Positions 1 to 64,000 of a stretch of DNA of 64,000 nt are shown here, one piece after another. The position numbers and the translations under genes are program-made. How positions within the stretch are numbered: position 1 is the stretch's first letter; every line of letters starts with the position of its first letter. The notes below the pieces were generated by a model that saw only the letters and a list, made by a program, of their open reading frames with translations, was not told the DNA's origin and ran no database searches. Origin of the DNA: Nannocystis exedens (GTDB taxonomy: Bacteria > Myxococcota_A > Polyangia > Polyangiales > Polyangiaceae); NCBI GenBank assembly GCA_945861885.1, contig CAMAVR010000007.1, positions 23,964 to 87,963 on the forward strand, given 5' to 3'.

Positions 1-271
1 TAAACGCATCGGCAATCCCCCGCGGTGACGGCTGCTCGGCATAAGAAATTCGGATACCGAGCTCTTCTCCGGTGCCTAATAGTCGCTCAAAAAGCGACAA
101 ATCGTTCGGCGTGGAGATTAGCAAAATATCGCGCACTCCCGCCAACATGAGGACCGAGAGCGGGTAGTAGACCATCGGTTTGTCGAATACCGGAAGTAGG
201 TGCTTCGACACCGCTTTGGTAATCGGGTGCAGACGGGTCCCGCTACCACCAGCTAAAATGATCCCCCGCAT
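1..271 (-). CDS. rfbA: Glucose-1-phosphate thymidylyltransferase, 5' part (runs off the left edge)
   Basis: The first 90 residues of an RmlA-type nucleotidyltransferase, which makes dTDP-glucose from dTTP and glucose-1-phosphate for dTDP-rhamnose and other surface sugars. The reading frame opens with [16 protein letters not shown] (residues 1-16), the nucleotide-binding loop, followed by [12 protein letters not shown] (22-33), both hallmark motifs of the family. The ATG at 269-271 is preceded on the minus strand by a GGGAGGGG ribosome site. The rest of the gene lies outside the window. The catalytic domain continues without a stop to base 1. Other hexose-1-phosphate nucleotidyltransferases share the loop, but the [11 protein letters not shown] stretch favours RmlA. 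Confidence 0.9.
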
Positions 272-295
272 CGAAGCCACCCCTCCCATCTCAAA

Positions 296-331
296 CCCGT
301 AAACGTGCCCGTGCCCGTAAACGTGCCCGGC
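296..331 (+). repeat. CCCGTAAACGTG-family interspersed repeat, copy A
   Basis: The unit CCCGTAAACGTGCCCGTG is followed by a second CCCGTAAACGTGCCCGGC half. The same 35-36 bases recur at 6476-6511, inverted at 6544-6578, and at 57423-57457. This copy fills the short gap between the start of rmlA and the end of the rhomboid-like gene (272-424), in which I see no gene. Confidence 0.85.
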
Positions 332-424
332 ATTCCAAGTGCAATCACAAACGCCAACCGAACAAAACCGGACAACGCAAATGCAGAAATGCGGAGGGTA
401 ACCGTCTTGCCGCGCCCGCGAAAT

Positions 425-1231
425 CTAATTCAAATACTTCTTGTCGCGCGGGACCTTCTTGTTCGCTTTGTCATCCGCGCCGCCCAAGAGCATTTGTAGG
501 TTGGGCGTGCCGCCTTTTCGCGCTGACTTTGCTTTTGCTAGGGGGCGAAAATCGCCTACGCGCCTTCGGAGTAGGATGAGCTTCAACCGTAAATAAAGCG
601 TTCGCATATGCCCCGACGTTAGGCCTACGAATAGCCCTCCGAAGGGTGCTAGCTCACCTTCGGGTAGGTCCATCGGGTAAATTAACCCTAGAACGCAGAA
701 GCCTACTGTTATCCATAAAAATTGGCGGCCGGTGATTGGCAGAAAAAAGAATAGGCGCACTTGCATTTCGGCGTGCGCTTTTGCCCATGCTACGGCGAAA
801 GCTGTAATCGCCGCGGCGGCGCCAAACATTAATGGTGGATGGAAGCCTCGCGCCGCTGGCAAAAATAGATCGCCTAGAATCGAGAGGACAAACCCGACGG
901 CGATGCTTGCGAAAAAAAATCGCACGAAGCGCCACGACCCCCACCTCGTCTCGAGATCAGGCGCGAGAAAATAGAGGCCGATGAGTGTGAAGACGAGATG
1001 GCTTAGATTTGTGGGACTCGTTAGGAGACCGGCGGTGAAAAGGCGCCAAATTTCTCCGTGAAGCACACCTTGGGTGGTGCATGCGAGCGCAGTAAAAAGG
1101 CGCTGCCCGTCCGGTAAAAACTGGACCAACAGCGCCTGAAAAATACCCAAAGCGGCTATCGAAATAAGCAGCGCTTTGAGCGCGCGGCCTGGGGTTGGAA
1201 GCCCCGCTGCCATCGAACCGGGACGGGTCAT
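425..1231 (-). CDS. Rhomboid-like membrane protein, probable pseudoprotease
   Basis: A 268-residue polytopic membrane protein of the rhomboid fold. The family motif GE-x-WR is at residues 59-63, followed by a His-containing helix (78-90) and LETRWGSWRF in the following loop. The place where active rhomboids carry Gly-x-Ser-Gly reads GAAAAI (137-142), so the nucleophilic serine is replaced by alanine. The helix that normally carries the catalytic histidine reads APFGGLFVG (195-203), also without His. It is therefore predicted to be a proteolytically dead iRhom/derlin-like member that could still bind transmembrane substrates. The last 60 residues are basic and cytoplasmic in character. A TTGAGGT site precedes the chosen ATG. 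The fold assignment is by motif only. Confidence 0.7.
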   Translation of the reverse strand: MTRPGSMAAGLPTPGRALKALLISIAALGIFQALLVQFLPDGQRLFTALACTTQGVLHGEIWRLFTAGLLTSPTNLSHLVFTLIGLYFLAPDLETRWGSWRFVRFFFASIAVGFVLSILGDLFLPAARGFHPPLMFGAAAAITAFAVAWAKAHAEMQVRLFFFLPITGRQFLWITVGFCVLGLIYPMDLPEGELAPFGGLFVGLTSGHMRTLYLRLKLILLRRRVGDFRPLAKAKSARKGGTPNLQMLLGGADDKANKKVPRDKKYLN

Positions 1232-1254
1232 ACCTCAATGCTAGAGGTTGCGTT

Positions 1255-2250
1255 CTACTCCGGCAAGCCGCTTTCAAACGACTCGACGATTAGTCGCGCC
1301 GCGCCTGTCGCAGTCGGCTCGCTCGGTGTCGGCGTAATTACTCCACCATCTGCCGCCGTCGGTGCGACCACAGGGGGCGCCCCACCGTCTGTTGTCAGAT
1401 GGCTTGTCGGTGGCGCACCGCAGAAGTTTTTGATCACGCCTGCCAAAAAATCGGCCATGTCGTCAAAGCTGCTGCTCAACGGAAAACAGGTCATAGTCGC
1501 TTTTTTCGGAATGCCGCCCGGACAGGCGCTCACGAAATCGCTAAGCGACTGCTTGCATACAGTGGACTTCGACTTGTCGACGCACGACTTCATCTCGTTC
1601 GAGGTTGCGTCTTTGCATTGAGCGTCGGAATCGCACGCAGTATTCATACATCGGAGCATTGTTGACACCCCGGCCCCACACTTCCCACCGGGGACGAAGT
1701 GGTCGAAGCAGCCGATGCTATTGATTTGCGGAACACGCCCTTCGACCGGAAGTAGCGGGCCGCGCTCAGCCGCATCGGCCGGGACGAACATGCAGGCCGA
1801 ACAGTCGGCGTTGTCTTTCTTCCACGTTTCGCAATCTGCAGCGGGGCCACCGGCCAAGCAGGCGACCATTCCGTCGGCAATCGCCTGGTCGGTGCACTTG
1901 TTCTGAAACGCCGGCGCGACGCCGGTCACGGCTATCGCTTTAAATGTGCTCATGTCGCCAGGAAGGCACGTGTTCACGCGCGGCTGATCGTCGGTGCCGC
2001 CATCAGTAAGCGCGGGGCGCGGAATTGGGACTTCCGGCCGGATAGCGGGGCCGCCTGTTCCGGGCGGGCCGCCAGTGCCGCCCGTTTCGGTCGGGGTGGC
2101 GGGGCTGGTCGGGCCGCCCGTACCGCCGGTACCGGTCGTGCCGCCTCCCGGAGCCGCGCCTCCCGGGGTTGTTTCGCTAGTCGAAGTACCGCAAGCGCTG
2201 ATGGCGATCAACGCGCTGCATGCTGTCCAATAAAATAAGCCGATTCGCAT
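1255..2250 (-). CDS. Cysteine-rich secreted lipoprotein, function unknown
   Basis: A 331-residue lipoprotein. The signal peptide ends in a lipobox, IAISAC, with the lipidated Cys near residue 20. A low-complexity linker rich in Gly, Thr and Pro (about residues 25-80) follows, which would hold the globular part away from the membrane. The rest is rich in paired cysteines, suggesting a disulphide-stabilised periplasmic or surface domain; I do not recognise a family. A GGAGG site sits seven bases ahead of the ATG. The gene lies just upstream of the rhomboid-like gene on the same strand, with a 23-base gap, so the two may be cotranscribed. Confidence 0.7.
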   Translation of the reverse strand: MRIGLFYWTACSALIAISACGTSTSETTPGGAAPGGGTTGTGGTGGPTSPATPTETGGTGGPPGTGGPAIRPEVPIPRPALTDGGTDDQPRVNTCLPGDMSTFKAIAVTGVAPAFQNKCTDQAIADGMVACLAGGPAADCETWKKDNADCSACMFVPADAAERGPLLPVEGRVPQINSIGCFDHFVPGGKCGAGVSTMLRCMNTACDSDAQCKDATSNEMKSCVDKSKSTVCKQSLSDFVSACPGGIPKKATMTCFPLSSSFDDMADFLAGVIKNFCGAPPTSHLTTDGGAPPVVAPTAADGGVITPTPSEPTATGAARLIVESFESGLPE

Positions 2251-2435
2251 ACCAACCTCCGTGCGACGAAAAGATCACTTCGGCTGCCAAGCGAATACCA
2301 GGCCCAAAGCCTTGAGCACTTAGCTAAGCCTGAGGGGGGATCGCAAACCTAAACGGCGAAAAAGAGGCGAATTTGGCGTATTTTTGTAAAATTACAGCTC
2401 TTTTGGCCGATTGCTCTTTGAGTAGGCGCCCTAGC

Positions 2436-2464
2436 TTGCAACTGTATGTTATTTGCGGGATAAT
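2436..2464 (+). promoter_or_regulatory. Sigma-70-like promoter of the AbiE-type operon
   Basis: TTGCAA (2436-2441), a 17-base spacer, then GATAAT (2459-2464). The expected transcription start falls on or next to the GTG at 2472, so the antitoxin mRNA could be leaderless. Predicted from sequence only. Confidence 0.5.
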
Positions 2465-2471
2465 AAATACC

Positions 2472-3053
2472 GTGAACCTTCCTGCTTCCCCTCGACTCAA
2501 GGCCGGCCGAGTATACCGCACCCGCGATCTGGGGGCCTGGGGAGCGAACTCATCACGTCTTGCCAAACGGCTAGTTGGTGAGGGAGTTTTGGTGCCGCTC
2601 GCGCATGGGCTCTTCGCGTGTCCGACCCGCAGTCGATTTGGCGATGTTCTGCCCAGCGATGAAGAGATCATGCGTGCCTTTTTAGATGACACACCGTTTG
2701 TCTTCACGGGCCCCGATAGATGGAATGCGTTGGGCCTTGGCACCACGGCGGTCTTTGCCACCGCGGTGGTTTACAATACCAAGCGATCGGGCACTTTTGA
2801 ATTTGGCGGGCGCCGCTTTGTGTTGCGTCGCGTCGCGTTTCCAAAAAATCCTCCGCCCGAATGGTTCGTCGTTGACCTATTGGAGCATGCCGATCAGCTT
2901 GGCGCGGCGCGTGCCGACATCGTAACCCGGCTAGCTCGGGCGATCAGACGGCGCGTATTCGATGTCGGGCGCCTTCGAGAAATGGCCGCACAATATCGAA
3001 CCAAAGCAACGCAAGCGTTCGTGGCGACAGCGATCAGCGCGGCGACCGCATGA
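2472..3053 (+). CDS. AbiEi-type / DUF6088 antitoxin of a type IV toxin-antitoxin system
   Basis: Encodes the antitoxin and likely autorepressor paired with the AbiEii toxin directly downstream. An N-terminal winged-helix region (YRTRDLGAWG, then SRLAKRLVGEGVLVPLAHG) matches the family pattern in which a helix-turn-helix is followed by a small C-terminal domain. I chose the GTG at 2472 because a good promoter ends seven bases before it and family similarity begins right after it. A TTG at 2373 with an AGAGG site would add 33 unrelated residues and is the alternative. The stop overlaps the toxin start as ATGA (3050-3053), which indicates translational coupling. In this system the antitoxin counters the toxin without binding it directly. 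Confidence 0.75.
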   Translation: MNLPASPRLKAGRVYRTRDLGAWGANSSRLAKRLVGEGVLVPLAHGLFACPTRSRFGDVLPSDEEIMRAFLDDTPFVFTGPDRWNALGLGTTAVFATAVVYNTKRSGTFEFGGRRFVLRRVAFPKNPPPEWFVVDLLEHADQLGAARADIVTRLARAIRRRVFDVGRLREMAAQYRTKATQAFVATAISAATA

Positions 3054-4009
3054 GTTTCATTCACGAAGATCCCGAGTTTGACCATCTTTTGCAAATCGTC
3101 GCGGACGAGCGCAAGCTCTCGCGAGGCCTTGTAGAGAAGGATTATTGGGTCACGCACACGCTTTGGGCCTTGCACATCGCCGGCCTCGAGATCTGGTTCA
3201 AAGGTGGAACGTCGCTATCGAAGGGCTTCCAGCTCATCGAACGCTTCTCGGAAGACCTCGACCTCAAAATCGAGCCGGGGAAGGTGAGCACGTTGCAGAC
3301 CGTCTCCAATTGGAAGAGTGAAGGAACGATAGCGATTGCGGAACGGCGTGCGTATTTTGAAAAGCTCGCCGACGTGATTCTTGTGCCGGGTGCTCGCGCT
3401 GCGCTTGACCGCGATGCGATCGATAAAACATGGAGGGCAGCCGACATTTTAGTCAAGTACCCAGGGCACCATCTCGGGGACCTCGGAGGCGTCATGTCGC
3501 CGTTCGTTCGCCTCGAGATTGGAAGCGCTCGTGTGACACCGTTTGTTTTATGCGGCTTGACCTCCTTCGTTCATGAAAGACTTTCTGCGCATGGCCAGCT
3601 TGCGGCGTTTGACGAGAATCGGCCCAAAGCTGTCCGCTGCGTGCACCCCCTCGTGACGCTGATTGAAAAGCTCGACGCGATCCGCCGCCGTTTTTCAAGC
3701 AATGCCGAGCCCGCACAGTTTGTCCGGCACTACGAGGATGCAGCACGAATAATCGAGGCTGCCCCTAAGCTTATGCCGCTCGATGATTACGACAATGTGC
3801 GCGCTGTGGCGACCGAAATGCTCGCGCAGAAACAGATCGCTTGCCTCGCAAACGGGAGGGATTCCGCTTTTACTCCGACGGCACTTCCCCGCTGGGATGC
3901 GATTCGGGATGCCCATGCCGCTGTGGGGCAAATGTTCTGGGGGTCACGCATTCCGATCGACGACGCCTGTATTACCATCCGTAAATGGGTCGACTCGACC
4001 TTCGCGTAA
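3050..4009 (+). CDS. AbiEii/AbiGii-family nucleotidyltransferase toxin
   Basis: A 319-residue nucleotidyltransferase toxin. Family motifs: EKDYWVTHTLWAL (about 29-41), KGGTSLSKGF (51-60, the nucleotide-binding GGTSL) and RFSEDLDLKI (65-74, the metal-binding acidic pair). Known AbiEii proteins are GTP-binding nucleotidyltransferases that stop growth; related MenT toxins modify tRNA acceptor ends. The target here is unknown. The start overlaps the antitoxin stop by four bases. Such pairs act in phage abortive infection or stabilise mobile DNA. The ORF is full length, with key motifs intact, so the toxin is probably active. Confidence 0.88.
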   Translation: MSFIHEDPEFDHLLQIVADERKLSRGLVEKDYWVTHTLWALHIAGLEIWFKGGTSLSKGFQLIERFSEDLDLKIEPGKVSTLQTVSNWKSEGTIAIAERRAYFEKLADVILVPGARAALDRDAIDKTWRAADILVKYPGHHLGDLGGVMSPFVRLEIGSARVTPFVLCGLTSFVHERLSAHGQLAAFDENRPKAVRCVHPLVTLIEKLDAIRRRFSSNAEPAQFVRHYEDAARIIEAAPKLMPLDDYDNVRAVATEMLAQKQIACLANGRDSAFTPTALPRWDAIRDAHAAVGQMFWGSRIPIDDACITIRKWVDSTFA

Positions 4010-4084
4010 ACGACTTCATCGACGCTCGCTTGGCCGGTGCCACGTTATCGTCGGCCCACTGCTGACGTTGCTAACAGGGGCCTC

Positions 4085-4165
4085 GATGATCGACCTCGAT
4101 CATCGACCTCGATCATCGACCTCGGAGGTCGGAGGTCGGAGGTCGGAGGTCGGAGGTCGGAGGTC
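4085..4165. repeat. Nested tandem repeats between convergent genes
   Basis: Three 12-base units of the form GATCATCGACCTC (4085-4123) run into six perfect GGAGGTC heptamers (4124-4165); a further CGATCATCGAC follows at about 4171. The array lies between the AbiEii toxin and the permease. The permease stop codon falls inside the trailing CGATCATCGAC unit. No flanking protein or array signature of CRISPR is present. Confidence 0.85.
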
Positions 4166-4173
4166 GCCGTCGA

Positions 4174-5031
4174 TCATCGACCGTCGTCCTTCTCAGGAGC
4201 AAACGCCCTAGCCCCAAAAAGCAGCGTCATACTGGTCACCGCCACCGCAACCGCGCTAAAAATAAGCACATGCGGCGCTCTCAGCATCGCGGCCACCCCT
4301 TGGTCAAGCGCGGCCCCCATCGACACTCCGCTTCTCGGACCGAACCCTAAAAACGCGAGCGCCGACTCGCTCACCACGATCGCCGCGGCCGACGATCCGA
4401 GCTGAACCGCCGCGATCGGCAGCAGATGCGGCGCGATATGCTTCGCCAAAATTCGTGCTCGCGTTGCCCCTAGTGACCGCGCCGCATCGACAAACGCGAT
4501 GTTTCGCAGCACCCTCGTCTGCGCTAACGCGAGCCGCGCGAACGGCGCCCATGCCGTTACCAAGAACACGACCCCCAAGAGCCACGGCGCTCGCACTCGC
4601 ACCGCCGCCAACACTGTAACGGCGAATAAAAAGCTTGGAATCGCCTGAATTACGTCGCATCCGCGCGATACGAAGCGCTCGTACGCCCCGCCTCGGTACG
4701 CCGCCGCAGCCCCTAGCGGAACACCGATTGCAAATGCCCCGAGTGACACGCACACCGCCAAAATCGTCGCTGACAGCTCGCCGTGCGACAAAATAGCCAG
4801 CAGATCAACCCCCGCCTCCGACGTCCCCAACCAATGCGACGACGACGGCCCCTCCCACGCGCGCGCCGGGTCGAAGCGCGAGGGCGATTCGGAATAGAAA
4901 AGGACAGCGGCGCATGCGAGCGCGAAATTGGCAAAGAGCGGAATCGCGTACGCAACGCGAACAACGAGCGCTTTCACGCGCGAGCCGGATCGTTCATCCG
5001 ATGCATTGCCGCCGCTGACCATCGCTCTCAC
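4174..5031 (-). CDS. ABC transporter permease, DppC/OppC type
   Basis: A 285-residue inner-membrane permease of the peptide/nickel importer class. One N-terminal helix (about 24-45) is followed by the periplasmic motif HWLGTSEAGVDLL (66-78), which matches the family H-x-LGTD-x-x-GRD pattern. The EAA loop that docks with the ATPase lies at about 180-204 (VDAARSLGATRARIL). Its GTG start overlaps the stop of the DppB-like gene upstream (GTGA, 5028-5031), so the two form the membrane pore together. No substrate-binding protein or ATPase gene of this system is in the window, so the substrate cannot be told. The 3' end runs into a tandem repeat. Confidence 0.88.
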   Translation of the reverse strand: MRAMVSGGNASDERSGSRVKALVVRVAYAIPLFANFALACAAVLFYSESPSRFDPARAWEGPSSSHWLGTSEAGVDLLAILSHGELSATILAVCVSLGAFAIGVPLGAAAAYRGGAYERFVSRGCDVIQAIPSFLFAVTVLAAVRVRAPWLLGVVFLVTAWAPFARLALAQTRVLRNIAFVDAARSLGATRARILAKHIAPHLLPIAAVQLGSSAAAIVVSESALAFLGFGPRSGVSMGAALDQGVAAMLRAPHVLIFSAVAVAVTSMTLLFGARAFAPEKDDGR

Positions 5032-5951
5032 GCGCGAGCCCGTGGATCAATCATCGGATGAATCGCCACGACGAGCGACTGCACACCGATAAAGAGGCCG
5101 CCTCCGACGATCACCGCCGCTTGCAGCACCGGAATATCGCGCGCGGCATATGCTCCGAGAATTAACGTCCCCAGCCCTTCCCGCTCAAATAGCCGCTCAA
5201 GAACAATCGCCCCCGCGAGCAGCGCTCCGAGCTGCGCGCCCGTCACCGCCAAAATTGGCCCGATGCTCGCCGGAAGCGCATGCACAGCCCAAACGCGCCA
5301 CGACCCGCCCCCTTTTGCGCGCACCACACGCAAGAACGGCGCGTCGCTCACTTCTCGAAGACTCGCGTAGGCGATGCGCGCGGCGTGCGCACCTAGCGGG
5401 ATCGCCAACAATACACTTGCAAAAAGCAGCCCCCCGAACGGCGCATCGGGATCGCCGGGGAGCGGAACGAGCCTAAATTGAGCTGCGAGCACGTAACTTG
5501 CGACCGGCCCAAACGCCAAAAGCGGCACCGATGTCACGGCAATAAGCACGCGTTCGACCGCGCGTGCCCACCGCGAAAGCCGTGACCCGACCATCGCCAA
5601 TGCGCACAAAATGCCGCCAATCGACCCGATCGCCACCGCCATCCCCGAAAGGCGTATTGTTGACCCGAGCGATGCGCCAACCCGATGAAACGCGGTAACG
5701 CCCGCGACGCGCAGCGAATCGCCAAAGTTGAATGTCACAAGCCCGCGCAAAAACCGGACGTATTGCTCGCTTAGCGGCTCGTCAAAATGCAGCTGCCGCC
5801 GCATCGCCTCAATATCTTCGAGGCGCGCTCCATCGCCAAGGATGAGCAGCACCGGATCGCCTGGAACGAGCCGAATCGCGAAAAAAATGAGCGACGCGAA
5901 CAGCCAATACGTGATCAGCGCATCAATAATCCCGCGTATCGTCCGATGCAT
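5028..5951 (-). CDS. ABC transporter permease, DppB/OppB type
   Basis: A 307-residue permease partner of the DppC-like protein. The N-terminal helix is followed by VPGDPVLLILGD and the family periplasmic segment ending FNFGDSL. The EAA-type loop is recognisable near FLRVVRAKGG in the C-terminal half. I chose the ATG at 5951, which has AGAGGA five bases upstream; an ATG at 5969 is also in frame. The start overlaps the end of the upstream cysteine-rich lipoprotein gene by 29 bases, suggesting one transcript. That lipoprotein is too small and cysteine-rich to be a classical solute-binding protein, so the rest of the transporter is probably encoded elsewhere. Confidence 0.87.
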   Translation of the reverse strand: MHRTIRGIIDALITYWLFASLIFFAIRLVPGDPVLLILGDGARLEDIEAMRRQLHFDEPLSEQYVRFLRGLVTFNFGDSLRVAGVTAFHRVGASLGSTIRLSGMAVAIGSIGGILCALAMVGSRLSRWARAVERVLIAVTSVPLLAFGPVASYVLAAQFRLVPLPGDPDAPFGGLLFASVLLAIPLGAHAARIAYASLREVSDAPFLRVVRAKGGGSWRVWAVHALPASIGPILAVTGAQLGALLAGAIVLERLFEREGLGTLILGAYAARDIPVLQAAVIVGGGLFIGVQSLVVAIHPMIDPRARA

Positions 5952-6597
5952 CTCCGTCCTCTGCCGCATCGCTTTCTTCTGGCCCTGCGTCGGAGAATCG
6001 CTCTGGCGGATTCAGCGGGGCAACGGGCGGCCCGGAGGCATTGCAGACTTCTGGAACATCGGCGCCACCATCAATACCATCGACCGCGTAGGTTGGACTC
6101 GCGATGCAGATTCTCTGCTCTTGATCGCTCTCCAAATTCTGCGCGTACCACGGCGCGCCCAGCACCGTTGAGCACTGATACCCGCCGCGGCAGCTGCTGG
6201 CTTTTGAACAGGTGGCCATGCAAAAAGAGCGGGCAAACCGCGAAACCGAGCGATCGTTGTAGGGGCAGCCAGGCATGCTCCCATTAAACAGCACGCAAGC
6301 CGACCCGCGCGGACAACCGCCACCAACGCAGTTGTAGATCGTGCAGTAGCCGCCAGGCTGCGACGTATCGCACAGGCGATCGCCTCGCTGTGAGCAGTCG
6401 GTTGAAGAGACGCACTTGTCGCCGATTGACGGCGTGCATCCGGTAGCAAACGCAGCAAAAGCAGCAATAAACAGCCCCGTAAACGTGCCCGTGCCCGTAA
6501 ACGTGCCCGGCTTGTTCTGACGCTTTTGCGCGGAGGAGAAAAAGCCGGGCACGTTTACGGGCACGGGCACGTGTACGGACTCTTTTAGACTCAACAT
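5923..6597 (-). CDS. Cysteine-rich lipoprotein with a palindromic repeat inserted in its 5' coding region
   Basis: About 224 residues. The lipobox (AAFATGC) lies near residue 54, unusually far from the start. The intervening codons are made largely of two inverted copies of the CCCGTAAACGTG repeat (6476-6511 and 6544-6578), read in frame as [11 protein letters not shown] and [12 protein letters not shown]. There is no ATG, GTG or TTG between the second repeat copy and the hydrophobic core, so translation must pass through at least one copy or start on a GTG inside it. The mature part carries many cysteines in short spacings (DKCVSSTDC, YNCVGGGC), as in secreted disulphide-rich myxobacterial proteins. 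Function unknown. It overlaps the start of the permease genes downstream. Confidence 0.65.
   Translation of the reverse strand: MLSLKESVHVPVPVNVPGFFSSAQKRQNKPGTFTGTGTFTGLFIAAFAAFATGCTPSIGDKCVSSTDCSQRGDRLCDTSQPGGYCTIYNCVGGGCPRGSACVLFNGSMPGCPYNDRSVSRFARSFCMATCSKASSCRGGYQCSTVLGAPWYAQNLESDQEQRICIASPTYAVDGIDGGADVPEVCNASGPPVAPLNPPERFSDAGPEESDAAEDGDASDDTRDY
6476..6511 (-). repeat. CCCGTAAACGTG-family repeat, copy B (inside the lipoprotein gene)
   Basis: Same 36-base sequence as copy A. Together with the inverted copy at 6544-6578 and a 32-base spacer, it forms a long imperfect palindrome within the signal-peptide-coding region of the lipoprotein gene. Confidence 0.9.
6544..6578 (+). repeat. CCCGTAAACGTG-family repeat, copy C (inverted relative to copy B)
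   Basis: Reads GCCGGGCACGTTTACGGGCA on the plus strand, the reverse complement of copies A and B with one or two changes near its outer end. It is in frame in the lipoprotein gene and could fold with copy B in mRNA or single-stranded DNA. Confidence 0.9.
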
Positions 6598-6745
6598 CAC
6601 GACGCGTGACCGTAACCGGGCAAGGGGCCTGATCTCAAGCCATTCAGCGACCTATTTTCTGCAGCATCATCCATAAAACGTTACCTTTGACATCCGCATC
6701 TTGCGACCGTAGTTTGCAGCTGGTTTTGAAGGAGCTCTTCTAGAT

Positions 6746-7051
6746 ATGTCAACGTACATCACCGCAGACTGCATAAATTGCGGAGCTTGCGAGCCCGAGT
6801 GCCCAAACGACGCGATTAGCGAGGGCGATGACATCTATGTCATCGACCCTGAGCTTTGCACGGAATGCGTTGGTTTTTACGACCACGAAGCGTGTCAGGC
6901 CGTCTGTCCAGTCGAATGTTGCCTCCCAAATCCCGAGATTGTCGAAACCGAGCCGAACCTTCTAGAACGAGCCATCAAGCTTCATCCAGACGACGCAGAG
7001 TTGAAAACACGAGCAGCAGCGAACGAATTCCCATCCCGTTTCCGCAAGTGA
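6746..7051 (+). CDS. YfhL-like 4Fe-4S dicluster ferredoxin
   Basis: A 101-residue cytoplasmic electron carrier. The first cluster motif is CINCGACEPECP (residues 9-20). The second starts at CTEC, is interrupted by the loop VGFYDHEAC, and finishes QAVCPVECC, as in the YfhL/Fdx family rather than the classic clostridial form. The C-terminal 30 residues form a short helical tail. An AAGGAG site lies about 12 bases upstream. The stop overlaps the likely GTG start of the next gene (GTGA, 7048-7051). The redox partner is not apparent from the neighbours. Confidence 0.92.
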   Translation: MSTYITADCINCGACEPECPNDAISEGDDIYVIDPELCTECVGFYDHEACQAVCPVECCLPNPEIVETEPNLLERAIKLHPDDAELKTRAAANEFPSRFRK

Positions 7052-7989
7052 ACACGCTCACCACTTCAAAAAAACCGCAGAATTTTTACAGGGAGGGCGG
7101 GAGATCGGGAGTTGTTTTTAGATCGGACTTCCCAAATAAATCCTCCCGCCCTCCCGCCCTCCCTGTTAAGTTTTTTAGCGAGCACAGTGCGCGAACAAGC
7201 GGCCTAATTGCGAGCGTTGCCCTTCTAGCGGGCTGCGCGAGCGGGTCGCCGCTCCTTCACCCGGCCGCACCGCTCCCAAAAGGCCAAGTGCGCGGCGTTG
7301 CCGGTTTTAGCAGCACGTTTGCCGTCGGTTCGGCTGCGAAAGCGATTTCCGAGGCTCGCGCTCACCCGTCGGTGGCAGGTGTTGCAGTTGATCCACAGTT
7401 CTCTCGTGGCGCGCTCGTGTCGGCCGCATTGGCACCGGGCGTCGCTCCGTTTTTCGCGGCGCGCGTTGGCGCCGGCAGAGGGTTTGAAGGCGGCTTGGCT
7501 TACACCGGTCGCGGCGCACGAATCGACGTGCGCAAAGCTTGGTCGATTGACGACATCTCGATCTCGGCTGGCGTGGGCGGCTCTGCGCTTTTTTACGGCG
7601 CTTCTCTCGGAGGCGAGCCGCTCCCCCGCGTCGATTTGAGTTCGCTTCGCGGCTACGGCTTCGATGTTCCACTTCTCGTCGGCTGGGAAAGCGCGGCGGG
7701 GGCATATTCTGCGTGGGGCGGCGTGCGCGCCGGCTTCGAACATGCGCAAATTGCGGCCGTCACGAGCGAACAAAAAAGCCCGCCGCTGTCAACAGGCCCG
7801 GCGCCGCTCTCCGCCGATCGAGCGTACGCAGGTGGCGTCGGAGGGGTCGCCATCGGCCTCGGTCCGATCCACGCGGCGATGGAAGTGAGCGTCTCGTACC
7901 AGTCGATCGTCGGCCGCTACGACGGCGTCAGAGGCTTCGTCGGCGGAATATCGGTCATGCCGGCCGGCGCCCTCTGGTGGCGTTTTTAG
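7048..7989 (+). CDS. Outer-membrane beta-barrel-like lipoprotein with a hairpin repeat near its start
   Basis: About 313 residues. The signal peptide core and lipobox (LIASVALLAGC) lie near residue 55. The only start-type codon in frame before it is the GTG at 7048, overlapping the ferredoxin stop. The codons between are occupied by a GC-rich inverted repeat (7088-7111 and 7143-7166). The mature part alternates Gly and aromatic residues in short strands (GVGGSALFYGASLGG, VSYQSIVGRYDG) and ends in Phe (LWWRF), the usual signature of a beta-barrel inserted by the BAM machinery. A lipobox plus barrel is unusual, and the lipidated Cys may be fortuitous. Function unknown. It may be translationally coupled to the ferredoxin. 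Confidence 0.6.
   Translation: MNTLTTSKKPQNFYREGGRSGVVFRSDFPNKSSRPPALPVKFFSEHSARTSGLIASVALLAGCASGSPLLHPAAPLPKGQVRGVAGFSSTFAVGSAAKAISEARAHPSVAGVAVDPQFSRGALVSAALAPGVAPFFAARVGAGRGFEGGLAYTGRGARIDVRKAWSIDDISISAGVGGSALFYGASLGGEPLPRVDLSSLRGYGFDVPLLVGWESAAGAYSAWGGVRAGFEHAQIAAVTSEQKSPPLSTGPAPLSADRAYAGGVGGVAIGLGPIHAAMEVSVSYQSIVGRYDGVRGFVGGISVMPAGALWWRF
7088..7166. repeat. GGGAGGGCGGGAG inverted repeat (hairpin)
   Basis: A 24-base left arm (7088-7111) and a 24-base right arm (7143-7166) are complementary with two mismatches, separated by 31 bases. The right arm is followed by TAAGTTTTTT, so it might also act as an attenuator or terminator after the ferredoxin gene. It lies in frame inside the next gene. 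Confidence 0.85.
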
Positions 7990-8195
7990 CGCTGTTTTTG
8001 AAAGTCAAGCGCCTTAGCGCTCCCCAACAGCTACACGCGCGTTCAGCCTTTTGGGCGGTTAGACTTGCCTGCGTAGAAGTCTTCGCTTAAGGTCCCCCCC
8101 GTCATGATCCGGTCCAGTTACACATTTGCGCTCCGGTTGAGTTCAGCACCGAAGCCAAGTTTGTGACGTTCAATCATTACGGAAGTAACGAAACA

Positions 8196-9185
8196 ATGAA
8201 GCAACCAAAAATCTCTCACTTAGGAAATGCTTGCAAGCCCGCACAGGTTTGCTCGTACGTCCTAGCGTGTGCGCTCCTCGTCCCTGCCCTCGCGCATGGC
8301 GACTCGGCGCGTACGGCGCAGGCACGCGGAGCGGCTCACTCGGCATCGGCCGGTGGTCAACCGTCAACATCGTCGAAGCGAGTTCATTCGTCCGTTGGTC
8401 CAAACGTATCGCCCAACCCAATCTCCCCAAACCGGTCGAGCTCGGCTCAGAAGCACGTTTCAGCTCGCGCCAGCCATCAGCGAGCCCCGATCGAATACGT
8501 GCAGTCGGTTCGCGGGTGGCATCAGCCGGGGCCCGACCTCCCCAAAGCGCCGCTCGATAAGCACGGTCGGCCAATGTTGGTCCTCTACTCGGTCAACTCG
8601 CACGATCGCGCCGAGCTCACCGCCGCCACCGACGAAGGCGGTTTTTCCGCGCAAGACCTCGATCGCGCGGCAGTCGTCCTGCGCGACACTTCTTCGGGAA
8701 ATCAGCATCCCGTTGAACCGCGCACGATCGACCTTCTCTACCGCATCCAACGGCATTTTAATGCGCCGGAAATTCGTGTGGTGTCGGGCTATCGAACGAC
8801 TACACCGTATCGGGCAAATTCGTACCATGGCAAAGGGCGCGCGGTCGATTTTATCGTCCCCGGGTCGAGCGATTACAAAGTCGCCGAGTTCGCTAGGCAG
8901 TTCGGTTTTGTTGGCGTTGGCGTCTACCCCGAAAGCGGCTTTGTACACCTTGATTCACGGCCCAAAAGCTATTTTTGGCGCGACTCAAGCGCCCCTGGCC
9001 ACCATCACCGCGAGCAGGCAATCCTCGGTGACGTAGCTTATCGCGCCGACGCGACAGCGCGGGCCCGCGGCGAGCAAGAAGCACGCCCACCGGTGATCGA
9101 GCGCGACGTCGATGCTGTCATCGAAACAAAGAAAAACGCGAGCACGATAACCAGAGTGGCCGAGCCGACGCCGGCAAAAAAATAG
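8196..9185 (+). CDS. DUF882 / peptidase M15-like secreted protein (MepK-type)
   Basis: A 329-residue exported protein of the DUF882 group, related to D,D-/L,D-cleaving murein hydrolases. After a signal peptide (hydrophobic core CSYVLACALLVPALAHG) comes a long Ser-rich linker and then the catalytic domain. Zinc-ligand motifs are visible as SYHGKGRAVDF (His and Asp) and SGFVHLDSRP (His), with YFW following, all typical of the family. A basic C-terminal extension follows. It probably trims peptidoglycan cross-links during growth. I chose the ATG at 8196, with GGAAGT upstream; a GTG at 8163 is the alternative. The preceding 200 bases hold no gene that I can see. Confidence 0.82.
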   Translation: MKQPKISHLGNACKPAQVCSYVLACALLVPALAHGDSARTAQARGAAHSASAGGQPSTSSKRVHSSVGPNVSPNPISPNRSSSAQKHVSARASHQRAPIEYVQSVRGWHQPGPDLPKAPLDKHGRPMLVLYSVNSHDRAELTAATDEGGFSAQDLDRAAVVLRDTSSGNQHPVEPRTIDLLYRIQRHFNAPEIRVVSGYRTTTPYRANSYHGKGRAVDFIVPGSSDYKVAEFARQFGFVGVGVYPESGFVHLDSRPKSYFWRDSSAPGHHHREQAILGDVAYRADATARARGEQEARPPVIERDVDAVIETKKNASTITRVAEPTPAKK

Positions 9186-9187
9186 AG

Positions 9188-9862
9188 CTACCCCTTCATG
9201 ACAGCGGCGACTGCAGCGTAGACGCGCTCATGCACTTCGGTCGCACTCGCCGCCCCGTCAATGATAACGATTCGATCCCCTGGCATGTGTTTCGGTAATT
9301 CGGAATAAAACGACGCTAAGGCGCGCTGTACATCGCGCTTTTCGTAGAGCTCCGGCGGCCCCGCGCGGAACCTTCGGCGACGCTCGGCAATCTCGGCCGC
9401 GACCGAGATGACGATTGTCAGGCCCGGCCTTAGCGCTCGTTGATTCAGAAGTCGAATCCAATCGCGCGCGGTCTCCGCATTTCCTCCGCTCGTCAGACTT
9501 TGGTAGCCGATGCTCGATGCGTCGTAGCGATCCGAAATTACAATTTCGCCTCGGGCGAGCGCCGGCTCGATCTCGCGGGCAACATGCTCGACGCGATCGG
9601 CGGCAAATAGTAGCGCCATTGCGCTCCACTGCGCGGTTCGGTCGCCGCTCGCGGCGCGCGCTTCTCCGACGGTTTCGTCGCCTGTCAAAACTCGCCGAAT
9701 CAATTTTCCTATGGCGCCGTCGCTTGGTTCGCGCGTGGCGAAGACGGTATGCCCTTCGCTGCGGAGACGAGCGGCCAGCTTGGACGTCTGCGTTGTGGTG
9801 CCTGCGCCGTCGATCCCCTCGATGACGATAAAAGCGCCTTTTTCCCCCTCTTTTTTATCCAT
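9188..9862 (-). CDS. tmk: Thymidylate kinase
   Basis: A 224-residue kinase converting dTMP to dTDP. The start MDKKEG at 9862 overlaps the panC stop (9855-9857). The P-loop reads EGIDGAGTTTQ: the lysine that follows the last glycine in most thymidylate kinases (GAGKTTQ) is threonine here. The DR-Y motif (ISDRYDASSIGYQ) and the lid region (RRRFRAGPPELYEK) are in place. The rest of the protein is well conserved and full length, so the change looks like a lineage variant rather than decay. An in-frame start 41 codons upstream exists but would run into panC. Confidence 0.93.
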   Translation of the reverse strand: MDKKEGEKGAFIVIEGIDGAGTTTQTSKLAARLRSEGHTVFATREPSDGAIGKLIRRVLTGDETVGEARAASGDRTAQWSAMALLFAADRVEHVAREIEPALARGEIVISDRYDASSIGYQSLTSGGNAETARDWIRLLNQRALRPGLTIVISVAAEIAERRRRFRAGPPELYEKRDVQRALASFYSELPKHMPGDRIVIIDGAASATEVHERVYAAVAAVMKG

Positions 9863-10724
9863 TTTCGCCGAGCACCTCGTTATCAATAAGCCGGGTTGCC
9901 CCGATTCGGCAAGCAATTGCGACGAGTGCGCGTTCGCCGACGGGCTGGCCGGCTTGGATTGCGACGAGCGTTTCTGGATCCGCAATTTCGACGTAGTCGA
10001 CAGAGTCGGAAGCGACTCGCACTTCGTCGTCGACGAGACTGCGAAGAGTCTCGGAGCGACGCTCCCCCTCCTTAAATGCTCGCGATGCTTTCGCGAGCCC
10101 GCGCGAGAGCGATAGGGCGCGTTCGCGATCGGCCGCGGACAGATAGCGGTTGCGCGAACTCATCGCCAAGCCGTCCGACTCGCGGACGATTGGGTGGCCG
10201 ACCACCGTGACTGGCATCATCAAATCGGCCGCCATTCGCCTGATAACAGCGAGCTGCTGGTAGTCCTTTTTTCCAAAAACGGCGGTGCATGGGCCGACTA
10301 GGTTGAATAACTTCGTTACTACGGTCGCTACGCCTTCGAAAAAATGGGGGCGCGATATGCCGCACAATGGAGCGGCGGTTCGGCCAACACGCACTCGCGT
10401 TTCTTCTCCTGGCGGATAGATCGTTGACGCTTCGGGGGTGAAGACGGCGTTGACGCCTACGGTTGCGAGTTTTGCGATGTCGTTTTCTACGTCGCGTGGA
10501 TAGGCAGCGAAATCTTCGTTCGGGGCGAACTGGGTTGGGTTTATGAAAATCGAGGCGACGATAAAAGTCGCGTGTTTTTTCGCTTCGGTCACAAGGGCAA
10601 GATGCCCAGCGTGAAGCGCTCCCATCGTTGGGACAAAGCCGACCGATTCGCCACGTTTGCGAGCTTCATTGCACAAATGGCGGAGCTCTTCGGCACCAGT
10701 AACTATTTTCACACGCGTAGACAT
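9855..10724 (-). CDS. panC: Pantothenate synthetase
   Basis: A 289-residue enzyme that joins pantoate and beta-alanine with ATP to make pantothenate, the precursor of coenzyme A. The ATP-binding HIGH-like motif is in PTMGALHAGHLALV (about residues 32-45). Further signatures are FGKKDYQQLAVIRRM and MSSRNRYLS. Length is normal for the family. The stop overlaps the tmk start by eight bases, so the two genes are cotranscribed. Pantothenate production fits the CoA-dependent enzymes nearby (accA, acyl-CoA mutase). Confidence 0.96.
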   Translation of the reverse strand: MSTRVKIVTGAEELRHLCNEARKRGESVGFVPTMGALHAGHLALVTEAKKHATFIVASIFINPTQFAPNEDFAAYPRDVENDIAKLATVGVNAVFTPEASTIYPPGEETRVRVGRTAAPLCGISRPHFFEGVATVVTKLFNLVGPCTAVFGKKDYQQLAVIRRMAADLMMPVTVVGHPIVRESDGLAMSSRNRYLSAADRERALSLSRGLAKASRAFKEGERRSETLRSLVDDEVRVASDSVDYVEIADPETLVAIQAGQPVGERALVAIACRIGATRLIDNEVLGENG

Positions 10725-10790
10725 ACGGTTCGATTTACCGGAACCTGGCCAAATTGCAGGATCAATTTTGGCGTCTGCAACAAGCTAGAA

Positions 10791-10834
10791 GGATCGAGCA
10801 CGCACCGCGGAGCCGAGACCCCCCGCCGACCGCT
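10791..10834 (-). repeat. Partial third copy of the toxin-locus inverted repeat
   Basis: About 44 bases from ATCGAGCACGCACC through GAGACCCCCCGCCGACCGCT match the outer end of the right inverted repeat (18277-18323), in the same orientation. It sits between panC and the Rpn nuclease gene. The 10725-10900 gap holds no gene. Confidence 0.8.
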
Positions 10835-10900
10835 CAAGTGGCGACACAAGTGCGCAGGTCGAGCGTACCAAGAGAATGAGGTGATTTGTTCAGGCTTTGA

Positions 10901-11860
10901 TTACAAGCGTCGTTCCGTTTTTAGCCGTCCGCGAAGAGTGTTGAGCTCCTCGATACCAGCTTTTTCTAGCGCTTTCATCTGGTCGGCGGAAATCGATATC
11001 CCTAGAACATCGCACAAATCAACGATGGCCTGGCGTAGCCCCTTGGCCTTCCCCATCGCTTCGCCTTCCGCGAGCCCTTCAGCCTTTCCTTCGGCCTTTC
11101 CTTCGGCCTTTCCTTCGGCCCTCCCGGTGGCTCTCTCTTTTTCGGCTGTCGCTCTCGCTGTCTGCTCTGCTAGCTTGTCGCGATCGTAAATCTCGAATTC
11201 ATCGCGCGTAAACGACGACATTCGCACGACTTCGTACGCGTCGCGGATTGTCGGCTCGCTGATGTTCGCCGGTATGCTGCGCGCCGTCTCGGCTTGCCTG
11301 AAAAAGTGCGCCCACTGATCGACGATCGTCTCGAAGTTCTCCCCCTTCGTGTACTTTTCGAGCTCGAGAAAAACGAACCGCAGCTGTTGCAGAACATGCC
11401 CATTTCCGCCGCCATCTTCGCGGAAGCGAAATCGGCTCAGCATCGGAATCGGCGGCGTGCAGCTTGAGTCGGGCCACAAATTGAAGCCGCAAATCGTCAC
11501 GCCGACCACATCATTGAGCATCGGATAGGCATCGCCGACGCCGAGCTGCGTCGCATACGCTTTCGCAACGTTGTAGACGACGCGCTTTTCAAACTCGGCG
11601 ACGCTTAGCACTTGCATCTCGACGACGTAGCGCGTGCCTCGCTTATCAAGGCACTTTACGTCGACAAGCGACAGCTTCATCTCTTCGACATACGGCCCGC
11701 GCTGCTCCGGCGTTAAATACTCGATGTCGGCGATCTGCGCGTCGCCCTGAAGGCCCAGAAGGCTGTCCAAAAAACTGATCAGGATGCGCTTATGCGCCGG
11801 CTCTCCGAACACGCGCTTAAACACGGAATCGGCCTTTGGATCAGCAAACACGGGGCGCAT
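10901..11860 (-). CDS. Rpn / PD-(D/E)XK nuclease-family putative transposase
   Basis: A 319-residue member of the recombination-promoting nuclease family (transposase_31-like). The N-terminal motif FADPKADSVFKRVF is followed by the catalytic core: SLVDVKCLDKRG, then YVVEMQV gives the D...E-x-Q of the PD-(D/E)XK fold (about residues 62-84). The C-terminal tail contains the tandem repeat GKAEGKAEGKAEG, encoded by 12-base CCTTCGGCCTTT units near 11082-11121; such tails are common in this family and vary in length. These proteins nick DNA and promote RecA-independent recombination. The gene is flanked by a piece of the toxin inverted repeat on one side and fragments of the toxin gene on the other. 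Confidence 0.85.
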   Translation of the reverse strand: MRPVFADPKADSVFKRVFGEPAHKRILISFLDSLLGLQGDAQIADIEYLTPEQRGPYVEEMKLSLVDVKCLDKRGTRYVVEMQVLSVAEFEKRVVYNVAKAYATQLGVGDAYPMLNDVVGVTICGFNLWPDSSCTPPIPMLSRFRFREDGGGNGHVLQQLRFVFLELEKYTKGENFETIVDQWAHFFRQAETARSIPANISEPTIRDAYEVVRMSSFTRDEFEIYDRDKLAEQTARATAEKERATGRAEGKAEGKAEGKAEGLAEGEAMGKAKGLRQAIVDLCDVLGISISADQMKALEKAGIEELNTLRGRLKTERRL

Positions 11861-11883
11861 GGCCCAAAATCTACTCACGGGGT

Positions 11884-12200
11884 ACAACCTCGTCAAGTCG
11901 ACGGCGACGGCTCTGAATCAGCGATTGAAACAACGCCGGATCATCCTTTTTACAAGAAGCGATAGGCGCGGCGTACAAGGCCGGCGGTGTGCGCGGAACA
12001 GCCGAAGCACTGTTCGTCAATCCCGCGGTTCAATCGTACAAGACTATGAAGGCGGCGGAAAGCGCGGGGGACTACCGAACAGCCGGTCGGAAGGCGTGGG
12101 GCGCCGCGTCTGCCGCATCGTCAACGCTCACAGCGGGCGTTGGGGCAAAAAAACCTTCTAAAAGCGGGAGCGAAATAGGTCGCCGGAGCCGCCGAACGCG
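11884..12200 (+). pseudogene. Decayed Hint/pretoxin fragment of the polymorphic toxin gene
   Basis: Two blocks match the intact toxin gene. Bases 11884-11955 resemble 16260-16345 (end of the Hint core; TTPDHPFYK in the correct frame). Bases 11956 to about 12190 resemble 16667-16880 (pretoxin region; GGVRGTAEALFVNPAVQSY). The intervening 320 bases are missing and the junction shifts the frame into a stop. The N-terminal region and toxin domain are absent. There is no gene in 11861-12224 apart from this relic. Confidence 0.85.
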
Positions 12201-12224
12201 CAGTCGTGCGCTGATTACGTAATT

Positions 12225-13004
12225 TCACCAAGTGCCGTCGAGCCAATCCAGAAGCGCTTGGCGATCTTGGGATGACATCCCCCCGGGCGGCATGAATGCG
12301 GTTCCTCCGCTATGAGCAGGGCCCAGACCGGCCATAAACGCAATGGTATCTCGCTGCGCAAATCGCAATATGGCGCGGTTTTTCCCGTCGTGGCAATTGC
12401 TGCATGCTTTCAACCGGAGCGGCGTCATTCTTGCTGGCTCATTGCCGAAAAATCTAGCTCTGTTTTGAACCGATGTCGCCGGGGTGATGGCGCTGTCGGC
12501 GGCAATTTCTAAATTGATCGCATCCAAAATTTCGCTGCGCGGCGTCTCGCCCCACAACTTCGATGCCCGCAGCGCTCGCGGCCCGTTCGCATGGCAGTTG
12601 AAGCACGGCACTTCAAGCGGCACCTCTTTGGCGTTCGAATCGAACGGGGCCGCCGCAAATTGATAAAACGACGCCACATTGTCGGCGCTTCGATCGACAA
12701 CGATAAGAAATAGTGGCCACCTGCGCGGGTCGTCCCCTTCATTTTGATCGCTCTTTTTTCGTTGCCGAAGCCACCACGCGGTGCGCGCCCCCCCCGCAGC
12801 GCGCACAACGCAATTGATCACCGAATGCCCTACCGAACCGCTCGACTCCATCGACTCAAAACAGACACGCTCATTCGGCTCGGCCATTTTTGCATCGACA
12901 TCGATCGTGCGCGCCCATTCAACAACCGAAGGGGGAGCCGCTCTCATCGAGAAAGGCGCTGCGACAAGAATCGCAATCGCTCGCCAAATGAACGTTGGCG
13001 TCAT
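12225..13004 (-). CDS. Dihaem c-type cytochrome-like secreted protein
   Basis: About 259 residues. The signal peptide begins MTPTFIWRAIAILVAAPF. Two haem-binding motifs are present, CFNCH and CSNCH, each close to a stretch that could supply the distal methionine (FMPPGGMSSQDR near the C-terminus). It is probably a periplasmic electron carrier or haem-based reductase; the exact family is not recognised. The ATG at 13004 overlaps the stop of the upstream small secreted gene (ATGA, 13001-13004), so the two are one operon, divergent from a LysR-type regulator. An in-frame upstream start would add 32 unrelated residues. Confidence 0.72.
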   Translation of the reverse strand: MTPTFIWRAIAILVAAPFSMRAAPPSVVEWARTIDVDAKMAEPNERVCFESMESSGSVGHSVINCVVRAAGGARTAWWLRQRKKSDQNEGDDPRRWPLFLIVVDRSADNVASFYQFAAAPFDSNAKEVPLEVPCFNCHANGPRALRASKLWGETPRSEILDAINLEIAADSAITPATSVQNRARFFGNEPARMTPLRLKACSNCHDGKNRAILRFAQRDTIAFMAGLGPAHSGGTAFMPPGGMSSQDRQALLDWLDGTW

Positions 13005-13399
13005 TCTGCGGTCGGAAGCGTCGCCAGGCGAATGAGATCGGCGAGGGTGTAGGCCTTGAGCAGTAAGCGGTTTGTCGACGGCACGGGCGAGAGAGTGCAC
13101 CCTTGAAAACGCCCCGGAGCTCGCCCCCTAGGGGCTATCGACACGCAATCGGCAAGAAGCGGCTCTGGAGTGAGAAGAATTCCTTTTCGGTGCTCCACGG
13201 CACCCCCTAGGTGGTCACCCCGAACGCGCTCCGATACCGGGAGCAGGTCGTTGAGAGCCACGGCAAGCGAATTCGCTTCATCGAGCACCACAGTTTCTGC
13301 TGCGGGGGGAGCAGCTTCTGCTGCGGGGGGGGCAGCAGCATATGCGATGCCCGCAACGCTCAGAACTGAAGCAACGGCAAATAGTGACAACTTGATCAT
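13001..13399 (-). CDS. Small secreted protein paired with the dihaem cytochrome
   Basis: 132 residues. A clear signal peptide (hydrophobic core FAVASVLSVAGIAYA) is followed by an Ala/Pro/Glu-rich linker with a duplicated PPAAE segment, then a compact domain with two cysteines (LLADC, FQGC). No family recognised. It is translationally coupled to the cytochrome gene, so it is likely to be exported with it and to act together with it. The start lies 129 bases from the divergent LysR-type gene, with a perfect palindrome in between. Confidence 0.65.
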   Translation of the reverse strand: MIKLSLFAVASVLSVAGIAYAAAPPAAEAAPPAAETVVLDEANSLAVALNDLLPVSERVRGDHLGGAVEHRKGILLTPEPLLADCVSIAPRGRAPGRFQGCTLSPVPSTNRLLLKAYTLADLIRLATLPTAE

Positions 13400-13497
13400 G
13401 ATTTACGTCCTTTTCGCTGAGAAGATCTTCTCTTCTCGGTGACGCGAATCACTACTGCCGACGGCCGTAATGCAAAAAGCGAAATGATTTCATTGTA

Positions 13498-13516
13498 TGA
13501 TGCAGATCTTGCATCA
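13498..13516. promoter_or_regulatory. Palindrome, probable LysR-type operator
   Basis: TGATGCA, five bases, TGCATCA: perfect seven-base arms, 12 bases ahead of the regulator's ATG. A second dyad (ATCACC and GGTGAT) overlaps its right side and the start codon. The position between the regulator and the divergent cytochrome operon fits autoregulation and control of both. Confidence 0.5.
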
Positions 13517-13527
13517 CCTATCGGGTG

Positions 13528-14412
13528 ATGTTTTCCAACTCGCGTGAAACGTTTCTCCCAGAAACCCTGGTTGCATTTCTTGCCGTTTCAGAGCTCGGGA
13601 CTGTACACGCCGCAGCGAAGTCGCTCGGCCTTGTTCAAACCGCCGTCACGCGGCGAATTCAGGCGCTCGAAGGTGCCACCGGAGCGACGCTATTTCTCCG
13701 TTCGCGCCGCGGAATGGTGCTCACCGAACCGGGACGAACCCTTGTGAGCTACGCGCGTCGAATGAAAGAAATTGAGGCGGAGGCGTTGGCGCTAATGCGC
13801 GGAGAATCGTCGCAGCGGCAAGAACAGATTGTGATCGCAAGCCCGTCGAGCCTCGCGTCTGCGCGGGTCGTTCCGAAATTGGCAGGCATTCTCAGCTCTA
13901 ACCCTGGGGTCGCTATTCAGCTTTGCGTTTCGGACGACCGAATCGGCGTCGAACTGCTCAAGCGAAACGAAGTCGACATTGCTCTTCTCCCCGCCGCCGA
14001 TGTCCCCCTTGAATTTGAATCGCGCCGCCTAGAGCCTGAAATTTATGTTGCCGTCGGCCCAACTGCCTGGAAAAAACGGCAGTTTGAATCGATTGTGCGA
14101 AGCGAGCGAATTGTCGATTTTGATTCGAGAGACGATCTCACCTTCGATTTTTTAGCGGAGCACAATCTTCTTGATATCGCACAGCGCAATCGCCATTTCG
14201 TCAACAATACACATGTTCTCGCAGAGCTCGTCGCGCAAGGGGTCGGCTATACCGTTCTTTCGATCGAGTTCGCAAAAGCGCTTTTCGCGACAAGCGGAGC
14301 GCTCGCAAATATCGGCGGCGCGCGCACCCACAACGTCAGCATCGCGCTCGCATGGTACGCGCGGCAATACCCAACAAGAGCCTTCAAAGAAATCATGACG
14401 GCGCTGAAGTAA
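13528..14412 (+). CDS. LysR-family transcriptional regulator
   Basis: 294 residues. An N-terminal winged helix-turn-helix (about 12-70: VAFLAVSELGTVHAAAKSLG, then QTAVTRRIQALE) precedes a periplasmic-binding-protein-like effector domain starting at about residue 95 (QIVIASPSSLASARVVPKL). It probably senses a small molecule; the ligand is unknown. The gene is divergent from the dihaem cytochrome pair, the usual arrangement for a LysR regulator and its target. I chose the ATG at 13528 over a GTG three bases upstream. The start codon is embedded in a small dyad, consistent with autorepression. Confidence 0.88.
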   Translation: MFSNSRETFLPETLVAFLAVSELGTVHAAAKSLGLVQTAVTRRIQALEGATGATLFLRSRRGMVLTEPGRTLVSYARRMKEIEAEALALMRGESSQRQEQIVIASPSSLASARVVPKLAGILSSNPGVAIQLCVSDDRIGVELLKRNEVDIALLPAADVPLEFESRRLEPEIYVAVGPTAWKKRQFESIVRSERIVDFDSRDDLTFDFLAEHNLLDIAQRNRHFVNNTHVLAELVAQGVGYTVLSIEFAKALFATSGALANIGGARTHNVSIALAWYARQYPTRAFKEIMTALK

Positions 14413-14446
14413 ACGAACACCGCGCACCGCTCTATCCCCCTCTGTC

Positions 14447-14494
14447 CCCCTCTGTCATCCATCGCTACGCTCCGGACCCCGCTGCTCACCCGCG
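14447..14494 (+). repeat. Outer inverted-repeat segment, left of the toxin locus
   Basis: CTGTCATCC, then TCGCTACGCTCCGGACCCCGCT; the reverse complement occurs at 18389-18440. The 60 bases between this segment and the main repeat are not matched on the right side. Confidence 0.8.
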
Positions 14495-14556
14495 CATCCA
14501 GCAACGTCGTCCGCTAGAACACGCCCCATTTGCGCCCACTGGCACAGCCATTTAAC

Positions 14557-14803
14557 GCGGTCGGCGGGGGGTCTCGCATCTGCGGTGCGTGCTCGATTCC
14601 CGTTTCTTGTTTTCGGGTAGTCGCTCCGAAGCATTGGGTTTACGCGAGCTCTCACGTTCGTGCCGGAGGTCTCCGCGCGCTCCTCGACACGAGCCCCCCG
14701 CCGCCCGCTCCCACTGTGGGGGCCCTGCTCGCGCGGGGGCGCCTTTTGGGTAGCCGCTGTCGTCGGTGCGGAGTCCAGTCCCCAGAAAACGAGGCGCTTC
14801 GCC
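14557..14803 (+). repeat. Main inverted repeat, left copy (IR-L) of the toxin locus
   Basis: About 247 bases that recur in reverse complement at 18071-18323. Read by eye, a 114-base core (14605-14718 against 18162-18275) is identical, with scattered differences outside it. The 14413-14978 interval contains only these repeats and the toxin gene leader. Short reading frames in it have no support. Confidence 0.92.
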
Positions 14804-14978
14804 TTTCGAACCCACCTTGATGGTTCGTGGCGCTTATCCTTAGAGCATTGGCTCGCGCTCTTTTTACGCGCAGGAGCGGAGCGATGGATTGAGACGGCGG
14901 TTGTCCGATTTTGCGTCAGGGCGTTTGGGAACCGATGTCATTCTGTTGACACTGGAAAGTCGCCCACTGCACTTACGG

Positions 14979-17339
14979 ATGCAAAATCGATTGCTTCGTC
15001 TTTATTTGACGATGTTTTTTACCGGCGTTGCGCTGCTTTCAGGCTGCGGCGGTAAAGCGAGCTTTGACGACGCAACCGACGAACTCGAGCCTATCAACAC
15101 GACATCACCCGCGCCCGCTAACCCATGGCCTTGGGGGGTTGAGTCGGGGGCGCCGCCGCTGCCGCCATTCTTTGAAGGCGATCGTGAGGGCGCGCCTGTT
15201 GGTCATCCCCGACGTCCCGAGGAAGATCCGCGGGCGGCGCAAATCCGCTTCAACGAAATAGAACGGCAAAGAGAAGAAGCGGAGATACAAGAGGGTATCA
15301 GTGCGTTCCAGCGCGGACAGATACAGTATGAGCGGTGTCACAAGGATGCGGAAGAGGCGCGACTTCGACAACTTGAACGAGACGACCCACTGCTGGGTGA
15401 CAGACTAAACCGGCGACTATCGAGGGGCGTAGGTAGATATACGGCTCGCTACCTCGTCGGGCTACCTGCGGAGCAACTGATACGAGCGCTCGACCTACCC
15501 GAGGAGCAACTCATGCGGGAGGTGCCGTTCCCCACGGAACCGCCACTACCACAAGAGGATAACCCTGCCGAGCGCACGGAGCGGGCGCGACGCCAACAGG
15601 AAAGACAGCGGGTCGAGGCACAGCAACTACAGCGGGAACAGGCCGCAGAAGCAAAGCTGAGGGAGCGGCAACAAGCCCAGGCCGCAGAAGAACAAAGACT
15701 GCGGCAACAAGTCCAAGCCGCAGAAGAACAAAGACTGCGCGAGCAAGCGGCAGAAGAACAACGACTGCGGGACGATCCTGAATACGCAGCCCAGGTAAAA
15801 CGCAAACAGGAATTCCTGCGCGCAACGGAGTTAAGGCAGCGGATCGTCGCATACGACGAACAGCGACGACAAGACGAGATCCGAAAGCGCCAACTGGGCG
15901 ACGAGAGAGAGTCTCGGACGCCTGTCGACACGAGGCAGCGGGAACAAGCCGCTCGAGCCGCTAGCCGAGAGCGCAGACCAGAATACCAGCGCGCGACCGA
16001 AACAAAACAGCGGATGGCCGCATACGACGAACAGCGACGACAAGCCGCAAAAGAAGAGCTCCAAAAGCGCGAGGACGCGCAACCGAGTCGTGGGCATCAA
16101 TGTTTCATCGCAGGAACTGCCATCCTCACACCCGACGAGGACGAACCGCTAAAGCCGATCGAGTCGTTGAAGAAGGGCCACGAAGTCTGGTCATGCAACA
16201 CCGGCGAGGGCAAATGCTACGTGCGAACAATCGAAAGCACGTCGACCACGGTAACAAGCCACCTCGTCCTTATCAGTACGAAAAATGTCGATGATTCCGG
16301 CTCCGAATCAACTCTTGAAACAACGCCCGAACATCCTTTTTACAAAGCAGGCGAAACAGCTACGACGTTAGTTCGTGATTTGCGCAAAGGGGATATTCTG
16401 AGGGGGCATGAAAAAACCCGTTTTCGAATAACGAGAATTCAAGAGCGAGAACTTCCTGATCCGATCTTCGTCTACAACTTTCAAGTGGATGGCGAAGAAG
16501 GCAACAACAACTACTTCGCCGGCGAACACCTCGTCCTCGTGCACAATTGCGGCATTGCTCAGATCGGACAGATGCTTCACGGCTTTGTCGACGGCGCGAA
16601 GCAAAGCGCGAGCGACATGGCTCACGCGATAGATCATCCGATCGCAACGTATCGTACGGCGAAAGAAGCGATAGGCGCGGCGTACAAGGCCGGCGGTGTG
16701 CGCGGAACAGCCGAAGCACTGTTCGTCAATCCCGCAGTTCAATCGTACAAGTCCATGAAGGCGGCCGAAAGCGCGGGAGACTATCGAACAGCCGGTCGGA
16801 AGGCGTGGGGCGCCGCGTCTGCCGCATCGTCAACGCTGACAGCGGGCATCGGGGCGAAAAGCATTCTAAAAGCTGGAGCGAAGTCGGTCGCGGGCGCGGG
16901 CAAGAACGCGGTGAAAGAGGTCGTCGAAGCCTCTAAACCGGCGGCGCCAAACGCGGGTCGCGGAACGATGAGGACGACGGCGGGTGAAGCAGCGAAGGCG
17001 GCAGAGGGGGTAGCGGTTGCTGGCTCGGCTCTTGAACAGGCGTCTCAGGCCGCACTGCAGGCGGCTGAACGCATTAGCGAATTCACAACGCCAGCCAAGC
17101 ATCTACCGGGAGCAGGTGGAAACTGGACCAGATTTGCCGCGAGGGAAAATCCCACAACGCTGATTCAGGAGGCCCTTCGCGCCAAAGGGGCGCAGTTCTT
17201 CCCCAATAACCGTGGTGATTCATTCAAAGTCATCTACGACTTTGGGCGAGTAATCGGCGAAAGGGGAGAAACATCAATTCGTGTGATTTTCGGAACAGGA
17301 CCGGTCAACGGCCGGGTCTGGACCGCGTTCCCGCAATAG
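14979..17339 (+). CDS. Lipoprotein-anchored polymorphic toxin: coiled coil, Hint domain, C-terminal toxin
   Basis: 786 residues. Lipoprotein signal (MQNRLLRLYLTMFF, lipobox LLSGC), a Pro-rich linker, then a long Gln/Glu/Arg coiled coil with internal repeats (AAEEQRLR units; two AYDEQRRQ blocks). A Hint (hedgehog/intein) domain starts at HQCFIAGTAIL and ends at LVLVHNC, with TTPEHPFY inside; in polymorphic toxins it self-cleaves to free the C-terminus. An Ala/Gly-rich pretoxin stretch (VRGTAEALFVNPAVQSY) leads to the last 80 residues (KHLPGAGGNWTRF, YDFGRVIGERGE, GRVWTAFP). These look like a small nuclease toxin; a BECR-fold RNase is my guess. The immunity-like gene follows nine bases later. 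The ATG at 14979 was chosen for the signal peptide; an in-frame TTG lies 30 codons upstream. Confidence 0.82.
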   Translation: MQNRLLRLYLTMFFTGVALLSGCGGKASFDDATDELEPINTTSPAPANPWPWGVESGAPPLPPFFEGDREGAPVGHPRRPEEDPRAAQIRFNEIERQREEAEIQEGISAFQRGQIQYERCHKDAEEARLRQLERDDPLLGDRLNRRLSRGVGRYTARYLVGLPAEQLIRALDLPEEQLMREVPFPTEPPLPQEDNPAERTERARRQQERQRVEAQQLQREQAAEAKLRERQQAQAAEEQRLRQQVQAAEEQRLREQAAEEQRLRDDPEYAAQVKRKQEFLRATELRQRIVAYDEQRRQDEIRKRQLGDERESRTPVDTRQREQAARAASRERRPEYQRATETKQRMAAYDEQRRQAAKEELQKREDAQPSRGHQCFIAGTAILTPDEDEPLKPIESLKKGHEVWSCNTGEGKCYVRTIESTSTTVTSHLVLISTKNVDDSGSESTLETTPEHPFYKAGETATTLVRDLRKGDILRGHEKTRFRITRIQERELPDPIFVYNFQVDGEEGNNNYFAGEHLVLVHNCGIAQIGQMLHGFVDGAKQSASDMAHAIDHPIATYRTAKEAIGAAYKAGGVRGTAEALFVNPAVQSYKSMKAAESAGDYRTAGRKAWGAASAASSTLTAGIGAKSILKAGAKSVAGAGKNAVKEVVEASKPAAPNAGRGTMRTTAGEAAKAAEGVAVAGSALEQASQAALQAAERISEFTTPAKHLPGAGGNWTRFAARENPTTLIQEALRAKGAQFFPNNRGDSFKVIYDFGRVIGERGETSIRVIFGTGPVNGRVWTAFPQ

Positions 17340-17348
17340 GAGCCAGTA

Positions 17349-17774
17349 ATGACCTTTGAGATTGAAGTAAAGAATGCACGTATTGATGGTCCTCAAGTGC
17401 CACGGGCTGACTTCGAGATGCTTCTACGATTTGTATGCGACTTCGTCGTACGTATTGCCGAGATTGATATTTTTCGAGAGGTCGAATTCCCATTCGTTGA
17501 ATTTGCCGCCCAGCTTGCTGCGTGGTTTCAAGCTGAACGCCCAGGAAATTTTGACTATGAATCAATGGAGAGCCCGGCGGCGGGACTTATCTACTTTCAT
17601 CGATCGGATACTGGAGAGTGGCGCGTAGGTTCAACGTTGCCAGGGAATCCACGCTCAGCTGCCATAACAACCGATGAACTACGGGGGGGGGTCGAGGCGT
17701 TTCTGATCGGGGTACCCACCATCGTCGACGCCTTTGGTGTCGACGTGCGGCGTTTCCTTTTGAAAAGACCTTAG
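17349..17774 (+). CDS. Probable immunity protein for the Hint toxin
   Basis: 141 residues, cytoplasmic and acidic, no signal peptide. It lies nine bases after the toxin stop, the position and size expected of an immunity gene. It has an alpha/beta look, with an N-terminal strand (MTFEIEVKNARIDG), a helical centre and a C-terminal helix (TIVDAFGVDVRRFLL). No family is recognised with confidence; the assignment rests on context. A GGAG site is visible just upstream of the ATG. It would bind and neutralise the C-terminal toxin in siblings carrying the same locus. Confidence 0.65.
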   Translation: MTFEIEVKNARIDGPQVPRADFEMLLRFVCDFVVRIAEIDIFREVEFPFVEFAAQLAAWFQAERPGNFDYESMESPAAGLIYFHRSDTGEWRVGSTLPGNPRSAAITTDELRGGVEAFLIGVPTIVDAFGVDVRRFLLKRP

Positions 17775-17823
17775 CCAATACCGGCCACTGCTGTGACTTC
17801 CGAGATGATGTCTCCCCGTCCTG

Positions 17824-17915
17824 ATGGACTCTGAGTCAGCGTCGACGCTCGAGACGGGCGTAGTGGCGGAAAAGTCTTCTAAAAGCAGGAGTGAAATCGG
17901 TCGCCGGAGCCGACG
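17824..17915 (+). pseudogene. Second decayed fragment of the toxin gene
   Basis: In frame it reads DSESASTLET, matching the Hint segment of the intact gene near 16297-16325. It then jumps directly to a segment like 16850-16885, so the deletion is larger than in the first fragment. After the jump it shares a frame-shifted tail (SEIGRRSRR) with the 11884-12200 relic but not with the intact gene, so the two relics share ancestry. The rest of 17775-18447 holds only the right inverted repeats. Confidence 0.75.
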
Positions 17916-18070
17916 ACAGGCGGCGCTCATCCTTGGTGCATTGGCCCCAGCGCCTTGGCTTCTGAACAAATTTAAGCGAGCACACCGCGTACGAAACTGC
18001 CTCGTACGAACAGAGCGCGACCTAATGCTCCGAGAACGAGTCGCTACTGACCACCTAAATTATTTCTGGT

Positions 18071-18323
18071 GGCGAGGCGCTTCATTTTTTGCAGTGGGGA
18101 GTGGACTCCGCACCGACGTACAGCGGCCACCCAAGTGGCGATCCCGCAGCAGCAGGGGCTACACAGTGGGAGCGGGCGGCGGGGGGCTCGTGTCGAGGAG
18201 CGCGCGGAGACCTCCGGCACGAACGTGAGAGCTCGCGTAAACCCAATGCTTCGGAGCGACTACCCGAAAACAAGAGAGGGGAATCGAGCACGCACCGGAG
18301 ATGCGAGACCCCCCGCCGACCGC
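18071..18323 (-). repeat. Main inverted repeat, right copy (IR-R) of the toxin locus
   Basis: Reverse complement of 14557-14803. The 18162-18275 core appears identical to 14605-14718. The interval between the two copies (14804-18070) holds the toxin, the immunity gene and the second relic. Confidence 0.92.
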
Positions 18324-18388
18324 TCTAAGCGGCCGTAAGAGAGGTTAGAGCAGTGCTCGTACAGCGAGGAGCGGGGCTCAGGATGACA

Positions 18389-18440
18389 GGGGGGGCGGAT
18401 GAGCGGGGTCCGGAGCGTAGCGAGGGATGACAGTGGGGGG
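18389..18440 (-). repeat. Outer inverted-repeat segment, right of the toxin locus
   Basis: Contains GCGGGGTCCGGAGCGTAGCG and GGATGACAGTGGGG, the reverse complement of 14447-14494. It ends eight bases before the stop of the DUF4911 gene. Confidence 0.8.
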
Positions 18441-18447
18441 GGATTTT

Positions 18448-18684
18448 TTAGTTTTCAATGATGACTGCTAGCTCTTTTGAAAAATCGGCGATTAGCTGAT
18501 CGAGCTCTGCTTCGCGGCATGCTGGCGCGGCTAGCGTGATGTCGCCCCCCTGCTCCGCGAAGAGCTGCGCTAGCCCCTCGGAGGCTTCGACTATGCCTTT
18601 TAGAAACACGACGTCGCGCGCGCTTACCACGAGCCGGCGCGTGATCATCCCGTCTCCAACGAATGGTGGCACCGACGACTTCAT
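18448..18684 (-). CDS. DUF4911 family protein
   Basis: 78 residues. The family pattern is visible: an arginine-led strand (TRRLVVSARDVVFLKGIVEA), a helix ending EGLAQLFAEQGG, a strand ITLAAP, and a C-terminal helix. Function is unknown throughout the family. Its start lies three bases after the stop of the SDR-like gene upstream, so the two are probably one transcript. The 3' end abuts the toxin locus repeats. Confidence 0.72.
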   Translation of the reverse strand: MKSSVPPFVGDGMITRRLVVSARDVVFLKGIVEASEGLAQLFAEQGGDITLAAPACREAELDQLIADFSKELAVIIEN

Positions 18685-18687
18685 CGG

Positions 18688-19806
18688 CTAAGGCTGCGCC
18701 GCCAAAATTGCCGATTCGGATGGGCGACGCTTTTTTTCCGTGATTCGCTGCTGCGCATAACTGACTAACTTATCGACGTACGTCTCGAGGGACGGGCACG
18801 AGATCCCGCTCCCGGCGAGAAGCCGCGCCGTATTTGTTGAATCGAATGTCACCGGCCTAACAAGCGAATCAACGAACGCCCGCGGCGACTTCGCAAACCG
18901 CTCAAGCCCCGGCGTCCGCAGAAGCGCCGCCGTTAAATTGGCTGGAATGGCCCCCCGAGGCGCAGCGCGGCCGCCAGCCGCGGCGACAAGCTCAAAAAAC
19001 TGGCGGGCCGTTTGCGGCGCTGGGTCGACCAGATGAAATGTCGCCCCAATGGCGCGCGGATCGCGCCCAATCGCGCATGCCGCTCGCGCCACGAAATCAA
19101 CAGGCACCACATGAAGGGGCAGCTCGCCCCCTCCCGGAAGCGGGAGCGCCACGTCGGGCGGTGACGTTAGAATGAGCTGAATAAGAAAATATGGCCCGTC
19201 GAGCCGATCGACTTCGCCCGTCCGCGAATCGCAAATCAGTGTTGCGGGGCGCAAAACGACGATTGGGACGCGATCGCTCGATTTTTGCACGATAAGCTCG
19301 GCGCGCGCCCACGTCTCTTCGACCGCATTGGCGAACCGCTGCCCCGCTCGCAGCTCACTCTCGAGCACAACCCCTCGGCGATCGCCTGCGACGTGCGCTG
19401 TCGAGTGCATCACAAAAGCTCGCAAATCCTTCGTATTTGCCGCAAATTCGAGCACTTCTCGGGCGCCGTTGATATTCACGTGCGCTGCCACTTCGCGCTG
19501 GATCCCTAAATAGGTGATCGACGCGGCGTGGTGGATGATGTCGACCTCGCTACAAAGCGCGTGCCACTCGGCCCCCGAGAGCCCCATGTCGAGCGACGCC
19601 ACGTCGCCATCGATGAGATTCAGCCGCGAGCGGGACGCCTCGGGGAGCGCGGCAAGCGCCTGCGCCGCTTCGGCTGCGAGCTTTGGCAGGACTATCGCAT
19701 GCACATAGGTGCGCGGCGACGCGAGCAGCTCAGCGCACACGGCACGCGCCCGAAACGAGGGGAAACCGGTGAGAAGAACAACTTCGTCAAACCCAGAGCG
19801 AGCCAT
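18688..19806 (-). CDS. Extended SDR / thioester-reductase-like protein without the usual catalytic pair
   Basis: 372 residues. It resembles the NAD(P)-binding extended SDR and male-sterility reductase group: an N-terminal strand and turn VVLLTGFPSF, an internal strand LIDGDVA, then IIHHAASITY and FVMHSTAHVAGD. In active members the next motif is F-x-N-x-Y-E-x-S-K. Here it reads FANAVEETWARAE, so both the catalytic Tyr and Lys are missing. It may be a binding or regulatory protein, or use another residue. The ATG at 19806 fits the family start; an in-frame TTG lies 15 codons upstream. It is divergent from frr. Confidence 0.7.
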   Translation of the reverse strand: MARSGFDEVVLLTGFPSFRARAVCAELLASPRTYVHAIVLPKLAAEAAQALAALPEASRSRLNLIDGDVASLDMGLSGAEWHALCSEVDIIHHAASITYLGIQREVAAHVNINGAREVLEFAANTKDLRAFVMHSTAHVAGDRRGVVLESELRAGQRFANAVEETWARAELIVQKSSDRVPIVVLRPATLICDSRTGEVDRLDGPYFLIQLILTSPPDVALPLPGGGELPLHVVPVDFVARAACAIGRDPRAIGATFHLVDPAPQTARQFFELVAAAGGRAAPRGAIPANLTAALLRTPGLERFAKSPRAFVDSLVRPVTFDSTNTARLLAGSGISCPSLETYVDKLVSYAQQRITEKKRRPSESAILAAQP

Positions 19807-19904
19807 CGCCGGCAGTGTAGCGACAAATTCGCCAACATACCGTTTTTTCAAGCCGATTTTTCGACGAAAAGAGCTACACTCCGCGGCCCACGGAGAGTTT
19901 CAAG

Positions 19905-20462
19905 ATGCTTGATGACATCCATAAAGAGCTGGTCGCCGCAATCGCAAAAGCACACGACGTGCTCAAACGCGACCTGGCAAAACTAAGGGCTGGGCGCGCA
20001 AACCCAAGCCTACTTGATGGCGTGCGGGTCGATTATTACGGCACACCGACCGCCTTGGCGCAAATGGCGCACATTCACGTCCCGGAGCCGAGGCTTCTTA
20101 CGGTTAAACCGTGGGATAAGGGAGTGATAAGAGCGGTCGAAAAAGCGATTCGCGAAGCCGACTTGGGGCTAAACCCGCAAACCGACGGCGACCTCATTCG
20201 AGTCCCCCTCCCGCCGCTAACCGAAGAGCGCCGGCGCGAGTTCGTAAAAATAGCCAAAAAGTACGGCGAAGAGTGCAAAGTCACGATTCGAAAAGCGCGG
20301 CACGACGCAAACGACATGCTCAACCAGCTAGATTCAGACGGCGACGCAAGCAAAGACGAAGTCGACCGAGCCAAAAAGCGAGTCGAAGACACAACCGCCG
20401 ATGGGTCGAAGCAGATCGAAAGCTTCGTAGCAGGCAAAGAAAAAGATATTTTAGAGGTCTAG
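19905..20462 (+). CDS. frr: Ribosome recycling factor
   Basis: 185 residues, the normal length for this factor, which with EF-G splits terminated ribosomes. Signatures: an N-terminal helix, LRAGRANPSLLDGVRVDYYG (about residues 27-46), PWDKGVIRAVEKAI, and the C-terminal helix with charged repeats. The usual Lys-Arg-rich domain I helices are complete. No tsf or pyrH neighbour is visible, unlike many bacteria. A dyad (TCGCCCG, then CGGGCGA) lies in the gap after the gene and might be a weak terminator. Confidence 0.97.
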   Translation: MLDDIHKELVAAIAKAHDVLKRDLAKLRAGRANPSLLDGVRVDYYGTPTALAQMAHIHVPEPRLLTVKPWDKGVIRAVEKAIREADLGLNPQTDGDLIRVPLPPLTEERRREFVKIAKKYGEECKVTIRKARHDANDMLNQLDSDGDASKDEVDRAKKRVEDTTADGSKQIESFVAGKEKDILEV

Positions 20463-20547
20463 CTTGACAGAAATGCGCGTTAAGTGAACGCTCGCCCGGC
20501 TTCGTGTTGAGTGGGGGCGGGCGATTGTCCGCAATTCGAGGAGAGTT

Positions 20548-21315
20548 ATGCGATCATTTGCGGTTGGGCTAAGTGATGTTGGGCTGCGCCGCGACCATAA
20601 TGAAGATTCATTGGCCGTCGTGGACGATTGCGGGCTGTATGTTGTCGCCGATGGCATGGGTGGGCACCGCGCCGGAGACGTTGCGTCGCGTATGGCGACC
20701 GACACGATCGTGCAATTTTTTCATGCGACTTCGAACGAAGAAGTAACGTGGCCGTTTCACGTCGACACCACTCTGTCGGAAGAAGAAAACCGATTGCTCG
20801 CGGCGATACGCGTCGCCAATAGGCAAATTTTCGAGCGAAGCTGCAGGTCGGCAGACCATCAGGGGATGGGGACGACGATCGTGGCAACGATGTTCAGCAG
20901 CGAAAAAGAGCGCATGTACATCGCACATGTTGGCGACTCGCGGTGCTATCGCGTGCGCAAGCAGGCAATCTCGCTGTTGACGCGCGACCATTCGCTCGTG
21001 AACGACTATTTGCAAGCGATGCCGCATCTGAGCGAAGAGCAGCAGCGCGAGCTCCCCAAAAATGTCATCACCCGCGCCCTGGGGATGCAAGAGAGCGTCG
21101 CGATTGATTTGCAAGTCGACGATGCGAAAGAGGGCGACGTATACCTCCTCTGCTCCGACGGCCTATCAGGGATGATCACCGACGAAGAAATGGCCGAAAT
21201 TATCGTAAAAAACAGCGATTTGCGCGAGATGTGCCGTGAGCTCATTGCGGCGGCCAATGCGCGCGGCGGCGAAGACAACATCACGGTGCTCGCTGTTCGA
21301 ACGGGTGATCGGTAA
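20548..21315 (+). CDS. PP2C-family serine/threonine phosphatase
   Basis: 255 residues of a soluble PPM/PP2C phosphatase that removes phosphate from Ser/Thr, normally opposing Hanks-type kinases. All metal-binding motifs are present in order: RRDHNEDS, VADGMGGHRAGD (residues about 37-48), GMGTTIVATMF, HVGDSRCYRV, LLTRDHSLV, LCSDGLSGMI and GGEDNITVLAV. There is no membrane segment. No partner kinase is encoded in the window. It lies between frr and the DedA gene on the same strand with short gaps. Confidence 0.93.
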   Translation: MRSFAVGLSDVGLRRDHNEDSLAVVDDCGLYVVADGMGGHRAGDVASRMATDTIVQFFHATSNEEVTWPFHVDTTLSEEENRLLAAIRVANRQIFERSCRSADHQGMGTTIVATMFSSEKERMYIAHVGDSRCYRVRKQAISLLTRDHSLVNDYLQAMPHLSEEQQRELPKNVITRALGMQESVAIDLQVDDAKEGDVYLLCSDGLSGMITDEEMAEIIVKNSDLREMCRELIAAANARGGEDNITVLAVRTGDR

Positions 21316-21359
21316 AGCGCTTTCAAATATGTTGCACAGTGTCGGGTGATTGAACGCCA

Positions 21360-22061
21360 ATGGTTAAAAATATTTTTTGGGTTTTGGGGCTGTTTTGCAT
21401 CTACGTGATGGGGGCGCTCGGCTACGCGGGCGTCGCTCTGTTGATGGCAATCGAGAGCGCGTGTATCCCGCTCCCCAGCGAATTAATCATGCCGTACGCC
21501 GGTGCGATGAGCGACCCTACCGTGCGAGAGGCGATCGCAACCATGTACGGGATGGGGTCGCTCCCCGCGTTCAATGTCATCTTGGCCGGGTTAGCCGGCG
21601 CAATCGGGTGCAACCTTGGCAGCGAAGTCGCGTACTGGGTAGGCGCAACCGGCGGCCGCCGCGCGATCGAAAAGTACGGGCGCTATTTGCTCATCAGCAA
21701 GCACGAGATTGCGCTTGCCGATCGATGGTTTGAAAAGCGAGGCGAGATTATCATTCTCGTGGCGCGTTTGCTGCCGGTCATTCGGACATTCATCGCCTTC
21801 CCCGCCGGAGTCGCGCGGATGAATCGCGTGAAGTTTCATCTCTACACGTTCATCGGGTCGGTCCCGTGGTGCGTTGGGCTAGCGTACGTTGGCCAGTGGC
21901 TCGGGGTGAATTTGATGAGTGAGCACTCGGCGCTGAAGCATTTTATGCACCGCTTCGATTTGGTGATCGGGATTGCAATCGTGGTTACCGCGGCGTGGTT
22001 CGTTCGGTCGCGGTTGCGGGTGCTCAGGTCGTACCGAGAAAGCGCTTCTCCGGAGGCCTAG
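21360..22061 (+). CDS. DedA / VTT family membrane protein
   Basis: 233 residues. DedA proteins are flippase-like inner-membrane proteins, members of which recycle undecaprenyl phosphate or phospholipids. The re-entrant-loop motif IESACIPLPSELIMPYAGAM (30-49) contains the conserved Glu and Pro. The second motif is ARLLPVIRTFIAFPAGVARM (136-155), with both functional arginines. Four or more membrane segments follow the usual order. It converges with the next gene on the other strand and overlaps its stop by four bases. Confidence 0.9.
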   Translation: MVKNIFWVLGLFCIYVMGALGYAGVALLMAIESACIPLPSELIMPYAGAMSDPTVREAIATMYGMGSLPAFNVILAGLAGAIGCNLGSEVAYWVGATGGRRAIEKYGRYLLISKHEIALADRWFEKRGEIIILVARLLPVIRTFIAFPAGVARMNRVKFHLYTFIGSVPWCVGLAYVGQWLGVNLMSEHSALKHFMHRFDLVIGIAIVVTAAWFVRSRLRVLRSYRESASPEA

Positions 22062-22690
22062 GGAGCGGTAACACCAGGCGGCGCGATCATCGGAACGGTC
22101 AGCCGAAAGATAGCCGCGCCGCCATCGCGTCCCACATTTTGCGGATTATCGTTTGTCGCGGCGATTGCGAATACACAGCTACCGGTCGCGTAACCGGCAT
22201 CAAAGTCACGAAATGCTTGCAGCGAAAATAGCGCGCGAGCTACTCCGGCATCTTGCGCATCAACAAGCGTCAATTCGCTCACGGCAACTCCGGCGGCCGG
22301 ATTGCACGAGTTCGTCATCTCCACTCTTACCGTCAAGTAAGGGTCGCTCGACGGCTCGGTGATTTCTCCGTCAATCGTTAGACGAGCGGGCTGTGGTGCA
22401 GTGTCGTGCCATATGCGCGACAGCGCCGTCGTCTTTCCGTCGTAGCGCAGCCCGACATTCTCGAACGTCGGCCCGGGGTCAAAAGCGATACGCGGCGCTT
22501 CGTTGGGCGCCGGGTTTGGCGCCGATGGAGGCGCGGGGGCGCCGTTTGGTGACAGCGGTGGAGCCGCGTCGCCACTCGCCTCTCCCGCTCCGCTAGACCC
22601 CCCGCACGCCGCGACGATCGACGCGATCGCCGCACAGCCGATCGCGAATCGAAGGCCGGCGACCGTCGCGCATCGAAAAATCAGCACCAT
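22058..22690 (-). CDS. Lipoprotein of unknown function
   Basis: 210 residues. Signal peptide with lipobox SIVAAC, then a Pro/Ala/Asn linker and a beta-rich domain beginning FDPGPTFENVGLRYDG. The same FDPGPT phrase occurs in the large DUF1554 lipoprotein next door (22950-25196), which might reflect distant kinship or a common interdomain turn. One Cys pair (NSC, GSC). No family recognised. The gene is divergent from the DUF1554 lipoprotein and converges with the DedA gene with a four-base overlap. Confidence 0.6.
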   Translation of the reverse strand: MVLIFRCATVAGLRFAIGCAAIASIVAACGGSSGAGEASGDAAPPLSPNGAPAPPSAPNPAPNEAPRIAFDPGPTFENVGLRYDGKTTALSRIWHDTAPQPARLTIDGEITEPSSDPYLTVRVEMTNSCNPAAGVAVSELTLVDAQDAGVARALFSLQAFRDFDAGYATGSCVFAIAATNDNPQNVGRDGGAAIFRLTVPMIAPPGVTAP

Positions 22691-22949
22691 TTAAAAATAC
22701 CTTTACCCACCCGCCTCGCTTGTTCCACTGCGGCCGGCTTAGCCTATTACGGAATAACAACCGCTGATTTAAGGCACTTTCTTGCATGCGCCTTTTGCCT
22801 ACCTAGTGAGACGCGCGCTTCCAAGTGCGAGGAAACATACAAAAATACTTAATAAGTCGCACCCGGAGCCGTACGCAATGCATGAGTCGGTGTCGTCAAT
22901 GCCAGGCGTTGTGAACACCAACAAAGCAAACGTTGGGAGGATGAGACGA

Positions 22950-25196
22950 ATGAAAACGAGGATCTTTGCAGTACTCGCAGTTGGAGCAGCCGTGGCGCTA
23001 GGCTACGCATGCGCCAAAGGCAACGCAGATTCAGCAAACGAATCGCTTGGCGACGCTCCGCCCTCCAACGCCGATCCGAGTACCCACGGGAGTCTTGCTG
23101 TTCAGCTTCACTTTCAGCAAGAGTCTGGAGCACAGGCAAGCGCGCGGCAGTTTGTAACGGCGCAGCCTAGTACTCGCCTATCGCCTCTCAGCCCTGAAAT
23201 TTTTATCGAAAATCGGTTTACGGCGACCGCGGATGACGGAGGTACGGCCGCCACGGATGGTGGCGCGACAGCAGCAGTCCTAAAGTATACCGTTGCCGCT
23301 CTACAGATCCGAAGGATGTTGCCTGACGGCGGAGCGGGCGGTCTCACTACGACGACCATTCCGATTACGAATCAAACCCCTCCAAATGGCTCAACGCCAC
23401 TTGCGCCCGGCAGCTACAGACTTGAAGGGACCGCGTATGAAACGAACGATCCCGATAACAAGTTTAGCGCTATGGCGCCTTTTTCTATCGTCGCCGGCCA
23501 CGTTGCGGTGGTCGCCCTAATCTACACGGCGAATGGGCGTCCGATCGACCGCAGCACTCCGCTTATTACCGGCTTTACGATGTCGGCAACCGAGATTTCC
23601 ACGAGCCAAGCGTTGACGGTTTCGGCAACAGTCTCGATCCCGCTGAAACTTGATCGGACACCGGGCGCTGGATCGATTATGTCCTCGCTTCGTTGCTTCG
23701 ACTCAGCTACTGCAGCCGAAGTAACCGTCGCCGAACCAACATTGTCGCCCGAGGCGGCCGTGGCGGCGCAGCCAGATGCCGGGAACGCGGCCAACATTCT
23801 CGACTTGGGGACGATGACGTGGGGGATTGTGACCCCAACAAGCCCGGTCAATTTCTCGTGCACGTTCATCGCGAAGCTTTCCGACACCCACACACTACTA
23901 TCTAGTACCGAGTCGTTTACGTTTACGAACGGCAAGGGGGCGGTTAGCACCAACATTTCGTTTGATCCTGGCCCGACTTTGGCGAGTCTGCGACTTGTCA
24001 AAACATTAGAAGTGGGTGACTTGCTCAAGTCCATCACACGCATTGGGCCTGACACCGTCCGTCAAAGTGAGACGCTAACACTTGAAATCGTGACAACCCA
24101 ATCGCCGATTGGAGATGCAGGCGCGGTTCATACCTACACCGTGGCGCTAGCGGCTAATACTGGCTGCAACGGCCTTGGAATCGCCCCGACGCCAACAATA
24201 ACCGGCAACCCCACGGTCGGGCATACCGCCCGCTTTTCAGCGAGTTTCACAAATGCCGTTCCGAGCACGCCTGGCAAATGCCTTATCACGATCACTACTG
24301 CTGACCAGCTCAACGCCAGGCTGATTACAGTATACAGCATTCCAACCGGCCCTTCACCGTTGGCAACTTCCGTCACGGAAATGGCAACACTGCACTCGAT
24401 ACGGTTAGACTGGAGGGCGTTGGCGAACGTTGCTCTCAATCCTGATGGAGGGACCAGCCCCGGGGCAAAAGTTCGACGCTCGCTTGGGATCTCGGCCGAG
24501 ATCCCGCCCACTTGGGCGGATCTGACCGGGGGGTCGTTTCAGCCGATATCAACATTTACCTCGACAGGTTTGGAGCCCAATACCAGCTATTCCTTCGAAA
24601 TCACCGTACGAGACGGGCAAGGCCGAGAAGCGGTCATCCTCACCACCGTTTCGACGCTGCCGGGCTTCCGCGTCTTCACGGCCGGCCCGAGACATGGAGA
24701 CCACAAGAGTTATGACATCACGGCCGTGCACGGCATCAACGGCGCCGACTCTCTGTGCATGTGGACGGCTGAGTCGCTGGGGCTAAACATCGGAACGTAT
24801 AAGGCAGCGCTTACCGATACCAACATTAACGCTGGTGGGCACCGCCAACTCGGCCAGGTGGGGTGGCCGATCGCCCACGGCGGAGCCTACTTTATAGTTA
24901 GTAGTACGACCGATCCGAACCTCACTGTTGGAGCGCCGCTCGGCGTGGCCACCGGCGGGATATTGAATTTGGCCCATCCGCTTGCAACTCCGATGGCGAC
25001 TGGCTCTACCGTCTGGCTCGGTACGCTCAATAGCGACTGGCAAAGCGACACGGCCCTAAACAACTGCAACGGCTGGGAATCCGAATCTTCAAGTATGAAT
25101 GGTCGCGTCGCGACATCGAATGGGGACGGCGGCGTCCTCATTACTGAGAGGGCTTGCAACACGGAGCAGCACATAGTTTGCGTCGAAACTGACTAA
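22950..25196 (+). CDS. Large lipoprotein with C-terminal DUF1554 lectin-like domain, paralogue 1
   Basis: 748 residues. The signal peptide (KTRIFAVLAVGAAVALGYAC) has a lipobox-like end. Tandem beta-sandwich or Ig/fibronectin-like regions follow (about 60-570), including a fibronectin-type segment with LEPNTSYSFEITVRDG. The last 180 residues form a DUF1554 domain: GADSLCMWTAESLGL, GTYKAALTD, TVWLGTLNSDW, NNCNGWESESS and a terminal CVE. DUF1554 is best known from Leptospira adhesins and has a C-type lectin-like core. It is likely a surface-exposed binding protein. GGGAGG lies nine bases before the chosen ATG. A strong terminator follows. Confidence 0.75.
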   Translation: MKTRIFAVLAVGAAVALGYACAKGNADSANESLGDAPPSNADPSTHGSLAVQLHFQQESGAQASARQFVTAQPSTRLSPLSPEIFIENRFTATADDGGTAATDGGATAAVLKYTVAALQIRRMLPDGGAGGLTTTTIPITNQTPPNGSTPLAPGSYRLEGTAYETNDPDNKFSAMAPFSIVAGHVAVVALIYTANGRPIDRSTPLITGFTMSATEISTSQALTVSATVSIPLKLDRTPGAGSIMSSLRCFDSATAAEVTVAEPTLSPEAAVAAQPDAGNAANILDLGTMTWGIVTPTSPVNFSCTFIAKLSDTHTLLSSTESFTFTNGKGAVSTNISFDPGPTLASLRLVKTLEVGDLLKSITRIGPDTVRQSETLTLEIVTTQSPIGDAGAVHTYTVALAANTGCNGLGIAPTPTITGNPTVGHTARFSASFTNAVPSTPGKCLITITTADQLNARLITVYSIPTGPSPLATSVTEMATLHSIRLDWRALANVALNPDGGTSPGAKVRRSLGISAEIPPTWADLTGGSFQPISTFTSTGLEPNTSYSFEITVRDGQGREAVILTTVSTLPGFRVFTAGPRHGDHKSYDITAVHGINGADSLCMWTAESLGLNIGTYKAALTDTNINAGGHRQLGQVGWPIAHGGAYFIVSSTTDPNLTVGAPLGVATGGILNLAHPLATPMATGSTVWLGTLNSDWQSDTALNNCNGWESESSSMNGRVATSNGDGGVLITERACNTEQHIVCVETD

Positions 25197-25213
25197 ACTC
25201 ACGCATCCTTCAA

Positions 25214-25257
25214 GCGCCGGGCCGCGACTCTCTGTCGTCGCCCGGCGCGCTCTTTTT
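25214..25257 (+). terminator. Rho-independent terminator after the DUF1554 lipoprotein gene
   Basis: GCGCCGGGC (25214-25222) pairs perfectly with GCCCGGCGC (25240-25248) across a 17-base loop, followed by GCTCTTTTT. Confidence 0.85.
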
Positions 25258-25312
25258 GTGCTGAATAGCGCCCCTCTCGCCAAATCGCCCGGCGGCACGC
25301 TACATTCGCCTG

Positions 25313-27067
25313 ATGTCGCGCCCCCCTCCTTCCGCCGGACCTTTGCAATTTTTCGCTGCCGATGGCTCGAGCGGCTACTCAAGCGAAGGAGAGAGCCCCG
25401 CGGCCGACATCGACGACCTTCGCGCCGCTGCGCGTGAATGGCGCGAAAAGAGCGTTGCGCGTTCGGAGGCGAAACTTCCGCCGCGATTAAAGCGCTTTTC
25501 CACGTGGAGCGACGAAGAGGTCTCCGCGCTTGTCACGCCGGCTGATTTTTCGGTCGATTACAAACGCGATCTCGGCTTTCCGGGTGAATACCCTTTTACG
25601 CGCGGCGTGCAGCCGACAATGTACCGCAGCAAGTTGTGGACGATGCGGATGTTCGCCGGGTTCGGCACGCCCGAGCAGACAAACGCGCGCTTTCGCTATT
25701 TGCTCAACGAAGGGCAAACAGGGTTATCAACCGCGTTCGATTTTCCGACGTTGATGGGGTACGACAGCGATTCACCGCGTTCTCTCGGCGAAGTGGGGAT
25801 GTGCGGCGTCGCGGTCGATACGCTGCGCGATATGGAGGTGCTGTTCGACGGCATCCCGCTCGACAAAGTCACGACGTCGATGACGATCAACGGCCCAGCC
25901 ATCGTCCTTCTCGCGTTCTACATCGCGCTCGCCGACAAGCGCGGCATCGCACGCGACGCCATCGGGGGGACGGTGCAGAACGACTGTTTGAAAGAGTTTA
26001 TCGCGCAGCACGCATGGCTCGTACCGCCAAGGCCGGCGATGCGCATCGTGACCGACATGATCGAATTTTGCGCGACCGAAGTCCCGCGGTGGAACACGGT
26101 GTCGATCAGCGGGTACCACATTCGTGAGGCTGGGAGCACTGCGGCGCAAGAGTTGGCGTTCACGATCGCCGACGGGATCGCGTATGTTGAAAGCGCGGTC
26201 GCGCGCGGCCTCGATGTCGATTCGTTCGCGTCGCGGCTGTCGTTCTTTTTCGACGTACACAACGATTTCTTCGAAGAAATAGCCAAATTTCGCGCCGCAC
26301 GCCGCCTCTGGGCGCGCATCATGAAAGAGCGTTTTGGCGCAAAAAAAGCCGATTCGCTGAAGCTTCGCACGCACGCACAAACGGCCGGCGTGTCGCTCAC
26401 GGCGCAGCAGCCGTACAACAACGTCGTGCGCGTCGCGCTTCAAGCAATGGCCGCGGTCTTAGGCGGGACGCAATCGCTCCACACGAATTCGTTCGACGAA
26501 ACGTACGCGCTTCCAACCGAAGAGTCGGTCACAATCGCCCTCCGAACACAGCAAATTATCGCCGAAGAGAGCGGCGTGGCGAACACGATCGATCCGCTCG
26601 GCGGGAGCTACTTCGTCGAAGAGCTAACAAGCCGCTTAGAAGCCGAAGCGATGAAGTACATCGCGACGATCGACGGGATGGGGGGGATGGTGTCCGCAAT
26701 CGAAAAAGGGTACCCGCAGCGCGAAATCGCCGCGAGTTCGTATCGATTTCAGCGGCAAGTCGAGCACGGCGAGCGCGCGATGGTCGGAGTCAATCGCTAC
26801 ACGACAGATCGCGACCCGAAGATTCCGCTATTGCGCATCGATGATGAAGTGCAGCGAACCCAACTCGCTAATTTGAAGCGCGTGAAAGAGACGCGAGATG
26901 ATGCGCGGGTGAAAGCGACGCTAGATGCCGTGAAGAGCGCGGCGGTGGGAGGGACGAATCTGATGCCGCCAATTATCGAGGCGGCGAAAGCGTACGTCAC
27001 GCAGCAAGAGATCTGCGATGTGCTCAGAGGCGTGTTCGGGACTTACGCGGACCCGGCAGAATTTTAG
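25313..27067 (+). CDS. Methylmalonyl-CoA mutase family, catalytic (large) subunit
   Basis: 584 residues of the cobalamin-dependent acyl-CoA mutase TIM barrel. It isomerises branched and linear acyl-CoAs by a radical mechanism. Motifs: [26 protein letters not shown] (about 85-110), [27 protein letters not shown], and [13 protein letters not shown] near the C-terminus. The protein stops after the barrel and linker; the C-terminal B12-binding domain (D-x-H-x-x-G) is absent, so a separate small subunit must supply it. None is encoded here. MYRSKLWT rather than the MCM RPWT motif leaves methylmalonyl-, isobutyryl- or hydroxyisobutyryl-CoA all possible. Confidence 0.88.
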
Positions 27068-27107
27068 GTCGAGGGAGCACCGATGCGCCATGCGCGCCGC
27101 GGAGCTT

Positions 27108-27500
27108 CCTCTCCCGCTTCGCGGGAGAGGGAAAGCGTGACGAAGTCACGCGAGGGTGAGGGCACGCGTCCGTCGCGGAAGAACACACGTCGACCAAGCT
27201 GTGGCCCAGTGACGCGCTGCACAGATGCAAGCTTCGACGAATGACAAGAACGACGTCGTCGACATCGGCAATCACGTTGGCGTTTGTGATACGCAGGATG
27301 GTAGGCCCTTGCCGGATGAGCCAAAGCTCGCGACAACCATTATGATAAACCGCCTTCCGCGATGCGTGCGATGGGCCGTCGAGTTCGAACACCATTGGTG
27401 GTTGCTTCGATTTTGATCTTTGTATGTGAATTTAAGAACCCTGAGCCCTCACCCTCGCGTGACTTCGTCACGCTTTCCCTCTCCCGCTCCGCGGGAGAGG
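27108..27500. mobile_element. DUF559 element, internally deleted copy, with terminal double-hairpin repeats
   Basis: A 56-base repeat (27108-27163) recurs inverted at 27445-27500. Each contains two hairpins: CCTCTCCCGC with GCGGGAGAGG, and GCGTGAC with GTCACGC. Between them lies the gutted DUF559 gene. The copy sits between two convergent genes, 41 bases after the mutase stop and 38 bases from the hemG stop. Two perfect 9-base ATGCTCTGG repeats (27501-27518) abut the right end. Confidence 0.8.
27201..27395 (-). pseudogene. DUF559 endonuclease-like gene, 5'-truncated relic
   Basis: Encodes FELDGPSHASRKAV, then RELWLIRQGPTILRI and VIADVDDVVLVI, matching the C-terminal half of the intact copy at 50694-51047. 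The N-terminal half is missing, although the upstream leader (TTTGATCTTTGTATGTGAAT) is retained, so the loss is internal to the element. The original stop (TAG in the intact copy) is changed, and the frame reads through the terminal repeat into the end of the mutase gene on the other strand. Confidence 0.8.
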
Positions 27501-27537
27501 ATGCTCTGGATGCTCTGGATGCTTCAGGATTATGAGC

Positions 27538-28968
27538 TCACGCTTGCCTAGCCCCCACAATGCGCTCCGCTATCGTTTCGGCTTGGCGCACGCAATCCGG
27601 TATGCCCACTCCGTCGACCCCGCTCCCCGCGATGTGGAGCCCTGGCCATCGCTCGAGCCCTTGGCGAATGCGCGCCATCGTTGCGAGATGGCCTACCGGT
27701 GGTTGCGGGCTTGCTTTGTCGAAGCGAAACACTCTTGAAAAAAGCGGCTCGCCTTTAGTTCCCAAAAACGATCGCAGCTCTCGAAGGGCGATTTCGGTGA
27801 GGCCGTTGTCGCTCTCTTCCAGAACTTGCTCGCCCCACGCGCCGCCGAAAAATAGGCGTATCAGCACCGTATCGTCTGGAGCGCGGCCCCGCCATTTGCT
27901 CGAAACCCACGTCGATGCCAAGAACTGGCGCCCCGCCGATCGCGGAACGATAAACCCGAATGCATCGAGCGGCCTTGTGATGTCGGCGCGACGAAACGCC
28001 GTAAAAACGGTCGCCGTCGACGCGTACCGCATCTGCTCGAGGTCGCGCGCGATTTCTTGATCTAACGCGCGGATCATGCGTGCAGTCACGTGAACCGGCA
28101 TCGCGAAAACGATGTCGTCCGCTTCGACCGATGCGCCATCATCGAAGTTCACGGTATAGCGCGACACACGGCTGCGTTCGTTCGCTGTGATCGACACGAC
28201 GGTCGTTTCGAGGCGCAGCGTCGCTTTGCCGAGACGGCCGACGAGCGCGTTGATGAGCGTTCCCATGCCGCCGCGAAGCGACAAAAACGCGCTTGATTGC
28301 GCGCCGCTTGATTTGCCAGCCGCCTTTCTTTTCGCCGCACGCATCGCTCGAATCAGCGAACCGTATTTTCGTTCCGCATCGACCAGCTGCGGGAACGTCG
28401 CGCGTACCGACAGTTGATGCGCGTCACCGGCGAAAATCCCCCCTAAAAGCGGCCCTGCCAATCGATCGGTTACTTCGGCGCCAAGGCGACGCGAGATAAA
28501 GTCGCCCACCGACTCGTCATCGTCGTCGCGCCATACGCGCGGTTTGACCAGCAGCTCGAAGGCCATTCGCACTTTCGCTCTCCACGACAACAGCGAGCTT
28601 TTTGCGAGCGGCATCACTTCCGTTGGGATACCGAGAACGACCCCTTCCGGCATCAACATGAGCTCGTCGTCGTGCATGACGTACACGCGGCGCGTCTCTT
28701 CGTTCGTTCCGATGATCGAATTTTCAAGCCCGAGCTCTTTCGCCAAGAGCGTTGCATTCGGCTTTGCAGCAACCCATGAATCGGGGCCGCCGTCGATAGT
28801 AAACTGGTCGTGCAATTCGGTAACGATATTGCCGCCCCAACGTTTGGATCGCTCGACGACCGTCACGTCGATCGCTTCGCCTCGTTCGCGCGCTCGCTTG
28901 TCGAGAAAATACGCCGTTGAAAGACCGGTAATGCCGCCACCGACAACAACGACACGCCTCGATGTCAT
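27538..28968 (-). CDS. hemG: Protoporphyrinogen oxidase, oxygen-dependent HemY type
   Basis: A 476-residue FAD enzyme oxidising protoporphyrinogen IX to protoporphyrin IX, the penultimate step of haem synthesis. The dinucleotide-binding motif VVVVGGGITGLSTAYFL opens the protein. TIDGGPDSW and SLRGGMGTLINAL follow, as does the C-terminal HIAGSGVDGVGIPDCV FAD motif. The length and motifs are of the HemY/PPOX type rather than the flavodoxin-like HemG. Its start overlaps the hemH stop by four bases. Third gene of a hemE-hemH-hemG operon. Confidence 0.93.
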   Translation of the reverse strand: MTSRRVVVVGGGITGLSTAYFLDKRARERGEAIDVTVVERSKRWGGNIVTELHDQFTIDGGPDSWVAAKPNATLLAKELGLENSIIGTNEETRRVYVMHDDELMLMPEGVVLGIPTEVMPLAKSSLLSWRAKVRMAFELLVKPRVWRDDDDESVGDFISRRLGAEVTDRLAGPLLGGIFAGDAHQLSVRATFPQLVDAERKYGSLIRAMRAAKRKAAGKSSGAQSSAFLSLRGGMGTLINALVGRLGKATLRLETTVVSITANERSRVSRYTVNFDDGASVEADDIVFAMPVHVTARMIRALDQEIARDLEQMRYASTATVFTAFRRADITRPLDAFGFIVPRSAGRQFLASTWVSSKWRGRAPDDTVLIRLFFGGAWGEQVLEESDNGLTEIALRELRSFLGTKGEPLFSRVFRFDKASPQPPVGHLATMARIRQGLERWPGLHIAGSGVDGVGIPDCVRQAETIAERIVGARQA

Positions 28969-29918
28969 CCCAGCTCCCCTTCCACCAACTTTCGACGACG
29001 TGACGCTAGCGCGCCCAAAAGCGGCTCTGCGACATCGACGATCACATCAACCATCTCTTCGTCGGCGTTTGGCGACTCTGTTCGCGTAACGGTGATGTTG
29101 CGGGCTCGCGCGTACTCGGTAATCTCGATGTCGATGTCGTAAAGAATTTCGACATGGTCGGCCAAAAATCCTATCGGCGCGATCAGCACGCGATCGAACC
29201 CGGAGGCTTTGGCGTGGGCAAGCCCGTGCACAAGGTCGGGCCCCAACCAATCGACTGTCGGCTCACCGGGTGATGCCATTCCTTGGCTCTGAAACACTAC
29301 CGTATTGAGCGGCGCGCCGTCGCCTAACTCCCGCACAATTGCCGACGCGCTCGCGTGAACGTCGCTCTCGTAGCGATCGCCCGCAGCCACGACCGATACC
29401 GGCAGCGAATGCGCACTCATCAGCAGCGCCGTTCGCGCACGCCCTTGGCGCGACGACGCGCCGAGAGCAGCCTCGATGCGTCGCGCAAAAAGGCGGACCA
29501 ATGTGCGATTTTTCCCCCAATTTGGCGCACACTCGATCGGCATATCGCCCGCTCCAATTTCGTGCGCAGCACTTAGCAGAGCCGATGCGTAGACGGCCGC
29601 TGAATGCTGCGCGAGCGGGACCATCGCCACTTCATCGACGCCGAGTGCGCGGAGCTCTCGCAGCGCATCGCTTGGCGACGGGTGCGACAGCCGATTGGCA
29701 AGGCGGACAGGAATGCCTAGACGCGCCTCGACCCGCTTGGCAAGCTCACGGTTGATCGCGTTGAGAGGCGAACCGCCAATCGCTTCGTGGCGACGACGCA
29801 CTTCGGCGACAATGTCAGGTGGCGCCGGCTTACCACGACGAATTTTGGCCAAAAATGCCGGCAATTCGTCGAGCGAATCGATACTCCCATGCGACATTAA
29901 AATGAGTCCGAGCATCAT
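28965..29918 (-). CDS. hemH: Ferrochelatase
   Basis: About 317 residues. It inserts Fe2+ into protoporphyrin IX. The opening LILMSHGSIDSLDELPAFL and IRRGKPAP match the family. Catalytic histidine motif SAHSLP and the C-terminal IAPIGFLADHVEILYDIDIE (the acidic metal-relay patch) are present. I chose the ATG at 29918 because family similarity begins there; a GTG at 29954 is in frame and would overlap the end of hemE. The gene is tightly packed between hemE and hemG, so it is cotranscribed with them. Confidence 0.93.
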   Translation of the reverse strand: MMLGLILMSHGSIDSLDELPAFLAKIRRGKPAPPDIVAEVRRRHEAIGGSPLNAINRELAKRVEARLGIPVRLANRLSHPSPSDALRELRALGVDEVAMVPLAQHSAAVYASALLSAAHEIGAGDMPIECAPNWGKNRTLVRLFARRIEAALGASSRQGRARTALLMSAHSLPVSVVAAGDRYESDVHASASAIVRELGDGAPLNTVVFQSQGMASPGEPTVDWLGPDLVHGLAHAKASGFDRVLIAPIGFLADHVEILYDIDIEITEYARARNITVTRTESPNADEEMVDVIVDVAEPLLGALASRRRKLVEGELG

Positions 29919-29943
29919 CGCACCATTCGCGTTTCGGTGCGCC

Positions 29944-30969
29944 TCAGCGCGCACTCATCTTATGAACGTGCTCGACAACAGCTTGCACGTTTTCGACCGG
30001 CGTCTCTGGGAGAATGCCGTGGCCGAGGTTGAATATGTGCCCCGCGCGCCCACCGGCCTCTGCGAGAACGCGATCGACATGCTTGAGCAGAACGGGCTGC
30101 GGCGCAAAAAGGAGCGTTGGATCCAAATTGCCCTGCACAGCGCGGTCGTAACCGACGCGGCGCCATCCGTCTTCAATCGGCGTGCGCCAATCGAGGCCGA
30201 TCACAGTCCCTCCGGCATCGCGCATCGGTTCAAGCAGCGAATACGTCCCGGTTCCGAAATGAATCACCGGCACCCCGGCTTTCATCACGTCTTGCAAAAT
30301 GCCTCGCACGTGCGGCTGAACGTATTCGCAATAGTCGGCCGCTGACAGCTGGCCCACCCACGAATCAAACAGCTGCACAGCATCGGCCCCAGCTTTGATC
30401 TGCGCGTGCAGGTAGAGGCGCACCACGTCGGATAGCTTCGACATCAAGAGGTGCCACGCCTCTGGGTCGCTGTACATCAGGCGCTTTGTTTTCGCGAAGT
30501 GCGCGCTCTTGCCACCTTCAATCAAGTAGCTTGCGAGTGTGAACGGTGCGCCGGCAAAACCGATCAGCGGGACGCGTCCGTTGAGCTCGCGCTTGCACAT
30601 CGCGATCGCATCGAGCACGTAGCCGAGCCCTTCGTGCGGCTCGATGACGCGCAATTTCTCGATTTGAGAACGATTTTCGATCGGCTGATGAATGACCGGC
30701 CCTTCGCCTTTGGCAAACTCGAACGAGGCGCCCATCGGCTCGAGCGGAAGCAAAATATCGGCGAACAGAATGCACGCATCGACACCGAGGCGAAGCGGCT
30801 GCAGCGTGACTTGCGTGGCGAGCTCAGGCTTTTTGCAAATCTCCAAAAGCGTGTATTTTGCCCGTAATTCGCGGTATTCTGGCATGTATCTGCCGGCTTG
30901 GCGCATAAACCAGACCGGCGTACAGTCGACTGGCTCGCGGCGGCACGCGCGTAAAAAACGGTCATTCAT
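29944..30969 (-). CDS. hemE: Uroporphyrinogen decarboxylase
   Basis: 341 residues. It removes four carboxyl groups from uroporphyrinogen III to give coproporphyrinogen III. The N-terminal signature FMRQAGRYMPEYR (residues about 20-32) contains the substrate-binding arginines. GFAGAPFTLASYLIEGG and FDSWVGQLS (catalytic Asp region) follow, with a C-terminal FNLGHGILPETP. The ATG at 30969 gives the normal family start; the frame is open for 18 more codons upstream. It is the first gene of the hemE-hemH-hemG operon. The coproporphyrinogen oxidase step is encoded elsewhere. Confidence 0.96.
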   Translation of the reverse strand: MNDRFLRACRREPVDCTPVWFMRQAGRYMPEYRELRAKYTLLEICKKPELATQVTLQPLRLGVDACILFADILLPLEPMGASFEFAKGEGPVIHQPIENRSQIEKLRVIEPHEGLGYVLDAIAMCKRELNGRVPLIGFAGAPFTLASYLIEGGKSAHFAKTKRLMYSDPEAWHLLMSKLSDVVRLYLHAQIKAGADAVQLFDSWVGQLSAADYCEYVQPHVRGILQDVMKAGVPVIHFGTGTYSLLEPMRDAGGTVIGLDWRTPIEDGWRRVGYDRAVQGNLDPTLLFAPQPVLLKHVDRVLAEAGGRAGHIFNLGHGILPETPVENVQAVVEHVHKMSAR

Positions 30970-31058
30970 CGACGTAGTAATACGATGCGCATCGCGCTCG
31001 GGCGAGCCGAAAAGGGATAGCACGGCGCCCTTGCAACTTCGACAACCGCTTTTGTCGT

Positions 31059-32705
31059 TTACAGCTGCGGATCGTGGCCGATCGTCACATCGTTGAAATG
31101 GACCTGACCGGCCACGTTACTATCGAAGACAACTTTGATTTCCGTTACTTTTGAAAGGTCACCGTCCGGGTTTAGACGGGCCGCGGGGAAGTCGATCGCT
31201 TCGTACCGGAACCCGCGATCGCGCACCACCCGCCCAGCTCTAAACTCTTTGGCACTGAGATACGACGACGTCGTCCCGTCTTGGCGCACGACTGCCAAGA
31301 AAAAGTTACCGACCAAACCGAGCACGCGCACGCGTACATAGGAAATTTTCGCGAGTGACAACCGCGGAAACTCTCTGAGCCGAAGGGCAACACTTCCGAA
31401 CGGTTCGCTCTTTGGCCAAAACAGAGCCTCGTTCAATGAGGCGATTTGCTGCCCGTCGACCATCGGAAATTCGTTGCGATCAATCCGTGTGATATCTCGT
31501 ATCGACGCCGGAAGCGGCTTCGACGGATCGAACATGTCGTTGAAGCCGAGGTCGGGATCGGCACTGACATTCGCCAACATGAACGCCACGACGCTGACTC
31601 CTGCGATCAGCTGCTGCTCCGGTGAGCCGGTCAGTTCAGGATTAAAAATCTGATGGGCGCCGTAGACGACTGGGCACTTTTCGATTTCGCTCGTTTGCCA
31701 TTGCGAATTGAAATAGCGATGATTGGCCCCCCAAACGGCCAGCGTGGCCTTAAGCTCGTCATCAACACCGGCCGCGCGCATTCGTTCGTACGCTTTCATC
31801 TGCGATCCCGGCGGGACATCGCCGTCGCATACCGGCATTAGCGCCACCCACGCGACGCCATTCGCGAGTTCATCTCCCGAATCGGTCCCGGCGATTTCGA
31901 AAACACCTTTGAACGAAATCGGAACGCCGATGCGATCTTTCCAGGCGACGTCGCGCTGATATTCGTTGTGCGCGAGGCGAACCGCTTCGGCTCCGCGCGA
32001 ATGGCCTACGAGACCCACATGACCAAAATCGATCTTCCCGCGCAAATCGATGCCTAACACGGGAGGCGTCGGTTCATCGCCGGCGTTCCACCGCGCTAGC
32101 TTTTCGATGTGCCTGAGGACTAAACGCGCTCGAGCAAAAACGCGGTTCGGGTCGTGGCCTTCGAGCGGCCCGTCGATCGGAATGCCGCGATTCGCGTTGA
32201 TCGAAACGACGATGTAGCCGTGCGATGCGAGGCGCTTTGCGAGGTATTGAAAACCGAGATAACTCGGCGTTTGACGATAGCCGGCGGGGCAAATCCCCGT
32301 TTTCGCGTAGTCGTCGTTGTCGTCGATGCGTGGGTTAACACCGTGACCGCACGTGTAATAGTTGCCGTGCATGATGACAACGAGCGGACGCGGACCCACG
32401 AGTGGCACGGGCCAGACAACATTCGCCCAGATTTCGGTTTCGATCTCAGGAAGGACGACCGGATCGATCGCCGCTGGGAATTGATAGTCGGCTTCCGCCG
32501 TGGGGAATGGGCCGAATCCGTCGCCGTTGGCCTCTTTCGAAAAAGTGGCGCCGTTGTTCGGTCGACCGCGCTCGACTGTGAGCGGGCCTTCGATCACGAC
32601 TGCCCCTTGGCCCGGGACGCGTGGAGACGTGGCGGGCTTAGGCGCGCTGCATGCCAGCGACGATGCGACGACGACGTTGATTACCAAAAGACGCCAGCTG
32701 CCCAT
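31059..32705 (-). CDS. Alpha/beta-hydrolase lipoprotein, tandem copy 2
   Basis: 548 residues. Lipoprotein signal (VVVASSLAC), then an alpha/beta-hydrolase domain. The oxyanion region is PLVVIMHGNYY, the nucleophile elbow is VGLVGHSRGAE (Ser in GHSRG), and an acidic residue and a late His (WGANHRYFNS) are well placed. The remaining C-terminal third is a beta-rich module, with VKVVF-type strands, that may bind carbohydrate or polymer. It is probably an exported esterase or lipase-like enzyme; the substrate is unknown. It is a clear duplicate of the gene immediately upstream (32728-34383), with a 22-base gap. Confidence 0.78.
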   Translation of the reverse strand: MGSWRLLVINVVVASSLACSAPKPATSPRVPGQGAVVIEGPLTVERGRPNNGATFSKEANGDGFGPFPTAEADYQFPAAIDPVVLPEIETEIWANVVWPVPLVGPRPLVVIMHGNYYTCGHGVNPRIDDNDDYAKTGICPAGYRQTPSYLGFQYLAKRLASHGYIVVSINANRGIPIDGPLEGHDPNRVFARARLVLRHIEKLARWNAGDEPTPPVLGIDLRGKIDFGHVGLVGHSRGAEAVRLAHNEYQRDVAWKDRIGVPISFKGVFEIAGTDSGDELANGVAWVALMPVCDGDVPPGSQMKAYERMRAAGVDDELKATLAVWGANHRYFNSQWQTSEIEKCPVVYGAHQIFNPELTGSPEQQLIAGVSVVAFMLANVSADPDLGFNDMFDPSKPLPASIRDITRIDRNEFPMVDGQQIASLNEALFWPKSEPFGSVALRLREFPRLSLAKISYVRVRVLGLVGNFFLAVVRQDGTTSSYLSAKEFRAGRVVRDRGFRYEAIDFPAARLNPDGDLSKVTEIKVVFDSNVAGQVHFNDVTIGHDPQL

Positions 32706-32727
32706 CGGCTCCCCTTCTTTCTCGACC

Positions 32728-34383
32728 TTACGGCGGTCCGGCCCCTAGCGTGATGTCGTAAAGAAACATCTCCCCAGCGTTGCTGTTGTCAAACACCAGT
32801 TTCACTTTGACAACAGGCGACTCCGAACCTTCAGGATTTAAGCGGTCCGCAGGAAAATCGATCGCTTCGTACGTGTTTCCTTCATCAACAACAATCCTTC
32901 CAGGCCTAAAGTCTTTGGCATTGAGAGAAGGAGACTTCGTCTGGTCGGCGCGCACCACAGAAAAAAAGAAGTTGCCTGTCATCATATTCGCGCGAACCCG
33001 GACATAGCGAATTTTGGTGAGCGAAAATGGCGCGAATTCGCTGAACACACCGGAAAGGCCGCCTATCTTCCCGCCCTTCCCCCGCTCCCAGCTAACGGAG
33101 TCTTCTGCCTTTCCGATTTCGCTTCCGTCGAACGCCGGGAATTCGTTCCGATCGATCCGCGTGATCTTCGCTATCGACGCGGGGAGCGGCTTTGTCGGGT
33201 CAAACATGTCGTTGAAGCCGTTGTCCGGTTTGATATCGACATTGGCGCGCATAAACGCCACGGCGCTCACGCCAGCGACGAGTTGCTGCTCCGGCGATCC
33301 GCCGAGCTCCCAATCGAAAATTTGACCGCCTCCGTGAGCGGCGAGGCATCCCGCTATTTCACTCACGTGCCATTCCGAATTAAAGAAGTTGTGGTTCGCC
33401 CCCCAAATCGCCAACGTCCCCTTCAGCCCTTTATCTTGGGCGGACGCTTGATGTCGCCCATACGTCCTCATTTGGAAGCCGGGCGGGATGTCGCCATCGC
33501 ACACCGGCATAAGCGAAACCCACGCGACGTCGCTAGCAAGCGATTGTTCGTAATCGGTCCCCGCGATCTCGAAAATCCCCCTGATTGAAAGCGGCACGCC
33601 TATCCGATTTTTCCACGCCGCACTCTTTTTGTATTCGTTATACGCAATGCGAGACGCTTCGGCTCCACGCGAGTGTCCGACGAGGCCCATATGATCAAAG
33701 TCGATCGTCCCGCGCAAATCGATCCCGAGCTCTGACGGAGTCGGCTCATCTCCCGCGTTCCATCGCGCTAACTTTTCAATGTGCCGCAGGATCAACTTAG
33801 CGCGCGCAGCCATGCGAAGGGCGTCGGCGGTGCCCGGCTTGTCGTCAATGGCGACGCCGCGATTGGCGTTGATCGACACTACAACAAAGCCATGCGACGC
33901 GAGTCGGCTCGCGATGTACTCAAAACCAAGATAGCTCATCGCCTGGCGATAACCGTTTGGACACACTCCTGTTGCCGCGTAGTCGTCGTTGTCGTCAATG
34001 CGTGGGTTAGATCCACGGCCACATGTTGGATGCTGACCGTGCATCATGACAACAAGCGGATGAGCCCCTTCGAACGGCACCGGCCAGACGACGCGAGCCC
34101 AAATTTCGGTTTCGACGTCCGGCATGACGAGCGGATCGATCGCTGCGGGGAAGCGATAGTCGTTCCCGGCAGTTCCACGCGAACCGTATCCGTTGCCGTT
34201 TACCGCTTTTGAATAGCCTGTAGAGTTGGTCGGTCGCCTACGTGCGATCGTGAGCGGGCCTTCGGTCACGAATGTCGGTTGGCTTGCAACATGGGGGACG
34301 GCGGGAGGCTTAGGCGCGCTGCATGCCATCGACGATGCGACCATGATGACTAGAGATAGAATCGCAGTGCGCCGATTGCCCAT
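32728..34383 (-). CDS. Alpha/beta-hydrolase lipoprotein, tandem copy 1
   Basis: 551 residues. Same architecture as the downstream paralogue: lipobox SSMAC, MHGQHPTCG, the GLVGHSRGAE nucleophile elbow, WGANHNFFNS carrying the putative catalytic His, and a C-terminal beta-rich module ending LYDITLGAG. The ATG at 34383 follows a GGGGAAC-type site; in-frame codons further upstream belong to intergenic sequence. The two genes keep long stretches of identity (TEGPLTI, RIDDNDDYA, FNDMFDP), so the duplication is not very old. Substrate unknown. Confidence 0.78.
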   Translation of the reverse strand: MGNRRTAILSLVIMVASSMACSAPKPPAVPHVASQPTFVTEGPLTIARRRPTNSTGYSKAVNGNGYGSRGTAGNDYRFPAAIDPLVMPDVETEIWARVVWPVPFEGAHPLVVMMHGQHPTCGRGSNPRIDDNDDYAATGVCPNGYRQAMSYLGFEYIASRLASHGFVVVSINANRGVAIDDKPGTADALRMAARAKLILRHIEKLARWNAGDEPTPSELGIDLRGTIDFDHMGLVGHSRGAEASRIAYNEYKKSAAWKNRIGVPLSIRGIFEIAGTDYEQSLASDVAWVSLMPVCDGDIPPGFQMRTYGRHQASAQDKGLKGTLAIWGANHNFFNSEWHVSEIAGCLAAHGGGQIFDWELGGSPEQQLVAGVSAVAFMRANVDIKPDNGFNDMFDPTKPLPASIAKITRIDRNEFPAFDGSEIGKAEDSVSWERGKGGKIGGLSGVFSEFAPFSLTKIRYVRVRANMMTGNFFFSVVRADQTKSPSLNAKDFRPGRIVVDEGNTYEAIDFPADRLNPEGSESPVVKVKLVFDNSNAGEMFLYDITLGAGPP

Positions 34384-34445
34384 TTGTTCCCCTGAATAGA
34401 CACGTCGATCAGACACGTTTGGGCGGCGGGGGACAAGCCCCTGCC

Positions 34446-36065
34446 CTACGGATGGCCGTGCCCTGGCCCTAAAATCTCTCCCCATTTTGCGTTCACGTCG
34501 AACTCATGTACGTGTGGCGGCTTATGGCACGAGATGCATAGCGCTTGGCTCGGAACTCGTTGAATGAGCTTTTTATTGGCCGTTGCCGCGTGCGCTGACC
34601 CTGGACCGTGGCACGTTTCGCACTGCACATTTTTGAGCCGTTCGACGTGCGTCACCGTGCTGCCGCCAGGCGCGTCGTATCCGGTCACGTGGCAGCTTAC
34701 GCAGTCGAGATTAAATTCTTTAAACTGGTTTGCCAGCGTCGCGTAGGCGCGTGAATGCGCCGTCTTGTTCCACACGGCGCGCGGTGCGGCGTGGCAACCG
34801 GTGCAGACGTCAACGCCGACGTACGACGGCTTCCCGGCGGTTGGCGCGGGAGGAACGCGCGCGGCGAACAGCTGCTTATTCTGGTCGTTTACGGCGCGAT
34901 AATACGCTTTCATCGCTTCGATCATTTGCGCGTTCGAGCCAAGGTTGTCGCGAATGTCTTTCACGGCGTATTTAAAATAGCTCCCTTGGGGCGGCGACGG
35001 CGACTCCTGCGACGCAGCGATCTCTCCCTCGATCTGCGCGACATCGGCTCGGCGCTTTTCGATGTCGCTCTGCCCAATTTTTCCGTCTCGCTCCCACGTC
35101 GCGATCCGCACTCGCAAATCACGCACGCGACGATTGAGCGCGTCACGCTTCTGCGCTGCTTCGACGCCGTCTGCGTCAGCGAATGCATACGACCCGCCGC
35201 GCACGTACAAATCGAGCATTGCGACGCTTTGCATGTGATTGCCTGTCTGCGCAATCAGCACGTTCCCCACGCGATCGACCGGCGGCGCTGTTGTGTTCTC
35301 TTCGCCGCGATCGCCCGCCGACCCGACGAGAATCGCTGTCAAATTTGGGAGCTCTTCGGCGATCCGTTTTGCTTCGCCCCGACCTGTCGACACAAGTGCG
35401 ATCGTCACTTGCGGACCGAGCTTTTCGACCTCGGCCCACGCCGCGCGCGCAACCTCCATTGGCGGCCTAATCTCGAATGGCGGCTCCACAGGACCGATGC
35501 TTGCATTCGGCGGCGCGATGAGGCCGATAAAGCCGACTTTCACGCCACCAACATCGACAAGCGCAACGCGCTTCGCGCTCTCAGCGCCGGTTAGCATCGC
35601 CCCCCCGCTCTCGTGCACCAACGAATCGAGCACACCGGCACCAGCCGCCCAATCGTTCCACCCCGGAGCGAACGCTCCTAAACCGAGCATGTGGAGCCCG
35701 CGCGCCAGCATCTGCGCTTTGGCCACATCTTGCTCTTGATGCCCGTGCGCTAGTGTCGGGTCGGTGAAAAATAGCGGCCCTGCGGTCACGAGGATTGACG
35801 ACGGAGCGACCTTTTTTTCCGAAGCGACCCACGCCGCGAGGTGGTCAAGCCCACCGAGCTGATCTTTGACGCAGCCGCACGGTTCAAGCGCGCCAGCAAC
35901 ATCGCTCATCATGTAGAGGCGAAGCGTCGGCGCCGCTTTTTCGGCCGTTGCCGGAGCGACGGTTGCGGCCCGCTTGAGCGGATGACAGGCATCGCACGCG
36001 CCTAAAATTGCAGCCAATCCGAGCGCGCAAATAAGCGCCAACGAAAATGAAATTCTATTAAACAT
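34446..36065 (-). CDS. 5'-nucleotidase-like phosphoesterase fused to multihaem cytochrome c554 domain
   Basis: 539 residues, exported. Residues about 45-290 resemble the calcineurin-like UshA/SoxB type fold (LRLYMMSDVAGALEPCGCV, with metal-binding DVAG in place of DFHG). After a coiled coil, the C-terminal part carries four CxxCH haem motifs (CTGCH, CVSCH, CETCH, CISCH) in a cytochrome c554-like arrangement. A fifth, CDACH, starts exactly at the lipobox cysteine (LGAC, residue 24). Such proteins sit in respiratory or sulphur/phosphorus redox contexts; the function is not known. The gene lies 30 bases after the DUF2252 gene and may be cotranscribed with it. Confidence 0.78.
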   Translation of the reverse strand: MFNRISFSLALICALGLAAILGACDACHPLKRAATVAPATAEKAAPTLRLYMMSDVAGALEPCGCVKDQLGGLDHLAAWVASEKKVAPSSILVTAGPLFFTDPTLAHGHQEQDVAKAQMLARGLHMLGLGAFAPGWNDWAAGAGVLDSLVHESGGAMLTGAESAKRVALVDVGGVKVGFIGLIAPPNASIGPVEPPFEIRPPMEVARAAWAEVEKLGPQVTIALVSTGRGEAKRIAEELPNLTAILVGSAGDRGEENTTAPPVDRVGNVLIAQTGNHMQSVAMLDLYVRGGSYAFADADGVEAAQKRDALNRRVRDLRVRIATWERDGKIGQSDIEKRRADVAQIEGEIAASQESPSPPQGSYFKYAVKDIRDNLGSNAQMIEAMKAYYRAVNDQNKQLFAARVPPAPTAGKPSYVGVDVCTGCHAAPRAVWNKTAHSRAYATLANQFKEFNLDCVSCHVTGYDAPGGSTVTHVERLKNVQCETCHGPGSAHAATANKKLIQRVPSQALCISCHKPPHVHEFDVNAKWGEILGPGHGHP

Positions 36066-36095
36066 CGCTCTCTCGGAACATAGCAGCTCCTCGAT

Positions 36096-37361
36096 CTACC
36101 GCATGTGTGCGCGCACGATCGTGCAATACGAGAGATACGCCGCTTCGTGAATCGATGCGATTCTTACTGCACGCTCGAGGAGATCGCGCTTCTCCGCCTT
36201 CGTCCATGGCTTTTTTGGCGGCTCGGTGGCGCCTCGTTGGTGCGCGGCGGCTGATAGTTGCCCCAGATAATCGCAGAGCCCGTTCAGATCTTGATCGCGC
36301 AGGTCGGATAAAACAAGCCGATCTTCTTGCGGCGACAATCGACGTACGAGCATCGATTTCCCGCCCATGGTCGTTGTTCCCAACCGCTTTGGAACCGACG
36401 CGACGCATGCTCGAGTCGCCATTTCGACGCGCGCGGCTGGCGGAACGTGCGGCGTCGTCCCCCACGCGGCGCCCGCAGGAGCTCCCTCTTCTTTGATGTC
36501 GAGCACCCACGCTCCGTTACCCTCACCGTCATCAGAAGCGCTGTTGCCGCGCACCAGAACAGCGAGTCGCAACGCGCCTAAACTTCCGTTCCCCGCAACT
36601 CGAAACGTTGCATCGACGATCTCCATCTGCGCCGCGGTCGGTCGCATTTTTTCGGCTACCCCTTTTGTGTAGCGCGCGATCGCCCCCGGGAGTTTTGCCA
36701 TCCATTCACTTGGAAGCTCTAGGTACCCTTTGCTTCTCTTGAAACGACGCTTTTTTCGCACAATTTCGGTTCGATGTTCGAGTAGCGCGCGCTGTTTGCG
36801 CGCCCCCGACCGCTCGACGAGCATCCGAACCGGATCAGGAATTGCTAGGTCGTCAATCGCTCCGCGAAAGCTCCGATGGGCGTACGCGTCGATAAGGCGC
36901 GCACAGAGTTCGAGCGACCTCAATCCGCTCGACCCGAACTGCCGACCGACAAGAATCATGCTCGCCGCAAGCCTTACGACATCGATCGACCAGGGCCCAA
37001 TGAACGCTTCGTCGAAATCGTTTAGCTCGAAAACCGCTGTCAGTTGCCCCCGCTTGTTGACCGCGTAGGCATGCACTCCTCCCTCCAATTCAGCGCGACT
37101 TCCGCGCTCGGGTCGGTACGCGCCAAAATTTTCAAGATGTAGATCGCCCGCGATCCACCCCGCCCCGGCGGGCCCTTCCGCGAGCCATTTGTCTTCGCTT
37201 AGCAGTTCGAAAAAAAGCGGCGCCGAACCGCGAAAAAAAGCGAGCGGCGATGACGTCATTCTCGTGCGCTTCGTGGGCCACAAATCGACGACGCGCGCAG
37301 CTCGTTCACGATCGCGTTCGTATTGACGTAGCGCAAGCTCATGAGGATCAATTTTGCTCAT
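36096..37361 (-). CDS. DUF2252 family protein (kinase-like fold)
   Basis: 421 residues, cytoplasmic. Family motifs are clear: SPLAFFRGSAPLFF, GDLHLENFGAYR (His and Asn in the kinase-like catalytic loop), ELNDFDEAFIGPWSIDVVRL (the DFD equivalent of the kinase DFG) and a C-terminal helix rich in Arg and His. DUF2252 belongs to the aminoglycoside-phosphotransferase/protein-kinase superfamily; the substrate is unknown. The start faces a 226-base gap shared with the divergent large lipoprotein gene. Confidence 0.85.
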   Translation of the reverse strand: MSKIDPHELALRQYERDRERAARVVDLWPTKRTRMTSSPLAFFRGSAPLFFELLSEDKWLAEGPAGAGWIAGDLHLENFGAYRPERGSRAELEGGVHAYAVNKRGQLTAVFELNDFDEAFIGPWSIDVVRLAASMILVGRQFGSSGLRSLELCARLIDAYAHRSFRGAIDDLAIPDPVRMLVERSGARKQRALLEHRTEIVRKKRRFKRSKGYLELPSEWMAKLPGAIARYTKGVAEKMRPTAAQMEIVDATFRVAGNGSLGALRLAVLVRGNSASDDGEGNGAWVLDIKEEGAPAGAAWGTTPHVPPAARVEMATRACVASVPKRLGTTTMGGKSMLVRRLSPQEDRLVLSDLRDQDLNGLCDYLGQLSAAAHQRGATEPPKKPWTKAEKRDLLERAVRIASIHEAAYLSYCTIVRAHMR

Positions 37362-37617
37362 CGTTCACTTCCGTATGGCTCATCCGGCATTTTTGAGTTT
37401 TTTTTCGCCATGCGATGCGTCAATTCGAGCGAAGTTGATTCGTTGCTCCGACCGCGATGTGAGACTAACCGCTTGTCGATGCAAGGTCTTTGACAAACGT
37501 TGACGAGACGCAACGCGTTACGACGGACTTTTACAGCGCAACGCGCTGCGGCTCTGACTTTCTGCCCATTGCGGTCTGTCAGGAGGTGTGAATATCGTGC
37601 CTTCAGCGGAGGGTCAG

Positions 37618-40600
37618 GTGAGATTACATCGGCTTCTTTCTTTGTGCGCAGCGGGCAGCGCGGCAGCGGTTCTTGTCGTCGTAAACCCCGGCTGTTCTTC
37701 TGATTTTGACTCGACGCGAAAAGCGCCCGAACGCGGCACGTTAGGGCGTGAACTCTTCAGTTTGGTTTGCGACCGCATCGGTGCGCAGGCGCTTCGAGAA
37801 GATGTTACCGGTGCGTCGTTTCACGACGTTTGCCACCGAGCTGCCGACGGCTCGTACACCAACAAAGTTGACAGATCGCGGCTCATCGCGATCGACCCGC
37901 ACGCAGTTGACGCGGAGGGGAAAGCGGTGTCGATCGACGCGCAAACTTCGCATCGCGCGTATCGCATCGCCCGCATCGAAGCGCTCGCAGCGCGGCGCGA
38001 AGAGATCGTCGAGGCGCTCGACGCGGCGCTTCCGAGCGATGTGCAGCACGAGCTCGCCAACGTGCTCGGCCGCGTCGTCGATTTGTACAACGACGAGACA
38101 ATTCCGCGCGTAACGCGAGCGCTAGGTCGGTTTGCGAAACGCGTCGAGTCCGATCCAGAAGCGCAAAATGCGCTCACTCGCATCAGTGGGCGCGAAGGGT
38201 ATCGCCCACTTCCAATCGCGCTTGGCGCCGTGCGCCCAATTCTCGCATACCCGCGCATTGTCGAGCTGGTCGATTCGTTTCTAGCGCTAATTTCAGCGGA
38301 GCCGCCTGGCGCCAGCGCGACTGTCGGTGAATCCGACGCGCGCAACGACGAGCGCCCTGACGCGCGAATGAGTGGTCGCGCCAATCGCCAATTTCAAGCG
38401 CTACTCGAAGTGTCGCGCGCGGAGTTTCAGGCGGCCGAGCTTAGCCCGTCCATCGGGGCGCTCGCGAGTCGGCGCGATCCGCATATCAATCGCGAGATTC
38501 TCTCGCGGCCTCGCACGGCGCTCGAGCTTGCGCGTGAAATTCTTCTCGCCGAAACGTCGCCCAGTCCCAGATTGCCGCCCATCCCGCGATTGCCGAGCGC
38601 CCCTTCTTACATCGTTCGGCGTGACGCCCGCGGGCTCGCATCGGTTGCGCTGGCCGCGGGGCAAGTGCCAGCTCCATTTGTCGATTCGTCGGGTTCAGGG
38701 GTGCCTGATATCAATGCGGCCGGCGGGTTCATATTTGAAGCCGGCAATGATGCAGCGCCGTCGCCATTTTTTTCGCCACGGCTCCCAGACGGCAAGCGTG
38801 ACACCTTCGGCCGCGCGATAAGCGCTAGCGACGCGCCGCTCTACAATTACGTTGATGTGAATCGAACGTATTTTTCGCAGTTCGCGCGCGATGTCGCCCC
38901 GTTGATTGCATCGGCGCCCCAAGCCCAAGATGGCTCGATCGTCGATGCGCTGGCCGGCCTTCTCGTTCTCGCCGGTCCACGCGATCCGCAGTCGACAACA
39001 CAAAAAGTCTATGCGCACCGCTCGGTAAAGTATCGCGCGTTTCACCCCGACAATTCACCGATGATCGATCTGCTCTACGCCGCTTCGGCGATGGTAACCG
39101 ATCCGGTCGCCGATGATGCGCTCGCCCTCGTGTCAAAGTTGATGCAGGACGACCCAAACGCGGTCGCTCGCCTCGTCGCTCTCACAACACGACTGGCATC
39201 GCTCGCAGAGTTGCACCCAGAAGCGCATCTCGCGAGCGGCTCAACATTTTGGGACGACATGATGGCAGTCGCCGTCGAAATCGTTCAAGAGCCGGGCGTC
39301 ATCGAAGATCTTCTTCGTGCCCTTGCCGAGCGCCCGACGCAAAAGCTCGGCGATGTTTTGCCCAACTATTTTCGTTTCAAAGACGAGCTTACATACGATC
39401 GCGACAATTTGAACGGCGTGACGTTTAATCTAACGACCGGCAGCCTCTCACCAATGAGCACGCCAGTCGACCGCTCCCGCCCCGACACCGGCGAAAATCG
39501 GAGCGCGATGCAGCGCTTTTTGCAGCTGCTTCACGACGCAAATGGGCTCGCGGCGTGCAACAAAGACGGCGCCGTCGCCCACATCCGGTGGAAGTTTCGC
39601 GGCCTCGATCTCCCTCTCCTCAATCTTATTCCGCTCAATATTCCAGTTAATTTCGACTATCCGAACGATCCGACCTGGGGGCGAATTCCAAGCGACGCCG
39701 TATGCGCACTCGTCGGAGAATCGCCGCCACGCCGTATCTCCGAGTGCGGCGTAATCGGCTTTGAAAATGTCGACGCGCTCATCGTCGATATCGTCGTCGG
39801 CAACCCGCGATTCGAGATTCGCGACCGCTGTTTGAGCAAGCTGCTCGCGTCGCCGTACGCCCAGTGGATTGGCGGCGGCGATAATTTTCTTCAAGATATA
39901 TCGGGAATTCGCGGATTTTCGACGCATCCTAACGTTAACGGCATTTCCCGCCTCGTCTATTTTGATACGCCGTTCCCTGGATTGCCGAGCGATACGACGC
40001 GCGCGAATTCAAAGACATCGAACTTTATTGTCGACGTGATGGATCCCGTGCCATCGATGGTGTGTGACCCCGCGCCTATCACGACGGCCGACGGGAAGAC
40101 GTTTAACCTGCGGCGGTGCGCGAACGTGAAAGATACGCTTCGCGTGCGCGACCGCAACGCGCTTTTTCCGGTTGAACAGAACGGCTTTGTCGAAGCGGTG
40201 CGTCCACTCGCGAGCGCTTTCGCGAAGCACAACAAAGCGCTATTTTTCGTCGATCTATTCGACGCGGCTCACTTGCATTGGGGGAGCGCGTCGCAATCGC
40301 GCGATGAGTGCGACCCAGCCGCGCCTCACGGTTCGCCTGGTGCTCGCCGCGACGCAAGCCAGGACGCCAGATGGTGCGCGCAGAGCGGCGTGGTGACATA
40401 CGAGCCGCTTCTAGCAGACATGATGTCGGGCGATTTATTCCCCGAACTTGGGCGCCTTGTCCAAAAGCTTTCATCGGTAAAAATTTCGCACTGCACTGGG
40501 GTCGACGCGCGAACCCACGAGTGCCGCGGCGTGGTCGAATACGATGGCGTTCGAGTCGTCGCTGAGCTCGCGCGGGCGATGCTCGATCCGTCGCGGCGTC

Positions 40601-41595
40601 CGGGGCTCGTCGATAGGCACGGAAGGAGCTACGCAATTCGAAACGACGGCGCACACGCTCCGCTCACGCCGATGTACATGCTGGCCGATGCATTCAGCGG
40701 GATCGATGCGGCATTCGAAAAAGACCGCGCGACAAACGCTGATGGCGTCGATCACGGCTCTCTATGGAAGGGGGCTCGCTCGCGGCTGTTCAATCAGTTT
40801 CTCGCGGTCGATGGCGCGGGCGATAGCGCGGAGTTCAAAAACAAAGAGTTCATCGCGGCGCTAACGTCGGCGCTACCGCTCCTACGCGCGCAGCTCGCGG
40901 CCAACTGCTCACAATATTCGATCACCGGTGAGTGTTCGTGGCGTGTCGATTCGCTTAGCGCGAAAATCAGCGATGTTGTGCGCGGGCCGCTCTTTTCTGC
41001 GATGGTCGATTTGAGCGACGCAGTTCGCAAAGATCCGCGCGCGACCGAGGAGATCCAGAAGCTTTTCATCTATCTCGTCGACCCACAATCAGGCAACGAC
41101 TCGCGTCAGGCGACACTTGGGTCGCTGGTTGATATTCTTCAATGGCTCGACGACGACAAGAACATTACGCCGCTCATGCGCCTCGCTTCCGAAGCGATCG
41201 CTTCCAGTCATGTCGACGGCGCACTTGAAGTCAGCGAAGAAGGCGTAGTGAACGCCGGCATCAACGCGCTGACCCGTATGCTCGCGCATTCGTATGACAG
41301 CGGCGGTCGCCGCAATATCACGGCAGAGCGCGATCCTACCGGCGCGCTCCCAGCTGTGATTCGCAATCTCGTCACGCCGATGCCGAAGGGGCTAAATCGT
41401 GGGGATACACCGATCGATGTATTGATGTCGGCGATGGGCGATGTGAATCGTAAGATCCCGGGCGATACCGCGAGTTACGCAGCGCTCGATTTTGCCAATA
41501 TAGCCGACGAATTAGGCCAATTTTTGCTGGATCCCGCTCGTGGGCTTGAGCAAATGTATGAAGTGATCCGTCAAGCTACTGCTCGTCATCCTTAG
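37618..41595 (+). CDS. Very large lipoprotein (1,325 residues), function unknown
   Basis: Signal MRLHRLLSLCAAGSAAAVL ending in a lipobox-like NPGC, then a mostly helical protein with few repeats and scattered disulphide pairs. No family recognised. Segments such as YVDVNRTYFSQFARDVAPLI and VDRSRPDTGENRSAMQRFLQ look like structured helices. The GTG at 37618 has GGAGGG five bases upstream; GTG codons at 37588 and 37597 are also in frame, the second behind a perfect AGGAGG. It is followed after 18 bases by a FadL-type porin gene, so the pair may act together in the outer membrane, for instance in uptake of a hydrophobic substrate. Confidence 0.7.
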   Translation: MRLHRLLSLCAAGSAAAVLVVVNPGCSSDFDSTRKAPERGTLGRELFSLVCDRIGAQALREDVTGASFHDVCHRAADGSYTNKVDRSRLIAIDPHAVDAEGKAVSIDAQTSHRAYRIARIEALAARREEIVEALDAALPSDVQHELANVLGRVVDLYNDETIPRVTRALGRFAKRVESDPEAQNALTRISGREGYRPLPIALGAVRPILAYPRIVELVDSFLALISAEPPGASATVGESDARNDERPDARMSGRANRQFQALLEVSRAEFQAAELSPSIGALASRRDPHINREILSRPRTALELAREILLAETSPSPRLPPIPRLPSAPSYIVRRDARGLASVALAAGQVPAPFVDSSGSGVPDINAAGGFIFEAGNDAAPSPFFSPRLPDGKRDTFGRAISASDAPLYNYVDVNRTYFSQFARDVAPLIASAPQAQDGSIVDALAGLLVLAGPRDPQSTTQKVYAHRSVKYRAFHPDNSPMIDLLYAASAMVTDPVADDALALVSKLMQDDPNAVARLVALTTRLASLAELHPEAHLASGSTFWDDMMAVAVEIVQEPGVIEDLLRALAERPTQKLGDVLPNYFRFKDELTYDRDNLNGVTFNLTTGSLSPMSTPVDRSRPDTGENRSAMQRFLQLLHDANGLAACNKDGAVAHIRWKFRGLDLPLLNLIPLNIPVNFDYPNDPTWGRIPSDAVCALVGESPPRRISECGVIGFENVDALIVDIVVGNPRFEIRDRCLSKLLASPYAQWIGGGDNFLQDISGIRGFSTHPNVNGISRLVYFDTPFPGLPSDTTRANSKTSNFIVDVMDPVPSMVCDPAPITTADGKTFNLRRCANVKDTLRVRDRNALFPVEQNGFVEAVRPLASAFAKHNKALFFVDLFDAAHLHWGSASQSRDECDPAAPHGSPGARRDASQDARWCAQSGVVTYEPLLADMMSGDLFPELGRLVQKLSSVKISHCTGVDARTHECRGVVEYDGVRVVAELARAMLDPSRRPGLVDRHGRSYAIRNDGAHAPLTPMYMLADAFSGIDAAFEKDRATNADGVDHGSLWKGARSRLFNQFLAVDGAGDSAEFKNKEFIAALTSALPLLRAQLAANCSQYSITGECSWRVDSLSAKISDVVRGPLFSAMVDLSDAVRKDPRATEEIQKLFIYLVDPQSGNDSRQATLGSLVDILQWLDDDKNITPLMRLASEAIASSHVDGALEVSEEGVVNAGINALTRMLAHSYDSGGRRNITAERDPTGALPAVIRNLVTPMPKGLNRGDTPIDVLMSAMGDVNRKIPGDTASYAALDFANIADELGQFLLDPARGLEQMYEVIRQATARHP

Positions 41596-41613
41596 AGTTT
41601 GCGTGAGGTTCCG

Positions 41614-43050
41614 TTGCGTTTTTTGTATTTCGGTCGTCCGTCGTGGCGACCGGTCTTTCTGTTAGGCGCGGCTGTCTTTTTTTGTAAGGTCGGCGAATCG
41701 CACGCTTCGGGGCTTTATTTTTCAGATCGCGGCGTGCGCCCTATGGGGCGTGGTGGGGCATTTGTCGCCGGCGCCGACGATGCCGGGTCGATTTGGTACA
41801 ATCCCGCGGGGCTCGCCGATGCGGGGACAAGCCTTCTCATTGATGCTTCGTATTTGCACTTTTCAAGCGCGTACTCGCGTGAGCTTCGTGTGGTCGATGC
41901 CGACAACACGGTTCGTCATGTGACGTCGCCGACTGTTCGCGGCAGCGCGCCATTTTTGCCAATTCCGACAGCCGCAGTGTCGTTCGCGATCGACCGCAAA
42001 CAAACATGGACGCTCGGAGCCGGCGTTGTCGCTCCGTATGTCGCGCTGGCAAACTACCCTGACGTTGTGCAAGGGCAGCCATCACCTGCGCGCTATGCGC
42101 TCGGCTCATTCGCCGGGTCGGTGTTGGCGATTCCGGGGCTGTGGGTCGCTTACAAGCCGGCCCCGTTTATTCGGTTCGGAGTGGGGATTCAGGCGCTTGT
42201 TGGGGTTTTTAAGACAACTGTGACGTTTAGCGCGAGCCCGCAAGACCGCCTGCTCGGCGCACCAGAGCAGCCCGAGTTTGATAGCCAGAGTCGGCTCAGC
42301 GTGGGGCCGATCATCGCGCCGACTGCGAATGCCGGTGTGATCATTGAGCCGGTGCGCTGGGTTCGCGTCGGCATCAGCGGGCAGCTACCGATGACGGTCA
42401 GTGCAGACGCCACGCTAAAAGTGCGGCTCGGGTCGAGCGTCGCCTTTGATGGCGCGCGTGTGAGCGGTGAAACGGCGCATGTGCGATTTAGGCTGCCGGG
42501 GATATTGCGGTTTGGCATTGAAGGGCGTCCAACCGAGTCGACACGAATCGAAGTGGCGTATGTGCGCGAATTTTGGAGCGCGCACCGGGCAATCGATGCG
42601 CAATCGGTCGACATCGCGATCGATGGGATCGTCGGCGCACCCCCTTCAGTCGCAATGCCGCCTATCGGGATTCCGCGAAATTTTGTCGATTCGAATTCGT
42701 TTCGGCTCGGAGTCGAGCAATTTTTTGATATCGGGCAGTACCGAATCGATGCACGACTCGGGGCCGCATACGAAACGAGCGCCGTGCCTCCAGCATATTT
42801 GTCGCTAAGTTCGCTAGATTTTTCAAAGCTCGCGGCGACGGCTGGCCTTGGATTTCATATCGGGCGGCGGTGGCGCCTCGACGCGGTCTATGCGCACTAT
42901 TTTATGGCGAGTACGCGGGTTGGGCCTGAAATTGCCAAAATTCCGCGGATTAACCCGCTTTCCGGGAACGCGCCTGCTGAATTTGTCAATGGCGGAAGGT
43001 ACTCGGCCAACGCCGATCTTTTTGGTGTCGGCGTTAACGTGACATTTTAG
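41614..43050 (+). CDS. FadL/OmpP1-family outer-membrane hydrophobic-substrate transporter
   Basis: 478 residues. The signal peptide is followed by the family N-terminus SGLYFSDRGVRPMGRGGAFVAGADDAGSIWYNPAGLADA, which contains the NPAGL hatch motif of FadL proteins. Alternating strands continue to a C-terminal GVGVNVTF, ending in Phe for BAM recognition. FadL proteins move long-chain fatty acids or aromatic hydrocarbons through the outer membrane. The TTG at 41614 has GAGG six bases upstream; a TTG at 41599 is the alternative. It follows the large lipoprotein gene closely and fits the fatty-acid metabolism seen elsewhere (accA, aceBA). Confidence 0.88.
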   Translation: MRFLYFGRPSWRPVFLLGAAVFFCKVGESHASGLYFSDRGVRPMGRGGAFVAGADDAGSIWYNPAGLADAGTSLLIDASYLHFSSAYSRELRVVDADNTVRHVTSPTVRGSAPFLPIPTAAVSFAIDRKQTWTLGAGVVAPYVALANYPDVVQGQPSPARYALGSFAGSVLAIPGLWVAYKPAPFIRFGVGIQALVGVFKTTVTFSASPQDRLLGAPEQPEFDSQSRLSVGPIIAPTANAGVIIEPVRWVRVGISGQLPMTVSADATLKVRLGSSVAFDGARVSGETAHVRFRLPGILRFGIEGRPTESTRIEVAYVREFWSAHRAIDAQSVDIAIDGIVGAPPSVAMPPIGIPRNFVDSNSFRLGVEQFFDIGQYRIDARLGAAYETSAVPPAYLSLSSLDFSKLAATAGLGFHIGRRWRLDAVYAHYFMASTRVGPEIAKIPRINPLSGNAPAEFVNGGRYSANADLFGVGVNVTF

Positions 43051-43112
43051 GTACCGCCCCAAGAGGCGCGATTCGGTGATGAAGTGCGACTATTTGGGCT
43101 ATAGTTGGTGAC

Positions 43113-43535
43113 GTGAAAACCATCGTTGCTGCTCCGCTCGCCCTCCTAGTGTTCGCATGCTCATCGTCGCCTCCACTGGGGCCGCCCCATTCAAGATCGA
43201 CAACGACAGCGCGCGCTCAAAAAGAAGCGCACGAGCAAGAAGAGACGTATGAATTCGCCGCGACGAGGCCGTCAATCGAGTCGCGACTGCGAACCGAGAT
43301 CGATGAGCTCGACGCACGAATCGCCGCGGCAGCGAAAGAACACACAGGGTCACTCGCGAAAGCCGCGGTCGACGCGAGCGAAGAGGGGGTGGCGATGCTC
43401 AAGAGGGAGCGAGAGGCGCTCCTAAGGGCCTACGCAGCCATGGTGTCCGCGGGGCGCAAAGAGTGGCCAGCCGCGCGTACTCGGGTGAAGAAGGCGCTTG
43501 ATGAGCTGGTAGAGATGCTCGATCGGAAGAAGTGA
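43113..43535 (+). CDS. Small lipoprotein with helical core
   Basis: 140 residues. Lipobox LLVFAC, a Ser/Pro linker, then a charged amphipathic helix (SRLRTEIDELDARIAAAAKE) continuing in heptads as a likely coiled coil. It could be a periplasmic chaperone or a peptidoglycan-tethering lipoprotein; no family recognised. It is separated from the porin gene by 62 bases and converges on the YceI-like gene. The gap to that gene has a CCCCTGCGGGG dyad before a T run, but it is not a textbook terminator. Confidence 0.68.
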   Translation: MKTIVAAPLALLVFACSSSPPLGPPHSRSTTTARAQKEAHEQEETYEFAATRPSIESRLRTEIDELDARIAAAAKEHTGSLAKAAVDASEEGVAMLKREREALLRAYAAMVSAGRKEWPAARTRVKKALDELVEMLDRKK

Positions 43536-43598
43536 CCCCTGCGGGGACCTAGGGTCGGTCTTTTTACGTAAACGACCACCCGATGGGTTGACGCCGTA

Positions 43599-44387
43599 CT
43601 ACGGCAACACCGGGTAAGGCGACGCGTGCAGCGACAGACTGACTTCCGCTGATGTCGAGTCGCCTTCGGCTCCCGTCAGCCCGTGCTCTGGGAGGTTCAC
43701 TTGGAATGGCTCTCGCCCTTCGATATCGATCGCGTAAGGCATTGCGTCGACCGCGGCGCAAGTGTGATACCGAAATGTGATCTCGAGCGGGATGTCTTTG
43801 TTGACGCGCCGCTGATGAAGCAGAAACTCGCCGTGAGCGACTAGCGTAACTACCCGAATGTCGTCCCCCTCGTCGTTCGTGGGGGCGATTTTTTGCACGT
43901 TCGTGGCGCTTGCCTGGTCGATCGACCGAATTGCAAATGCCGCAAATCGAGCCGATTCCCGCTCTCCTAACGGCACTTCGTCGCTTAGCCCCAACCACTT
44001 GCGAACTTGGCTTGTTTGCGCCTGATCTTTTGGCCGTAGACCAAACGAGTGCATATTGAGCGACATCATGTCGACGCGAATCGTCCCTCGCGAATTTGTC
44101 AGATTGCGCAGGTCGACCGTGAACTCGCCGAGCACAACGCTTGCCGCTCCACGAAGACGGATTGGCGTCGCTTCAACTTCGATAAATACGCGATTCCCCT
44201 CGGAATCGAGAACATATCGAGGCAGCGTTGCCACCGCTTCTGGGATCGATGGCTTGAGCATAGTCGCTCGCGGGGCGAGGCGGGTCTCTTGCCTGGGCGC
44301 GTGGCACGCGCTCAAAACGAGCAGCGCTAGCGATGCGAATGCACCAGAGCGCGCGAAACGATCCACGCCATAAAATCTTATGCGCAT
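43599..44387 (-). CDS. YceI-like lipoprotein
   Basis: 262 residues. Lipobox LLVLSAC, then a beta-barrel lipocalin-like domain that resembles YceI: YVLDSEGNRVFIEV, VVLGEFTVDLRNLTNSRGTIRVDMMSL, and a late FRYHTCAAVD strand. YceI-like proteins bind isoprenoid chains in the periplasm. The assignment is moderate because the identifying motifs are short. The ATG at 44387 lies inside the end of the upstream SDR gene (overlap of 10 bases). Longer in-frame extensions upstream are antisense to the SDR gene and are unlikely. Confidence 0.6.
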   Translation of the reverse strand: MRIRFYGVDRFARSGAFASLALLVLSACHAPRQETRLAPRATMLKPSIPEAVATLPRYVLDSEGNRVFIEVEATPIRLRGAASVVLGEFTVDLRNLTNSRGTIRVDMMSLNMHSFGLRPKDQAQTSQVRKWLGLSDEVPLGERESARFAAFAIRSIDQASATNVQKIAPTNDEGDDIRVVTLVAHGEFLLHQRRVNKDIPLEITFRYHTCAAVDAMPYAIDIEGREPFQVNLPEHGLTGAEGDSTSAEVSLSLHASPYPVLP

Positions 44388-45142
44388 GTGACTGTAAGCC
44401 CCCCGTCGATCACCAGCGTCTGGCCTGTCATAAAACTTGATGCGTCGGATGCTAGGTAGACTGCGGCGCCTGCTATTTCTTCTGGGTAGCCGTAGCGCCG
44501 CATCGGTGTTCGCTGCACGAATAGATCGGCTACGGCTTCGTTTTCTACGATCGCTTTTGACAGGCGTGTTGCCACTAGGCCCGGCGCTATCGCGTTGACG
44601 CGGATGTTCTCGCCGGCTAGCTCCGTCGCCAGTGTCTGCGTCATTGAAATGACCGCCGCTTTTGTCATCCCGTAAACGCCTTGCAGCGGCGATGCGCGTA
44701 GCCCCGCGATGCTCGTAATGTTGACGATCGACCCTGGGGCGCGGCGCTCTCGCAAGTGCTTTGAGACGTTTCTGGCAAGCCAAAAATACCCTTTTACGTT
44801 CACTTCGAATGTCTTGTCCCACGCGGGCTCGTCGACATCGACGAACGGGCCTAGGTATGGGTTTGTTGCCGCGTTGTTGATGAGCATGTCGACTTTTCCA
44901 AAGTGCTCGATCGCTCGCCCAACGAGTGATGCGCAGTCGGCCTGCTTGCCTGCATGGGCTACGACTGCGTGAGCGCGATCGCCTAGCGACTCGGCAACGG
45001 CCGACAGTGCTTCGCCCTTGCGGGCGCTGATCACCACGCGAGCACCTTCGGCCACGAGCGCGCGCGCGATCGCCTCGCCAATGCCGCGACTTGCACCGGT
45101 GACAATCGCCACCCGTCCATCAAGACTATTTACGCTGCCCAT
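44378..45142 (-). CDS. Short-chain dehydrogenase/reductase (FabG-like)
   Basis: 254 residues of a classical SDR. The NAD(P)-binding turn is TGASRGIGEAIARAL (15-29), the strand ending NNAATNPY is present, the catalytic serine lies in NITSIAG, and the YxxxK motif is YGMTK. The tail SFMTGQTLVIDGGLTVTC is typical. Such enzymes reduce a ketone or oxidise an alcohol; the substrate is unknown. The gene overlaps the start of the YceI-like gene downstream and lies 58 bases after accA, so it may be part of the same transcript. Confidence 0.9.
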   Translation of the reverse strand: MGSVNSLDGRVAIVTGASRGIGEAIARALVAEGARVVISARKGEALSAVAESLGDRAHAVVAHAGKQADCASLVGRAIEHFGKVDMLINNAATNPYLGPFVDVDEPAWDKTFEVNVKGYFWLARNVSKHLRERRAPGSIVNITSIAGLRASPLQGVYGMTKAAVISMTQTLATELAGENIRVNAIAPGLVATRLSKAIVENEAVADLFVQRTPMRRYGYPEEIAGAAVYLASDASSFMTGQTLVIDGGLTVTCA

Positions 45143-45200
45143 CGCCTATCCTTCCATCGCTCTGCCATCACCGCTGCGCGCCAACCGCGACCACCCGCGC

Positions 45201-46163
45201 CTACTCTTTAACCACGCCGAGCGCGCGAAAGCGCTTGTACCGCTGCTCGACGAGCGCCTCTCCGCTAAGCCCTGCGAGCTTTGCCATCGCTTTGCGAATG
45301 GCCGCCCCCACGAGATCGGCCGCCGCTTTGCGATCGTGATGCGCTCCGCCGACCGGCTCGTCGATCACGGAATCGACAACTTTTAGGCGCAGTAGATCAG
45401 GCGCTGTCATTTTTAAGTGCTGCGCGGCATCGGCGGCGACCCCATTCTCTTTCCACAAAATAGATGCGCACCCTTCCGGAGAAATGACGCTGTACGTCCC
45501 AAATTCGAGCACGTTTACGCAATTGGCGAGCGCCAACGCGAGCGCGCCGCCGCTCCCGCCTTCGCCGATAATTGTGGCGACGATCGGCACCCGCGCGCGC
45601 GCCATTGCCGCGAGGCACGAGCCTATCGCTTCGCTCTGCCCTCGCTCTTCCGCACCGATGCCGGGGTATGCCCCCGACGTATCGATAAACGTAATTATTG
45701 GCAGACCGAATTTATCGGCCATTGCGTAAAGGCGCTCTGCTTTTCGGTACCCTTCGGGATGCGCCATCCCGAAATTGCGCTTCACATTCGCTTTTGTTCC
45801 GCGCCCTTTTTGATGCCCTACGACGACGATACTCGCGCCATCAAACCGCGCTAGACCACCTACAATCGCTGCGTCGTCGCCAAAACGCCGGTCGCCGTGC
45901 AGCTCTTGAAAATCGGTAAAAAGCGTCTCGATGTAATCGAGCGTGTGCGGCCGATTCGGGTGGCGCGAGAGCTGTACTTTTTGCCACGCTGTCAGATCGG
46001 AAAAAATTTCGCGCGCCAAACGCGCCATTTTTTCTTCGAGGCGCTTGAGCTCCGTATCGAACGACCGCCCTTGGCTCGTGAGACGCGTGATTTCGCGCAT
46101 CTCGCGAATGCGGGCCATGAGCTCCACAATCGGCTTTTCAAACGGTAGAACATGGGCTGCCAT
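45201..46163 (-). CDS. accA: Acetyl-CoA carboxylase, carboxyltransferase alpha subunit
   Basis: 320 residues. With AccD it transfers carboxyl from biotin to acetyl-CoA to make malonyl-CoA for fatty-acid synthesis. Signatures: the N-terminal helical segment FEKPIVELMARIREM, HPNRPHTLDYIETLF (carboxyltransferase domain), GMAHPEGYRKAERL, and GEGGSGGALALALANCV. Length is normal. The ATG at 46163 fits the family start. The gene is not beside accD or accBC here, a common arrangement in this lineage. Confidence 0.95.
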   Translation of the reverse strand: MAAHVLPFEKPIVELMARIREMREITRLTSQGRSFDTELKRLEEKMARLAREIFSDLTAWQKVQLSRHPNRPHTLDYIETLFTDFQELHGDRRFGDDAAIVGGLARFDGASIVVVGHQKGRGTKANVKRNFGMAHPEGYRKAERLYAMADKFGLPIITFIDTSGAYPGIGAEERGQSEAIGSCLAAMARARVPIVATIIGEGGSGGALALALANCVNVLEFGTYSVISPEGCASILWKENGVAADAAQHLKMTAPDLLRLKVVDSVIDEPVGGAHHDRKAAADLVGAAIRKAMAKLAGLSGEALVEQRYKRFRALGVVKE

Positions 46164-46226
46164 TGCGGCGCGCAAGTTACCAGAATCGCGACAGCTCGGC
46201 CATCGCAAGGGCGTATTTGCCCGCGC

Positions 46227-47117
46227 CTACGGCATATGCTCTTCTTTTTCGATTACCGCGTTGTACTGCGTCGCGACGAGATTTGCCCACTCGATGAGCC
46301 CTTCCAGGTCGGATGGAATCAGCGGCCGTTCGGCCCTTAGGACGCGCCGTATTTCGAACAGAATGTGCTCTTGCGATGCGAGATAAAAGTGACCCAGCGT
46401 TTTTCGTGCGGCTGGCTCCACTACACTTTTTGACCTTGCGATCACTTGGCGATTGTGAAGCTGCACCGCCGTCAGCACCTCATCCACGTACGCCTCGAAC
46501 CTCTGCCAATTCTCACCGCTTCGGTCCGCGCGGAGCCGCCTCTTGACGCGGTCTGCCACGCCTAGGCGCTCTGGTCCCCCTGGGAGAAAGACGATCGTAG
46601 TCGCTTCAACATTTGAAAACCCAACTGCCAGCAAATCGCGGCGAATTTGGGCCTCTTCAACCAAAAACTCCCCATCTTGATTCAACAGCGCGCGCCCATC
46701 GGCCGTGTACAAAAGAATATTGTCGAGCTCCTGGCGTCGAAACGCCGCGGCTCTGTATGTTGGCACAAACCCCACGGGGACAACGAAAGCTGAAGCTTCT
46801 GGACTTGCAGCCGCTGCCGCCAACGCACCGGCACCGCCGTCAGGATCTTCTTCGCCGTCTTCGTCTTCTTCTGCCACCGCCGCCATCGCCGCGGCCGCAG
46901 TTACTCGCTGCGAAGTGGCTGGAAATTTCCCGACCCTGCGCGCGAAGTCGGGCGGCGAGACGCCCCTAGATGGCGCCCGCTCGTCCCCCCCCCGCCCATT
47001 AATTGGCGCGCCAGATGCCGCGTGGTGCCCCTCTATCCCCCCTACGCTCGGTGGAACTTCAGCGTTGTGCTCGCAACCGACCAACACAATCGAAACTAGT
47101 AGGGCTCTCGAGTTCAT
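46227..47117 (-). CDS. Lipoprotein of unknown function with an acidic linker
   Basis: 296 residues. Lipobox SIVLVGC, then a low-complexity linker with an acidic stretch (EEDEDGEEDPDGG). The C-terminal domain is helical (DVGFSN-type turns, then long amphipathic helices rich in Arg and Glu). No family recognised. The gene is next to two papain-like protease lipoproteins on the same strand, with a nine-base gap, so it is probably expressed with them; a protease inhibitor or partner role would be speculation. It ends 64 bases before the accA start. Confidence 0.65.
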   Translation of the reverse strand: MNSRALLVSIVLVGCEHNAEVPPSVGGIEGHHAASGAPINGRGGDERAPSRGVSPPDFARRVGKFPATSQRVTAAAAMAAVAEEDEDGEEDPDGGAGALAAAAASPEASAFVVPVGFVPTYRAAAFRRQELDNILLYTADGRALLNQDGEFLVEEAQIRRDLLAVGFSNVEATTIVFLPGGPERLGVADRVKRRLRADRSGENWQRFEAYVDEVLTAVQLHNRQVIARSKSVVEPAARKTLGHFYLASQEHILFEIRRVLRAERPLIPSDLEGLIEWANLVATQYNAVIEKEEHMP

Positions 47118-47126
47118 CGGCTCAGC

Positions 47127-48782
47127 TCACTCCCAAAAAACGGTAGACAGACTCATCGAGCTGATGCCAGCTTCATACATCGTCGGCAAGCAATACGTCT
47201 GGGTACCAAGTGGGCTTAGATCGGTGCGGTGAAAATATGACGTGCATCGCCCCCCGGCGTTGATCAATGTTGCGGAAGGACACTTCAGGTTGTCTTCGCA
47301 TACTTCTGGAGTGAAGCCATCTTCCATCGACGGAACGCACACGTTCGTCCCGTCTGGTTCGCATTTCATTGTCCAGTGAAGCGCGGCCCACCCGTATTCT
47401 TGCATCACATCGCCGAAGCTTGTGGTGCAGTCGCTGTCTTGTTTGCACGCTTGCGGGAGAACGCCACTGGCGAGCAAATTTCCGCCGCTCCCCCACTGCG
47501 CGCCCCAGGTGTTGCGGATCGTTAGGTTGATTACTTCGCCGTTCTCATCCGACGATTCTTGCGAGTTGACAACCATTAATGCGTGGTCGACATCGCCGCG
47601 CGCATAACGCATCTCGCACCCAGCCGCGTTTGCTACATTGCCGGCGGCAACGCAAATCATATGGTTGCCGACATCAAAATCGGTCAATTTTAGGCTGTTT
47701 CCGACAAGCATCTCGGTACACTTGCCGGTTAGAGCCCCCGCGTCTTGATGGATCAAGTGGTCGTACGCGACAATCCCGTACGCGTCTTTCGTTGTCAGCC
47801 CGATCCCCATGGGGCTGTCGCCTAAGTCGAGCACGTGCGTCGCCCAGGATGGCGCGGTGACAATCCGTGTCAACTGGGGGCGATCGACATCGTTAGCAAA
47901 CGTCGCGAGCGTGAACGCAGGCGGAACAAAATTGGTTTTGTTTGCCCCAACATCGCAATATTCAAGCCTCGCGGCGGACGTGCATGCCCCTCCCGAACAG
48001 CTCTCCACCGGATAGCCAACATAATACCCGGCATCTTGATGCCCAACGAAATACGCGTTTGGCTCCGGCGCGGCAAATGGCGTGTCGTGCGGCTGCTGGC
48101 AGAAAAACTTGTTCGGCCCCGACTCACGCATCAGCAGCATCGACTGAACAATCTCTTCGAACCAGCCGCCAACGTTGCAAGCGGCGAACTGAAACTGCCA
48201 ACTTGGGGTGCCAACCGTGACGGACGGATTGGTGTAGTTTGCAAAGCTGGTATCCAGTATCGGCGTCGCTTTGACAGCGGTTGCGTTAATCACCACCGGC
48301 GTCACATCGTACCAAACCGGCGCTTGGTGATTTGCGCGAGCATAAAGCGCCGCAAAATACTCCATCCCAACATGCACGTAGCATGTTGAGCATTGGCCTT
48401 GATCGTACGCCGGAGGGAGATACTGCGACCAATCGATCGTACCGCCGTCGGAAGGAGTTTTTGACTCTTGATGAATCGGCATCACACGACCAGCATGATC
48501 GGTGCTCGCCACCGCCCTCCCCCCATCAAACGTGACGGACTGTAAACTCCTCTTGGGCATCCCCTTCGCGTAGACCGATTTTTCCTCGTCGGTCTGCGCC
48601 TCGCAGTTCGGAATCTCCCTGTGCAGCGCTTCTCCGGGCGGCGCTGCGTTCGATGCTGAATCAGGAACGCCGCCATCGCTTGGCGGCTGGCCGCGCGCGC
48701 TCGGTTGGCAGGCGATCAGCGCCAACGACAAGAATGCCGAAAGAGGCCATAGAGCGACTTTAAACGAATAGATTCGGTTCAT
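47127..48782 (-). CDS. Papain-like (C1A) cysteine protease lipoprotein, tandem copy 2
   Basis: 551 residues. Lipobox LIAC, an Asp/Ala/Pro linker, and the papain fold. The oxyanion Gln and nucleophile Cys lie in YDQGQCSTCYVHVGMEYF, the catalytic His in GDVDHALMVVN and the Asn in RNTWGAQWG. The order C-H-N matches active C1A proteases, although the usual GSCWAF is STCYVH. Cys-rich insertions are likely disulphide-bonded. Anchored on the outside, it may digest prey or process surface proteins. Its ATG overlaps the stop of the upstream paralogue (ATGA, 48779-48782), so the pair is translationally coupled. Confidence 0.82.
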   Translation of the reverse strand: MNRIYSFKVALWPLSAFLSLALIACQPSARGQPPSDGGVPDSASNAAPPGEALHREIPNCEAQTDEEKSVYAKGMPKRSLQSVTFDGGRAVASTDHAGRVMPIHQESKTPSDGGTIDWSQYLPPAYDQGQCSTCYVHVGMEYFAALYARANHQAPVWYDVTPVVINATAVKATPILDTSFANYTNPSVTVGTPSWQFQFAACNVGGWFEEIVQSMLLMRESGPNKFFCQQPHDTPFAAPEPNAYFVGHQDAGYYVGYPVESCSGGACTSAARLEYCDVGANKTNFVPPAFTLATFANDVDRPQLTRIVTAPSWATHVLDLGDSPMGIGLTTKDAYGIVAYDHLIHQDAGALTGKCTEMLVGNSLKLTDFDVGNHMICVAAGNVANAAGCEMRYARGDVDHALMVVNSQESSDENGEVINLTIRNTWGAQWGSGGNLLASGVLPQACKQDSDCTTSFGDVMQEYGWAALHWTMKCEPDGTNVCVPSMEDGFTPEVCEDNLKCPSATLINAGGRCTSYFHRTDLSPLGTQTYCLPTMYEAGISSMSLSTVFWE

Positions 48783-50440
48783 TGCCAATAGAAAGTCCCG
48801 AGCGCCATTGCGCTGATACCCGCTTCATGCATCGAGGGCAAACAGTACGTCTGCGGACGGGGCGTGTTGTCGGGGGCATGAAAGTAGTGGGCGCAGCGCC
48901 CTCCCGCGTTGATCTGCTTTGGATCGGCGCACTGCTTGCCGCGATCGGGCTCGCAAGCGTCCGGACTGTAACCCTCCTCCATCGCCGCGACACAAGCAGC
49001 TCCAACGCCAAGCCCGCACTTCATCGTCCAATGAAACTCGGACCAGCCGTACTTTTGCATCTCCGATGCAAAATGCGTCGTGCAATCGCTATCGGCAGTG
49101 CACGCGTACGGCTCTTGCACGCGCCCCTCCAAATTACCCCCCACGCCCCAAGTCGCCCCCCAGCTATTGCGAATTGTCAGATTGATCCCGGCATCGTCGT
49201 CTGCGCGCTCAGCGTTTACCAGCAGAAGCACATGGTCAATGCTCCCTTGATAGTATTGCACCGTGCACCCTGCGCCGCCGTCCCCGTCCTCGATGCAGAT
49301 CACGTGATTCCCCATATCGAAATCGCTTAATTTTAGCGTATCGCCGATGAGCATCTCGCTGCATTTTCCGACCCGCTCGTTCGCGTCTTGTCGGAGCAAC
49401 TTCCTGTACGCCATGATTCCGTAGTCGTCCTGCGCTGACATCTCGATGACGAGCGGGCTCCGATCCATGTCTAGGGCGTAGCTCGCCCACGCTGGAGTAA
49501 TTCGCGTCAGCTGCGGGTCGGTTTGCGGGCTGTTGAAGCTCTCCAATGTGATACCCGATGGGACAACATTGGCAGTGTTTCCCGCTCCAACGTCACAAGC
49601 CGGAAGTTCGTTGGCGGCCACGCAGCTCCCCGCATCACAGCTTGCGAGCGGATACGCCAAAGCGGCGCCGGCATCGGTCGAGCGAATCAAATATGCGTTC
49701 GGCTCGGGTGAAGTGATCGGCGTATCTTGCGACTGCTGACAGAAGAACTTGTTTGGCTTCGCGCTCTGCAAGACAAGGAGACTTCGGACTACATAGTCAA
49801 ATAGTCCGCCCGAGTTGCAAGCACCAACAGCGAACTGGGCGCGAGGCCAACCGGCCAATACGCGCGGATCTGCGTAAGTCGCGTAGTCGGTCTTGAGCGG
49901 CGGAATCCACGAGAACGCGGCGCTGATAATCGGGATGGGGGTAACGTCGTACCAAACGGGAATCTGATCGTTGGCCCGGGCGTAGAGAGCGGCGAAATAC
50001 TCCATTCCGGCATGCGCGTAACATGTGCCACAGACGCCTTGATCGTATGCGGGCGCCAGGTATTGACTCCAATCAACCGGCCCGGCTGTCGACGGAGTTT
50101 TCGTGTTTTGATGAATTCGAATGGGAGCGCCGGAAGGCGTTTTGCTTACAAATGCGACGCCACCATCGTACGCGACCGTTGTGAGGTCGCGTGGCGGCAT
50201 TTTTTTGTCATATTCCGCCAGTTCATCGGCAGTCTGCGGCTCGCAATTTGGCGGCAAGTGGCGCCTTGACCCCGCATCGGTGTCACCGCCGCTGTTCGGC
50301 GGTGGTCTGTCTCCGTCGCCATCGCCATCGCCCGGTTTCCCCGACGCCGCCGTCGGACTTCCCAGTTCGCAACCGATGGCGAGCATCGGCAGCAAAACGG
50401 TCAGTCGACGCAGAACGGCCTGAGAAAAACGCAGTCGCAT
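48779..50440 (-). CDS. Papain-like (C1A) cysteine protease lipoprotein, tandem copy 1
   Basis: 553 residues. Same layout as the downstream paralogue: lipobox LAIGC, a Gly/Asp/Pro linker, YDQGVCGTCYAHAGMEYF with the Gln and nucleophilic Cys, GSIDHVLLLVN with the catalytic His, and RNSWGATWG with the Asn. The VCGTCYAHAG segment is closer to the papain consensus than in copy 2. A long insertion with paired cysteines lies before the His. It is the first gene of the pair. Upstream lies a DUF559 repeat element (50601-51175). Confidence 0.83.
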   Translation of the reverse strand: MRLRFSQAVLRRLTVLLPMLAIGCELGSPTAASGKPGDGDGDGDRPPPNSGGDTDAGSRRHLPPNCEPQTADELAEYDKKMPPRDLTTVAYDGGVAFVSKTPSGAPIRIHQNTKTPSTAGPVDWSQYLAPAYDQGVCGTCYAHAGMEYFAALYARANDQIPVWYDVTPIPIISAAFSWIPPLKTDYATYADPRVLAGWPRAQFAVGACNSGGLFDYVVRSLLVLQSAKPNKFFCQQSQDTPITSPEPNAYLIRSTDAGAALAYPLASCDAGSCVAANELPACDVGAGNTANVVPSGITLESFNSPQTDPQLTRITPAWASYALDMDRSPLVIEMSAQDDYGIMAYRKLLRQDANERVGKCSEMLIGDTLKLSDFDMGNHVICIEDGDGGAGCTVQYYQGSIDHVLLLVNAERADDDAGINLTIRNSWGATWGVGGNLEGRVQEPYACTADSDCTTHFASEMQKYGWSEFHWTMKCGLGVGAACVAAMEEGYSPDACEPDRGKQCADPKQINAGGRCAHYFHAPDNTPRPQTYCLPSMHEAGISAMALGTFYWQ

Positions 50441-50600
50441 AGCGAACGCTCCAGTGCGTGAAAAGTTCCGCCGCAACTGTCTCACGATTTCGCGAAAATC
50501 ACATCAGTGAATGACTGGCTGTCAGGCGACTACGAAATCGCGCCAGTTTCTTTATCTTTCACGAATCCTCTGCCACACCGCCAAGAAGCATAAGAAGCAT

Positions 50601-51175
50601 CCTCTCCCGCTTCGCGGGAGAGGGAAAGCGTGACGAAGTCACGCGAGGGTGAGGGCTCGCGCCCGTCGGTCAAGAACCCGCGTCAATCAAGCTCTAGCCC
50701 AATGCAGCGTCGCACAGATGCAAGCTGCGACAAATGACAAGAACAACGTCCTCTACATCGGCAATCACGTTGGCATTTGCGATACGCAGGATGGTAAGCC
50801 CTTGCCGGCTGAGCCAAAGATCGCGAAATCCATCATGACAAACCGCCCTCCACGATGCATGCGATAAGCCGTCGAGTTCGACCACCAGGCGCGCTTCGTG
50901 GCAGTAGAAATCGCATACGTACACTCCAATGGGATGCTGTCGTCGAAATTTCACCCCGAGCTGACGATTTCGTATCGCTGCCCAAAGAATGCGTTCAGGA
51001 ATCGTCGTTTCCCGACGAAGCCGCCTTGCCCGTTGGATGACGTCCATGACACTTCATCGGACGGGAACCTGTTGCGGTTGCTTGATTTCGATCTTTGTAT
51101 GTCAATTTAAGAACACTGAGCCCTCACCCTCGCGTGACTTCGTCACGCTTTCCCTCTCCCGCGAAGCGGGAGAGG
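50601..51175. mobile_element. DUF559 element, intact copy, with terminal double-hairpin repeats
   Basis: Inverted 56-base ends (50601-50656 and 51120-51175), near-identical to those of the 27108-27500 copy; CAT/ATG extends the match on both sides. Each end folds as two hairpins. The DUF559 gene lies between. The right end is 10 bases from the stop of the zinc-ribbon SDR gene. Two perfect 9-base AAGAAGCAT repeats (50583-50600) abut the left end. The element is 575 bp. Confidence 0.85.
50694..51047 (-). CDS. DUF559 domain endonuclease-like protein
   Basis: 117 residues of the DUF559/very-short-patch-repair-like PD-(D/E)XK group. The N-terminal RRETTIPERILWAAIRNRQL, GVKFRRQHPIG and VCDFYCHEARLVVELDG (acidic and Cys/His residues of the nuclease core) match the family. 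VVLVICRSLHLC forms the end. The family has a restriction-endonuclease-like fold, but its role is unknown. It is wholly enclosed by the element's terminal repeats and is the intact counterpart of the relic at 27201-27395. Start is the ATG at 51047. Confidence 0.85.
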   Translation of the reverse strand: MDVIQRARRLRRETTIPERILWAAIRNRQLGVKFRRQHPIGVYVCDFYCHEARLVVELDGLSHASWRAVCHDGFRDLWLSRQGLTILRIANANVIADVEDVVLVICRSLHLCDAALG

Positions 51176-51184
51176 ATGGTCCGG

Positions 51185-52783
51185 TCACCACGGGGCTGGC
51201 TTGTAGTCTTTTAGAAACTGTCCGCAAAAGTGCTCACCTGTGTGCTGCCCTCGAAAAATCGGGTCGCAAATGCGCGCTGCGCCGTCGATGATGTCGAGCG
51301 GTGGCTGAAAGCCTAACTCGGCTTTTCTCGCGGCTAGGACGGCCGGATCTTCATCGGTCACCCAGCCGGTATCGACCGCGTTCATGTAGACGCCATCTTT
51401 TGCGTAATCGATTGCCGATGTGCGCGTCATCATATTGAGCGCCGCTTTTGCCATGTTCGTGTGCGGGTGTTTATCGGTCTTTTTTCCGCGATAAAACTGC
51501 CCTTCCATCGCCGACACGTTGACAATGTGTTTGTCAAAAGTTCGATCTTTGATCATGAGCGACTTTAGCCGCGCGTTCAGAATGAACGGCGCCACCGCGT
51601 TCACGAGCTGCACTTCAAGCAGCTCCGCCGTCGGCACTTGCGCCATCGTGAGACGCCAGCTGTTGATGCTCCGAAGGTCGACCTGCTGCAAATCTTCGTC
51701 GTAGCGTTCACGCGGAAACAGCTTTTCTGCCGGAGCAAAATCGTCGTCGATCAGTCGCACTTGCGACAGCTCGGCCGAACCCCACACGCCGATACCCGAC
51801 GCCGAACTGGATGACGCAAATGCGATCGCGCTTTCGCCGCCGCCAACGCTCGGAAGCGCCGGGGATGCGTTTTTTGCGCCCCCGCCGACAATCTCTTTCA
51901 GCTCTTCGTGCGATGCCAATAGAACGCGCAAGCGCGGCGAAAGCTCCGACCACGAAACGCGCTCCGCTTCTAGCAGATGGGCATAAAAGCCCGGCGGACG
52001 ACGCACCGTTTGGCACGCATTGTTCAAAATGAAATCGAGCCTTCCGAGGTGTAGCTCGAGGTAGCGTGCGAACATCTCGACGCTCGGCGGATGCCGAAGG
52101 TCGAGCCCAAATATTTCAACCCGCGATGACCATTCGTCATAGTCTTCTTCGCGGGCATAGCGTGCCGCCGCGTCTTGCGGAAAGCGCGTCGTGATCACAA
52201 CATGCGCCCCTGCGCGAAGAAGCTTCAGCGCCGCTTGAAACCCTATTTTTACCCGCGCGCCGGTGACAAGCGCCACGCGACCATCGAGCCGCGCCGTAAA
52301 CGATCGCTTTTCATAATTGAAGTCGCCGCAGGCCGCGCACATCGAATCGTAAAACGAGTGAACGCGCGAATACGGCTCTTTGCACACGTAACACGCGCGC
52401 GCTTTTTTGAGCTCGGGGCCCCCTTCATCGGCCTCGATTTCGGGCGATGGAAGGACCCATTTCGGCGTATAAACGGCCGCGGTTCGCTGAACACGCAGCG
52501 CACTCTGCGCCAGCGCCGCCGCATCTGCTTCACGGTCGGCCACGCGATTTCGGCGCCTGAACGCTTTGCCCATCCGCTGCTTTTCGTCTCGATTTGGGCG
52601 CGATAACTTGCCCGCGACCACAAGCAAATCGCGACGCGTTTCGACCGGAAATGCCGCAAAACTGGCATGATCCGCGAGAAAACTCTCCATCACGCGAATG
52701 CACGTCGCAAGCTCGTCGGCGGTCACGATGGCTGGTTTTTCGGACGGCGCTTCGGGGGGAGCGGCCAGTATATCTTTGGGCAT
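51185..52783 (-). CDS. SDR protein with N-terminal zinc-ribbon-like domain
   Basis: 532 residues. A helical N-terminus (about 20-120) is followed by a zinc-ribbon-like cluster of four cysteines, CYVCKEP and CAACGDF. A Rossmann SDR domain then begins ALVTGARVKIGFQAALKLL. NNACQTVRRPPG is in place. The catalytic-type motif reads SAMEGQFYRGKK, then HTNMAKAALN, where the usual Tyr of YxxxK is Thr. The strand PLDIIDGAARICDP continues the SDR fold. I have seen this zinc-ribbon SDR architecture described in other bacteria and eukaryotes, but its substrate is unknown. The gene ends 10 bases from the DUF559 element. Confidence 0.78.
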   Translation of the reverse strand: MPKDILAAPPEAPSEKPAIVTADELATCIRVMESFLADHASFAAFPVETRRDLLVVAGKLSRPNRDEKQRMGKAFRRRNRVADREADAAALAQSALRVQRTAAVYTPKWVLPSPEIEADEGGPELKKARACYVCKEPYSRVHSFYDSMCAACGDFNYEKRSFTARLDGRVALVTGARVKIGFQAALKLLRAGAHVVITTRFPQDAAARYAREEDYDEWSSRVEIFGLDLRHPPSVEMFARYLELHLGRLDFILNNACQTVRRPPGFYAHLLEAERVSWSELSPRLRVLLASHEELKEIVGGGAKNASPALPSVGGGESAIAFASSSSASGIGVWGSAELSQVRLIDDDFAPAEKLFPRERYDEDLQQVDLRSINSWRLTMAQVPTAELLEVQLVNAVAPFILNARLKSLMIKDRTFDKHIVNVSAMEGQFYRGKKTDKHPHTNMAKAALNMMTRTSAIDYAKDGVYMNAVDTGWVTDEDPAVLAARKAELGFQPPLDIIDGAARICDPIFRGQHTGEHFCGQFLKDYKPAPW

Positions 52784-52801
52784 TCGAGCAAGTGTTCGCT
52801 A

Positions 52802-53878
52802 TTACGGAACGCCGTCAATCGAAAGGGTGCCGCGCGGCCATCGCCCGTCACATTTAGCCGATTTTACGGCCTCTCCGCAGAGCCAAGGCAAACAGGCGAC
52901 AAAACGAGAATCGCTGAATTCACGCGCTAGTTTTTTCCCCGTGTCGCAAGCGCGCGACTCGTTGTTATCGAGGCGCCAGAGCCTCGCCTCTTCGTAGAGC
53001 GCGTCGTCGCGAAGGAGCGACGTTTTAAAATCGCTGTAAAGACGATGAAACGCACGCCGCGCTTTTTCGTGATCGCGAATCGCGTCGCGATAAAGAAGGC
53101 CGACACGCACGAGCGCCGGCGTAAACCGCGGCCGCTGATAGCTGCCGACGTAGGCCGATGTTTCGCGCTCATCGAGAAGCCGCTCGAGATCCGAAATCGC
53201 CAGCTTCGCGCGGCCGAGGTGTTCATCGATCTCGCTGGCGCGATAAAGCGAGTCGTCGAAGAGCGCCCCTTTGGGGTACGGCCACCGGTCGGCGACCGCG
53301 ATAAACTCATCGCGCGCCTTCTCGACCTCACCGAGCGACATGCGCTGTTGCGCCGCGCCGTATGCGATCGACTCACCGAGAGCAGTACTTTCGAGGCTTG
53401 AAATCGATTGCAGGTATTTCAGCGCGCCGGCGGGGCCGCCCGATCGTTCGTGCTTTAGAGTCACCCGCTGCAGCCCGCGACGGGCTAGCGCGCTCTCGGG
53501 ATACGCGATGATGAACGCTTCTAGCTCGCGCCACGCATCATCGGAATCGCTTTTTTTTAGCTCCAAATCGATCAACCGATAGGCCGCTTCGATACGGATG
53601 CCTTTGGCATCTTCGCGTTTTGCGAGGGCCGAATAGCGCTCGCGCGCTTCACTCTCATTGCCGGCCCGCTCGGTCAGTGATGCCGCCAAATACGCCGCGT
53701 GAACTTGGTGGCCAGGTGGAACCGGCGCGCGCGACGCCGCATCGTACGCCGCGGCCGCTTCTTGCAGCCTCCCTGCGTGGTGCGCTCGCGCGGCTGCGGC
53801 CATTTCGCGCAAATAGACGTCGTTTCGCACCGGTGTGCAACCGATTGCCACGAAGACAGCGAGCAGCAGCGCTCTCAC
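52802..53878 (-). CDS. Tetratricopeptide-like lipoprotein
   Basis: 358 residues. Lipobox FVAIGC, then helical repeats in TPR/BamD-like style: GRLQEAAAAYDAAS, EARERYSALAKR, GEVEKARDEFIAVADRWPYPKG, HEKARRAFHRLYSDF. Likely a periplasmic scaffold in outer-membrane or peptidoglycan-associated assembly. The GTG start overlaps the threonine aldolase stop by four bases (53875-53878), giving a GTGA junction, so the two are coupled. The zinc-ribbon SDR follows downstream on the same strand with a 19-base gap. Confidence 0.75.
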   Translation of the reverse strand: MRALLLAVFVAIGCTPVRNDVYLREMAAAARAHHAGRLQEAAAAYDAASRAPVPPGHQVHAAYLAASLTERAGNESEARERYSALAKREDAKGIRIEAAYRLIDLELKKSDSDDAWRELEAFIIAYPESALARRGLQRVTLKHERSGGPAGALKYLQSISSLESTALGESIAYGAAQQRMSLGEVEKARDEFIAVADRWPYPKGALFDDSLYRASEIDEHLGRAKLAISDLERLLDERETSAYVGSYQRPRFTPALVRVGLLYRDAIRDHEKARRAFHRLYSDFKTSLLRDDALYEEARLWRLDNNESRACDTGKKLAREFSDSRFVACLPWLCGEAVKSAKCDGRWPRGTLSIDGVP

Positions 53879-54894
53879 GTTGCAGCCATCGCATCGGCAA
53901 AAATTTGCGCAGCCGGCTCGATGTCACAGTCGCGCACATCGAGATGCGTCACCAGCCGCACGCGCTTCGGACCGATTGCGTTCATCATCACGCCGCGCTC
54001 TCGCGCCGCCGCGACTATGCGATCGGCCGGGCGATCGATATCGGCGTTCACGATGTTTGTCTCGACATTTTGCAGGGCGACCGATACCCCCGAAATCGCG
54101 CCGAGCCGCTCCGCCAAACGCTTTGCATTGGCGTGATCGCTCACCAAGCGCGCGCGGTTGTTCAGAACCGCATACCGCGCCGCAGCCGCCAAAATGCCCA
54201 CTTGGCGCATCGCTCCGCCCCACCTGTGACGTAGCCGACGTGCCTCTTCAATCAGCTCGCGCGGCCCGGCTAGTGCGCTCCCTGCAGGCGCGCCGAGCCC
54301 TTTTGAAAAACAGACCGTCACGGTATCAAACGGCGCGGCGAGCTTTGCGAGCGACACTCCGGTCGCGGCGCTCACGTTCCACAAGCGTGCGCCATCGAGA
54401 TGCAGCCCGAGGCGATGCTCTTTCGCGCAGGCGACAATTTCGTCGACTAAATGCCCTGGAAATATGCGCCCTCCGGCTCGATTGTGCGTATTTTCGATCG
54501 CCACGAGCGATGGGCGCGGCGAATAATATGCGCGCGGTTTTAGCGCCGCTCGAAGGTCGTCGGCTGAAAAAAAACCGCCGCTCCCGGCGACCGCAAACTG
54601 AATGCCGTTTAGCGCGGCCCCTGCCCCGCCCTCGTACCAGATTGGATGCGCGCCATCGCCGACGACAACTTCATCGCCTGGCCGCGTTTGACACGCGATC
54701 GCCATTTGATTGCCCATTGTGCCGGTGGAGACAAACAGCGCCGCCTCTTTGCCGAGCAGCTCGGCCATCTCGCGTTCGAGCGCATTTACAGTTGGATCGT
54801 CGCCGTAAACGCTGTCACCAACTTCTGCTTCGGCCATGGCGAGGCGCATCGCTGGGCATGGCTTTGTGACGGTATCGCTTCTTAAATCAATCAT
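53875..54894 (-). CDS. ltaE: Low-specificity L-threonine aldolase
   Basis: 339 residues of a PLP enzyme splitting L-threonine or allo-threonine to glycine and acetaldehyde. The N-terminal LRSDTVTKPCPAM, VGDSVYGDDPTV, and ENTHNRAGG follow the family. The PLP lysine lies in TVCFSKGLGAPAGS (about 205-218), and the aldolase HLDGARLWN motif precedes it. Length is normal. The gene is the first of a possible transcript with the TPR lipoprotein and the zinc-ribbon SDR. Confidence 0.93.
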   Translation of the reverse strand: MIDLRSDTVTKPCPAMRLAMAEAEVGDSVYGDDPTVNALEREMAELLGKEAALFVSTGTMGNQMAIACQTRPGDEVVVGDGAHPIWYEGGAGAALNGIQFAVAGSGGFFSADDLRAALKPRAYYSPRPSLVAIENTHNRAGGRIFPGHLVDEIVACAKEHRLGLHLDGARLWNVSAATGVSLAKLAAPFDTVTVCFSKGLGAPAGSALAGPRELIEEARRLRHRWGGAMRQVGILAAAARYAVLNNRARLVSDHANAKRLAERLGAISGVSVALQNVETNIVNADIDRPADRIVAAARERGVMMNAIGPKRVRLVTHLDVRDCDIEPAAQIFADAMAAT

Positions 54895-54947
54895 TTGGCA
54901 CCCAAACTTAGTACAAGGTACGCGCAGAGTGTGCTCTGTTTACGCCC

Positions 54948-55451
54948 GTGAATCGTTATTGTCTGCGCCCTTTTGAACTTCGTTGGCTTTACGCAACCCT
55001 CGGCGTGTTATTTCCGCCAGCGCCAAGCGCCGGCCTCTTCGTCGGCATTTGTGACATGCCGGTCGAGGCTTTTTTCGCAGATGTATTCGCCAAAGTCCCC
55101 AAGGTCACGTCGGTCGGCATCCGAGCCGCCATTTGGGTCGTCGCGTTTGCTCCTTTTTTCGTAATCGGTCGGCCGCGCACAATCGCCGGTCTCTCGCCGG
55201 CCGATCGCGAGCGTGTGATCGTCCGGCTGTCGGATAGCCGATTTTATCTCGTTCGCCAGCTCGTCCTGATTTTGAAAACATTCGCCGCGCTCTTGTACAC
55301 GCAGGCGATCGAAGTTCGCGAAAAGATCGGCGGCGGGTTGGCGATGTCGAGGCTGCCCCAAAATGGCGGTCCCGCTGCGTCGGGAAGCGAGGCGTCACCC
55401 CAGCGCCTTTTGCCTTTGGTGACCGATAACGGTAGGAGATCCCATGTCTAA
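54948..55451 (+). CDS. Small helical partner of the GMC oxidoreductase
   Basis: 167 residues, starting with GTG. Hydrophobic helices (ATLGVLFPPAPSAGLFVGI, RAAIWVVAFAPFFVI, YLVRQLVLILKTFAALLYTQAI) separated by short loops, then a Ser/Pro tail. It overlaps the start of the GMC oxidoreductase by eight bases. Many membrane-associated GMC enzymes are encoded with a small accessory subunit, and this might be one; I do not recognise a family with confidence. The start lies 53 bases from the divergent threonine aldolase. Confidence 0.65.
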   Translation: MNRYCLRPFELRWLYATLGVLFPPAPSAGLFVGICDMPVEAFFADVFAKVPKVTSVGIRAAIWVVAFAPFFVIGRPRTIAGLSPADRERVIVRLSDSRFYLVRQLVLILKTFAALLYTQAIEVREKIGGGLAMSRLPQNGGPAASGSEASPQRLLPLVTDNGRRSHV

Positions 55452-57009
55452 CATCACGTCGCCATCGGCCGCGCCATACCCCGATGAGCAGCTCCGCGAA
55501 GGGGCGGTCGTCGATTGCAGATTGCTCCGCGCCGACCTGCGCGATGAGTACGACTACGTCGTCATCGGGTCAGGCGCAGCCGGCGCCGTCGCAGCGCACA
55601 CGCTCGCAAAGAGTGGCGCAAGCGTAGCGATCCTCGAAGAAGGGCCATGGGTCAAAACGCGCGATTTTTCAGACGATCTTCACACATCCTTCAACAAACT
55701 GATGAGGATGTCGGGGACACAAATTCTCACCGGCCGCTCGTTCATGCCGCTCCTTCAAGGGCGGTGCGTGGGCGGCAGCACGGTGATCAATTCGGCAATC
55801 GCATGGCGCACCCCAGAAGATGTGATCGAAAGCTGGCAGCGTGAATTCGGCCTCGGCGAGAGCGTGACGATGGCAAAGCTCGACCCGCACTTTGATGCGC
55901 TCGAGCGCGATTTAAACGTGCATCCCGTCAACGACGACGTGCTCGGCACGAGCAATCGCCTGTTCGTGGAGACGGCAAAAGCAATCGGCATCGCCGGCGC
56001 GCCGATGCAGCGGTACGAGCGTGGGTGCAAAGGGTCGTCACGCTGCCTGACAGGCTGCCCAAGCGCCGCCAAGCAGGGGATGAACGTTAGCTACATCCCG
56101 TGGGCGCTGTCGCTCGGCGCGCGCATTTTTTCGTCGTGCCGCGCTTCGAAGATCGAAGTGCGAAACGGGCGCGCTGTCGCGGTTCACGGGCGCGCGGTCG
56201 ACACAGAAGGCGGCCCCTCGCGCAAAGTCACGCTAATCGCGAAAAAAGGGGTTTTTCTCGCGGCAAGCGCGATACAAACGCCAAACGTTCTTCGTCGCAG
56301 CGGCGTACGAAATTCGGCGTTGGGGCGGCATTTTCAGGCGCATCCCGGGCTCGCTACATTTGCCATGTTCGATAAGCCTATCGACATGTATTTTGGGGCG
56401 ACGCAGGGCGCCGAAGCGATCGATTTTCGCAAGAGCGATCGGTTCAAGCTTGAAACAATTTCAATGCCGCCCGAGATCGCGGCGATTCGCGTGCCTGGCG
56501 TTGGGCGTGAATTTGTGGAGCGTCTGACGCAGCTCGGCAACACTGCAATGTGGGTGGTGCAAGTGCGCGCAAAAGCCGAAGGGGTCGTTAGGCCGGGCTT
56601 TGGTGGGGCAGATCAGGTCTCTTTTTCACTTTTGAAGAGCGATTTAGAGCAGACCCGAAAAGCATGCGCAGTGCTAGCGAGGCTTTATTTTGCCGCCGGG
56701 GCGCGCGAAGTTTGGCCGGGTATTTACGGCGTGCCGCCAATTCTCACATCGCCCGATCAAGTGCGGCTGATCGAAGAAGGGCCGCTCGATTCGCGATCGT
56801 ACAGCTTTATCGCGACGCACCTTTTCGGCACCGCGCGGATGGGGCCCGATCGCGAGAGCAGCGTGGTCGGTTTAGATTTTAGCGCGCACGATGCAAAGGG
56901 GCTTTACGTCGTAGATTCGAGCATTTTCCCCACGAATTTGGGCGTAAATCCTCAACACTCGATCATGGCGATAAGCCGCCTTGTGGCCACCCAAGTGGCC
57001 GAGGCCTAG
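55444..57009 (+). CDS. GMC family FAD-dependent oxidoreductase
   Basis: 521 residues. The FAD-binding motif VVIGSGAAGAVAAHTLAKSG (about residues 36-55) is followed by VGGSTVINSAIAWRTP, the cysteine-rich segment RGCKGSSRCLTGCPSAAKQG and the C-terminal VVDSSIFPTNLGVNPQHSIMA with the catalytic HN/HH pair region. This resembles gluconate-, alcohol- and cholesterol-type GMC enzymes; the Cys cluster might bind a cofactor or be structural. The substrate is unknown. It is probably one transcript with the small helical partner upstream. Confidence 0.9.
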   Translation: MSNITSPSAAPYPDEQLREGAVVDCRLLRADLRDEYDYVVIGSGAAGAVAAHTLAKSGASVAILEEGPWVKTRDFSDDLHTSFNKLMRMSGTQILTGRSFMPLLQGRCVGGSTVINSAIAWRTPEDVIESWQREFGLGESVTMAKLDPHFDALERDLNVHPVNDDVLGTSNRLFVETAKAIGIAGAPMQRYERGCKGSSRCLTGCPSAAKQGMNVSYIPWALSLGARIFSSCRASKIEVRNGRAVAVHGRAVDTEGGPSRKVTLIAKKGVFLAASAIQTPNVLRRSGVRNSALGRHFQAHPGLATFAMFDKPIDMYFGATQGAEAIDFRKSDRFKLETISMPPEIAAIRVPGVGREFVERLTQLGNTAMWVVQVRAKAEGVVRPGFGGADQVSFSLLKSDLEQTRKACAVLARLYFAAGAREVWPGIYGVPPILTSPDQVRLIEEGPLDSRSYSFIATHLFGTARMGPDRESSVVGLDFSAHDAKGLYVVDSSIFPTNLGVNPQHSIMAISRLVATQVAEA

Positions 57010-57033
57010 CCCACGCGCTACCATGTCGGCACT

Positions 57034-57429
57034 TTGGGTCCCGTCCTTGGCGCCTCAGTAGATTTATTTCACGCGCTTTTAATGGTCGCGTGGGTGTTCG
57101 GCTTACCGCTCCTATTTTTGCGTCGCTGGCCGCGATTAAGCCTAGGCTACGCGGTCTTTTCAATCGCGTTCATCGTAGTGAACCTAATCTCCCAAGCGCT
57201 GCTCGGAGAGTGCTGTTTTACAACGCTAGCGCGCTATTTTTGGCAGTACGACGCAGCCCCACTAGACCCGGCCTACAACGAGTGGTTCAGCGTAAGGCTA
57301 GCCTACGCAATCTTTCACCTAACGCCGTCGCACCAATCAGTGAAACGGGCAACGGAACTGCTGATCCTAGTAACCACAATAGGAGTGGCCCAACGCCTAA
57401 AGCGGCAAAAAGCAGTCTCGGCCCCGTAA
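57034..57429 (+). CDS. DUF2784 family membrane protein
   Basis: 131 residues, three or four membrane helices. The family motif is visible in NLISQALLGECCFTTLARYFW (about 50-70; G-x-C-x-x-T-x-x-E/A). The start is a TTG; no better start is in frame nearby. The TAA stop belongs to a CCCGTAAACGTG-family repeat (57423-57457): the last sense codons GCC-CCG run straight into it. Function unknown. Confidence 0.7.
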   Translation: MGPVLGASVDLFHALLMVAWVFGLPLLFLRRWPRLSLGYAVFSIAFIVVNLISQALLGECCFTTLARYFWQYDAAPLDPAYNEWFSVRLAYAIFHLTPSHQSVKRATELLILVTTIGVAQRLKRQKAVSAP

Positions 57430-57457
57430 ACGTGCCCGTGCCCGTAAACGTGCCCGG
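57423..57457 (+). repeat. CCCGTAAACGTG-family repeat, copy D
   Basis: Same unit as copies A to C. It contains the stop codon of the DUF2784 gene and lies 77 bases ahead of the tRNA gene. Confidence 0.9.
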
Positions 57458-57534
57458 TTTGGAAGCACACGCAGGCTTTCATCAAGCGCACCTTGACTCC
57501 ACCGCGTCACCGCGTATCGTGCCCCGCTCTGTTT

Positions 57535-57606
57535 GCCGCCTTAGCTCAGTGGTAGAGCAGCGGTTTCGTAAACCGCAGGTCTGGGGTTCAAATCCCCAAG
57601 GCGGCT
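57535..57606 (+). tRNA. tRNA-Thr (anticodon CGT)
   Basis: 72 bases with a complete cloverleaf: acceptor GCCGCCT with AGGCGGC, D stem GCTC with GAGC, anticodon stem GCGGT with ACCGC around loop TTCGTAA (anticodon CGT, reading ACG), T stem TGGGG with CCCCA around TTCAAAT. Discriminator T; the CCA end is not encoded. Confidence 0.97.
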
Positions 57607-57739
57607 CCGTATCGAGCCTCAATCGTGAACCGCAGATGTCAGGTGATGTAGCCGCGGAAATTTTGACGCGGCCCTTCACCGCTTGTTTTTGACGAGTCAT
57701 CGTCATACGCCAGTGTTCCATCGCCACGACGGAGTCTTG

Positions 57740-59368
57740 ATGCCGACGCGCTCGATCGCCGGAGTTCAGTTTTTCGCCCCCGCCGCCTATGTCGCATCGC
57801 GTAACGATGCTGTGCATAGTGCCGCCGAGACAATTCTGACCACCGATGCAGTCAGGTTCGTGGCCGACCTCGCCCGCCGATACACGCCGCGAGTCACGCA
57901 GCTCCTTGAAGCGCGAAATGATCGCCAACGCGAAATCGATGCCGGCGCGAAGTTCGATTTTCTAAAAGATACCGCGCACATTCGCGACGGAAAATGGCAC
58001 ATCGCGCATGTCCCCGACGACTTGCAAGACCGTCGAGTTGAAATCACCGGGCCGGTCGACCGAAAAATGATTATCAACGCGCTCAATTCGGGCGCGAACG
58101 TTTTTATGGCCGACTTCGAAGATTCGACCTGCCCGACATGGGACAACACAATCACTGGTCAGCTAAATTTATTTGACGCAGTGAGACGAAAGATTCACCT
58201 CGTCGCCGAAAACGGCAAAGAGTATTCGCTCAACGACAACGTGGCGACGCTCATGGTCCGCCCGCGCGGCTGGCACCTCGTCGACAAACACATGGTCGTC
58301 GATGGCGAGCCGGTCCCTGCGGGCCTGTTCGATTTTGGCTTCTACTTTTTTCATAACGCCGCAGAGCTAAAAAAGCGCGGCGCCGGCCCTTATTTTTATC
58401 TCCCGAAAATGGAGAGCCACCTCGAAGCGCGGCTGTGGAACGACGTATTTGTTCACGCGCAAGAGAAGTTGTCGCTCCCCAAAGGGACGATCAAAGCAAC
58501 CGTGCTGATCGAAACGCTCCCGGCCGCGTTTGAAATGGACGAAATTTTGTACGAGCTACGCGAGCACTCCGCGGGGCTCAATTGCGGTCGATGGGACTAC
58601 ATTTTTAGCTTTATTAAAAAATTTCAAAACAGCTCAAGAGCGGTTTTGCCCGATCGCGGCCAAATTACGATGGATAAAGCGTTTTTACACGCTTATACGC
58701 AGCTATTAATCAAAACCTGCCATCGCCGCAACGCCCATGCGATGGGGGGGATGGCGGCGCAAATCCCGATAAAAAACGACCCGCTGGCAAACGACTTGGC
58801 GCTCGAGCGCGTGCGCGCCGACAAACTTCGCGAAGTCAAAGAGGGCTGCGACGGCACATGGGTCGCGCACCCTGCCCTCGTGGCGATTGCGCGAAAAATT
58901 TTCGACGAACACATGCCGTCGAAAAATCAGATCAATCAAAAACACGACGACGTTCACGTAACCGCCGAACAGCTCGTGAAGCCGACCGTCGGCACGCAAT
59001 CAGAAGATGGCCTTCGCCACAATATCAGCGTCGGCATTCAATACTTGCAAGCTTGGCTCGGCGGCAGCGGCTGCGTCCCGCTCTATCATTTGATGGAAGA
59101 TGCCGCGACAGCTGAGATTTCGCGCGCGCAAGTCTGGCAATGGATACGCCATCGCGCCACGCTCGACAGCGGTCGCCTTGTGACGCGCGAGCTGGTCGGT
59201 TCAATTCTGAACCACGAGCTTGCGCGCCTCAGCTCTTTAAACAGCGAACACCTCGCCGACGCAGGAGAGCTGTTTAGGCGACTGTGCATTAGCGACTCTT
59301 TCGAACAGTTTCTCACGCTGCCGGCATACGAAAAAATCATTGCCGACGAAAAACTTCAGCCGCTCTAA
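57740..59368 (+). CDS. aceB: Malate synthase A
   Basis: 542 residues. It condenses glyoxylate and acetyl-CoA to malate, the second step of the glyoxylate shunt. Signatures: NVFMADFEDSTCPTWDN, TIKATVLIETLPAAFEMDEI (catalytic region) and ELREHSAGLNCGRWDYIF, as in malate synthase A. The ATG at 57740, with GGAG five bases upstream, gives the normal length. The gene is followed after 27 bases by isocitrate lyase, so the two form the aceBA operon. Together they allow growth on acetate or fatty acids, in line with the FadL porin and mutase in this window. Confidence 0.96.
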   Translation: MPTRSIAGVQFFAPAAYVASRNDAVHSAAETILTTDAVRFVADLARRYTPRVTQLLEARNDRQREIDAGAKFDFLKDTAHIRDGKWHIAHVPDDLQDRRVEITGPVDRKMIINALNSGANVFMADFEDSTCPTWDNTITGQLNLFDAVRRKIHLVAENGKEYSLNDNVATLMVRPRGWHLVDKHMVVDGEPVPAGLFDFGFYFFHNAAELKKRGAGPYFYLPKMESHLEARLWNDVFVHAQEKLSLPKGTIKATVLIETLPAAFEMDEILYELREHSAGLNCGRWDYIFSFIKKFQNSSRAVLPDRGQITMDKAFLHAYTQLLIKTCHRRNAHAMGGMAAQIPIKNDPLANDLALERVRADKLREVKEGCDGTWVAHPALVAIARKIFDEHMPSKNQINQKHDDVHVTAEQLVKPTVGTQSEDGLRHNISVGIQYLQAWLGGSGCVPLYHLMEDAATAEISRAQVWQWIRHRATLDSGRLVTRELVGSILNHELARLSSLNSEHLADAGELFRRLCISDSFEQFLTLPAYEKIIADEKLQPL

Positions 59369-59395
59369 ATCCACCTGTCACACGTAGGAGTCGTC

Positions 59396-60676
59396 ATGTC
59401 GTCTTCCGCCCCGATATCTCACGAGTTCGACCATTCCGCGCGATTCGAGGGGATTGTCCGCCCCTATACCGAGGCTGATGTCGACCGCTTGCGCGGAAGC
59501 GTTCAGGTTGAGCATACGCTTGCCAAACTAGGCGCAAAGCGCCTTTGGGGGCTCCTTCACAGCGAAGACTACGTGCGCGCGCTCGGTGCGCTGACGGGGA
59601 ATCAGGCGGTACAAATGGTGCGCGCCGGCCTCCAGGCGATTTATTTGAGCGGATGGCAAGTTGCGGCCGATGCAAACACCGCCGGGCAAATGTACCCCGA
59701 TCAGAGCCTCTATCCCGCCGACAGCGTGCCAAACGTAGTGCGCCGCGTGAATCACGCGCTGCAGCGCGCCGATCAGATCGATCGCGCCGAGGGGAAAGAT
59801 GAGCGCTACTGGTTCGCGCCGATTGTCGCCGACGCCGAAGCGGGGTTCGGAGGGCCGCTCAATGCATTCGAGCTGATGAAGTCGATGATCGAAGCGGGCG
59901 CATCGGGCGTGCACTTCGAAGACCAACTCGCATCCGAGAAAAAGTGCGGGCACATGGGGGGCAAAGTGCTCATCCCAACGTCAGCGTTTATTCGGACGCT
60001 GGTAGCGGCGCGCCTCGCGGCCGATATTTCGGGCACGTCGACAATTGTGATCGCGCGCACCGATGCCGACAGCGCCAAACTTGTCACATCCGACATCGAC
60101 GAGCGCGATCATCCGTTTATTGTTCGCGCCGAGCGAACCGCCGAAGGCTTCTATCGCCTAAAAAATGGCGTCGACTGCGCCATCGCCCGAGCGCTCGCTT
60201 ACGCGCCATACGCCGATGTTCTGTGGTGCGAAACATCAACGCCCGATCTCGCGCAGGCGAAAAAATTCGCCGAAGGTGTCCACGCGAAGTTCCCCGGAAA
60301 GCTTCTAGCGTACAACTGCTCGCCGTCGTTCAACTGGAAGAAGAATCTCGACGACGCGACGATCGCGAAGTTTCAGACCGAGCTTGGAGCGATGGGGTAC
60401 AAGTTTCTGTTCGTGACGCTCGCCGGCTTCCACGCGCTGAACTATTCGATGTACACATTGGCAAACGACTACAAAACGCGCGGGATGTCAGCCTACTGCG
60501 AGCTCCAAGAGGGCGAATTTGCAGCCGAAAAAATAGGCTATTCAGCAACGCGCCACCAACGCGAAGTCGGAACCGGCTACTTCGACCAAGTCGCCGAAGT
60601 GATTTCAAGCGGCAACGCATCGACCCTCGCGCTCACCGAGTCTACGGAGTCGAAGCAATTTTTGACCGGTACGTGA
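59396..60676 (+). CDS. aceA: Isocitrate lyase
   Basis: 426 residues. It splits isocitrate to glyoxylate and succinate. The catalytic cysteine motif [11 protein letters not shown] (about residues 182-192) is intact. Further motifs: [24 protein letters not shown] and [13 protein letters not shown]. Length matches the bacterial class. It is cotranscribed with aceB. A short 25-base gap separates it from the convergent DUF1554 lipoprotein gene. Confidence 0.97.
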
Positions 60677-60701
60677 CGGAAGCGAACGACGCGTCAGGCC
60701 T

Positions 60702-62948
60702 CTACTGCGTTATGCAAAGGAGGTGGGCTTTCGTGTTGCAGGAACCTATCGTCCAATCTGAAAGAAGAAGCTCAACAGAGTCACTCCCATTCCGAAAGAA
60801 GCCCTGGCTGGCCTTCTGTGTATCGTCTGTCCATCCGCCGCAAAGGAGCGTCGCAGGAAGGGCCCCGCAGATATTTCTATCTATTGGAAGCCAATATCCC
60901 TCCGGGCTAAGGAGACCGGTCCAAATGTTAAGCTTCTCAGCGTCACTTCCACCGGACAACGGATCGACGAACTTACCCCTACGATCTGTCGAGCCAAAAT
61001 AACTTCCATCGGCCATTGCGTATGCTTCGTTGGGGGATAATACCCAGTCGATATCCGGAGGGCACGCCCCCCATTGGCTGGACAGGTCACAAATAGAGCG
61101 CCTCTTTCCGTCGACAATAAACGCCTTAACGGAAGCGCTGGCGAGAGTTATCGGCTTCTCGAAATTGCAAATGTAGTCAGCCCCATCGACCCCCGTGAGG
61201 GGCGCTCCTCCATCCAACCCATTTGTCAACGTGGCTCCTGCGTCCGCTGCGATACTCAGAGCTTCGGACAGAAGGTTGCCTGTATAGGTTTCGTTCGTCA
61301 CGAATAGCTTTTTGCATGTAGACACTGAGCTATCGAATTCGGTCTCGCTCGGGGTGTACGCAGCGAGCGTCTCTTCGCCATCGTTACAATCTTGGGTCGG
61401 ATCGCCTCCCCCCGTCAGGCAGGTTTCAACGACTATCGTATAAGAGCCGTTGGGGACCCGAACGAAAGCGTCCCTGGTAAGTTTTGTCCAACGGTTCGTG
61501 ACCGACTTAGCGTTCGCAGTTCTGGCCGACTTGATATCCTCAACCGTCGATCCGCTCAACTGTCCTGGGATTGCACTCGCTCGATACCACAATGGCTCGT
61601 TAGCAAAACGGGGGTCCAAAGCCGTCGCTTCAGTCCACGACACCCTCACCCCTGAACAGGTTTGGTGCGTTATTTTCCTATCCGGTATGACTATGCTCAT
61701 CGCGCCGCTTACCGGAAGCGTCATACTGCCGGTTGTCTGAACGTTCAGGCTATCGGTAACAGAATAAGAAAATATACAGCTCGAGGCGGACGTAACGGTC
61801 AGCGGGTCGACCGACTTTGGTGTCAGTACCCACGAAATAGCCGCAGCTGACAATAAGCTTATCGTACCTGTACCTTCACGCCCGATCTTCGCGGCGGTTG
61901 AAAGCGGACACTGCGCCCCCGTGACTTCAAGTTGGGCGTCCTTCAGGTCAAGGGCGCTGCCGTCGGACAATCTGAACGGATTGCCGATCCTTACCGCAAA
62001 ATGAAACGGCACTTGCAACGCGGCGTTATACGCAACGCGTGCCCGAGCGACCCCAGCATTGTCTATTAGGTTTTCTCCTGACACCAGAATGCCGGTGTTG
62101 AGTGTTGGCGGAATGAGGTTGGAGAACGGTGAAATCTCCACCGTCGCATCGTCGGCCAAGCCAGATGAACTGCTGAGTAGATGAAAAGCGAAGGAGCAAT
62201 AAACCGGGTCGGCTGGCAGACTCACCGTCCAGCTGAACGATGTGACGTCTGACGTAAACGCCGCTTCGTTTTGCTGGGGCGGTGCCACTAGGACCGGAAC
62301 AACTGGTCGCCCTGTCCAGAAGCTGATGCACGTTACCGATTTACTAATCGAAGCGGTCTCCCCCGGCGGGATCGCTGCTTCTAAGCCAATGTTGAGCGCT
62401 GTTTCGTCTCCAGGCTCGGAGGGCTGGTCAGCCGTCAATGTCAGAATCCGAGGCGCCAGAACATCGGCTGTCTCGCCAGCCGAGAGATAGAGTAGCGACG
62501 TGGAAACGGCTGTAAGCGACGATACTTCGACGACCTCCGATCGGGCGTTTAACGCTGCGCCGCCCCTTGTTGCCATTCCGACCAACCGGTATTTCCCCAC
62601 AGGAAGAGCAAGCGACAGCCCTGATACGGCCCCGCTGGCATTGTGACTCAAGACGATCTCACCGACTTTCGAGTCGCGGATCGCATCGAATGGCTTGTCG
62701 GTAGCCTGATAGACTTGGACCGGATCAAAAGTGATTGCCGAGAGCTCCGAATTCACGGCACGTTTCGCGTAGACATTAGCGCGCACCGTCAATTTCCCTT
62801 GGGCGCGGTCGTGGAGTGTAGGCTCTCCGGCTGACCCGGTATCAAGCGAGCCCCCGGCAGACGCGCCCGAACGGGACGGTTTGTCGCACGCGATTACCAA
62901 CGAGAAGATCCCCGCGAGCGTCAGAGCGAATATGTTGGCAATGCGCAT
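60702..62948 (-). CDS. DUF1554 lectin-like lipoprotein, paralogue 2
   Basis: About 748 residues. Lipobox SLVIAC, an N-terminal beta-rich region, then Ig/fibronectin-like modules (about 200-530). The C-terminal 200 residues are a DUF1554 domain: KKLFVTNETYTGNLLSEA, GADYICNFEKP, SVKAFIVDGKRRSICD and NIWTGLLSPEGYWLP. It resembles paralogue 3, lying immediately upstream, more closely than paralogue 1 at 22950. Likely a surface binding protein. The ATG at 62948 has GAGGGG before it; an in-frame GTG lies five codons upstream. It converges with aceA. Confidence 0.75.
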   Translation of the reverse strand: MRIANIFALTLAGIFSLVIACDKPSRSGASAGGSLDTGSAGEPTLHDRAQGKLTVRANVYAKRAVNSELSAITFDPVQVYQATDKPFDAIRDSKVGEIVLSHNASGAVSGLSLALPVGKYRLVGMATRGGAALNARSEVVEVSSLTAVSTSLLYLSAGETADVLAPRILTLTADQPSEPGDETALNIGLEAAIPPGETASISKSVTCISFWTGRPVVPVLVAPPQQNEAAFTSDVTSFSWTVSLPADPVYCSFAFHLLSSSSGLADDATVEISPFSNLIPPTLNTGILVSGENLIDNAGVARARVAYNAALQVPFHFAVRIGNPFRLSDGSALDLKDAQLEVTGAQCPLSTAAKIGREGTGTISLLSAAAISWVLTPKSVDPLTVTSASSCIFSYSVTDSLNVQTTGSMTLPVSGAMSIVIPDRKITHQTCSGVRVSWTEATALDPRFANEPLWYRASAIPGQLSGSTVEDIKSARTANAKSVTNRWTKLTRDAFVRVPNGSYTIVVETCLTGGGDPTQDCNDGEETLAAYTPSETEFDSSVSTCKKLFVTNETYTGNLLSEALSIAADAGATLTNGLDGGAPLTGVDGADYICNFEKPITLASASVKAFIVDGKRRSICDLSSQWGACPPDIDWVLSPNEAYAMADGSYFGSTDRRGKFVDPLSGGSDAEKLNIWTGLLSPEGYWLPIDRNICGALPATLLCGGWTDDTQKASQGFFRNGSDSVELLLSDWTIGSCNTKAHLLCITQ

Positions 62949-62986
62949 GATCCCCTCGTTCACGAGACGCCACGGTCAACAACCAC

Positions 62987-64000
62987 CTACAGACTATCTT
63001 GCTCAATGCAGAGAAGTGGAAACTGGCTCGAGCACTTACGCTGTGGTCCACTCTGAACAAGCTGGTCAAGCAAATTGCCTCGGTTTAAAAACATGCCAGC
63101 GCGCCCAAAATCACTATTGCTGCCGCTATCCCCGTCGGATGACCAATGATCGCAATCGAACATGGATGGATAGTACGAATTCCAGATACTTGTTCCGGTC
63201 CAATATACCTTCTCAGCTTGGCTCCCCCCCGAGAGTTCACTGAATGCACCAAGGACGTCGGTCGTTCCAAAGTAGGTCCCATCGGCTAATGTGTATCGCG
63301 CGCTGCGCACGAGAACCCAATCGGTCTCTAAAGCGCGCAGCGGGCGGGAGCGGTAGTCCATCAACAGTGCTTTCACACTGGAAAGCGAATGAGTGATCGA
63401 AATCGGATCGCGACTACACAAGTAGTCGGCCGCCTCGATCCCATTTGTCAAAGTGACGCCCGCATCCGCGGCTTTGCTTTGAGCCTGAGACAGAAGGTCG
63501 CCCGTATAACTTTCGCTCGTCAAAAAGACGATTCTGCTTTTTCCCGTGGTGGCGGCGGCGCGAGGATAAATGGCCGTCTGCTCATCGATTCCATCGCAGA
63601 ATAGGCTCGGAGACGCGCTGTGTGTCAAGCAGGCCTCGACCGCAAACACATAAGGTGTGCCGGGCTTCAAAGAGAGCGCAGCGCCGAAGTCTTGAAACCA
63701 ATTGCTCGCCACTGCATTTGGCGTTGAGTTCACCGTAGCGGTAGTCCACTCCTCGGGTGTAGGAGCCTGAGACTCCTTAAAGGCAACAACGCGGTACCAC
63801 AAATCTTCGAACGAAATTCCAGAGACCAGACCGCGGCTCCACGACAGGCGAACTAGTAGTCCATCAACCTTCGATTGATGGGTAAAGTCGGCGGAGCTTA
63901 ATTCGGGCGTCGTTGGTGGTGAAACGCCAAGAGATCGGGTGGTTGTCGGCGTTATGAGCAGCGTTCCAGAGCGCGAGGAGGTGGCGCAATCGTTCGATCG
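62987..64000 (-). CDS. DUF1554 lectin-like protein, paralogue 3 (5' end beyond the window)
   Basis: A frame open to the right edge. The visible 337 residues begin with a beta-rich module (SRSGTLLIT, LSWSRGLVSGISFEDLWYRV) like the middle of paralogue 2, followed by a DUF1554 domain: FLTSESYTGDLLSQAQSKA, AADYLCSRDP, SVKALLMDYRSRPLR and the end LLCIEQ. There is no start or signal in view, so the N-terminal modules and lipobox lie outside. Paralogues 2 and 3 are head-to-tail with a 38-base gap. Confidence 0.78.
   Translation of the reverse strand, partial: RSNDCATSSRSGTLLITPTTTRSLGVSPPTTPELSSADFTHQSKVDGLLVRLSWSRGLVSGISFEDLWYRVVAFKESQAPTPEEWTTATVNSTPNAVASNWFQDFGAALSLKPGTPYVFAVEACLTHSASPSLFCDGIDEQTAIYPRAAATTGKSRIVFLTSESYTGDLLSQAQSKAADAGVTLTNGIEAADYLCSRDPISITHSLSSVKALLMDYRSRPLRALETDWVLVRSARYTLADGTYFGTTDVLGAFSELSGGSQAEKVYWTGTSIWNSYYPSMFDCDHWSSDGDSGSNSDFGRAGMFLNRGNLLDQLVQSGPQRKCSSQFPLLCIEQDSL

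Follow-up and report, generated by a model that had tools for sequence, protein, structure and literature searches.

Inverted hairpin repeats around a Hint-type toxin cassette in Nannocystis exedens: an identity pattern that indicates concerted evolution of the arms

MITE-like and ERIC-like intergenic hairpin repeats are palindromic units of 100-200 nt which possess terminal inverted repeats and lie in gaps between genes, and the repeats described in this study resemble them in these points. Terminal inverted repeats, as in MITEs, were found in our family as well: they are 28 nt long in the copy on contig C18 (L027 3277-3304/3418-3445) and 40 nt long on contig C25 (L028 7092-7131/7221-7260). 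Unlike MITE and ERIC repeats, the family has only 8 copies, its paired copies are homogenised locus by locus, and it is known without a parent transposon or a target duplication. It also resembles REP/BIME repeats, which are intergenic palindromes in alternating orientation, but its units are far longer and its copies are few; PMC2817692 gives usually more than 100 REPs per genome. REP/BIME repeats are dispersed by RAYTs, whereas the genome studied here has no Y1 (RAYT-type) transposase. That is, the search with PF01797 (Y1_Tnp) gave 0 matches in this genome, and the same search was positive in 5 of 14 control genomes.

The genes that lie between the repeats resemble PT-HINT polymorphic toxin loci in the Hint domain, the exchangeable C-terminal tip, the adjacent immunity-type gene and the displaced cassette remnants. 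Such remnants are known from polymorphic toxin loci, and the second linker remnant of this locus (Table 1) fits them. Unlike the usual PT-HINT toxins, the present toxin is bracketed by inverted repeats and carries an N-terminal lipoprotein-type signal. It is also similar to the SitA lipoprotein toxins of Myxococcus (PMC5562445, PMC8546572), which likewise combine a lipobox with a polymorphic toxin part at the C-terminus and an immunity gene downstream. It differs from SitA in its Hint domain; the word "Hint" is absent from the main text of these two papers. In the literature searched, no paper combined PT-HINT with polymorphic toxins and inverted repeats, one treated inverted repeats together with polymorphic toxins and gene conversion, and none mentioned DUF7878, the family of the immunity-type gene.

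The window, that is, the whole stretch of 64,000 nucleotides that we analysed, corresponds to C7:23964-87963 in a 3.42-Mb draft genome of 89 contigs. The features of the locus are listed in Table 1. A first-pass annotation, made from the letters of the window, had described reverse-complement repeats of about 250 bp with an identical core of 114 bases and a second, shorter outer pair. Our alignment bore out both the repeats and the outer pair. The left arm (14446-14886) aligned with the right arm (18439-17983) with a local alignment score of 506, compared with a top score of 52 among 200 Markov-resampled controls, and the longest exact inverted match between the arms was indeed 114 nt (14605-14718/18162-18275). 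The proposed extent was too short, since the arms reach about 440 nt, but the identity is uneven along them. From the outside inward it was 95% in the outer pair of 38 nt, about 40% in the nearly unalignable stretch 14500-14552 (21/53), 97% in the core at 14553-14718 (161/166) and 71% in the inner module (112/157). A third copy of the outer pair was not found in the search of the same genome. The arm pair occupies the gap between the convergent LysR-type regulator and DUF4911-like genes, and a scan of the window with Rfam at the gathering threshold gave a tRNA at 57535 as its sole match.

Table 1. Features of the repeat-bracketed toxin locus and its left surroundings (window positions)
Feature	Position	Strand	Basis
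Fragment of another hairpin unit	10779-10842	-	Genome repeat search
Rpn-family gene, nuclease-type putative transposase	10901-11896	-	Family match
Degenerate toxin remnant beside the Rpn-family gene	11897-12200	+	Repeat and toxin similarity
LysR-type regulator, left neighbour, directed toward the element	13525-14412	+	Family match
Outer short inverted repeat, left copy	14446-14483	+	36/38 identical with 18402-18439
Left hairpin unit (left-arm core), 172 nt	14547-14718	+	Alignment; fold z -3.6
Left inner module	14719-14886	+	71% like right inner module
Lipoprotein-type polymorphic toxin: lipobox signal, Gln/Arg-rich linker, PT-HINT, C-terminal tip (from about 17070)	14979-17339	+	
Immunity-type gene, DUF7878 (PF25297)	17349-17774	+	Family match, homologue neighbourhoods
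Second toxin linker remnant (displaced cassette)	17830-17916	+	Repeat similarity
Right inner module	17983-18161	-	Arm alignment
Right hairpin unit, inverted counterpart of the left unit (14547-14718)	18162-18335	-	Alignment; fold z -3.6
Outer short inverted repeat, right copy	18402-18439	-	Pairs with 14446-14483
Small DUF4911-like gene, right neighbour, directed toward the element	18448-18648	-	E 4.4e-06; 27.1 bits, slightly below the curated cut-off of 29.3

The first-pass annotation had also placed a Hint-type lipoprotein toxin and an immunity gene within the repeats, and the family matches agreed with this; it had seen no transposase inside. The toxin matched PT-HINT (PF07591) with an E value of 5.8e-08 and the immunity-type gene matched DUF7878 with 1.7e-11, both above the curated cut-offs, and neither of these two ORFs, which were the ones scanned, is a transposase. 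The toxin start given in Table 1 is our own choice of start codon; the mechanical ORF starts at 14889. The translation contains LLSGC after a signal-like sequence, judged by eye, which we take to be a lipobox, and the Gln/Arg-rich linker contains internal repeats.

The tip alone had no match in Pfam or in a sequence search of the PDB, in which the immunity protein gave a single match at the chance level (E 0.61). In the plasmid search, the tip found only 2 records: a part of a Stanieria Rhs protein (50% identity over 53% of the query) and a part of an Exiguobacterium SAR2788-family protein (34% over 80%), and the alignment of the three tips had 23 invariant positions. A DUF7878 gene directly follows the tip at all three loci, and DUF7878 is therefore likely, from these gene neighbourhoods, to be the immunity family for this tip. 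The DUF7878 protein of the window resembled its Stanieria counterpart (BLASTP E 9e-08), and plain pairwise BLASTP gave no likeness to the Exiguobacterium counterpart.

We searched the same genome for the arms, as the first-pass annotation had proposed, and they proved to be members of a hairpin repeat family with a unit of about 170-190 nt, present in 8 copies at 6 sites: two each at the window locus and on C25, one each on C18 and C1, a partial one on C52, and the fragment at 10779. When folded, 6 of the 8 copies (C52 and the fragment being left out) were all better than shuffled sequences, with z values from -2.4 to -6.7. On C25 the same inverted pair is closed on itself without a toxin (L028 7060-7372 and 7442-7776); its centre measures 25-69 bp, depending on the alignment chosen for the inner edge. 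Both window arms share one inner module, which adjoins the unit at an identical junction, and this is likewise so in the C25 arms, where the left inner module is badly diverged.

Four of the 6 sites lie between convergent genes, namely the window (with the toxin insert left out), C25, C18 and C1. On C52 the nearest recognised ORF is DUF559 on the + strand, so that the site is convergent, making 5 of 6, only if this DUF559 element is ignored; the fragment sits between two genes on the - strand. Compared with 19 convergent junctions among 117, a background taken with a crude ORF caller from the window and seven fetched stretches, repeat sites included, P was 0.008 for 4/6 and 0.0006 for 5/6. Among 97 relatives, 10 yielded pieces of 25-59 nt only (best E 1e-5) in a search that scored 7 candidates per genome, may miss weak copies and included no genome of the same genus. 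We judge these pieces to be chance matches between GC-rich sequences. Neither the genome-contig nor the viral-contig collection contained an exact match to a 23-base pattern from the end of the hairpin, and a search of the plasmid and phage collections with the left arm found nothing. On these sequence comparisons, the arms are a dispersed non-coding hairpin repeat so far found only in this genome.

We then compared the copies with one another. The core arms of C25 were identical at 165/167 positions, so that the core identity within paired loci was 97-99%, as against 79-81% between the window and C25. All 30 informative core sites (30/30) grouped by locus. Just inside the core the identity fell to 60-71% (112/157 in the window, 82/137 in C25), and the mismatch rates of core and inner zone differed at both loci (Fisher 3e-11 and 4e-20). 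In the core tree, the C25 arms were joined with a support of 99, and the window arms were parted from the other copies with a support of 79. The C18 copy, a single unit, shares 93-94% identity with the window cores; thus the window pair stands only slightly apart from C18. Outside the core the sites were mixed: 12 by locus, 5 by side and 2 other in the inner zone, and 0 by locus, 3 by side and 1 other in the outer zone. Because of this mixed sorting, a common ancestry of the window and C25 pairs as pairs is unproven.

The identity pattern of the inverted arms indicates concerted evolution within each locus, and copying between the arms is well supported by it. Sequence constraint is a poor explanation of the core identity, because the paired loci diverge from each other by about 20%. 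The first-pass annotation had offered recent origin or ongoing gene conversion; the sorting of all informative core sites by locus favours inter-arm copying, and the patchy identity disfavours a single recent duplication. In yeast, PMC8604942 reports that template switching between short inverted arms homogenises the arms and inverts the spacers. The mechanism here, over 3.1 kb, may be gene conversion or replication template switching. Copying across such a spacer is harder than across the short C25 centre.

The reading that we prefer, at a probability of roughly 0.6, is that the locus is an old hairpin pair whose arms would be kept alike by copying and in whose centre a toxin cassette has lodged. 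The alternatives can be weighed against the same observations. If one recent inverted duplication had produced the window pair, with no conversion afterwards, it would explain why the outer 38-nt pair occurs only at this locus, since locus-specific sequence is then also mirrored. But one event would give even divergence, whereas the identity of the arms is patchy and core and inner zone contrast on C25 in the same way, and we consider such an origin improbable. Ordinary hairpin repeats that never shared a past as a pair could instead have been inserted twice by chance around the toxin, and the single units on C18 and C1, the former so close to the window cores, are in keeping with this. The shared junction of unit and inner module in both window arms and both C25 arms, together with the grouping of the cores by locus, makes chance insertion very improbable.

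An invertible segment, in which the 3.1 kb with the toxin would be turned round by recombination of one arm with the other, seems unlikely to us, although 114 exact inverted nucleotides are available for it, the homogenised cores suggest sequence exchange between the arms, and the yeast case of PMC8604942 couples homogenisation with spacer inversion. The scanned neighbours included no recognisable recombinase gene, and because the region immediately before the toxin start is itself part of the segment, a flip would not obviously switch expression.

Distinctly unlikely, too, is a composite mobile unit, in which the inverted hairpin units are ends mobilised by an unlinked transposase and carry the toxin and immunity genes. 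The units do possess terminal inverted repeats of their own (28-40 nt) and are dispersed. The Rpn-family putative transposase gene, which is outside the arms, lies 2.5 kb from the left arm, between a hairpin-unit fragment and a degenerate toxin remnant. However, in the core zone this fragment is nearer to the C1 copy (68/97) than to the window arms (60/97 and 62/97), and the genome has no Y1 transposase. In addition, the arm family in the 97 relatives is limited to the short pieces mentioned above. Mobilisation or excision as a unit, which had been suggested for the locus, was thus not supported: none of the other sites of the family in this genome brackets a cargo, and the C25 pair is closed. 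The toxin relatives are also against it. In the same genome, contigs C13, C48 and C78 each start with a Hint relative, and none of these three contigs had an arm match, each being cut inside the toxin gene with one flank visible. The paralogue on C78 carries another tip, DUF4258-like at 24.5 bits (cut-off 25), and this contig has a second, displaced Hint end and a further ORF. The C-terminal toxin part including Hint, used as the query, had a match in 6 of 58 relatives. No bracketing inverted repeat was found at E 1e-4 in the 11 of 14 matches examined (the Hint loci of G068, G074 and one of the two in G034 were left out, and L076 is cut by a contig end); 3 of these 11 loci have one-sided repeats, namely a 77-bp pair in L070 and short palindromes in L074 and L075.

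Returning to the preferred reading of an old hairpin pair with a lodged cassette, its steps may be set out as follows. An inverted hairpin pair fills a gap between convergent genes, as it does on C25 without cargo, and the toxin-immunity cassette would have come to rest in its centre. We infer this order of events, and the insertion into the centre, because C25 holds the pair without cargo. C25 is at a different place in the genome, and it is therefore not an empty allele of the window locus. With the LysR protein as a marker of the empty site, no match at E 1e-30 was obtained in 58 relatives (at most 40 candidates scored per genome), and the SDR protein gave 116 pattern matches in the genome-contig collection, of which 0 were confirmed; thus no allelic empty site can be read from these searches. 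The near-identity of the cores is seen at both paired loci, and inter-arm copying, by gene conversion or template switching, would maintain it. The encoded toxin would be anchored by its lipobox, Hint would free the tip at the C-terminus, and the producer would be protected by the DUF7878 product, as the family matches suggest.

The arms may have been a site where landing is tolerated, and they might perhaps also block transcription in both directions. In 14300-18700 we found 11 terminator-like sites, compared with 5.6 on average (sd 2.3) after shuffling, and one and the same site reads inward in each hairpin core (14611-14631 on the + strand and 18269-18249 on the - strand). These sites have poor tails and no strong T run, so the case for a barrier is weak. 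Promoter-like sites were not found in the same region, where 1.2 were expected.

We further speculate that hairpin pairs between convergent genes might be self-maintaining docking sites, whose arms stay alike through copying and whose centre takes up toxin cassettes and may flip them; C25 would then represent such a site when empty, and the present locus one that is filled. We regard this idea as tentative and unlikely. If the preferred reading is right, the locus would be a concrete bacterial case of non-coding inverted repeats that are kept alike within a locus despite a 3.1-kb toxin cassette between them, and DUF7878 would be linked to a toxin tip as the family that probably confers immunity to it. 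The locus would also be a caution that long inverted repeats around a toxin need not signal a mobile element.

Three related elements, of which two are in the window and one is in L030, a stretch fetched for comparison, have terminal inverted repeats of 59-62 nt. The L030 element contains an open 117-aa ORF that is a DUF559 (PF04480, E 5.6e-28). The first window copy showed 92% identity to this element across 493 nt, and the second showed partial matches only. Additional near-palindromic repeats of about 85-165 nt were found, and some of these showed kinship between contigs.

The window also carries an Rpn-family gene (recombination-promoting nuclease/putative transposase), which is flanked by a fragment of the hairpin unit, a dispersed non-coding repeat, and by a degenerate copy of the Hint-type toxin.

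A piece of a phoH gene lies 5' of the toxin on contig C13, and a second copy (88%) lies 3' of the toxin cassettes on contig C78. These copies are possibly a direct repeat around a single toxin locus that was broken by the assembly.

Coordinates of the features (L029-L033, fetched stretches)
Feature	Stretch	Position
Element related to the L030 one, first copy	window	50598-51178
Element related to the L030 one, second copy	window	27102-27506
DUF559-type element	L030	7598-8546
Near-palindromic repeat	window	4083-4180
Near-palindromic repeat	window	6477-6578
Near-palindromic repeat	window	7085-7169
Near-palindromic repeat	L029	5101-5244
Near-palindromic repeat	L032	586-689
Near-palindromic repeat	L032	4699-4844
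Near-palindromic repeat	L033	2556-2720
Hairpin-unit fragment	window	10779-10842
Rpn-family gene	window	10901-11896
Toxin remnant	window	11897-12200
phoH piece	L033	1620-1704
phoH piece	L031	1846-1931
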